Positions 1 through 33,699 are shown, counted from the first letter of the stretch. The stretch: DNA of 33,699 nt from Bryobacteraceae bacterium (GCA_030041035.1 JASHOO010000170.1:1-33699), one strand, 5' to 3'. The notes: generated by a model from the letters alone, not told the origin. Program-made: numbers and translations.

Positions 1-1
1 G

Positions 2-2920
2 AACGGAGGCCGCATCGAATACAACAATTGGGAAATGGATGGTGGCGACAACATGGACAATGGCAGCAATAATGGACTGAATGTCTATCCCAATGTGGAT
101 GCCATTGCGGAAGTCAAAATTCTAACGTCGAATTACGGCGCTCAGTATGGGCGCAACGCTTCGGGTACGGTTGAGACGGTAACAAAATCTGGCACCAAGG
201 AATTTCACGGCGATCTGTTCGAGTTTGTGCGCAATGACGATTTCAATGCGCGAGGCTTTTTCGAGGCCACCGTTCCTGAATACAAGAAGAACGACTTTGG
301 CTTCACACTCGGCGGCCCGCTTTACATTCCTCACTTTTACAACACGAAAAAGGAGAAAACATTTTTCTTCTGGTCGGAAGATTGGCGCCGTGAGATCGTT
401 CCTGGGCAGGTCTTCGATATTCAGGTCCCCTCGGTCGCGGAACGGGCCGGAAACTTCTCCGATGTCTGCCCCACCCCGGGTTCCGTGGTGAATAAGGCCG
501 GTTTTCCCGACTGCCCGGTCAATCCAAAGACGGGCTCCTATTTCCCCAACAATATGGTTCCCGTTGATCCTAACGCCGCGGCCCTTCTTACCCTGATGCC
601 GCTGCCCAATGCGGCCAATAATTACTTTGAAGCGGCTCCCTCTCAGCCGACGCACTGGCGCGAAGAGTTGGTGCGCGTAGATCACAACTTTAGCGACAAA
701 ATCAGGATCTTCGGTCACTATATTCACGATTCCTGGAACACCATTACGCCCACACCGCTTTGGGGCAACGGCTCTGATTACCCGACCATACAAACCAATT
801 TCGTCGGCCCCGGCGTGAGTGATGTATTCAGTATGGCAACGAATATTTCGCCCACCCTGCTGAATGAATTCACCTTCAGCTACACTACTGATCACATTTT
901 TCTGAACGCCATTGGTCCCGCGCAGCGCCCTTCGACCATGACGATGACCGGCCTTTACAACAACGGTTTTGGTGGTCTGATGCCGGCCGTCGTCGGGAGC
1001 GGCGGAATCAATTATGATACCGCTGGGTTTGAGATGGATACCGGGTACTTCCCCTGGAACAACGCGAATCCGACTTATACCTACAAGGATCAATTCACCA
1101 AGATCATTGGTGGTCATAATCTCTATTTCGGCGTTTATGTTGTTTTTGCTGAGAAGAACGAGGAGAACAGCCCATATGTACAGGGCATTTTGAACTTCGA
1201 CAACACATCACCTGTAAGTACGGGCAACGCCTTTGCCGATTTTCTGAATGGCGACATTCAGTCTTTCGAGCAAGCCAATTTGAAAACGAAATACTATAAC
1301 CGCTACAGGATTGTCGAACCCTACTTGCAAGACGACTGGCACATCACCAAGCGGCTCACGCTGAATATGGGAATGCGCCTGAGTCTGTTCGGCACGTATC
1401 GCGAAATTCATCACCAGGCTTACAACTTCGATCCGGCAGCGTACCAGCTTTCGGAGGCGCCGCAGATCGACGTCACCGGGTCGGTCACCGGACAAGCGGG
1501 TGCCATCATTCCCAATTCCGGCAATCCGTACACCGGACTCGTTCAGTGCGGCGAAAACGGTGTGCCTGCAGGCTGCGCCATCGGCCATTTGTTCAATCCC
1601 GCTCCGCGCTTAGGTTTTGCCTTTGATCCGTTCGGTGACGGCAAATCCTCGATTCGCGGCGGCTATGGCATTTTTTACGAACACACCAACGGCAACGAAG
1701 GCAATACGGAATCACTCGAGGGAAGTCCGCCGCTAGTGCTCACCGGAACGGAGTACGACGTCGTCGGCTATAACAATATCGGTGGCTCTGGCGTGGCCTT
1801 TCCCCTGAATGTGTATGCGATTCCTACGAAAGAACGCTGGCCCTACGTACAGCAGTGGAACTTGAGCCTCCAGCGTGAGCTGTCCAAAGGCACCATCGTC
1901 AGCCTGGCCTACGTGGGCAGCAAAGGTACGCATCTTTCATTACAAACCGACATTAATCAGTTATACCCGATCTCGCCTTCGCAGAATCCGTATTTACCTG
2001 GGCAAGCAATGACACAAGCGGATTGCAGTAGCGGAACTGTAAATGGTGTCGCTCCCACTGGGGCAGCGGCCATACAATTTGGCACTGCTTGCGGCAACAG
2101 CCCCGCCGCCTACCTTCCCTATCGCGGCTATGGGAACATCACTGGCTTATTCCCGGAAGCCAACTCCAACTACAACTCCATGCAGATCTCGGTACACAGA
2201 CATATTGGGGCTTTGAGCTTCGACTTAGCTTACACCTGGAGTCACTCGCTTGACGATTCCTCCGATCGCTATGACGGCACCTTCACTAATTCGTACGACC
2301 TGAGGCAAACCTACGCTACATCTAATTTCGACCAGCGCCAAATTCTGAATATAGGCTACGTCTATGATCTCCCCTTCTTCACTAAGGCTGGCCTCAGCCA
2401 CAAAGTGCTGGGCGGTTGGCAGATTTCCGGCCTAACAACCTTTCAGACCGGTACTCCTTTTAGTGTCTCCGACGGGCTTTTCAACGCGGGCGTGGGCAAC
2501 ACAACCGGTACCGGATCGTTTCTAGACCTCGTGGGCAATCCGAACGCAGTCACGCAGGAGAATGTTCCGGGTGTGGTTGGCCCGCTCCTGTTCAACCCGG
2601 CAGCTTTCAGTGCGCCACAGGGCTTAACTTTCGGTACCGCGCAGCGCAACGTTCTGACCAATCCGCAGCGGACTCAATTCGATATGGGCCTATTCAAGTA
2701 TTTCCATGTCCGGGAAACTAAGGCGTTCGAGTTCCGCGCGGAGGCTTTCAACGTCTTCAATCACACGCAGTTTAACGGAGTCAATGGGGGCACATCGTGC
2801 TTTGGCGGATCCGACTTCTCTGCCGGAGATGCCAGCTGTCTCGCGAACAACAACTTTCTCCGTCCGAGTGGAGCGCATAATCCCCGCATTTTACAGTTGG
2901 GGATGAAGTTTCATTTCTGA
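2..2920 (+). CDS. Oar-like TonB-dependent receptor, 5' truncated by the window edge
   Basis: The reading frame is open from base 2, so the first in-frame ATG at base 35 is internal and the true start lies outside the window. About 972 residues are visible. They begin inside the plug domain: a DGGDNMDNG stretch is followed by the YGAQYGR and TKSGT motifs typical of Oar-like TonB-dependent receptors. The rest is a long beta-barrel with many aromatic and Asn-rich strands, TWSHSLDDSSDR-type loops and a FRAEAFNVFNH motif close to the end. The last residue is Phe, as expected for an outer-membrane barrel recognised by the BAM machinery. Signal peptide and N-terminal carboxypeptidase-like domain should lie upstream. 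In Acidobacteria these proteins number in the dozens per genome and are thought to import glycans or other large ligands. The ligand here is unknown. Nothing co-directional follows within 200 bases. Confidence 0.9.
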   Translation, partial: NGGRIEYNNWEMDGGDNMDNGSNNGLNVYPNVDAIAEVKILTSNYGAQYGRNASGTVETVTKSGTKEFHGDLFEFVRNDDFNARGFFEATVPEYKKNDFGFTLGGPLYIPHFYNTKKEKTFFFWSEDWRREIVPGQVFDIQVPSVAERAGNFSDVCPTPGSVVNKAGFPDCPVNPKTGSYFPNNMVPVDPNAAALLTLMPLPNAANNYFEAAPSQPTHWREELVRVDHNFSDKIRIFGHYIHDSWNTITPTPLWGNGSDYPTIQTNFVGPGVSDVFSMATNISPTLLNEFTFSYTTDHIFLNAIGPAQRPSTMTMTGLYNNGFGGLMPAVVGSGGINYDTAGFEMDTGYFPWNNANPTYTYKDQFTKIIGGHNLYFGVYVVFAEKNEENSPYVQGILNFDNTSPVSTGNAFADFLNGDIQSFEQANLKTKYYNRYRIVEPYLQDDWHITKRLTLNMGMRLSLFGTYREIHHQAYNFDPAAYQLSEAPQIDVTGSVTGQAGAIIPNSGNPYTGLVQCGENGVPAGCAIGHLFNPAPRLGFAFDPFGDGKSSIRGGYGIFYEHTNGNEGNTESLEGSPPLVLTGTEYDVVGYNNIGGSGVAFPLNVYAIPTKERWPYVQQWNLSLQRELSKGTIVSLAYVGSKGTHLSLQTDINQLYPISPSQNPYLPGQAMTQADCSSGTVNGVAPTGAAAIQFGTACGNSPAAYLPYRGYGNITGLFPEANSNYNSMQISVHRHIGALSFDLAYTWSHSLDDSSDRYDGTFTNSYDLRQTYATSNFDQRQILNIGYVYDLPFFTKAGLSHKVLGGWQISGLTTFQTGTPFSVSDGLFNAGVGNTTGTGSFLDLVGNPNAVTQENVPGVVGPLLFNPAAFSAPQGLTFGTAQRNVLTNPQRTQFDMGLFKYFHVRETKAFEFRAEAFNVFNHTQFNGVNGGTSCFGGSDFSAGDASCLANNNFLRPSGAHNPRILQLGMKFHF

Positions 2921-2941
2921 AATCGTAGTGACTGTTCCGCT

Positions 2942-2960
2942 CGCAGGAGCGTCGCCTGCG
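2942..2960 (+). terminator. Weak hairpin after the receptor gene
   Basis: CGCAGG (2942-2947) and CCTGCG (2955-2960) form a perfect 6-bp stem around a 7-base loop, 22 bases after the stop of the receptor gene. No T tract follows, so this is at best a weak or Rho-assisted terminator. Confidence 0.22.
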
Positions 2961-3159
2961 CCAGTTGCACACCTTGGCCTCGCAAGCGGCCGAAAGGTCG
3001 CCAGATCCGAATTGCAAGGTTTGACTGCTATGGTGGGAGCTGAACGCTCGCGTCGATTTCCAACCAGGGTTGCGCTGGACCTACAACCCAGCTTGAAAGC
3101 AAATGGGCGCTTGATCAGAAATGGGGGCAGGCCTAAATCTCTGAACTGATAAAACATTC

Positions 3160-3412
3160 TTGGGCTGCCGGCGATACTTCCGCGAGCGGTTCCCAGGAAT
3201 TCAACCGCGCCCGCGATCCAGCGAAGCCCTTCAGAGAATGATCTTACGCCAGCACCTGGATGGGATCAACCGCAGCCGGCTGGGCCGGCGGGAAGGAATC
3301 GGGGCAGCCACCGTAGAGCGCTATTTTCAACGTGGAATGGGGCGCCAGTTTGGCGAATGGCATTCTGGCCGATGCCCGCAGGTGCTGGGCATCGACGAGC
3401 ACTTTTCACCCG
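3160..3412 (+). pseudogene. ISL3-family transposase, internal fragment
   Basis: The frame starting near 3160 reads RRYFRERFPGI, then a helix-turn-helix-like segment containing GIGAATVERYF, then PQVLGIDEHF. This is the order and spacing of the region just before the DDE domain in ISL3-family transposases, where GIDEHFF carries the first catalytic Asp. The following residues (FTRHR) are in the next frame, which implies a one-base deletion near 3410. After that the homology stops. The zinc-finger N-terminus and nearly all of the catalytic domain are missing, and no inverted repeats were found. It is an inactive relic whose right edge coincides with the 3' end of the LysR gene on the other strand. 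Confidence 0.72.
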
Positions 3413-4365
3413 CCACAGGGTGGCGCAGCCCGCCGATTCGCGGGCACACCTCTTCGGCGCCTCGTCACGGGCTTCGGGGCGTCGGCTGCCTCAAACAATT
3501 GCCGAAACCCGTGTTCCAATAGTTCGACGGCCTTCCCCAAGGCGCCGAGTTGCCCAACCCGCACTATCGCGACGGACCGGTGCAGGTCAAACGATGGGGG
3601 ACGCAATATTTTCACGGAATCGATAGAATTTTTCCTGGTAATAAAGCGAGCGGGCAGCAGGCCGACACCATAACCGGACTGAACGAACGCTAGCTGCAAA
3701 TGCATGTTGTGGATTTCAGCCGCAATCATCGGGGTGAAGCCGGCACGCTCCATCTTATCGATGAGCCTTGCCCGAAGAAAGCAGCCGGGCGGATTGAGCA
3801 CCCAGGGTGCTCGGCCCAAACTTTTCCAATCACCGTCAACGTTGCCTGCGGCGCCTTGAACGATCTCCATGCGGTCGCTAGCGATGATATTCGTCAGAAG
3901 AGGTGGAGGGGCGGTTTTACCTTCGGGCAAAAGCACGGCAGCGACGTCGAGTTCACCCGCGAGCAGCCGGTGAAATAATTCACCGGTAAGTTCGCTCGAC
4001 AGCCGCAGTCGGACCTTGGGGTATTTCTCAGTCAGCGCCTGAATAGGTTCGATCAGCGTCCCCTCGGCCAGGGCATGCGCGAGCCCGATGCGCAAGAGGC
4101 CGTGAGGTTCAGCGTCGCTCGACGTAAGAGATTTCAGCGCCTCCGTCCGCTGTAGCAGATCTCGCGCTTGTTCGAGCACCCTGGAGCCGAGCGAGTTCAG
4201 ACGCGGAGGCTTTACCGAGCGGTCGAGCAACTCGGCACCCAACGCAGCCTCCAGCCTTTGCACTTGCCGGGTAATAGCAGAGGGCGTCCGGAATAGACGA
4301 TCGGCTGCACGTGCTATGGACCCGGCCTGGGCAAACTCTACGAGGGCGCGTAAGTCATCGAGCAT
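3406..4365 (-). CDS. LysR-family transcriptional regulator
   Basis: A 319-residue protein with the classic LysR layout. It has an N-terminal winged helix-turn-helix (residues about 3-62; AGSIARAADRL and TPSAITRQVQRLE are the recognition part), then a two-lobed periplasmic-binding-like effector domain (about 90-295) with SGYGVGLLPARF near its end. The start is supported by AGGAGG five bases before the ATG. The last roughly 25 residues (Arg- and Pro-rich, ending AAPPCGG) do not look like a LysR tail and run into the ISL3 relic, so the native C-terminus was probably replaced by a readthrough extension. The target genes are not evident: no divergent gene starts immediately upstream, and the next gene on the plus strand begins 570 bases away. 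Autoregulation through the site at 4432-4444 is plausible. Confidence 0.9.
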   Translation of the reverse strand: MLDDLRALVEFAQAGSIARAADRLFRTPSAITRQVQRLEAALGAELLDRSVKPPRLNSLGSRVLEQARDLLQRTEALKSLTSSDAEPHGLLRIGLAHALAEGTLIEPIQALTEKYPKVRLRLSSELTGELFHRLLAGELDVAAVLLPEGKTAPPPLLTNIIASDRMEIVQGAAGNVDGDWKSLGRAPWVLNPPGCFLRARLIDKMERAGFTPMIAAEIHNMHLQLAFVQSGYGVGLLPARFITRKNSIDSVKILRPPSFDLHRSVAIVRVGQLGALGKAVELLEHGFRQLFEAADAPKPVTRRRRGVPANRRAAPPCGG

Positions 4366-4938
4366 GGGAACCTCCTAAAGTACTCTTAAAACTTCCCCCC
4401 AACGAATAGCAGAATCGTGCGGGGACGTCAATATCATCGTGATAATAATGAACTTGTGGCATTGTCAGTTCTCCGTTATAAAGAGTAAGGAGTCTATGCT
4501 TTTGTGGACACCCTGATGCCTCATGCGATTCAAATTCGGCAGACTGGCGGCTCCCGAGGTTTTGAACTGGACACCGATTCGTCGCCTTGCGCGAGAGTTG
4601 AGACAGCAGGATTAGGGGACTTTGCAAGCAAGTAGATCCACAAACGCCGCCGCTCTAAGCAGGCTGATTGGGACGGCGTACTCGGACATAAAATGCGGCT
4701 TGAAAACGGCTAGCCGGTTCGCCAGCGGCAGGGGAGTTAAGAAACGCTGCGTTGAGACCTGCATTCGGCGTTACGAGCAGCCCGAATCGTTTAAATTGAA
4801 ACAGCTCGGCGTTGTAGCGGAGCGCAGTGAGGTCGCGGTGTTTGTGTTACGTCGTCACACCCGTATGATTGCGAACCACGATGGCTCGGTCTACTCCACG
4901 AGATGTTCGGCCGCAAACGCAGTCTACCGAGAGGACCA
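4366..4938. other. Long intergenic region, mostly unexplained
   Basis: About 570 bases separate the LysR gene and the first DinB gene. Apart from the LysR-type operator candidate, short open frames exist on both strands but none has a recognisable protein or a good ribosome-binding site. TGGACACC occurs twice (around 4505 and 4569). No function is proposed for the rest. Confidence 0.4.
4432..4444. promoter_or_regulatory. Candidate LysR-type T-N11-A operator
   Basis: TATCA-TCG-TGATA is a perfect 5-bp inverted repeat whose outer bases form T-N11-A, the consensus geometry of LysR-type regulator boxes. It lies about 67 bases upstream of the LysR start codon, where autoregulatory sites are commonly found. 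That it is bound by this LysR protein is inferred from position and symmetry only. Confidence 0.5.
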
Positions 4939-5508
4939 ATGGCAGAGACGTTCGAAGCATACCGAACTCGAGTCCTAAGCTATCTTGGCGATGAGGAGCC
5001 TATCGGTGTCCAACAAGCCACCCCATCGCAGCTCGATCGGCGTCTGCGCGATGTCGCGCCCGAGGAGTTGGTTCGGCGCCCTGCACCTGAAAAGTGGTCA
5101 ATTGCCGAGATCGTAGCGCACTTGGCGGACGCGGAGCTGGCGATGGGGTGGCGATTGCGAAACATGCTGGCGAATCCGGGCGTGGCCTTAGCATGGTGGG
5201 ACCAGGCTGTATGGGCGGAGCGCTTGGGTTACGCGCAGCAACATGCGAGCCTTTCGGCAGGGGTCTTTCGGGCACTGCGCGAGAGCAATCTGCGACTGTT
5301 GGAGTCGGTCCCGCGCGCACGGTGGGTGGAGTGCTATGGGGTACACGAGGTACGCGGACGGCAAACGGTAGAGGAGTTCGTCCGCCTGGAAGCGGCACAC
5401 GACTTGAACCATCTTCGGCAGATCGAAGCATCTTGGGTGGCTGTATGTAGTGTTAGCCGTTTGGCTGCCAATGCCCCGGCGAGCGCATTCAGCCGGTTGT
5501 GGCGTTGA
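4939..5508 (+). CDS. DinB-family (DinB_2) metal-dependent four-helix protein
   Basis: A 189-residue cytoplasmic protein with the DinB fold. The three metal-ligand histidines are all present: His61 in EIVAHLADAE, and His154 and His158 in AAHDLNHLRQ. This is the H...HxxxH arrangement of the family. PEKWSIAEIVAHL is the typical helix 2 signature. The start at 4939 (MAETFEAY) is preferred over an in-frame ATG at 4903 because GAGG sits a few bases upstream and family members begin here. DinB_2 proteins include thiol S-transferases (bacillithiol or mycothiol types) and many with no known reaction; the substrate here is unknown. The last 20 residues after the second helix pair look unlike the family and may be an extended or altered tail. 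Another DinB-fold gene follows 56 bases downstream, so the two may be co-transcribed. Confidence 0.85.
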   Translation: MAETFEAYRTRVLSYLGDEEPIGVQQATPSQLDRRLRDVAPEELVRRPAPEKWSIAEIVAHLADAELAMGWRLRNMLANPGVALAWWDQAVWAERLGYAQQHASLSAGVFRALRESNLRLLESVPRARWVECYGVHEVRGRQTVEEFVRLEAAHDLNHLRQIEASWVAVCSVSRLAANAPASAFSRLWR

Positions 5509-5564
5509 AAATGGGAAGCGGGAGGAATATTTTTTCAGATTAAAGTAACGTGGAGGAGTTCCAC

Positions 5565-6083
5565 ATGAAGAAGACGCTGACTCAGTACGGAGTGTGCGCG
5601 CTTGCGGCCGCTCTGATGGTGCCGATGGCGCAGGCGCAGCCGGCAGGAATGCAGGCAGCCTTCGGAAAAGATGCCGGAACGCTTTCCGACAAATTCACTG
5701 GACTCGCGCGCGTTATGTCGGGAAAGTACGACTGGAAGCCCGGCCAGGGCGTTCGCTCCGTCGGCGACGTGTTCAACCTGATCGTTATGGAGAACGGCAT
5801 GCTCGTCGGCGTGCTCTCGGGCACACCGAATACGGGGGCACGGCCCGCGCCCATCACCGATCCGGAGAAATTGCAGGAAGCTCTGAAGGCTTCTTACGTC
5901 AATCTGCAAAAAGCGATTACGGGACTTTCCGACAACGACCTGCAGGCGCCGGTGAAACTGTTCGGAAGAGACATGACGAAGCAGGGCGCGCTGATGCTGC
6001 TTCTCGAAGATCAACACGAGCATCTGGGGCAGTCGATCGCGTACGCGCGCAGCAACGGCGTGGTTCCGCCCTGGTCTAAGTAG
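5565..6083 (+). CDS. Exported DinB-like protein
   Basis: A 172-residue protein with a clear Sec signal peptide (MKKTL, hydrophobic core, AQA-Q around residues 23-25). The start at the ATG of 5565 is fixed by GGAGGAG six bases upstream. The mature part follows the DinB_2 plan, with a WKPGQGVRSVGDVF helix and the C-terminal EDQHEHLGQSIAYARSNGVVPPW signature. His151 and His153 are present, but the position where DinB proteins usually carry the first metal histidine (the VGDVFNHI-type motif) reads VGDVFNLI here, so the canonical three-histidine site is incomplete. Periplasmic DinB-like proteins of this kind are abundant in Acidobacteria and have no assigned function. It lies directly after a cytoplasmic DinB gene in the same direction. 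Confidence 0.85.
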   Translation: MKKTLTQYGVCALAAALMVPMAQAQPAGMQAAFGKDAGTLSDKFTGLARVMSGKYDWKPGQGVRSVGDVFNLIVMENGMLVGVLSGTPNTGARPAPITDPEKLQEALKASYVNLQKAITGLSDNDLQAPVKLFGRDMTKQGALMLLLEDQHEHLGQSIAYARSNGVVPPWSK

Positions 6084-6196
6084 GAGCGCCGCGGGGTGAT
6101 CTGGCCGCCGCCGATGCGATAACGATCCTTCGCATCCAACGCAACCTGGCAACAGGCGGGCAGAACGGCAACCCGTAAAAGGAGAGTCGGGTCCTT

Positions 6197-6470
6197 ATGG
6201 GCAGAATTTGGATTAGCGCAGCGACGATCGCAAGGTTCGCGGTCGCTGGTAGCCTGATGACGCTGATGGCTGGCGGACAGAGCGCTCCCAAAGCGGCCAG
6301 AACCATCGTCGAGCAAACCTCGTATTCCGCGTTACCCGGCAAGGCGGAAGATGTCTACTGTGTAAGACTTCACGCCTCCGATGTTCTCGAAAAACTCGCT
6401 CTCGCGCGAGGTAATGTTCTTCGCCGCCAGGGAAACTCCGAAACGCTTCCCGACCCACGAAGGAACGCAA
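6197..6470 (+). pseudogene. Truncated gene for a small exported protein
   Basis: The frame opens with an apparent signal peptide (MGRIWISAATIARF, hydrophobic stretch, MAGGQSA) and continues with a short conserved-looking segment: SYSALPGKAEDVY, LHASDVLEKL and VLRRQG. This resembles the start of small ferredoxin-like-fold (NIPSNAP/ABM-like) proteins, but I could not assign a family firmly. After about residue 85 the sequence becomes low-quality Arg/Cys-rich translation and runs into the start of the permease gene. I read it as a 5' gene fragment whose 3' half was deleted when the present junction formed. It could alternatively be a genuine short protein. Confidence 0.45.
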
Positions 6471-6510
6471 CTTGCACTAACCCTGGGGATATTTGCCGCT
6501 GGGGGGTCGC

Positions 6511-8997
6511 ATGAATCTATGGCAGGACGTCCGCTTCGCGTTGAGAACCATGTGGAAGTCGCCGCGCATCACCGCGACGGTGTTGCTCACCTTGGCGCTC
6601 GGGATCGGCGCCAATACCGCGATCTTCAGTGTCGTGAACGCGACCCTTTTCCGGCCGCTCCCGTTTCATGATCCGGAGCAATTGGTCGTATTTCACGCCA
6701 ATCTGCGGGGGCTGGGTGCGCAGAGCGTCGGCTTTTCCGTTCCGGAGCTCGACGACCTGCGGGATCGCGCCGGCGTTTTCTCGGCGGTCTCGGTTGTATA
6801 CCAAGGGCCGGCCAACTTGACCGGTGGTGAGCATCCCGAGCGACTGGAGAGTGGGGTGGTCAGTCCCAATTATTTCAGTATTCTCGGGGTGCGCCCGCAA
6901 CTCGGCCGCCTGTTCGACCCCGGCGACAACGCGCCAGGATTCGCCGATGCCGTGGTGATCAGCGATGGCCTGTGGCGCCGCGAGTTCGGAGGAGAACGCT
7001 CCGTCCTCGGCCATCAAATGCGGCTCGATACCGATCTGTACACCATCGTGGGCGTACTTCCGCCGGACTTTCGGAATCCCTCATCGGCTGGCGCTGTTCC
7101 GGTGGAGATATACGTCACCGCGGGCTTTCGCGCCGATCCGTTTCCGCCGGCGCAGCGTAGCGCGCGAGTGTTGCCGGGCATCATCGGCCGGTTGAAACCG
7201 GGGATGACGCTCGCCCAGGCCCAGGCCAAGCTGGCCACCTTCAGTGATTCGCTGCGCCGCGACTATGGCAGCGATTATCCGGCCGGCTCAGGCTGGACGC
7301 TTTCCGTGACTCCGTTGAAGGAGGTTGTCGTCGGCAACACGCGGACGCTGCTGATTTCGCTCTTGCTGGCGGTGGCGTTCATTCTGTTGATCGCCTGCGT
7401 GAATGTAGCGAATCTTCTGTTAGCCAGCGCGTCCGCGCGGCAACGGGAGATCGCCGTGCGCCTAGCGTTGGGCGCGAGCCGCGCGAGAATTGTCCGGCAA
7501 CTGCTCACCGAATCGGCGGTGTTGAGCATCATGGCGGCGGCCGCCGGAGTCGGTGCCGCGACGCTCGGTTTGCAGTCGCTGATCGCCATGTTGCCGTCAC
7601 AACTTCCGCGCCTCAACGACATTCATGTCGATGCGCGCGTGCTGGCGTTTTCTCTCACGCTCTCCTTGCTCACCACCGTGCTTTTCGGACTGGTGCTGGC
7701 GTTCCAAGCCGGAAAGGTGGAACCATCGCACTCCGGATTGCGCGAGCGCGGCAGTTCCGGATCGCGGCACGACAGCAAAGTCCGCCAGGTGCTCATTGGC
7801 GCGGAAGTCGCGTTGTCGTTGATGCTTTTGGTCGGCGCGGGGGTGTTGCTGCGGACGTTCTGGAATCTTCTGCAAGTGAATCCGGGGTTCAACTCGCAGC
7901 ATTTGGTCGCGGGAAGCGTTTCGTTGCCGGTGCCCAATGATCCCAAGGCCGACATTTACGACAAGCTCGAAACGCGCACCGCACTCGTTCGTGAGATGGT
8001 GCGGCGCCTTCGCGCCGTGCCGGGCGTGGAGAACGCGGCGTTGTCCAGCGTGGTTCCCCTGCAGGGCGCGCTGCGGCAAAACGGATACCGCGTGGAAGGC
8101 GCTCCCGAAAGCGGCGACGCTCCCACCGCAGTTCCCGTGTCTGTGACGCCGGAATTCTTTCGGACCATCGGCGCGCCGCTGGTTCGGGGACGGGTGATTC
8201 AGGATACAGATGACAAGCAAGCGCCCTTGGTCGTGCTGGTCGATGAGGCTGCGGCGCGCCATTTCTGGGGTGCGCAGGAACCCCTTGGAAAGCGGATTCG
8301 TTCCGTGAGCACCATCCGCAGGGGCATCGTGCAGCCGATGCCTTGGTTTACGGTGGTGGGCGTGGTCGGCAACGTGAAGTTGGCCAGCTTGGATGAAAAG
8401 GATGTTCCGCACGTTTACACCAGCTTGTACCAGACGCGTGGGTACCAGACGCCTGGAAGGCTGATAGGCGTGCTGGTTCGCGGCACGGGAGACCGCGCCA
8501 TGCTCAGCCGTGCCGTGCCGCGCGAAATTCAGTCGGTGGATCCCAACTTGCCGGTATCGCCGATCGTAGAAATGACCGAGCTGATACGCGTCGGCGTCGG
8601 CGATCGCCGTTTCGCAGCGTCGTTGCTGGCGTGCTTCGCCGTGGTGGCGTTATTGCTGATGAGTATCGGAGTGTACGGGGTAGCGTCGTATGCCATTGTG
8701 CGCCGCGAAAAGGAAATCGGCATTCGCTCCGCGCTGGGAGCCACGCCAAGCCAATTGGTGCAAATGGTTTTGCGCGAGGGCATGGTTCCGATTCTGGCGG
8801 GGCTGGCGGTGGGAGCGGTCGGTGCCGCGCTTTCCGGCCATCTGCTGGCTGCGCTGCTGTTCGAAGTGCGCTCCACCGACGCGAGCGTCTTCGCGGCGGC
8901 GGGAGTCACGCTGGTGGCGATCGGCATTGTGGCCAACTACCTGCCGGCCCGTCGCGCAGGACGCGTGGACCCCATTACGGCCTTGCGAACCGAATAA
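6511..8997 (+). CDS. ADOP-type ABC transporter permease (duplicated MacB/FtsX domains)
   Basis: An 828-residue membrane protein with two tandem MacB_PCD-FtsX units, the pattern called acidobacterial duplicated orphan permease. It starts MNLWQDVRFALRTMWKSPRIT, with the first membrane helix at about residues 20-42 and a large periplasmic domain to about 275. Three helices follow (one contains ACVNVANLLLA). A second unit begins near residue 425 (GAEVALSLMLLVGAGVLLRTF), followed by another periplasmic domain and a final helix trio with ASYAIVRREKEIGIRSALGA and LPARRAGRVDP. The start chosen is the ATG at 6511 rather than the in-frame TTG at 6493, because G-rich sequence lies just upstream and family members begin at this Met. 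MacB-like permeases act with an ATPase and a membrane-fusion protein in export or mechanotransmission; no ATPase is encoded nearby. The PadR regulator often found beside ADOP genes is absent. Confidence 0.93.
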   Translation: MNLWQDVRFALRTMWKSPRITATVLLTLALGIGANTAIFSVVNATLFRPLPFHDPEQLVVFHANLRGLGAQSVGFSVPELDDLRDRAGVFSAVSVVYQGPANLTGGEHPERLESGVVSPNYFSILGVRPQLGRLFDPGDNAPGFADAVVISDGLWRREFGGERSVLGHQMRLDTDLYTIVGVLPPDFRNPSSAGAVPVEIYVTAGFRADPFPPAQRSARVLPGIIGRLKPGMTLAQAQAKLATFSDSLRRDYGSDYPAGSGWTLSVTPLKEVVVGNTRTLLISLLLAVAFILLIACVNVANLLLASASARQREIAVRLALGASRARIVRQLLTESAVLSIMAAAAGVGAATLGLQSLIAMLPSQLPRLNDIHVDARVLAFSLTLSLLTTVLFGLVLAFQAGKVEPSHSGLRERGSSGSRHDSKVRQVLIGAEVALSLMLLVGAGVLLRTFWNLLQVNPGFNSQHLVAGSVSLPVPNDPKADIYDKLETRTALVREMVRRLRAVPGVENAALSSVVPLQGALRQNGYRVEGAPESGDAPTAVPVSVTPEFFRTIGAPLVRGRVIQDTDDKQAPLVVLVDEAAARHFWGAQEPLGKRIRSVSTIRRGIVQPMPWFTVVGVVGNVKLASLDEKDVPHVYTSLYQTRGYQTPGRLIGVLVRGTGDRAMLSRAVPREIQSVDPNLPVSPIVEMTELIRVGVGDRRFAASLLACFAVVALLLMSIGVYGVASYAIVRREKEIGIRSALGATPSQLVQMVLREGMVPILAGLAVGAVGAALSGHLLAALLFEVRSTDASVFAAAGVTLVAIGIVANYLPARRAGRVDPITALRTE

Positions 8998-9002
8998 CGA
9001 TG

Positions 9003-9091
9003 TGACACAGTTCCGGCCAGAGAGGAAGGTCAACACCTGGACGAGGCGTCGGCACTTGAGCATCCGACGCATAGCCGGCAAAAATGTGTCA
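9003..9091. repeat. Nested imperfect palindrome, MITE-like
   Basis: Outer arms TGACACA (9003-9009) and TGTGTCA (9085-9091) are exact inverted copies. A perfect inner 7-bp stem lies inside them, GCGTCGG (9046-9052) with CCGACGC (9064-9070). CCGG-containing sequence adjoins each outer arm. The whole is about 89 bases, starts 5 bases after the permease stop codon and encodes nothing. It could be a miniature inverted-repeat element or relic IS ends, or a structured 3' UTR of the permease gene. Confidence 0.4.
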
Positions 9092-9156
9092 GCCTGACTT
9101 CCGGCACGGCGATCTCGGGTTCGTGGGGCAGGTAATGTAACGGGGGGACTGCAGGC

Positions 9157-9403
9157 TTGGTCTCTTTTCTAGAACCGCGAATCGGAGACCTACAAATCAA
9201 TCGCTCCCCCTGCATTGCGCGGACAGCCGCCCTCACGAGTGATCGGGCCACGGGCGAGGCTTACTGGCTTAGCGCATCACTTGACGGTCGAGGACGGGAA
9301 CCGGCGCTTGATGATTGCCGCGTTGCGATACGAAGGACAGTTCGTGAAGGTCAACGGAACGGGGCTATTCGCCGAGCGACTGTTTTACGTCGACTGGCTG
9401 TAG
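9157..9403 (+). pseudogene. SnoaL/NTF2-like protein, 3' fragment with frameshift
   Basis: One frame reads TSDRATGEAYWL and, after a single extra base near 9272, the next frame continues LAHHLTVEDGNRRLMIAALRY, then FVKVNGTGLFAERLFYVDW before the stop. ATGEAYCLAHHL and GxWLFAERRLYVDW are hallmark strands of SnoaL-like polyketide-cyclase/NTF2-fold proteins. The C-terminal half of such a gene is therefore present but broken by a +1 shift, and the N-terminal half is not recognisable. Many SnoaL-like proteins are small steroid- or aromatic-binding enzymes. No specific activity can be given. Confidence 0.6.
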
Positions 9404-9415
9404 GAGCCTTCACAG

Positions 9416-9613
9416 TCAGCTAATCCCACTGTGGTGACACCTCGTGACGAGTTCCTCGCTCCCGCCGTCCGGCCGATGGAATAAATGTCGACGCCGCCCG
9501 CGTCATTCTTCGCGCTAAAGAAGATTCGCGTACCACGCCGCGACCACAAGGGGAGGTACTTGCTGAGCCCGCCGGTGGTCAGGCGCGAAAATACTCCACG
9601 CTCCAGATATTAA
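9416..9613 (-). pseudogene. PD40/TolB-like beta-propeller protein, 3' fragment
   Basis: Reading the minus strand, RGVFSRLTTGGLSKYLPLW is followed by a GTRIFFSAKND segment and VDIYSIGR. This is the repeat pattern of WD40-like PD40 beta-propellers (VFSRLT...PLWSPDGTRIVFSS...DLYS). A base is missing near 9462, after which the next frame reads EELVTRCHHSGIS and stops at 9416. Another shift occurs near 9610. In Acidobacteria such propellers commonly form the C-terminus of Ser/Thr kinases or winged-helix regulators. Only the last two blades or so remain, so this is a relic. Confidence 0.55.
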
Positions 9614-9619
9614 GGGTCA

Positions 9620-9901
9620 ACCGGACAAGTGGCACCAAAGCCTCTCGCCGCTTGCCAACCCAAGTAGTGAATGATAAAGGACGTTGTCATCCGTATCTAT
9701 TGTCACACTGCGATGGGGTCCTGTTGCCAAGTTCGGTTCTGGAAAAGTCGAGCGCGGCCGCTCCGGACGGAATACCGGCCACTCGTAGTAAGGTGATCGC
9801 CCAAACTCAATGGGACCGGCATCGTACGTGTCGCCGACAATTCACCCTGACGCTCTAGGGCTTTAGCCGCCTTTGGTCCCGGCCGCTCATCGAAGTGCGA
9901 G
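9620..9901. other. Non-coding stretch beside the PD40 relic
   Basis: Nothing convincing is encoded here. A minus-strand frame around 9670-9710 (RSVTIDTDD) could be a further degraded blade of the adjacent propeller, but the match is too short to claim. No terminator hairpin for the exporter gene could be identified. Confidence 0.3.
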
Positions 9902-11443
9902 CTATCGCACTCTCCGCGCAGGTTTCGTTTCAGCCCCTATCAGAAAGGCAGCGCTCATGGAACTGGCGAGCGCGAGTCCCGCCGCAACCCACAACACAAC
10001 GCGATAGCTGGAAACAAAAGCTTCATTAATCGCTTGACGCGCGAGCGGGTCATCTGCTTCGGCGCCAGCAAGCTTTGAACGCTGTGCCTCAACGTGAGCC
10101 CTCTCCGCGGGTGAAACGCCCAAATAGTTCAGTTTCCGATCCAATGCGGTCTGAAAAACATCCGTGAGCAGTGCTCCGAACGCCGCAACAGCCAACAAAG
10201 CCGCAATCCGCGAAACGGCGTTATTGACCCCCGACGCCGTGCCCGCATGGTTTTGATCGACCGAGTTCATAACCGTCGTGGTGAGCGGGGCCACGCTCAT
10301 CGCCATGCCGAGGCCAAGCACGACGAGCGCCGGGAGGAATATCGTCCAGTACGATCCGCCGATTCCGGACCGGGCAAACAGCACAAATCCTGCCGCGACG
10401 ATCAAAGGGCCGATCACCAAGGGAGCCCTTGCGCCATATCGATCGATAAGTCCACCCGACCAGCGTGACAACAGAAACATCAATAGGATGAATGGCAAAA
10501 GAGCGGCGCCGGCCCGGGTCGGAGTGTACCCTTGCACCTGGATCAAATCAAGTGGGAAGAAGAACAGCATCCCGCTCAGGGCGAAGTAGAGAAAGAGGGT
10601 CAGCAGATTCGCACCACTGAAACTGCGGGAGCGGAACAGACTGAGAGGGAGCATCGGCGACGATGAGCGCGTCTCCCAATACAAAAGCCCGATCAGGAAG
10701 AGTGCACCCGCCAGCCCGATAGTTGGCTTCGAATTGATAAGGGCAAAGACGATTCCAGCCAACCCAAGTACGGCCAACAGCCCCCCAGCCCAGTCGAATC
10801 GACGGCGTTGATCGGCTGCAGAGCTCTCGGGGACTTTCCAGACCGTCAGTAGCAGGACCGCGAGCCCTACAGGCACATTGATGAAGAACACCCATCGCCA
10901 GGAACCATGTTGGGTAAACCATCCTCCCAGAACGGGACCGACTGCTGCGGTTATGGAGGTGAACCCGGACCAGGTTCCGATCGCCCGGCCGCGGTCATCC
11001 TCAGAAAAATTAGCGCTGATCAGGGCCAGACTACCGGGGACGAGCAATGCTCCACCGATCCCCTCTAAGCCTCTGGCAACAATCAACCATCGAATACCGG
11101 GCGAGCAGCCGCACATGGTGGAGGCAGCGGTAAACAGCGCAACACCAACAGCGAAAACCTTGCGCCGCCCATACAAGTCCCCTAGAACGCCGCCGATTAG
11201 CAGCAGCGCTGCCAGGAATAACGCGTACGATTCGACCACCCATTGAACGTCCGCCAGTGTGGCGTGAAGTGCAGATTGCAAAGCTGGCAGTGCCACGTTT
11301 ACGACCGTCCCGTCAATGAACGCCATGCTCGAACCGAGGATGGTCGCGCCCAAAACCCATGGTCCGTTCACAGCCGCCGGCTGGGAGCATCGATTACTGC
11401 GAATCGCAGCTTCGTCACAGGGAGGCCTCGCGATAGTGCCCAT
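9902..11443 (-). CDS. DHA2 (EmrB/QacA-type) major facilitator drug exporter
   Basis: A 513-residue integral membrane protein with about 14 predicted helices, the size and topology of the DHA2 proton-antiport family. Family motifs are visible: motif D1 at residues 41-53 ([13 protein letters not shown]), motif A at 88-95 (GDLYGRRK), the antiporter motif C at 169-175 (GPVLGGW), and [13 protein letters not shown] at 181-193. A hydrophilic segment of about 45 residues ([17 protein letters not shown]...) precedes the final helix, as in many EmrB homologues. No membrane-fusion partner (EmrA) or dedicated regulator is adjacent. The substrate cannot be read from sequence. The first 25 residues are a hydrophilic extension, so a start slightly downstream is possible. 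Confidence 0.92.
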
Positions 11444-11802
11444 TCATTCATTTTCCGCCGGAGCGCTCTGCGTTGGGTTAAGGCGGGACTCTTTCGTCTG
11501 GCTTCTTGCCCGCACAGCCACAGCCAATTGCTACCGGCTTCGGAAACCACAGAAACTTGGTCTGAATTTGCGTGAGCCGTCATTCCAGACGCATGCATGG
11601 CTTTCTAGGTGCGTGTGGACCGCGCAGCCTTGCCGTTGACAAGGATAGTTAACCAGATACGTTCGAGGCTTTGCCCGATTGAACGCAAACCGGCATCCAG
11701 CGACAATTGAAGCCTGTGTCCGCATCTCTACTGAATGCCGCCAGGAGGTAACTCTTACAGCTCCTGCATTGGTGCGGGAACATCGAACGGTGGGCGGAGT
11801 TT
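11444..11802. other. Intergenic region between divergent exporter and RlpA-like genes
   Basis: No coding sequence is recognised. A perfect TTGACA lies at 11636-11641 pointing towards the RlpA-like gene, but no good -10 hexamer stands at 16-18 bases, so a promoter cannot be asserted. An isolated AGGAGG (11741-11746) is followed only by a very short frame. Confidence 0.3.
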
Positions 11803-12237
11803 ATGCGACGAATTCTATTGCCAGTGGCCTGTTTTTGCGGATTGTGGACTGTCGTGTGCGCGCAGTCAGTTCAGCGACCGCCCGAGAGCGGCTTCGCGAG
11901 CTGGTATGGCGCACCATACCATGGGCAACACTCAGCAAGCGGAGAGATCTACGATCAAGAGAAGTTGACCGCCGCTCACCGCACGCTTCCCTTCGGCACC
12001 AGGGTGCGGGTGCACCGTCTCGACGGCGAAGGGAGCGTCGTCGTTCGGATCAATGATCGCGGGCCGTTCGTGAAATCGCGGGGCATCGATCTTTCTCATG
12101 CTGCCGCCGTTCAGTTAGGAATCACGAATGGAGGTTTGGTGCCGGTCACTTTGGAAGTGGTTTGGAGTCCGCCAATCAATCCACGTTTAAGGTTTCACGC
12201 CACAGCGTCACGAGGTTCTGTCTACTCCACACGTTAA
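11803..12237 (+). CDS. rlpA: RlpA-like septal lytic transglycosylase (double-psi beta-barrel)
   Basis: A 144-residue exported protein consisting of a signal peptide (residues 1-20, ending VCA-Q) and one double-psi beta-barrel. FASWYGAPYHGQHSASGE opens the domain. Glu48, Asp51 and His59 (SGEIYDQEKLTAAH) reproduce the spacing of the acidic and His active-site residues of RlpA. VVRINDRGPF and IDLSHAAA complete the signature. RlpA cleaves naked glycan strands of peptidoglycan at the septum. This copy is short: it has no SPOR domain and no lipobox cysteine at the cleavage site, so it is probably a free periplasmic enzyme. GGAG is found shortly before the ATG at 11803. Neighbours do not suggest an operon. 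Confidence 0.88.
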   Translation: MRRILLPVACFCGLWTVVCAQSVQRPPESGFASWYGAPYHGQHSASGEIYDQEKLTAAHRTLPFGTRVRVHRLDGEGSVVVRINDRGPFVKSRGIDLSHAAAVQLGITNGGLVPVTLEVVWSPPINPRLRFHATASRGSVYSTR

Positions 12238-12340
12238 TCCGAGCGCCGTTAGCCAGCGGGTTCACCTCAACGAAGTGACGATTCGTGCGCTTCAGCTGGG
12301 ACTTGCTGGTGCGTAAAGACATTTCCGACACCCACAGTTG

Positions 12341-13388
12341 TCAACGTAGCGCGAGAATCCGGTCTACCTCCCCGTCGGAAACATACACCACACCACCGCT
12401 GAACAAAACGCCGTGTGGCCGTGAAAGGCTGAACTTCAACGGATCGGGGTTCGGCCCATCTCCCCGCGCTCCCGTCCCTATCACCGTTGAGATGACTCCG
12501 GTCCGCAGCGCAATCCTACGAATCGTGTGACTCTCGGTGTCTGCCACATAAAGATTGTCGCCGTCGGCGTAGGTCAGACCTTCGGTCCCGAACGGTTCGA
12601 TTCGAGCGCGGGTCCTCCGTCGCCCGCGTAGCCCTGCTCACCGGTTCCCGCGACCGGGTGCAATGTCTGCGTCCTGGCATCCACGCGATAAATGGTGTCG
12701 CCTTCACGCAGCGCGATGAACAGGTCTCCCGCCGGGGACAGAGCCAGAGTGCGAGGGCCGCGCAGAGGCGTTCCTTTCACCGGTGCGCCCTCGGGGGTCG
12801 GCGCGGCCTCGCCGGTTCCCGCCCAGGTTTCGATGATACCGGTGTCAGGATGCAGCCGCCGAACCCTGTTGTTGCCGATATCGCGAATCAGCAGCGTTCC
12901 GTCGTGGTCGAAGAATATGCTGTGCGGCTGCCGCAGTTGCGCTCGTGTTCCCGGCTGGCGGTCGCCGGAATAGCCGGCGATCCCTGTGCCCGCGACAGTG
13001 GAGATCAGCCCCGTCTTCATGTCGACCTTCCGGACTACGTGGTTGTCGCGCTCGGCGATGTACAGGTCCCCTCTTGCGTCGAAGCGAATCTCGTGCGGCA
13101 TGTTGAGCGACGCCTCAACCGCGCGTCTGCCATCGCCCCTGTAGGACGCCTCTCCGTTGCCTGCAATCGTCGTCAGCCGATGAGTCTTCAGGTCGAGTCG
13201 GAGGATGCGCTGATTGTCCAGGTCGCAGAAGTATAGGTTGTCATCCCGTCCGATCGCCATCCCGTAGGGATTATTGACCTGCGTCTCCGAGAAGCCCTTC
13301 TCACCGCGCCGACGAGGATTACCACCGCGGGAGGCGCCGCCGCTGTCACGAACACCAGAGCGGCCCACCACAAAAGGAACGGTTTCAT
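12341..13388 (-). pseudogene. NHL-repeat secreted beta-propeller protein with two frameshifts
   Basis: Three consecutive minus-strand frames reconstruct one protein of about 350 residues. It begins with a signal peptide (MKPFLLWWAALVFVTAAAPP) at 13388. After a G appears to be missing in a short G run near 13306, the frame moves to EKGFSETQVNNPYGMAIG and continues through five NHL-like repeats of the form RxPHxIxFDxxGxLYIAERDNHVVRKV...TGxISTVAGTG. Near 12592 a second single-base loss moves the frame to a segment reading GLTYADGDNLYVADTESHTI, which ends at 12341. All repeats are otherwise well preserved, so the breaks are recent or are assembly errors. NHL propellers of this kind are secreted and bind proteins or ligands; no enzyme activity is implied. 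It lies 10 bases after a DUF1501 tail on the same strand, which suggests a former operon. Confidence 0.75.
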
Positions 13389-13398
13389 GGGAGCCCGG

Positions 13399-13560
13399 TC
13401 AGGCTAGAATCTCTTTGATTACTTGACCCGCCGACGCCGGGGGCCGCTCGTTCTGACCATTGTGCAGATAGGTCGTCTTCAGGTGGTTGAGCCCCATTGT
13501 CCGGAGAATCGTCGCGTGGATGTCATGCACGTTCGCGGGCCTTCCGAGCGTCTTGAGCGC
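13399..13560 (-). pseudogene. DUF1501 protein, C-terminal tail only
   Basis: The minus-strand frame NVHDIHATILRTMGLNH, then TYLHNGQNERP and GQVIKEILA before the stop matches the last 50-60 residues of DUF1501 proteins (secreted, sulfatase-like fold, usually about 450 residues with a Tat signal). Homology stops around 13545-13560, where an oppositely oriented recombinase fragment begins. The gene has therefore lost about 85-90 percent of its length to an insertion or deletion. DUF1501 genes usually sit next to DUF1553 cytochrome-like genes; no such partner is in the window. Confidence 0.68.
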
Positions 13561-14230
13561 GGCAGAGATCACCCGGATTCTCGATCACACCCGCAACCTG
13601 AAGCATTGGACGATCATCGCGACGTTTTACGCCACTGGGCTTCGCTGCAACGAACTGAGGAATCTCTAGGTTCACGATATCGACAGCCGGTGCATGTTCA
13701 TCCACGTCCGAGAAGCCAATGGCGGCATTCCGCGGGATATCCCACTCACCCCGCACCTGCTGGAGCGGCTCAAGATTTATCGGTGTTGGCGCAGGCCGAC
13801 CGATTGGTTATTCCCCTCCAAGATGCGGCCCGATCAGCCAATGGAGCGCAAAACCATTCGGATGGCGTGTAACCTCGCCGGACTGCGCGCAGGCATTGAC
13901 CGTTCGGTTACGCCCCACGTTTTTCGACATAGTTGCGCTACGCACATGCTGGAAGCAGGTGCAGATCTGCGCACCATTCAAGTGCTGCCAGGACATGCCG
14001 ACATCCAGACCACAGCTCAGTACCTGTGCGTCTCGACGACCAGGCTGCAGGCGGCGCTCAACCCGTTCGATGTTCTGCAACTGAAACCGATTTACCGCTC
14101 CCAGAACGACCATCGACAAGGTGAGCGAGCATCGGCTGGAAGTCGCCGATGTCTTTCGCCAGCACGACCAGGAATACCTCGATCGATGGGGCCATGTTAT
14201 CTCTACACAACACCTTCGGGCATTCCGTGA
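13541..14230 (+). pseudogene. Tyrosine recombinase of an IS91-like element, 5' truncated, internal amber stop
   Basis: The frame reads SAAEITRILDHTRNLK, FYATGLRCNELRNL, a TAG stop (13667-13669), then without any frame change a [13 protein letters not shown] segment, [53 protein letters not shown] and [11 protein letters not shown]. This is the catalytic domain of the tyrosine recombinases that accompany IS91-type transposases. The R, HxxR, H and Tyr catalytic residues are all still encoded. The TAG replaces a residue that is normally Lys in this family. The N-terminal core-binding domain is missing. Recognisable homology ends near 14095; the remaining frame overlaps the transposase start, which is the normal arrangement. 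Confidence 0.75.
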
Positions 14231-14340
14231 CATCTGCGCATGCCGCACCGCCGCCCTAGGGGATCACGTCGAACAGTGCGATGGCTGCTCCCGCCAGATC
14301 ACCACCTACGACTCCTGCCGAAATAGACACTGCCCTATAC
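14121..14340 (+). pseudogene. IS91-family HUH transposase, N-terminal fragment
   Basis: From a GTG at 14121 the frame reads [13 protein letters not shown], then [41 protein letters not shown]. The CxxC...CRNRHCP arrangement is the N-terminal zinc-binding domain of IS91-family (Y2, rolling-circle) transposases. After RNRHCP the expected KCQ is replaced by unrelated sequence, which places the breakpoint at about 14336. About 72 of roughly 400 residues remain. The HUH and tyrosine motifs are lost. Confidence 0.75.
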
Positions 14341-14371
14341 CTGCTCCCTTGCAGGAGACAGCGATTCCACG

Positions 14372-15529
14372 CTACGCCTTAACCTTATTCTGCGCCTCCG
14401 CTTGGGCCGCCTGGAACAACGCCTTCATGTACGCAAACCCGTAGGCACATTCGGCGTAGCGCCCGCCCACCATCTTCGGTGTGTGGTCCCACATCACGTT
14501 GCCATCATAGTTCACTTCCACAAGAGCCTTCGCTATCTTGTACATGTCGTGGTAGCCGTTGTCGATAAAGGTCTCCACAAAATGCGGCAGCGGCGCGCTT
14601 ATATTTCTGAAGTGTATCTGCCAAATCTTCTCTGGTCCAAAGTACCGGATCATCTCCACGGGGTCCTTGCCCGTCAGCGTTCGCCCGCCCTCGAGCCAGG
14701 TTCCGCAGCACAGAGCAATGCCCACGTTGGGGCTGTTCGCAATTTCCAGGGCCCTCTTGTAGCCTTCAAAGCTCGTAAAGATGCAGCGCGGAACCCCGGC
14801 CAACATCGGCACCGGCGGATCCTCAGGGTGAATTCCAATGCGAACGCCCACCTCTTCCGCTACCGGAGCGACCTCCTTGATGAAGTAGGTGTAGTTATCC
14901 CAAATTTCTTTTTCAGTGAAGACCCGTCCGTTGGAGAGCGGTGGATAGTATTTGATCCCGTTCCACTCGCCGTAAATGTTCGGGCTCGCCATGTCAAACG
15001 CGCGCGCCTCGGCTCCGCGAATCGTCTCCCGGCCGCTGTGCCAGATACCGTTGCCCGAATGCACATACGTCGTATAGTAGAGCCCTGCCTTGCTCAAGTT
15101 GCGAAGATACTGCTTATACTCCTCGATCTTCTGGTCACGGCCGGGGAGGTTGAGGACAATTTCCGGAATAATCTGAACCTCACCAATAGTCCAGACTGTA
15201 ATCCCCGCATCCGCATAGCGCCTCTTGATTTTCATGAACCATTCAAGGGTACGCTGATCCGGTGTTGTATCCACGTTCACATACTTGGCCCCAATCTGGG
15301 TGAGGAAGAGCAGCCGGTCATCGGTGGGCATGGCCGGCTCATCGTTGCTCGAGAATTTGATTCCCGGTGCGTTCGTATACTCGATCGCCGACGCCGTGCC
15401 TGCGGAAGGTAGAAGCGCCGAGGCGCCCAGAACACCGCCAACGGCAAGTTTCACGACCTCTCTCCGGTTGGGGCTGGTGATTGGATTAGTGAATTCACGC
15501 ACGCTTGAGTCAGTCGAACTGGTTCCCAT
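14372..15529 (-). CDS. Tat-exported mannonate dehydratase-like (UxuA-family) TIM-barrel protein
   Basis: A 385-residue protein starting at an ATG with GAGGAGA seven bases upstream. Residues 20-48 form a twin-arginine signal (NRREVVKLAVGG, hydrophobic core, TASA). The mature part is a UxuA/xylose-isomerase-like TIM barrel with the family motif HPEDPP (His234), a CCGTW segment at 274-278, IHFRN at 305-309 and WDHTPKM at 347-353, where UxuA proteins carry metal and substrate ligands. UxuA converts D-mannonate to 2-keto-3-deoxygluconate in the cytoplasm. A periplasmic location makes another sugar-acid or sugar-phosphate-type substrate possible, so the reaction is uncertain. It follows an esterase fragment by 24 bases on the same strand and was probably in an operon with it. 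Its 3' end lies just beyond the IS91-like remnant and appears undamaged. Confidence 0.82.
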   Translation of the reverse strand: MGTSSTDSSVREFTNPITSPNRREVVKLAVGGVLGASALLPSAGTASAIEYTNAPGIKFSSNDEPAMPTDDRLLFLTQIGAKYVNVDTTPDQRTLEWFMKIKRRYADAGITVWTIGEVQIIPEIVLNLPGRDQKIEEYKQYLRNLSKAGLYYTTYVHSGNGIWHSGRETIRGAEARAFDMASPNIYGEWNGIKYYPPLSNGRVFTEKEIWDNYTYFIKEVAPVAEEVGVRIGIHPEDPPVPMLAGVPRCIFTSFEGYKRALEIANSPNVGIALCCGTWLEGGRTLTGKDPVEMIRYFGPEKIWQIHFRNISAPLPHFVETFIDNGYHDMYKIAKALVEVNYDGNVMWDHTPKMVGGRYAECAYGFAYMKALFQAAQAEAQNKVKA

Positions 15530-15553
15530 GGTTATCTCCTCTATGGCGGTTTT

Positions 15554-15955
15554 CTAGTGTAGCGTTTCTGGCACCGTGTTAAGTGGCTTCGCCCAGCGGA
15601 AATTGGGGAAAACCGCATAATGCCAGCCAGAGCCGCCATGAGCTATCGTCATGGTAGCGCTGGCGTTCCTGGGCGCTTGGTAGAAGCGGATAAAGTCTTC
15701 GGTGCCCACCACGAGGCGCGTACGCACACCTTCGTAGTTGTTGTGCATCTCATCGTCGCGGTACTCGATGGGAAAGCCGCGCGGCCCCACGAAGAATTCC
15801 GAAGAGCTCATAAAGTTCGACGCGCTCCCAACCAGATGCGGATATTTTCCGGCCACCCAAAACGACATGAAGCCACCCATCGAGAGGCCCGCCGTGGCAC
15901 GGTGCTCACGGTCGGCGATCGTGCGGTAGTGCGCGTCGATGTACGCCACTTGGAG
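15554..15955 (-). pseudogene. Putative esterase (enterochelin-esterase/Fes-like), 5' truncated
   Basis: The frame contains YIDAHYRTIADREHRATAGLSMGG, where GLSMGG holds the nucleophile Ser of the esterase family related to Fes and feruloyl esterases. It continues with FVGPRGFPIEYRDDEMHNNYEGV and GSGWHYAVFPNFRW, where the His would complete the triad. Upstream of about 15955 the homology ends abruptly and a stop appears, so roughly the first half of the enzyme (including the oxyanion-hole strands) is missing. The last residues after FPNFRW also look atypical. A GTG at 15949 could start a 131-residue product, but it would not fold as a full esterase. It was probably the upstream partner of the UxuA-like gene. 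Confidence 0.68.
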
Positions 15956-16534
15956 CTACGTGAGAATGCGGCAGTCCTTGGATACAATCCGCAGGGCGAA
16001 ATAGTCAAGTTGCGAGAGGGTAAGAATGAACTCATCTGCCTCGCGAACAACCCCAACAACACCCGATTCAGCGTCGCTTGTTACCATCGCGATCTGGAGC
16101 CGTATATGGCGCGCGGTCGTGAGCTTTTAGCTCAGAAAATCACTGGGCACAAGCGCGACGACATCCGCTGGAAGGAGGTTTCCGAGGGGAAACTGTCTTT
16201 GCCGCGCGAGCCTCGCACGCTCTACGTTCTCACCGGCACTGGCTTCGACGCCACTACAAATCAGATGACCGATGCGTACTTGCGATGGGTCATTTATGTG
16301 CCCTTTGCCACGCCGGAGTCCACCGGGCTATCGACGAAGGCAAGCGACAGCGCGCCTTGGCTGATGAATCCCGGTACGGCAGGAGCGCACATCATGATCA
16401 ATCCCCAAGAAAGTAGTTTGCGTAGCTTAAACCAGCATTGCTTGGTCCGACGCTACCGCAGTGCCGGAAGTGTGTGGATTTCGCTGATGGTGCGGATTGA
16501 TGACGACAACCCGACTTCCGGTTCCCGGAGGTAA
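15950..16534 (+). pseudogene. Fragment of a conserved protein of unknown function
   Basis: The plus-strand frame from 15950 reads ELRENAAVLGYNPQGEIVKL, GKNELICLANNPN, FSVACYHRDLEPYMARGREL, PREPRTLYVLTGTGFD, LRWVIYVPFATPESTGLS and PWLMNPGTAGAHIMINP. This matches, from memory, a family of roughly 200-240 residue exported proteins of unknown function common in Acidobacteria and Bacteroidetes. The signal peptide and first residues are missing because the frame begins at the esterase breakpoint. The part after HIMINP (about 16405) is no longer family-like, so the 3' end is probably altered too. A longer open frame back to 15620 is only antisense to the esterase. Confidence 0.6.
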
Positions 16535-16670
16535 TCCGCGAGTAACGCGTTTTAGTTGAAAGTGAGCAACGCCGCTGTTGGCTGCCGTGGAATTGTGCCT
16601 GTTTACGAAGCTCATGTCATCAAGAATCCGGCGGCCCGTCAGGCAGAAGATCGTGCGAGTTCATGCGGTA

Positions 16671-16699
16671 TTGACTCGTCGGCAATTTCGTGATTTGAT
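16671..16699 (+). promoter_or_regulatory. Candidate sigma-70 promoter of the GlcG-like gene
   Basis: TTGACT (16671-16676), a 17-base spacer, then TTTGAT (16694-16699). The -35 matches the consensus at five of six positions and the -10 at four of six. GGAGG (16705-16709) follows, 10 bases before the ATG at 16720. The leader would be very short, about 14 bases. Confidence 0.4.
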
Positions 16700-16719
16700 T
16701 CGACGGAGGCAATCAACGC

Positions 16720-17118
16720 ATGATCAACCCGGAAACAGCGCGCAAGGTGATTGCGGCGGCAGAAAAGAAAGCCGCAGAAATCGGCCAGCCGATGAACATC
16801 GCCGTGGTGGACGCCGGCGCAAAGCTGGTGGCGCACGTACGAATGGATGGCGCTTGGACCGGCTGCATCGACATTTCCATCAACAAAGCATTTACCTTAT
16901 ACGCTCTTGATATCGCGACCAAGGACCTGGCGCAGCATTCCCAATCTGGCGGTCAGTTCTATGGCATTCATGCGACGAATCATGGCCGCATCATGGTCTT
17001 TGCGGCCGGCATTTCCGTTAAGGAAGGCGGCAAGGTTGTGGGCGCTATCGGCGTCAGTGGCAGATCAGGCGTGCAGGACCACGAGGTCGCCGAAGCGGGC
17101 GCCGCGGCCATTCACTAA
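16720..17118 (+). CDS. GlcG/HbpS-family protein
   Basis: A 132-residue cytoplasmic protein of the GlcG/HbpS (DUF336) family. Residues 3-20 (NPETARKVIAAAEKKA) form the first helix, followed by IAVVDAGAKLVAHVRMDGA at about 27-45, SINKAFTLYAL, a GGQFYGIHATNHGRIMVFAAGI stretch and VVGAIGVSGRSGVQDHEVAEAG at the end. Some family members bind haem (HbpS, an accessory of redox sensing in Streptomyces); others are encoded in glycolate or cobalamin/diol operons with no known reaction. There is no signal peptide. The next gene on this strand, a MocR-type regulator, starts 219 bases downstream and may or may not share a transcript. Confidence 0.9.
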   Translation: MINPETARKVIAAAEKKAAEIGQPMNIAVVDAGAKLVAHVRMDGAWTGCIDISINKAFTLYALDIATKDLAQHSQSGGQFYGIHATNHGRIMVFAAGISVKEGGKVVGAIGVSGRSGVQDHEVAEAGAAAIH

Positions 17119-17337
17119 GCCCAACTCGGACACGCCCGAGATGAACACGCCACCGCCCAAGCCGGTATACGGTTGCTATATGTGTCCGTTTCTTCTCGTG
17201 ACACTCTCGTTGCACGCTGCGACATAAGAGTGGTCGAAGCTACCCACCACTTGAAGGCGCTTCGATAAGACCACTATGATTGAGCGAAGGCCGCGTGAAA
17301 TCATCGCGATGCACGCGAGCAAGGGGCAAGGGGGTCG

Positions 17338-18876
17338 ATGAGCAGCTCGGGTGGACCGAAAGATCCGATTCTGCTGAAATCATCGATGACAAAGAAGCCG
17401 CATAGAGCTGCCGCGCCGATGATCGCCGTAGATCGCGGGAGTGAAAAGCCACTACACCGCCAGATCTACGACGCCTTTCGCGCGATGATCCTCGACCGCA
17501 GATTGGAATCCGGCCAGCAGATTCCATCCACGCGCGCCTTGGCCGATGAGCTGGGAATCTCACGGATTCCAGTCCTGGACGCCTATGCTCAGCTTCTAGC
17601 GGAAGGCTACATCGAAAGCCGTTCTGGGGCCGGTACGTTTGTGAAACGTTCGCTCTCGGATCAGTTTCCGAGCGTACGTCCGACGGCGCGGAGCGTTCTG
17701 AGCCATCCAGGCAACGAAGCCATCTCGCGATTGGCCAGGCTTCTGCCCGTGGAACGAACACCCTGGTTCCCGAGCTCCGGAGCTTTCAGCGTCGGGCAGA
17801 TCGCTTACGATCATTTTCCTTTTCGCGTCTGGTCCGACTTGGTTACGCGGCATGTGCGGAAAGTGCGCGTCAGCTCGATGAATTATGCCGACCCGATGGG
17901 CTCCAAGGAATTTCGCGAGGTGATCGCGGTTTATCTGCGAACCGCGCGAGCCGTTCGCTGCGACGCTTCTCAGATCATGATTGTCAGCGGTTCGCAGCAT
18001 GCATTGGATCTGTCGGCACGTGTCCTGCTCGAGTCTGATATTCCGGTGTGGATCGAGGAGCCCGGTTATGAATTGCTGCGGCACACGTTGCTTCTTTCCG
18101 GCTGCCGGCTCGTTCCTGTGCCCGTGGACAGCGAGGGACTGGATGTCGCTGCCGGCATGAGCCTGTGCCGGATCGCACGCGCGGCCTTTGTCACTCCCTC
18201 TCATCAATATCCGCTCGGTGCCACTATGAGCGCTGCGCGACGTCTGCAGTTGCTCGAGTGGGCGCATCGTCACAACGCCTGGATCGTCGAGGACGATTAT
18301 GACAGCGAATATCGATATGAAAGCATGCCCGTAGCATCCATGCAGGGACTGGATCCAGGCTTGCGCGTCATTTACATCGGAACTTTCAGCAAAACGCTCT
18401 TCCCTTCCTTGCGTCTCGGCTATATCGTAATTCCACCGCCGCTCATAGCACACTTTCTGGCAGTGCGCCGCGCCAACGATCTGTTTCCATCACACCTCTA
18501 TCAGGCCGCTCTCGCTGATTTCATTGAAGCGGGCCATTTCACACGGCACATCCGAAAAACCCGGCAGCTATATGCTGAGCGGCGCAATGCTCTGGCCCAA
18601 GCACTTCGCAAGGAGTTCGGCTCCGAGATCGAAATTCTCGGCGCGGAAGCCGGCATGCATCTGGTAGTCACGCTTCCACCGGGGCATTCCGACCAGAAGA
18701 TTGCGGCGCGGGCCGCACAGGACGGGCTCTGGCTGTGGCCCCTTTCCACTGCTTACAACGGCCCCAGTGTGCGTCAGGGCTTCATTCTCGGCTTCGGCGG
18801 AACGAGAGCGGCTGACATGCTCCATCAAGTGCGGCGGCTGCGTAAGGCTATTCGTGAAAGTGGTAATGACGCCTGA
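17338..18876 (+). CDS. MocR/PdxR-type regulator: GntR helix-turn-helix fused to a PLP aminotransferase-like domain
   Basis: A 512-residue chimeric regulator. Residues about 36-103 are a GntR-type winged helix (PLHRQIYDAFRAMIL, GQQIPSTRALADELGISRI, YIESRSGAGTFV). Residues about 140-505 form a fold-type I aminotransferase domain with GSQHALDL at 218-225, TPSHQYPLG at 286-294, the PLP-contacting VEDDYDSEYR at 317-326, and Lys352 in GTFSKTLFPSLRLGY as the Schiff-base lysine. MocR proteins sense PLP or amino compounds and control vitamin B6, GABA, taurine or polyamine genes. An in-frame Met at 17386 could also be the start. It lies between a GlcG-like gene and a large TonB-type receptor gene in the same direction, so it may control one or both. 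Confidence 0.93.
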   Translation: MSSSGGPKDPILLKSSMTKKPHRAAAPMIAVDRGSEKPLHRQIYDAFRAMILDRRLESGQQIPSTRALADELGISRIPVLDAYAQLLAEGYIESRSGAGTFVKRSLSDQFPSVRPTARSVLSHPGNEAISRLARLLPVERTPWFPSSGAFSVGQIAYDHFPFRVWSDLVTRHVRKVRVSSMNYADPMGSKEFREVIAVYLRTARAVRCDASQIMIVSGSQHALDLSARVLLESDIPVWIEEPGYELLRHTLLLSGCRLVPVPVDSEGLDVAAGMSLCRIARAAFVTPSHQYPLGATMSAARRLQLLEWAHRHNAWIVEDDYDSEYRYESMPVASMQGLDPGLRVIYIGTFSKTLFPSLRLGYIVIPPPLIAHFLAVRRANDLFPSHLYQAALADFIEAGHFTRHIRKTRQLYAERRNALAQALRKEFGSEIEILGAEAGMHLVVTLPPGHSDQKIAARAAQDGLWLWPLSTAYNGPSVRQGFILGFGGTRAADMLHQVRRLRKAIRESGNDA

Positions 18877-18890
18877 GCACGGAGTGGTCA

Positions 18891-18919
18891 TTGAGTTCGG
18901 AATTACGTTAGTGTAAAAT
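18891..18919 (+). promoter_or_regulatory. Candidate sigma-70 promoter of the second Oar-like receptor
   Basis: TTGAGT (18891-18896), exactly 17 bases, then TAAAAT (18914-18919). This is four of six and five of six matches to consensus. It begins 15 bases after the regulator's stop codon and would give a leader of about 145 bases before the ATG at 19071. Confidence 0.48.
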
Positions 18920-19070
18920 TTCAAAAATCAAGTAGCTCCTAACGGGCAATTTTGAGCCGCAAAGCCGGGTAAGCTCCTCATTTGGCTCCTTGGCCCCTTT
19001 TCATTCACTCGCAGTGTCTGCGAATTCCGGATGTCACGATCAATCGATTAACCGATCGAGGAGGATGAGT

Positions 19071-22000
19071 ATGCCCAATCGACAGACACGAGTTCCCTAC
19101 GCTTTTTTTGCGTCTTTGCTATTGCCCATCATCGCCTGTGCACAATCCACTTTCGGCGACATCCGGGGCACAACGCGCGATCCACAAGGTCTCGCGCTCC
19201 CTCATACAGTAGTAACTCTCCGAAATTTGGACGAGAATACCACCCGCTCTGCCATCAGCGACGACGTCGCTAACTTCCTGTTTGAGAATCTGAAGCCGGG
19301 CAACTATTCCATGACCGCGTACAAGGATGGGTTTGCCCCATCGCCGGTCACCACCGTGGAACTGGTCGCTCGCCAAAGCGCACGTGTAGATCTTTCGCTA
19401 TCGCTGGCGCAGGTGCAGCAAACCGTCAACGTAGAGGCTTTATCGGAACAGATCAACACGGAAAATGGCGTGGTCGGCGACACCCGGGGCAACGATCAGT
19501 TGTTAAACATGCCGCTCAACTTCCGGGCGCAAACCACCAGCCCGCTGGCGACGTTGGCTCTTTCGCCGAACGTGGTCACTGACAGCCAGGGAAATATCGC
19601 GGTCGGAGGCGCAACGTTTTCGCAAACCGGTTTCTCGGTCGACGGCATCTCTACTGCCGATGTTGTGCACAATGGCTCACTGCTGAACACGTATCCATCC
19701 TCAGAGGGGCTTGCAGAACTGAAAGTGACCGCGTTCAACAACAGTGCCGAATTTTCCCAAGTAGCCGACGTGACGTTCATCACCAAAAGCGGTACGAACC
19801 AGCTTCACGGCAGTCTGTTTGAGTATTTGCAAAACGACGTGCTGGACGCGACCATTCTGAACTTCAGTACCAAGGCACCCAAGCGGTTCAACACATTCGG
19901 GGGCAGTTTGGCCGGTCCCGTAACGTTTCCACATTTCTATAATGGCCGGGACAAGACGTTCTTCTTCATGGATTACGAGGGCAATCGGCGAAGAACGGCT
20001 AGCCCGGAACAGGACCTGGTGCCAACAGCGGCGGAGCGGGACGGGAATCTTAACGGGCTGCCAATCATCAGCCCGCAAACGGGCCAACCGACGAATGCCT
20101 TGATCGATCCTCTCAGCGGCTCGCCGTTTCCGAATAACACGATCCCCTTATCGCGGTTGAATCCGGTGTCCCTGAATCTGCTCAATGGATATTACCCTCT
20201 GCCCAATGTTCCTTCAGGAGGCAGCTACAACTACGAAGTTCTCCAATCCATTCCCTCGAATACCGACGGTTTTGACCTCAGAGTAGATCAGTACATCACT
20301 TCCACTCAGCAGGTCTATGCGCGGTTCAGTTGGAAAAATCTTTTGTCGCAAACGGGCCAATCGGGTCCTGTGAATCCGCTGCTACCGAACGATATCGATA
20401 CGGAGCACGATCGGAGTCTCATCGTTTCGTACAACTACGCCATTAACCGCAAGATGGTGAACGAATTTCGTTTCGGCTTCACGAACAACTTTCTCTATCA
20501 GGCGTTTCCGATCGAGGGCGCTGTGGCTGACAAGCAACTCGGGCTCACCGGCATGAGCTTCGCGAATCATCCCAACACGGGCGCGTTTCCGACATTCAAC
20601 TTCTCTGATGGTACCGGTTTCACGCAGATCGGTCGGGACAAGGACGGGCCCCAGGCATCTCGGACCTATCAGTTCACCGACAATCTGAGCCGTACCATGG
20701 GCAAACACACATTGCGTGTTGGTATGGATGTCCGCCATGTCTTTTACGAAACCGTTGTCCGATGGGGCCAGTCGGACGATTTTGGGGCATTCACGTTCAA
20801 CCAGGGCGTCTTTACCGGCAGTTCCTTCGGCGATTTCTTGCTGGGCGCGCCGAACACATCCTTCATTGTTGAGAGCAGTCCCAACACGAATGAGTCGGCT
20901 GTGCATTGGGGAACTTACGCGCAAGACACATGGCAGGTGAACGATCGGCTCACCGTGAATTTCGGATTGCGTTGGGAGCTGAACCCGCAATTTGCGGAAA
21001 ATACCGGCGATATTGCCAATTTCCTTCCCATCAATGGCGGCGAAGTGGTGGTGCCGGATATTCTCTTGAACAAAACGGTTCCCTCCAGTTCGCTGCTTCA
21101 AGCTAACTACAACGCCTTTCTGGTTTCTTTCAATGCCTGCCAGCTTGCCACCAGGAATATGTCGCTTCCTTGCTCCAAGGTGGTGACGGCAAGCCAAGCC
21201 GGCCTCCCTGCCAGCCTGCGTAACATCTACTGGCATGACTTTGACCCACGCGTAAGCTTCGCCTTCCGTCCATTTCGCGATAACAAAACTGTTTTTCGCG
21301 CCGGCTTCGGCATTTTCACCAACACGATGTTGGGGCCGCTGGCCTATACCTCCATTGGCATCCCGCTGGGCGCTCCTTATACCTACGTCAACGACAACAA
21401 CGGCGTCCCGCTGTTCACATTTCCGCGAACCTCACCCGCTAACCAACAGACACAGTATGGCGGAACCGGCTTCTACGACGCCATGAATCCGAATTTTAAA
21501 GATCCTCAGACCGCACAGTGGAACATGACCTTCGAACGCGAGTTGACGCCGTCAATGGCTATTCGCATCAGCTATGCGGGGATGAACTCGTATCGTTTAA
21601 ACGTGACGGAAGATTACAATGCAATTCCACCGAGCACGCAGCCTTACGTCCCGAGTCCATACGTCGATCCGCGCGCTCCATATCAAAATTGGGTGCAGCT
21701 CTACGTTAGTCAGAACGCCGGTTTTGCAAACTACCAGGGTGGCTCCGTTGAAATTACCCATCGGCTTTCGCACGGATTGTACTTCCAGGCTAACTACACC
21801 CTCCAAAAGGATCTGAGCGACGCGCAAGGCGATGCGCCGGGCGGCTTTGTTCCGGAAGTGCTTCTGTTTACGCCTACCGCCGATCAATTCGATCTGCGCC
21901 TAGGACGGGGGAATCTCGCCGGAATGCCGCGGCAGCGGTTTTTGCTGACGGGTACGTATCAGTTGCCGTTTGGGTCGAAACGTGAGTGGTCGAGTAAGAA

Positions 22001-22499
22001 CAAATTCATTAACAGTGCGTTGGGTGGCTGGGACTTGAACACGATTACGCTAATGCAAACCGGACCGTGGCTCACACCGACTATCAGCCCCACGGCCGAT
22101 CAGTCCAATACCGACATTGTTGGGCGTGGCGGCATCACCCTGCGCCCGGACGAGATCGGGAATCCTTATTCGAACGTCAGCGGCGATCTTGAGTGGAACC
22201 TTAACGCGTTCGCTCCCACGCCGGCGAATGCCGGCCGAATCGGGAACGCGGGCGTGGGAATTTTGCAAGGCCCAGGAACAATTGCCGTGTCGGCGGGGCT
22301 AGCCAAAATTTTTCAGGTTCGGGAGCAGCTTCGATTCCGCTTTGAAGCGACATTCACGAATGCCCTGAATCATACTAACTTTGCCCCACCAGCGTCGGAT
22401 GTCAGCAGCCCAGCGACATTCGGCATTTTACAGTCGGCGCAGACTGCCGGGCAGGGCGGCAACCGGACAGGGCAACTGGCGTTACGCATGGATTTTTGA
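19071..22499 (+). CDS. Oar-like TonB-dependent receptor with N-terminal carboxypeptidase-regulatory domain
   Basis: 1142 residues from the ATG at 19071, which has GAGGAGG six bases upstream; the in-frame Met codons at 18990 and 19065 are less likely. It has a signal peptide at 1-25 (FASLLLPIIACAQ) and a carboxypeptidase-regulatory-like beta-sandwich at about 28-115 (GDIRGTTRDPQGLALPHTVV, LFENLKPGNYSMTAYKDGF). A plug domain follows (GNIAVGGATFSQTGFSVDGIS, TKSGTNQLHGSLFEYLQND), then a large barrel ending FRFEATFTNALNHTNF and the terminal Phe of an outer-membrane protein. It should import or anchor a large ligand using TonB energy. The ABM/zinc-ribbon gene 33 bases downstream is probably in the same transcript, and a MocR regulator lies immediately upstream, which points to an amine or amino-acid-related ligand. 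That last step is inference. Confidence 0.93.
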   Translation: MPNRQTRVPYAFFASLLLPIIACAQSTFGDIRGTTRDPQGLALPHTVVTLRNLDENTTRSAISDDVANFLFENLKPGNYSMTAYKDGFAPSPVTTVELVARQSARVDLSLSLAQVQQTVNVEALSEQINTENGVVGDTRGNDQLLNMPLNFRAQTTSPLATLALSPNVVTDSQGNIAVGGATFSQTGFSVDGISTADVVHNGSLLNTYPSSEGLAELKVTAFNNSAEFSQVADVTFITKSGTNQLHGSLFEYLQNDVLDATILNFSTKAPKRFNTFGGSLAGPVTFPHFYNGRDKTFFFMDYEGNRRRTASPEQDLVPTAAERDGNLNGLPIISPQTGQPTNALIDPLSGSPFPNNTIPLSRLNPVSLNLLNGYYPLPNVPSGGSYNYEVLQSIPSNTDGFDLRVDQYITSTQQVYARFSWKNLLSQTGQSGPVNPLLPNDIDTEHDRSLIVSYNYAINRKMVNEFRFGFTNNFLYQAFPIEGAVADKQLGLTGMSFANHPNTGAFPTFNFSDGTGFTQIGRDKDGPQASRTYQFTDNLSRTMGKHTLRVGMDVRHVFYETVVRWGQSDDFGAFTFNQGVFTGSSFGDFLLGAPNTSFIVESSPNTNESAVHWGTYAQDTWQVNDRLTVNFGLRWELNPQFAENTGDIANFLPINGGEVVVPDILLNKTVPSSSLLQANYNAFLVSFNACQLATRNMSLPCSKVVTASQAGLPASLRNIYWHDFDPRVSFAFRPFRDNKTVFRAGFGIFTNTMLGPLAYTSIGIPLGAPYTYVNDNNGVPLFTFPRTSPANQQTQYGGTGFYDAMNPNFKDPQTAQWNMTFERELTPSMAIRISYAGMNSYRLNVTEDYNAIPPSTQPYVPSPYVDPRAPYQNWVQLYVSQNAGFANYQGGSVEITHRLSHGLYFQANYTLQKDLSDAQGDAPGGFVPEVLLFTPTADQFDLRLGRGNLAGMPRQRFLLTGTYQLPFGSKREWSSKNKFINSALGGWDLNTITLMQTGPWLTPTISPTADQSNTDIVGRGGITLRPDEIGNPYSNVSGDLEWNLNAFAPTPANAGRIGNAGVGILQGPGTIAVSAGLAKIFQVREQLRFRFEATFTNALNHTNFAPPASDVSSPATFGILQSAQTAGQGGNRTGQLALRMDF

Positions 22500-22531
22500 G
22501 AATACCCAATTCGACAGCCTAAGGAGATGCA

Positions 22532-23032
22532 ATGCCAATTTACCAAAGCATGCAGAGAGTGCGCTTCTCGAGCCCGGACGGCTATGAGAAATTCAAGTTG
22601 CTGTTCGGAGAGGTGCGCAATCAATTGAAGACATTACCGGGATTCTTGCACCTTACCTGGTGGGTTCATCCAAAAGACCCTTCCTGGTACAACGAAGTCA
22701 GCATCTGGACCAGCTTTGAAGCACTTCGCGAGTGGCACATGAACGGCTACCACAAGCAAGCCAAAGAGTGGGCCGTCCGGAGCGGCGCCATCATGGAAGA
22801 CATCATCACCAACTTCGAGCTGAAGAATACGCGCTTGATCCGCGTGTGTCCCTGTTGCGCTCTGATCACCGACAAGGCTTACGACCTTCATTATGAACAG
22901 AAGGCGCTGGCCGAGTTGTGTCCCAAGTGCGGCTTTCAATTCCCGGTGATGCCCGAGAGTTCCGATAGTACCGCGGTGTTTCGGGATGTCGACTCGCCCG
23001 TCCCCGTGCCCTTGGCAAAAGCGGGCGATTAG
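22532..23032 (+). CDS. ABM-fold (DUF3291-like) protein with a C-terminal zinc ribbon
   Basis: A 166-residue protein with AAGGAG at 22520-22525 before the ATG. Residues 1-95 look like an antibiotic-biosynthesis-monooxygenase type ferredoxin-like barrel (YQSMQRVRFSSPDGYEKF, LPGFLHLTWWVHPKDPSWYNEVSIWTSFEAL, FxxHM). Residues 104-137 form a rubredoxin-like zinc ribbon with Cys106, Cys108, Cys109, Cys130 and Cys133 (VCPCCAL...LCPKCGF). ABM-fold proteins include quinone-forming monooxygenases, haem-degrading enzymes and many sensors; the metal ribbon is an unusual addition. Co-expression with the upstream receptor is likely from the 32-base gap and absence of a terminator. No signal peptide is present, so it acts in the cytoplasm. 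The reaction is unknown. Confidence 0.72.
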   Translation: MPIYQSMQRVRFSSPDGYEKFKLLFGEVRNQLKTLPGFLHLTWWVHPKDPSWYNEVSIWTSFEALREWHMNGYHKQAKEWAVRSGAIMEDIITNFELKNTRLIRVCPCCALITDKAYDLHYEQKALAELCPKCGFQFPVMPESSDSTAVFRDVDSPVPVPLAKAGD

Positions 23033-23125
23033 CGCTGTGGCGGGAGTGGGGCTTGAGTCTGTAGCTGACGTAGCATTCAGTTTAGCCGGAACGGGGCTTG
23101 CGCCGGCCCCTGAGAGACTTTGGTT

Positions 23126-23627
23126 TTAATCCCTCGCTGCTCGCGCCAATCGCGTTCTGAGATTCAAATGGACGTATTGCCGAATCGTGAGGTGGTCTGG
23201 CTCCGGCTCCCAAGACACCGCGTTCGCGTAAATTGACACCGAGGTCGCCGGTGGCGGTATCGAAGCATCCCAAATCAGCCATTCACCTCCGCTTTCGAGG
23301 ACGCGGTAAGCTTCGGCAGAGACCTTCTCATGGATTAGCGGGCCTCATGAACATCCGGGAGAAAAATGCCGTTACCGTGTGAAATCTGTTCTTGGGGAAC
23401 TTCAGATCGGAGGCATCCATCACGATTTTGAGAAACCCTGCAGGGGCGTCGTCCAATTCCTTCATCGAAATGTCGATCGCGACGACTTGCTGACCCTTCA
23501 GCCGACCGTGCCCCGACAACACCCCGAGATCGAGGATTCACCTGGAGGCCACAAAATCCGGAATCACAATCTCCTCACGCTCGATTTCGGCGCGTGACGA
23601 TTGAGCACGGTTGGCTGCCGCAACCAT
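23126..23627 (-). pseudogene. Class I SAM-dependent methyltransferase, multiply disrupted
   Basis: From an ATG at 23627 the minus strand reads EIEREEIVIPDFVASR, a TGA stop (23540-23538), then in the same frame ILDLGVLSGHGRL (the glycine-rich SAM motif I), QQVVAIDIS, MDASDLKFPKNRFHTVTAFF. A frameshift near 23340 then leads to HEKVSAEAYRVLESGGEWLIWDASIPPP, and a WEPEPDHLTIRQY segment precedes a stop at 23126. The order is that of a small class I methyltransferase, but it has one nonsense codon, at least one frameshift and a deformed C-terminus. It is convergent with the ABM/zinc-ribbon gene. Confidence 0.68.
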
Positions 23628-23701
23628 GAACCAAACGCACTGCCTCCGAGTCATTGACAGCGTATAAAAGGCATTGCGGGAAGAACTAAATCGACTTAGG
23701 G

Positions 23702-25567
23702 TTAATTCGTGAGTGCTTGGTTGAGGATCTGGCCGACAGCCCGATGGGCTTCTTTGATCGCCGTGGTGTGGTCTGGCGCGCCGGACAGGTCAGTGTTGGC
23801 AAAGGCGATTCTTCCGAACGGAGCACGCCGAAGAATCTCACGCGGGGCGGGGTTCCCGTCCTTGCCAAAGAAGAAGCCCGGTTGCGGGCTCACGTAAGCG
23901 TGGCCCCAACGGTTGAGGATGATGCCGGCAATGTCCCGCTGCGCATCGAAACCTGACGCCGAAAACATTTCCTGGAGTTGCTCGCGAATCCTCCCCTCAT
24001 AATCCCGAAATGAAGTGGATAGAAGCTCCGCTCTCCCACGGTTTCCCTGCTGCTCAAGAGGTAAACCGGCATAATGAAAAAGGACCTTTAGAGTCAAAAT
24101 CACCGGGGAGTCCGGTCCGATTGCTTTGTCGTCCGTTGAGAACGTGGGCACCTTTCGGACAGCGGTAGAGTCGCCGAAGCCCTCGAACCATCGGGCGCTT
24201 GAAACGCCAAGCTTATAGAGGAAGCGCCAATTGCGCACCGCTACATTAGCCATCAGACAGGGTGAACGGTAAAACTGCGAATAGGCCTCCCGTTGTGCCG
24301 AAGGCAGGTCGCGAACGGCGTACTTCGTGCTCCACGACCCACCCGCCATCACTACCGATCGCGCCTTCAGGCGATAAACCTTCCCCTCACGCGTGTACGT
24401 CACGCGCACGGACCTCGATACCTCGGGATTTCCATCATGCCCAACACCAACCACTGTTGCCGCCACACGAATCCGTGTGGTCTGGCCTTCGCGGTCGAGC
24501 GCGGCAAAATCCACGTTGTTACGGCAAACTGCGGATAATGTGCGGGGACCGGTGATCGAGTGGGGAATCAGAGTCTTCACGAGCAAACGGCTAATGCCGG
24601 CATTACCTCCAGGGAAGGAATGCACTTGCGCATTGGGGTGCTCCGATTCGGGCGATTCTCCCGCCCAGGAATATGGGGCGTAGGCGGACAGAACATCCGG
24701 TCCCGCACCGTGTCCACCGCCTTCATCGAGGAAGAACGTCCGGATCGTCGCGCGGCTCAGACCGAATTCCTGAATCAAATGTTCTTCGATGGTCATGCTA
24801 TCTAACTTGCGGGATTTCTCATCGCCAGGGTGGTCGAACGGGAGGCCGCCCCGGTCGCGTTTTCGTTCCGCGTACTTCAGAAGCTCCGCCCGCGTCGAAT
24901 CTGCGATCGGCGCTCCTCTAAACTTTTTCGCCCATGGGTCGATTAGCCACATTCCAGGCCTCTGCCCGAATTTAGCTCCAAAGTAGAATCCCATTGGCCC
25001 TCTCGTGTCTTCAAAGCTCACGCCCAGTGGAATCTCCGGCGAGGAAACGGCCCACGTTTGATAGGTAAACTCACGGCTATCCAAACCGATCAAATCGTAA
25101 AAATTCCCGATAAAGCTATGCGAGTACGGAACTGTAAAATGATCGGATCCCTGCGGAGCCATAAGCCGTTTGCCGTCCACTACAAACTCATTGCGCTTGG
25201 CCTCGCCGCCGAAGATTGGGTGATTTTCAAGGATGAGACAGCGCAGCTTCGGCCCTCCTTGCTTCGTGAGAAAGAGCGCTGCCGCGAGCCCACTGATCCC
25301 TCCGCCCACGATGACGCAATCAAACAATTCCCCAGTGTCGATCGCATACTCCGGGGGCGACTCAAAAACGTGATCGCGGAGTTGATGACCGGCTTTGACG
25401 ACCTCGAAGGTGTTTCCGTTTGAATCGGAATAATCACCCACGCCCCCATATCCAGTCCAATCCTCGCGCCCCAACAGTTGCTTTGGCGTCAACGATTCAA
25501 GCAACAGGCTGCCGGAAGCCAGCAGCGTGGAATCTAAAAAGTCTCGGCGGCAGATCTGTTGATTCAT
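23702..25567 (-). CDS. FAD-dependent oxidoreductase of the spermidine dehydrogenase-like family
   Basis: 621 residues from the Met at 25567 (MNQQICRRDFLDSTLLASGS); an in-frame GTG at 25612 would add 15 residues. RRDFL plus a hydrophobic stretch suggests a Tat-type or short leader, so the enzyme is probably periplasmic. Residues 83-100 carry the dinucleotide-binding motif GGGISG followed by ENHPIFGGEAKRNEF, which is characteristic of spermidine dehydrogenase-like proteins (SpdH). RLMAPQGSDHF, DEGGGHGAGPDVLSAY, FPGGNAGISRLLV and the C-terminal RIAFANTDLSGAPDHTTAIKEAHRAV, which closes the FAD site, complete the family layout. SpdH cleaves spermidine to diaminopropane and aminobutanal with an external electron acceptor. 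The substrate of this homologue is not certain. No cytochrome partner is adjacent. Confidence 0.85.
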   Translation of the reverse strand: MNQQICRRDFLDSTLLASGSLLLESLTPKQLLGREDWTGYGGVGDYSDSNGNTFEVVKAGHQLRDHVFESPPEYAIDTGELFDCVIVGGGISGLAAALFLTKQGGPKLRCLILENHPIFGGEAKRNEFVVDGKRLMAPQGSDHFTVPYSHSFIGNFYDLIGLDSREFTYQTWAVSSPEIPLGVSFEDTRGPMGFYFGAKFGQRPGMWLIDPWAKKFRGAPIADSTRAELLKYAERKRDRGGLPFDHPGDEKSRKLDSMTIEEHLIQEFGLSRATIRTFFLDEGGGHGAGPDVLSAYAPYSWAGESPESEHPNAQVHSFPGGNAGISRLLVKTLIPHSITGPRTLSAVCRNNVDFAALDREGQTTRIRVAATVVGVGHDGNPEVSRSVRVTYTREGKVYRLKARSVVMAGGSWSTKYAVRDLPSAQREAYSQFYRSPCLMANVAVRNWRFLYKLGVSSARWFEGFGDSTAVRKVPTFSTDDKAIGPDSPVILTLKVLFHYAGLPLEQQGNRGRAELLSTSFRDYEGRIREQLQEMFSASGFDAQRDIAGIILNRWGHAYVSPQPGFFFGKDGNPAPREILRRAPFGRIAFANTDLSGAPDHTTAIKEAHRAVGQILNQALTN

Positions 25568-25860
25568 GCCCAATGTCTTCTCGTATTGGTCGTTTCCTCC
25601 TGACGCGGACACCTCAAACCTCCGACACCCGGATAATCGCCGGGATCCTCATTCCGGCACCAACACTTGTACGCACTTCACTCACAAACCTAGATGCACT
25701 TTGCTAGTCTCGTCCTACGTTCCAGTAGCGTGGCACGCGACGATTTCAAAACCATTCGAATCTAGACTACCTTAATAAACTACTTTGACTCAACAGAACG
25801 CACTCTGGCTTCCGGCCCCAGCCAAGCTATGCCCTCGAGAACTGGCCAACCTGGTCCGTT

Positions 25861-26137
25861 TTGCGGAGTTCGTTTCTGCCTCAGCGATCGGGAGCGGGTG
25901 GTTTACGAAATGACCGAGTGCACTTCCGCTGGCGAGACTCGCAAGACCACAACCAGATCAAAGAGATGTCACTGGGGGCAGTCGAGTTCATCCGCCGGTT
26001 CCTCCTCCATGTGCTCCCCAGCGGGTTCGTCAAGGTGCGACAGTTCGGATTTCTTTCCAACCGCAATCGAAAGAAGATGGTCCGGCGCTGCCGCGAAGTC
26101 CTGCCAGCGTCCTCGGCGGAAGGCATCATCATGGGTC
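25861..26137 (+). pseudogene. IS91-family transposase, C-terminal fragment
   Basis: The frame reads DRVHFRWRDSQDHNQIKEMSL, then AVEFIRRFLLHVLPSGFVKVRQFGFLSN and MVRRCREVL, the conserved C-terminus of IS91-type HUH transposases just downstream of the second catalytic Tyr region. The catalytic part upstream is absent or too degraded to read (before about 25880), and the sequence after about 26130 is unrelated. It is a relic in the same orientation as the N-terminal fragment at 14121-14340. Confidence 0.7.
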
Positions 26138-26236
26138 GGGATCGCCTCTTAAAACGAGTGGAGGTGGCCGGGACGTACTGGCCCCTTAACCACATTGAGC
26201 TCATCATCATTGATGGGGCGGAGCGTCGTAACCGCA

Positions 26237-26272
26237 AGAGAAAACAGCCGAGGGGATTTCCCCTCAGCTGTT
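26237..26272 (-). terminator. Strong intrinsic terminator of the minus-strand unit
   Basis: A near-perfect hairpin (26243-26272) with 13 of 14 paired positions and a GGGG-ATTT-CCCC apex. On the minus strand it is followed by TTTT and a pyrimidine-rich run. It lies 30 bases after the stop of the secreted-protein gene at 26302. Confidence 0.82.
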
Positions 26273-26301
26273 ATGTCGGACTCAGGATGACGCCGGTCGC
26301 T

Positions 26302-27336
26302 TCAGTTCGATTCGCTGAACTTAATACGAGGATAAAGTCCATTTCCTAAGGGAAGCGCCTCACACGTGCCCAGGTTCAGATTATTGGTCTCTCCGGTAGT
26401 GCCCGCATTTGCAAGACACGTTGGCGCAGCGGAGGATCCATCATTCACCTGCAGCAACACGGTGAAACTGGTGCCGCCTATCCTGCTGAACTGCGCTTGC
26501 GAGCCACCGGCATCGCCGAAGATACCGAACTCCGTCTTGTTCCACACCGAGGAAATATCAAGCATGCTGTCGGGGACGCAAGTGCCCCATCCCGCGCCTG
26601 TATTATCGTAGACCACGGCACAATCTTGGCCTCCAGGCGCTGCCCCAGCGTGCAACGACAGGTTCGCGAGGTCCGTAATCGGAAAATCGGGTGCGCTTGC
26701 GGCATTGCTGCTGACATAGCAATCGTCGCCCAATTGGTTCCAGTTGTCGGGACACGAGCCATAATTGAGCAGCCAATACTGCATAAACACCCCTCCACCA
26801 CACCCCCAAATATCGCAATCTTGATCCGTCCCATAAACGAATTGTTGCCAAACATGACAATCGAAGGTGGTGGAACCGTTACATGCGGAGGTGGTCATCC
26901 GGTCGTTCGTATTGATCTGCAGAGTGTATTCGTTTGGACCATCAGTGGCGTCATTACCTCCGACGCTGGTTACGGATTGCGTCGATGCATCTAAGAAGCT
27001 TCCACCTGCCCAGAAGATCAGTCCCCCCGGCGTATAGGCGACGTAGTCGTTTCCGTTGCCGACCACATCAGGCCGAGCGGTCATAGCTGTGCGGTGCACC
27101 GGATGAAGGCGCGGGCGTGCGGCCGTGCAATCCACCTTCTCGCGAGTGAGGCTGGGGTACGACTCATGAAAGCACCCTGCCTCCTGCGGAGGGTTTTGCG
27201 CCATGATGGCGCGCCATTTTTCGAGCGCCACCGGATCGACGGCTGGGCGTGCATCAGCCGCACGTAAAAAGGTGGGCAGCTGCGTCAGACATACCACGAC
27301 CGCCAAATGTTTTGCGTAAGTGATCATGCGTTTCAT
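26302..27336 (-). CDS. Secreted cysteine-rich protein of unknown function
   Basis: 344 residues with GGAGGAAG just before the ATG. A signal peptide spans residues 1-26 (LAVVVCLTQLPTFLRA-AD). The mature protein contains about 12 cysteines, an even number expected for disulfides in an exported protein. Recognisable blocks are WRAIMAQNPPQEAGCF, GNGNDYVAYTPG, EYTLQINTNDRMTTSAC, DCHVWQQFVYG, FMQYWLLNYG, CPDNWNQLGDDCY and GTTGETNNLNLGTC. From memory these belong to a family of uncharacterised secreted proteins in diverse soil bacteria, perhaps with a jelly-roll or lectin-like fold given the alternating beta pattern. No catalytic motif is evident. It lies 268 bases downstream of the kinase gene on the same strand and closes the unit with a strong terminator. 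Confidence 0.82.
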   Translation of the reverse strand: MKRMITYAKHLAVVVCLTQLPTFLRAADARPAVDPVALEKWRAIMAQNPPQEAGCFHESYPSLTREKVDCTAARPRLHPVHRTAMTARPDVVGNGNDYVAYTPGGLIFWAGGSFLDASTQSVTSVGGNDATDGPNEYTLQINTNDRMTTSACNGSTTFDCHVWQQFVYGTDQDCDIWGCGGGVFMQYWLLNYGSCPDNWNQLGDDCYVSSNAASAPDFPITDLANLSLHAGAAPGGQDCAVVYDNTGAGWGTCVPDSMLDISSVWNKTEFGIFGDAGGSQAQFSRIGGTSFTVLLQVNDGSSAAPTCLANAGTTGETNNLNLGTCEALPLGNGLYPRIKFSESN

Positions 27337-27604
27337 AAACTTCCTCCGATTGGGATCTTTCTTTTGCCCATCCCCGAGGCAGTAATGTTGCCAGATGTGT
27401 TCTAGGGTCTATGCAGGCCCAAATCCAGAGAAGGCCCCGAACACGCCTCGCACCCTGCAAGGCCGTCCCTGTAATGCTCCACCACCCTATAGGGCGGGAA
27501 AGAAACCTGAAACTTCTAATGGTGCGAGCGGATTTTCTTGTGCAGCCCCGGAAGGCAAAAATGTGAGTTGGGTGCGACCTCGCCAAGCCCAGGAACCGGC
27601 GCGG

Positions 27605-29395
27605 CTACGGAGTATTACCCGTGGACGGTGCGGCCGGTCGCTGCTCGAGAGCTTGCGCTTGCTTGAGATCGGCCTCGGCGGCCTCCGTGTCTTTCAGTTT
27701 TCTTTCTGCGGCGGCGCGATTTTCCCAGGCCTGGACGAAGTTCGGGTCGAGTTCAATAGCTTTAGTGAAGCACTGTATCGCGTGCTTGTACCCTCCCTTC
27801 TTCAGACGAATGATTCCGCGGTCGTTCCAGGTGCGCGGATTTGTTGGATTCAGTGCCAGGGCTTTTTCGTAGTCTTCGGCAGCATCGTCGAGCAGACCGA
27901 GGCGCATTTTGCAAAAACCTCGGTCATGGAAGGCCGAGGCGCTATCCGTTTTGTACCGGATAGCCTCCGAATAGTCGGCAATGGCTTTCTCCATTTGTTC
28001 GAGCTGCCGATAGGCACCCGCGCGGCCGAAATAGGACCGGTAGTCGGGTTTCGTTGCGATTGCCTTGGTGAAATACTCCACGGCCCCGGCATAATCACTC
28101 TGCTTCAACAGAGCTTCGCCTCGAATTTCTGGATCGCCTTCGGGCTGCGGATCGGCGGGCCGGTCTGCCGGACTACGTGCCGTCGTCACGTTCGGTTTCG
28201 CGGTGGCGCCGGCATTGCGATGGTAGAGAAGCAAACCCGCATAGGACAGAGCCACCAACAGAGCGGCAACGAGCGCGGCCACTGCCCAGGTGGATCTGCT
28301 TTCTGCGCGCGGCGCAGCGGCAGGCACAGTCTCCCAAGCCCTCTGGAGTGCCCGGGCGAACTCGCCGCAAGTTGCATAACGTGCCCCACCAGTCTTCGAC
28401 AGAGCCTTGCGCAACACTCCGTCAACCGCGGGACTCAGCCGGGAATTGAAAGTGACTGCGGCAGGTTGCTCAAGATACATCGTCATAGCAGCTAGCGAGG
28501 CCACAGAGTCACCCTCAAACGGCCGGCGTCCCGTCAACAGGACATAGGCGACGGTCGCCAGCGCGTACTGGTCTGTCTGCCCCGACACTGGCTCTCCGCG
28601 CCACTGCTCCGGCGCCATGTAATCAGGTGATCCCAGGGAGACGGCACTGTGTGTGAGCGTTGAGAATTGGGAGACCTTGGCGATTCCGAAATCGGCGATC
28701 TTCACGACGCCATCGGCGCGCAACATGATATTGGCGGGCTTGATGTCACGGTGGACCACTCCCCGGCTGTGAGCGTAATCGAGCGCTGCCGCACATTCTT
28801 GCACGATGCGCAATGCCTCGCCACTCGATCGCAGCGAAGGATCTGCGCGCATGGCCGCATCTAATGTGCGGCCCTGCACATACTCCATCACGATATAGGA
28901 GGTGTCGCCCTCCTGGCAGATATCGTGAACGGCGACGATGTTTGGGTGCGACAGCCGGCCTGCCGCTTGCGACTCGCGCGCCATTCGGGCCCGTAATTCC
29001 GAGCCTTCCTCGGCGGCATCATGGAACAGGATCGTCTTGATTGCGACCACGCGGCCGATGGCCGGATCCATGGCACGATAGACCACGCCCATGCCGCCCT
29101 TGCCTATTTTTTCGAGAAGCTCGTAACGTCCCAGCTTTTGGGGAACGCCGGCGGGTGTCCGAGACTGTGTTGGTTCCGTGGCGCTGATGGCGGCTGCTTG
29201 CGAAGCCACCTCGCCAACCGCTGCCCGTAAGTAGCTGTCGGCACCGCCAGCGAATGACAACAAAGACTCGACTTCCTTGCGCAGCGAGGTGTCGCTAGCA
29301 CAGGTTTCTTCGAGGAATGCCGCCCGCTCACTTTCTCTCTTCTCCAGAGCGGCGTGGTACAGTTGTTCCACTTGGCGCCAGCGGCCGGCATCCAT
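27605..29395 (-). CDS. Transmembrane Ser/Thr protein kinase with C-terminal TPR repeats
   Basis: A 596-residue Hanks-type kinase. An acidobacterial N-terminal helical extension (1-85) precedes the kinase domain at about 91-355, with GKGGMG at 98-103, ATP Lys120, HRDIKPAN at 215-222 (catalytic Asp217), DFG at 235-237 and SPDYMAPEQW at 256-265, so it should be active. A single membrane helix at about 370-391 (AVAALVAALLVALSYAGLLLY) is followed by a Pro-rich linker and an outside domain of about four TPR repeats (425-582; SDYAGAVEYFTKAIATKP, MEKAIADYSEAIRY, and so on). TPRs on the periplasmic side would bind a protein partner and signal to the cytosolic kinase. The ECF sigma gene ends 5 bases before this start, so the two are co-transcribed. 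Confidence 0.95.
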   Translation of the reverse strand: MDAGRWRQVEQLYHAALEKRESERAAFLEETCASDTSLRKEVESLLSFAGGADSYLRAAVGEVASQAAAISATEPTQSRTPAGVPQKLGRYELLEKIGKGGMGVVYRAMDPAIGRVVAIKTILFHDAAEEGSELRARMARESQAAGRLSHPNIVAVHDICQEGDTSYIVMEYVQGRTLDAAMRADPSLRSSGEALRIVQECAAALDYAHSRGVVHRDIKPANIMLRADGVVKIADFGIAKVSQFSTLTHSAVSLGSPDYMAPEQWRGEPVSGQTDQYALATVAYVLLTGRRPFEGDSVASLAAMTMYLEQPAAVTFNSRLSPAVDGVLRKALSKTGGARYATCGEFARALQRAWETVPAAAPRAESRSTWAVAALVAALLVALSYAGLLLYHRNAGATAKPNVTTARSPADRPADPQPEGDPEIRGEALLKQSDYAGAVEYFTKAIATKPDYRSYFGRAGAYRQLEQMEKAIADYSEAIRYKTDSASAFHDRGFCKMRLGLLDDAAEDYEKALALNPTNPRTWNDRGIIRLKKGGYKHAIQCFTKAIELDPNFVQAWENRAAAERKLKDTEAAEADLKQAQALEQRPAAPSTGNTP

Positions 29396-29400
29396 CGCGG

Positions 29401-30024
29401 CTAGCTCCCGTCCTTGGACAGCGGTGTTTCACTACTCATCTCGCGGACGAGCCAGGACTTTGCCAGACTCCAGTCGCGGTTTACGGTCTGCACCGATACT
29501 CCCAGCACCGCAGCAATATCGTTGGCATTCAAGCCGCCGAAGTATCGCATCTCGACGATCTGCGCTTTGCGTGAATCGAAGAGGGCGAGTTGGTTCAATG
29601 CGTCATCCATGCGCACCACCGCGGGGTCCATCTCGGCAGAGACGACCAGAGCTTCGTTGAAATCCACACGCTGGGCCTCACCCCCCCGTTTGGCGTAGCC
29701 TTTCGAGCGGGCATAGTCGACCAGTATGCGCCGCATCAGCCTGGCGGCCACCGCAAAGAAATGAGCCCGATCTTGCAACTCGATTTTTTGAATTGCGACG
29801 AGCCGCAGGTAGGCTTCGTTAACCAACGCGGTGGCCTGCAGAGTGTGGCCGCTGCGCTCGTTGATGAGGCAGCGTTGCGCGATCCTGCGCAACTCCGGAT
29901 AGACCAGCACGAGGATACGCTCTAGAGCGTCGCGGTCGCCGCCGCTCCAGGCCTGAAGCAGCCCGGTAATTTCCGGTACAGGGGCCGAACTCAATCCGGA
30001 CCTCCGTTCCCCGGATTCTAGCAT
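29401..30024 (-). CDS. ECF-type RNA polymerase sigma factor (TIGR02999-like group)
   Basis: 207 residues with sigma-70 region 2 at about 25-108 (ITGLLQAWSGGDRDALERIL, YPELRRIAQRCL, TLQATALVNEAYLRL, HFFAVAARLMRRILVDYAR) and region 4 at about 138-195 (DALNQLALFDSRKAQIVEMRYFGG, DIAAVLGVSVQTVNRDWSLAKSWL). The HxxxAARLMRRILVDYAR run and the position next to a kinase are typical of the ECF group abundant in Acidobacteria and Planctomycetes, which often lack an anti-sigma factor and are thought to be controlled by the neighbouring Ser/Thr kinase. No anti-sigma gene is present here. The ATG at 30024 has no strong ribosome-binding site. Confidence 0.93.
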   Translation of the reverse strand: MLESGERRSGLSSAPVPEITGLLQAWSGGDRDALERILVLVYPELRRIAQRCLINERSGHTLQATALVNEAYLRLVAIQKIELQDRAHFFAVAARLMRRILVDYARSKGYAKRGGEAQRVDFNEALVVSAEMDPAVVRMDDALNQLALFDSRKAQIVEMRYFGGLNANDIAAVLGVSVQTVNRDWSLAKSWLVREMSSETPLSKDGS

Positions 30025-30141
30025 GGTCGTTGCACCTATTTATCCAGCGGTTAGTAGATCTGCCTGTGGTTCCCGCTTTAGAGGGCGAAGGAAATGAAAC
30101 GGTCCGATTGAGACCGAAATTAGAAAGTCTGAGGAGGCTAT

Positions 30142-30765
30142 ATGAACCGCCATAAACTTCGCAACTTGATTTTCGCGGCAGTGCTGAGTACCAGTGCGGC
30201 GCAGTCGTTCGCTGGCACCGTTGTGTCCATCACGGTGGCCCCACCCGCGCTCCGCGTGTACGCCCAACCCCCCTGCCCTGGGGACGACTACATCTGGACG
30301 CCCGGACACTGGGCCTATGATCCCAGCGGCTACTATTGGGTGCCCGGCGCCTGGGTGCTGGCTCCGCATCCAGGTTACCTTTTTACTCCCGGATATTGGG
30401 GCTTCGTCAATGGCGCATACGTTTGGCACCACGGCTACTGGGGCCTACATGTGGGGTTTTACGGTGGCGTGAACTACAGATTTGGCTACACAGGTGTCGG
30501 TTTCCACGGCGGATACTGGCGGGGCGGCCACTTCTTCTATAACCGGGCGGTGGCCAACGTGGACGCGAGAAAGATTCACAACATTTATCGCGAGGAAGCG
30601 CATGACCGCAACCACCGCCACGAAGATCGGCGCGCGGCGCATGGTGAGCACTCCCACGAGCATCCGGGACACGCTAGCCCTGATCACGCACACGCGTCTA
30701 AGGTTGCATCTCGATCCGCCGGCCATTCGAGCGGCGGTCACGGGGCCCACCACGGACGCCGTTAG
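30142..30765 (+). CDS. Exported YXWGXW-repeat protein with histidine-rich tail
   Basis: A 207-residue protein from an ATG with AGGAGG eight bases upstream. It has a signal peptide at 1-24 (FAAVLSTSAAQSFA-G). Residues 48-130 contain tandem Trp/Tyr/Gly repeats of the WxPGxW type (YIWTPGHW, YYWVPGAW, YLFTPGYWG, YVWHHGYWG), the YXWGXW family thought to form a cell-envelope beta structure. YNRAVANVDARKIHNIY at 133-149 is the usual conserved segment after the repeats. From 154 to 204 there are 14 His in 51 residues (HDRNHRHEDRR..., GHSSGGHGAHHG), suggesting metal binding at the exposed tail. It is divergent from the ECF sigma gene with a 117-base shared upstream region and is a reasonable candidate target of that sigma factor. 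Confidence 0.87.
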   Translation: MNRHKLRNLIFAAVLSTSAAQSFAGTVVSITVAPPALRVYAQPPCPGDDYIWTPGHWAYDPSGYYWVPGAWVLAPHPGYLFTPGYWGFVNGAYVWHHGYWGLHVGFYGGVNYRFGYTGVGFHGGYWRGGHFFYNRAVANVDARKIHNIYREEAHDRNHRHEDRRAAHGEHSHEHPGHASPDHAHASKVASRSAGHSSGGHGAHHGRR

Positions 30766-30808
30766 CGAGACTCGGGGCAGGCCGCTCCGCCTGCCGGTCT
30801 CGACTTTT
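30766..30808 (+). terminator. Intrinsic terminator of the YXWGXW gene
   Basis: The stem pairs CGAGAC (30766-30771) with GTCTCG (30797-30802) and an inner GGCAGGC with GCCTGCC, looped by CGCTCC, followed by TTTT (30805-30808). It begins directly after the stop codon. Confidence 0.72.
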
Positions 30809-30893
30809 CGATGATCGTCCCTCAAGACAGCCAATCGAAAGCGTCCCTTCCGTACTCCCGGCAGCCAAAATCGCGATCCGGCGGCGGGCGCAA

Positions 30894-31318
30894 GATGCGG
30901 ATCACCTCAAGGACTTCGTCATCGGCCGGTACACGCTGTGTGCGAAGAACTTCGACGCCCTGATCTTCGGATATTACGAGGGCGACCGGCTCTGTACGTT
31001 GCGCGAACCCGCAACGGCTTCACGCCGACCTTGCGGGCGCAATTGTTCCGGCGGTTCCGCGGGCTGGAGATCGCTGAGTGTCCGTTCGCGAATCTGCCCG
31101 AGGCGAGAAGCGGACACTGGAGAGAGGGCCTCACTGCTGACAAGATAAAGGAGTGCCGTTGGCTGAAACCGGTACTGGTGGGATAGGTTGAGCTCGTAGA
31201 GTGGACGCCGGACGGTCACCTGCGGCATTCGATGTTCATTGCGCTCAGGGAGGACCGGGAGGCGGCCGCGGTACGGCGGGAAAGCTGGTTCACCGATTGC
31301 AAGAAACGCTCCGGCTGA
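30894..31318 (+). pseudogene. ATP-dependent DNA ligase (LigD-type) C-terminal fragment, disrupted
   Basis: The first frame reads FVIGRYTLCAKNFDALIFGYYEGDRL. A base is missing near 30992 and the next frame continues YVARTRNGFTPTLRAQLFRRF, ECPFANLPEARSGHW, LTADKIKECRWLKPVLVG, then a TAG stop (31184-31186) and, in the same frame, VELVEWTPDGHLRHSMFIALRED. This is the OB-fold C-terminus of bacterial NHEJ ATP-dependent DNA ligases (LigD ligase domain or a stand-alone relative). Nothing of the adenylation domain is present upstream. Ligase homology ends near 31285, where the oppositely oriented phosphatase fragment ends too. Confidence 0.75.
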
Positions 31319-32397
31319 TCCGATGCCATTGCACACTGGCTGCGAAGATTCGCCTGCAAGTTTGCCATTAACAGTGATGCCGCGATTCCCTTGCCCGAAA
31401 TATCGCCGATCACCAGGCCAAGCCGTTGTTGCCCTAAATTAAGGAAATCGTAGTAATCGCCCCCGACCTCGCGGGCTTGAACACAGACCCCCGCATATTC
31501 AAGTGTTTTTAGCGGCGGTGCCGCTTGAGGGAAGAGCCTCGCTTGCACCTGTTTCGCAATTTCAAGTTCCCGGGCTGCGCGACGTTCGGTTTCCACCTTC
31601 TCGGCGATCGCCCGGCGGCGCGCTTCAATTTGCCGCGTCATGTCGTCCCATCCCGCAAGTACAAAGGAATTCCCGTCCAGATCTTCGAAGGTTGTGAAGA
31701 TCCCGCCCCAAGTCCCCGTCTGTGGAGGGTGGCGAAAGCGAACGCCGCGCTTACGCCAGATGCGGAATTTGGCGGCAACATCTTCCGTTACAAACACCGC
31801 CTGCCCTGAGCGGCCGATGAACTGATGTTCCGCAGAATCGGGTTTGGGAGCGATGAGCGCAAGAAGCGTCGCGCCGTTCGGCGGAGCGACCAGAATAAAG
31901 CGGCCGCGCTCACCATATTGGTAATCCACGATGAGGCGAAAGCCAAGCTGGTCCAGATAGAATCGAAGGCTTCGATCCTGATCACGGACGAAGATAGGAA
32001 CATGATGCAGCCGGAGGTAGGTAGCCAGTTTTCTGTCCTGCTTCTGTTTCGGGGGGGCAACTTGGGCGATGCTCTTCGCCGCATCACGCTGCTCTTCTTC
32101 GGAGTGTGTGGCCGGACGCTTCCCGGCAATGCCGGTCACCCGCTGTGCCCGACGTGTCTGGAAATCCTTCGATTTGATTTGGACGAGTAGCGACTCATTC
32201 TTCGCTTTCAGCTCCTCGTACTGTCCAATCCATTGTTCCAGCGTGAGGCTCTGCAGAGTCGCGACGCGCACGGTCCGGTCAAGCCAATCGGTGGCTTCGC
32301 CTCCATGGAAGAAGAAATATCCTTCGGCCTTGGCGAGCGCCACCTGGAATCCCCTCTTCGCCAACTCGGCGTTGATGGCTTTGAGGTTGAGGGGCAT
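31216..32397 (-). CDS. N-terminal unknown domain + VOC domain + truncated SpoIIE (PP2C) phosphatase
   Basis: A 393-residue mosaic. Residues 1-70 (NLKAINAELAKRGFQVALAK, EATDWLDRTVRV, LTLEQWIGQYEELK) form a small conserved module of unknown role. Residues about 75-125 are a charged linker. Residues 128-250 are a VOC/glyoxalase-like domain (HHVPIFVRDQDRSLRFYLDQLGF, AVFVTEDVAA, FEDLDGNSFVLAGW). A short coiled-coil follows, then from 284 a SpoIIE-type phosphatase (AKQVQARLFP, EVGGDYYDF with metal Asp314, GDISGKG with Asp332). Family homology stops at about residue 372 (FLQSVNQL), roughly halfway through the phosphatase domain. The rest is junk translation through the LigD relic, so the metal site is incomplete and phosphatase activity is unlikely. 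Intact VOC-SpoIIE fusions are a recognisable acidobacterial architecture. No Shine-Dalgarno sequence precedes the ATG. Confidence 0.75.
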   Translation of the reverse strand: MPLNLKAINAELAKRGFQVALAKAEGYFFFHGGEATDWLDRTVRVATLQSLTLEQWIGQYEELKAKNESLLVQIKSKDFQTRRAQRVTGIAGKRPATHSEEEQRDAAKSIAQVAPPKQKQDRKLATYLRLHHVPIFVRDQDRSLRFYLDQLGFRLIVDYQYGERGRFILVAPPNGATLLALIAPKPDSAEHQFIGRSGQAVFVTEDVAAKFRIWRKRGVRFRHPPQTGTWGGIFTTFEDLDGNSFVLAGWDDMTRQIEARRRAIAEKVETERRAARELEIAKQVQARLFPQAAPPLKTLEYAGVCVQAREVGGDYYDFLNLGQQRLGLVIGDISGKGIAASLLMANLQANLRSQCAMASDQPERFLQSVNQLSRRTAAASRSSLSAMNIECRR

Positions 32398-32403
32398 GGG
32401 GAC

Positions 32404-32409
32404 ATTATA
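32404..32409 (-). promoter_or_regulatory. Candidate -10 element placing transcription start at the ATG
   Basis: A perfect TATAAT on the minus strand ends seven bases before the ATG at 32397. With the usual 6-8 base offset, transcription would start at or next to the start codon, giving a leaderless mRNA. This agrees with the missing ribosome-binding site. The -35 region at 17-18 bases spacing is poor. Confidence 0.35.
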
Positions 32410-32448
32410 TGGTTGATGTAGAGTGCTGCTCTTGCTACTCCGATACCT

Positions 32449-32893
32449 TTACATACCGCTCCATAACATCCACCATAACCAGCGAATCGCCGAGGTGGAG
32501 AACAGCCCAGGTTTTCCGAAGCCGTGACCGCCCTTGGCCACCCAGGCTAATAAGGTGTGCTGGAGTTGCTCGGGGCCTTTGGTCCACGTGAACGGGCCAC
32601 AACTGGCATTGTAACTTTGCAGAAATTGGTGGAGCAGATCTTTGAGATCCTGTTCGGAACGCTGGACGCTGTGTGCCAGCCCTTGCTTGCTGAGGACACT
32701 GAAGAAACACTCGATCAGGTTCACCCACAATGCGTGTGTCGGGGTGTAATGAAATCGTACACGAGAATGGCGCGCCAGCTACCGGCGCAGAGCTCCATTT
32801 TTGTGGATGTTCAGATTGTCCGCCACGACGGAGTTCGCGGTCCGGGTAGTGGCCCACGATCTCCCCCACATCCGCGCATGATCGATAACACAT
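32449..32893 (-). pseudogene. IS630-family transposase, C-terminal half, disrupted
   Basis: The minus strand reads VGEIVGHYPDR and, one frame over (shift near 32835), VVADNLNIHKNGALRR. A TAG stop (32781-32779) follows where the family has Trp, then in frame LARHSRVRFHYTPTHALWVNLIECFFSVLSKQGLAHSVQRS, LHQFLQSYNASCGPFTWTKGPEQLQ. DNLNxH and NLIECFF contain the second Asp and the Glu of the DDE triad of IS630/Tc1-like enzymes. The N-terminal half and the terminal repeats are gone, and homology ends near 32565. Confidence 0.75.
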
Positions 32894-32924
32894 GCCTCTG
32901 TTAAGATATTGATTTTAAACCTTC

Positions 32925-32967
32925 GGGCGCGTAGCTCAGGCGGATAGAGCATCTGCCTTCTAAGCAG
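32925..32967 (+). tRNA. tRNA-Arg(TCT), 5' half only (non-functional fragment)
   Basis: Bases fold as the start of a tRNA: acceptor strand GGGCGCG (32925-32931), TA, D-stem GCTC/GAGC around AGGCGGATA (32934-32950), anticodon stem TCTGC, loop CTTCTAA with anticodon TCT (32959-32961), then GCAG of the 3' anticodon strand. Four of five anticodon-stem pairs form. The fifth fails because the sequence departs from tRNA at 32968. No variable loop, T-arm (GTTCGAATCC) or 3' acceptor strand follows, so this is half a tRNA gene cut within the anticodon arm. Confidence 0.75.
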
Positions 32968-33349
32968 CCAAGTACTTGAACCTCTACTCGATTGATTTCA
33001 AATATCTTAGCTCCCTGAGAATCCACGCGAATACCTGATCCGCAGAGGCTCAGAATATGCTAGACCATCCAGTGAGTATGAAGCAACAAAAATCGGAGCC
33101 GCCTTGAACACCAACTGTAGGGTGTGGGATGAATGGAGAATACAGGCACCACACACCGGCAGATTGTTTTCAAGGTTCCCGAGATTCCCCTGGGTCCGCG
33201 CATTCCCGGATCAAGTTCAGACTGATGTCCACATGCTGGCCGACTACACAGTCCATGGCGCAAGAATTCCCACCCAAATGGTGCTCGGCGAGTGGAATCA
33301 AGGACTGCTTCTGACGTAGGATGAATCAAAAGGGTGGTCCAAAACTAGC
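32968..33349. other. Intergenic stretch with no recognised content
   Basis: Short open frames occur on both strands (for example plus 33104-33319 and minus 33060-33329), but none resembles a known protein or has a ribosome-binding site. The 3' half of the interrupted tRNA was looked for here and not found. Confidence 0.35.
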
Positions 33350-33691
33350 ATGCCTGTTTTTCTGGAGAGATTCGTCTTGACGGCACTTTCCGCTCTTTTC
33401 GTCGCGGTCATTATTGTGAACCCGCTTAAGCTCGAATGGCCACAACAGGTTTCGCTTTCGGTTGCCGTGATTGCGCTAGCGTTTTTTGTTGGGTACACGG
33501 TTGAGCGAACCTCCCGAATGCGGACAATGCCGTTGCCACATCAATCAACCAATGAACCGGCTTCACCTTCGCGGGCGACAGGTTCTGCCACAACCACAGG
33601 TAGCAATAGCCCAGCCGTCACCGGCGACGGGAACACAGTTATAATTGTCCAGCCATCACCACAGACTAAACCCGCGAAATCTAACAAGTGA
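33350..33691 (+). CDS. Small two-helix membrane protein with Ser/Thr-rich tail
   Basis: 113 residues. Two predicted membrane helices lie at about 7-25 (RFVLTALSALFVAVIIVN) and 35-51 (VSLSVAVIALAFFVGYTV). A hydrophilic tail of about 60 residues rich in Ser, Thr, Pro and Ala ends in NSPAVTGDGNTVIIVQ. The TGDGNTV-type motif recurs, from memory, at the ends of assorted small bacterial membrane proteins of unknown function. The ribosome-binding site is weak (AGGGTGG about 15 bases upstream). It is a probable real gene because of its coherent topology and its contrast with surrounding debris. Function unknown. Confidence 0.6.
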   Translation: MPVFLERFVLTALSALFVAVIIVNPLKLEWPQQVSLSVAVIALAFFVGYTVERTSRMRTMPLPHQSTNEPASPSRATGSATTTGSNSPAVTGDGNTVIIVQPSPQTKPAKSNK

Positions 33692-33699
33692 AGAGCACG

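What the first reader, a model, noticed from the sequence alone, without database searches (positions are those of the whole stretch)
16671..25567. Candidate amine- or redox-related uptake locus: GlcG/HbpS, MocR regulator, Oar-like receptor, ABM/zinc-ribbon protein and SpdH-like flavoenzyme
This is the only stretch of the window where consecutive intact genes suggest a shared pathway. A PLP-sensing MocR regulator lies directly before a promoter-equipped outer-membrane receptor. The receptor is followed 32 bases later by a cytoplasmic ABM-fold/zinc-ribbon protein. A spermidine-dehydrogenase-like enzyme with a probable Tat leader is encoded on the opposite strand, beyond a dead methyltransferase. 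MocR regulators often control amine, GABA or vitamin B6 genes, and SpdH oxidises a polyamine, so an amine ligand is a testable idea. The grouping could also be chance in a rearranged region.
Basis: partly seen in the sequence, partly recalled or inferred. Interest (0 to 1): 0.62.

Follow-up and report, generated by a model that had tools for sequence, protein, structure and literature searches.

The report
Mobile MocR–receptor–monooxygenase-like gene module
Three of the five genes pointed out (a vitamin-B6-type regulator, an outer-membrane receptor and a small oxygenase-like protein with two cysteine pairs) form a real unit that also occurs in other soil bacteria, and the regulator plus small protein travel together across three phyla next to amine- and aldehyde-processing genes, while the other two genes are just neighbours.

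Summary
Comparing neighbourhoods splits the grouping in two. MocR (17338-18876), the Oar-like receptor (19071-22499) and the ABM/CxxC protein (22532-23032) form a conserved unit. Two other Bryobacterales carry the same order (76-88% protein identity), and a third acidobacterium keeps an intact ABM gene behind a receptor relic. GlcG and the SpdH-like enzyme are near none of 30 related loci, so they are bystanders. The ABM/CxxC protein is a rare (2 of 101 genomes of its family), sharply conserved family (59-88% identity) in Acidobacteria, Proteobacteria and Actinobacteria. A MocR gene lies within about 5 kb of it in 20 of 30 loci, although these MocRs fall into several clades. A direct repeat of period 24 bp, the usual MocR operator form, precedes it in 9 of 27 loci (shuffles 0.015), but not in the window. 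Elsewhere the neighbours are cupin, aldehyde dehydrogenase, acyl-CoA ligase, TonB receptor or, in three distant lineages, methylamine (N-methylglutamate) genes. Best reading: a transferable MocR-controlled uptake-and-oxidation unit for an amine-type compound. That it is a unit is well supported; the ligand and the chemistry are inferred. New variant of a known kind.

The parts
17338..18876 (+). MocR-type (GntR wHTH + aminotransferase-like) PLP-dependent regulator; true start probably ATG 17386, where homology to L003/L005 begins
   Evidence: Pfam GntR and Aminotran_1_2; GabR structures E 3e-68; PLP lysine K352 in TFSKTL; 83% and 76-77% identical orthologues in L003/L005; dN/dS about 0.10, with dS above 1
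18877..19070 (+). MocR-receptor intergenic region, presumed promoter/operator; conserved block 18942-19024 including ACTCGCANNGTCTGCGAA at 19007-19024
   Evidence: Alignment with L003 and L005; among loci fetched the element occurs only before these receptor genes; no 24-bp direct repeat in the window; promoter-like hexamers 18891-18919 not above chance
19071..22499 (+). Oar-like outer-membrane beta-barrel receptor with carboxypeptidase-regulatory domain; Shine-Dalgarno GGAGG at about 19060, start ATG 19071
   Evidence: PF25183 and PF13620; 80% and 75-76% identical orthologues in the same position in L003/L005 and a 116-aa C-terminal relic (72%) before the ABM gene in L004
22532..23032 (+). 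ABM-fold protein with C-terminal CxxC-x20-CxxC (zinc-ribbon-like) domain; presumed enzyme of the module, presumably co-transcribed with the receptor (32-bp gap with its own Shine-Dalgarno)
   Evidence: PF03992; 47 invariant columns in 30 homologues; ABM fold over residues 1-105, Z about 12; 31 related loci, 30 of them at 59-88% identity
16720..17118 (+). GlcG/HbpS-like protein; neighbour, not part of the module
   Evidence: PF03928; no homologue in any of 30 ABM loci
23100..23660 (-). Remains of a SAM-methyltransferase-like gene, broken by stops and frameshifts; not part of the module
   Evidence: Six-frame reading, judged by eye; no match in related loci
23702..25567 (-). SpdH-like FAD enzyme with probable Tat leader; neighbour, not part of the module
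   Evidence: Spermidine dehydrogenase 7d9i E 2.5e-51; no homologue in any of 30 ABM loci

Best explanation
MocR, Oar-like receptor and ABM/CxxC protein form one horizontally mobile, MocR-controlled uptake-and-oxidation unit. Proposed working: the MocR protein, with PLP bound in its aminotransferase-like domain, senses an amino compound (inferred) and switches the promoter in 18877-19070. The receptor and the ABM protein are then made from one message (inferred from a 32-bp gap). The receptor takes the compound through the outer membrane (inferred). The small cytoplasmic ABM protein, probably a dimeric barrel with a metal-binding pair of CxxC motifs, oxidises or rearranges it (inferred), and the products enter general aldehyde/acyl-CoA or methylamine routes. 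In other bacteria the same regulator-ABM pair is joined to other outer-membrane transporters and to cupin, aldehyde dehydrogenase, acyl-CoA ligase or N-methylglutamate-pathway genes. GlcG and SpdH are bystanders. Shown: conservation, co-occurrence, operator-like repeats in relatives, purifying selection. Inferred: ligand, chemistry, direction of regulation.
For: 31 relatives of the ABM protein found, 30 of them at 59-88% identity. A MocR gene lies in 20 of these 30 loci, as the adjacent gene in most and with the receptor in between in L003/L005. Same MocR-receptor-ABM order in two other Bryobacterales; a receptor relic 31 bp before an intact ABM gene in L004, and a 144-aa MocR fragment elsewhere in that genome. 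dN/dS 0.06-0.10 against L003 for all three genes. Patchy presence: 2 of 101 genomes of the family, 1 of 396 in the phylum sample, 3 of 200 in the sphingomonad family; two copies on a Rhodococcus plasmid. YTGGNNC direct repeat at exactly 24 bp before the ABM gene in 9 of 27 loci, shuffle mean 0.015, the form described for MocR operators (PMC5320631). Type III glutamine synthetase plus GlxBCD-type genes beside the ABM gene in 3 of 30 loci, expected 0.05, P 2.6e-5; dimethylamine demethylase genes in two of these. Aldehyde dehydrogenase in 8, cupin in 9, TonB receptor in 8 loci.
Against: No operator repeat of that type in the window, nor in L003/L005. The linked MocRs are not one clade. Ten ABM loci have no MocR. 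The methylamine genes are not beside the acidobacterial module: the window's genome has a complete operon elsewhere, but, judged by the glutamine synthetase, so may both sampled relatives of its genus, which lack the ABM gene. The sphingomonad genes fit non-amine substrates too. The enzyme activity is untested and the model is of moderate confidence (pLDDT 69).
Confidence: 0.55

Rival explanations
1. The module is a real MocR-controlled unit, but its substrate is not an amine: an aromatic, terpenoid or other hydrophobic plant compound taken up by the receptor and oxidised by the ABM protein like a cofactor-free polyketide/quinone monooxygenase.
For: Closest sequence hits in the PDB are SnoaB-type oxygenases. 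Partners include TonB receptors, DUF1329, acyl-CoA ligase and, by eye, a MetA-type porin-like protein and CoA-pathway enzymes. Carriers include aromatic-degrading genera (own knowledge).
Against: Three distant lineages have methylamine/dimethylamine genes beside it. Repeated use of MocR regulators, which are known to control PLP, GABA, taurine or ectoine genes (PMC5320631). A Methylobacillus genome carries it, and that genus lives on C1 compounds (own knowledge).
Confidence: 0.25
2. The ABM/CxxC protein is not an oxygenase but a sensor or scavenger for reactive aldehydes/imines arising from PLP-linked amine metabolism, comparable to ArqI of Pseudomonas aeruginosa.
For: ArqI (PA0709) structures are among the closest folds (Z 12.0-12.1), and ArqI responds to glyoxal (PMC12274486). 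Aldehyde dehydrogenases lie near in 8 loci.
Against: Fold similarity is shared by many ABM proteins at similar Z. Strong conservation of His, Trp and Glu in the barrel looks catalytic.
Confidence: 0.12
3. The five genes are a chance grouping in a rearranged region, with no functional link.
For: Pseudogene remains and an integrase-like ORF lie nearby; GlcG and SpdH never co-occur with the others.
Against: MocR-receptor-ABM order recurs in other genomes, and MocR-ABM pairing recurs in 20 of 30 loci.
Confidence: 0.05

Closest known systems
MocR/GabR subfamily regulators and their regulons (GabR, PdxR, TauR, EhuR)
   Same: Same domain layout, PLP lysine kept, adjacent divergent or tandem target gene, direct-repeat TGG-type operators in relatives
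   Different: The regulated core is an ABM/CxxC protein, not an aminotransferase or a PLP, taurine or ectoine gene. The main text of the paper on 825 MocR regulons does not use the words monooxygenase or cupin (supplements not read). No such operator in the acidobacterial version
ABM-domain proteins (SnoaB, LsrG, YgiN, ArqI, IsdG/MhuD)
   Same: Ferredoxin-like ABM fold over residues 1-105; PF03992
   Different: Added CxxC-CxxC domain; 47 invariant columns in a sharply bounded family; conserved Trp68 but a Lys at the apparent place of the IsdG haem histidine (by-eye alignment)
N-methylglutamate / dimethylamine catabolic clusters (gmaS, mgsABC, dmmABC)
   Same: Lie beside the ABM gene in Acidiphilium, Conexibacter and Acidimicrobiaceae
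   Different: Not in the window; ABM/CxxC protein not listed as a member of that pathway in the paper searches made (abstracts only)

Membership tests
MocR/GabR regulators | GntR winged helix plus fold-type-I aminotransferase-like domain | tested here: met
   PF00392 5.7e-17 and PF00155 1.5e-27; GabR 4n0b over residues 29-505
MocR/GabR regulators | PLP-binding lysine | tested here: met
   K352 in TFSKTL, the expected motif; binding itself untested
MocR/GabR regulators | Direct/inverted-repeat operator at the target promoter | tested here: inconclusive
   Found in 9 of 27 related loci; not found in the window, where a different conserved block exists
PdxR (PLP synthesis regulator) | Above the NCBIfam PdxR cut-off | tested here: met
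   432.5 bits against 320, but the rhizopine-MocR model scores higher (479, below its cut-off of 650)
PdxR (PLP synthesis regulator) | Linked to PLP-synthesis genes | tested here: not met
   None among the window genes annotated
ABM family (PF03992) | Profile score and barrel fold | tested here: met
   28.0 bits against 23.1; Z about 12 over about 100 residues, model pLDDT 69
IsdG-type haem monooxygenase | Asn/Trp/His haem-degrading triad | tested here: inconclusive
   Trp68 aligns with the conserved Trp; the His place appears to be invariant Lys78, but the alignment was made by eye
Cofactor-free ABM oxygenase (SnoaB-like) | Oxygenation of a substrate without cofactor | not testable with these tools
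   Needs enzymology
Zinc ribbon | Two CxxC knuckles binding zinc | tested here: inconclusive
   C106, C109, C130, C133 invariant; metal unknown, no fold match tested for residues 104-145
Oar-like TonB-dependent receptors | Outer-membrane barrel with N-terminal carboxypeptidase-regulatory domain | tested here: met
   PF25183 and PF13620
Oar-like TonB-dependent receptors | Plug domain and TonB box | tested here: inconclusive
   No Pfam plug hit; TonB box not looked for
Spermidine dehydrogenase SpdH | Full-length homology to solved SpdH | tested here: met
   7d9i, residues 20-628, E 2.5e-51; active-site residues not checked

The most novel reading that the evidence does not exclude
The ABM/CxxC proteins are an undescribed enzyme family, possibly a small metal-assisted oxygenase, that opens an aerobic route for an N-alkyl or other amine compound. 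They spread between phyla as a MocR-controlled cassette to which each lineage adds its own outer-membrane transporter.
Probability: 0.3. Interest if true: 0.66.

Novelty: new variant of a known kind. Interest (0 to 1): 0.5.

Why it matters
It turns a loose guess about one locus into a concrete, testable pairing found in three phyla, including a cultured strain with plasmid-borne copies (R. jostii RHA1, two copies on pRHL1). If the ABM/CxxC protein is an amine-linked oxygenase, it adds an enzyme type to soil amine turnover and gives a clue to the cargo of an Oar-like receptor, a very large and mostly unassigned receptor class in Acidobacteria.

Tried and rejected
Looked for GlcG, SpdH, the mannonate-dehydratase-like protein, the esterase fragment and the gene at 26302 near ABM genes elsewhere: none in 30 loci, so dropped. 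Looked at neighbours of six receptor paralogues of 47-61% identity for a shared cargo pathway: nothing consistent. Looked for the 24-bp MocR repeat in the window: none. Rfam found nothing in 16000-26000. Presence of type III glutamine synthetase genome-wide is a weak clue: 12 of 26 ABM genomes against 30 of 249 Pseudomonadota and 8 of 101 of the window's family, Fisher P 0.014 within Pseudomonadota. The families are not matched, and in the window's genus it is present without the ABM gene, so only the local adjacency is used. Literature searches found no description of a MocR-ABM pair. VIA-align and Foldseek give only a general ABM fold. The RHA1 record carries no annotation.

Full report
What was checked. 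The window lies in a 6.85-Mb draft genome (contig C53) whose nearest named relatives are Bryobacterales. The five genes of the finding exist and are intact. The FAD enzyme is indeed SpdH-like (7d9i, E 2.5e-51). The methyltransferase-like stretch before it is broken by stops. The promoter-like site before the receptor is no better than chance.

The grouping splits. A search with the ABM protein gave 31 loci. One is a distant outlier; the other 30 are 59-88% identical to the window protein. I called genes in each and compared neighbourhoods. Two other Bryobacterales, L003 and L005, have MocR, receptor and ABM gene in the same order and strand; proteins are 83/76%, 80/76% and 88/86% identical to the window's. 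A third acidobacterial locus, L004, has an intact ABM gene preceded by a 116-residue C-terminal relic of the same receptor ending 31 bp before it, and only a 144-residue MocR fragment on another contig of that genome. So all four acidobacterial loci most simply descend from a three-gene module. What follows the ABM gene differs: recA in L003 (by eye) and an NHL-like gene in L005 (by eye), as expected of a module that moved. GlcG and SpdH are near none of the 30. Selection is purifying on all three genes (dN/dS 0.06-0.10 against L003, though dS exceeds 1).

The module core is wider than Acidobacteria. The ABM protein has 47 invariant columns in 30 sequences and is rare: 2 of 101 genomes of the window's family, 1 of 396 in the phylum sample, 3 of 200 in a sphingomonad family, and two copies on plasmid pRHL1 of Rhodococcus jostii RHA1. 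Its tree keeps the Acidobacteria together. A MocR gene is present in 20 of the 30 loci, mostly the adjacent gene, head-to-head or in tandem. These MocRs are not one clade, so either the link is old and the regulators diverged, or MocR regulators were recruited more than once. Either way it argues for a signal that MocR proteins can read.

Operator. In the upstream 300 bp of the ABM gene, YTGGNNC repeats at exactly 24 bp occur in 9 of 27 loci. Every other spacing from 12 to 39 gives at most one, the reverse strand gives none, and dinucleotide shuffles give a mean of 0.015. MocR operators are known to be direct or inverted repeats one or several helix turns apart, often with TGG (PMC5320631). 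In the window, L003 and L005 this repeat is absent; instead 18942-19024 is conserved between the three, and the element ACTCGCANNGTCTGCGAA was found only before these receptors among the loci then held. The acidobacterial operator is therefore unproven.

Function. Residues 1-105 have the ABM fold (Z about 12 to many ABM proteins including ArqI and LsrG), on a model of moderate confidence. Invariant C106, C109, C130 and C133 suggest a bound metal; zinc or iron cannot be told. Neighbours elsewhere are cupins (9 loci), aldehyde dehydrogenases (8), TonB receptors (8), acyl-CoA ligases (6), DUF1329 proteins (2), and in Acidiphilium (L014), Conexibacter (L023) and Acidimicrobiaceae (L024) type III glutamine synthetase with GlxB/C/D-type genes, the N-methylglutamate pathway set. 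Two of these also have haem-dependent oxidative N-demethylase genes for dimethylamine (PF11927, PF22289, PF22290). By the density of such synthetases in ABM genomes, 0.05 neighbouring cases were expected and 3 seen (P 2.6e-5; this treats loci as independent). The window's genome has its own complete N-methylglutamate-type operon on contig C681, but its two sampled congeners have the synthetase without the ABM gene, so that is not evidence for the window.

Judgement. That MocR, receptor and ABM protein are one unit is well supported (about 0.9). An amine ligand is the leading reading, but the support is indirect (about 0.45-0.5). That the ABM protein is an oxygenase is about even. The literature held here describes no such pair, but supplementary tables of the MocR regulon paper could not be read.

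Limits. The loci come from back-translated patterns, so only close relatives are seen; sphingomonad loci are related to each other (L020 and L025 nearly identical); many are metagenome bins; gene calls are my own. Functions named by eye (recA, NHL protein, MetA-type porin, methyltransferase remains) were not profile-tested.

Noticed in passing
13423-14444: Integrase-like ORF (PF00589 at 13694-14230) overlapping an ORF that looks like a transposase fragment with a zinc-binding region; remains of a mobile element left of the locus.
   Followed up: partly
15554-16534: An esterase fragment on the minus strand meets an apparently N-terminally cut plus-strand ORF (15902-16534) of unknown family; looks like a rearrangement joint.
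   Followed up: no
14372-15529: Tat-leader-like protein of the mannonate dehydratase/xylose isomerase-like TIM-barrel group (PF03786), below the UxuA cut-offs.
   Followed up: no
L084:2653-11671 (G000 contig C681): Complete N-methylglutamate-pathway-like operon in the window's own genome, with a GntR-type regulator divergent to it; type III glutamine synthetase present in 8 of 101 genomes of the family.
   Followed up: partly
L083:12001-19178 (R. jostii RHA1 pRHL1): Two ABM-cupin pairs around a MocR gene, followed by an aldehyde dehydrogenase; a good place for a genetic test.
   Followed up: yes
2-2920: A second Oar-like barrel gene, related to the module's receptor, at the left end of the window.
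   Followed up: no
31216-32397: Glyoxalase-fold domain joined to a SpoIIE-type phosphatase domain, an unusual pairing.
   Followed up: no
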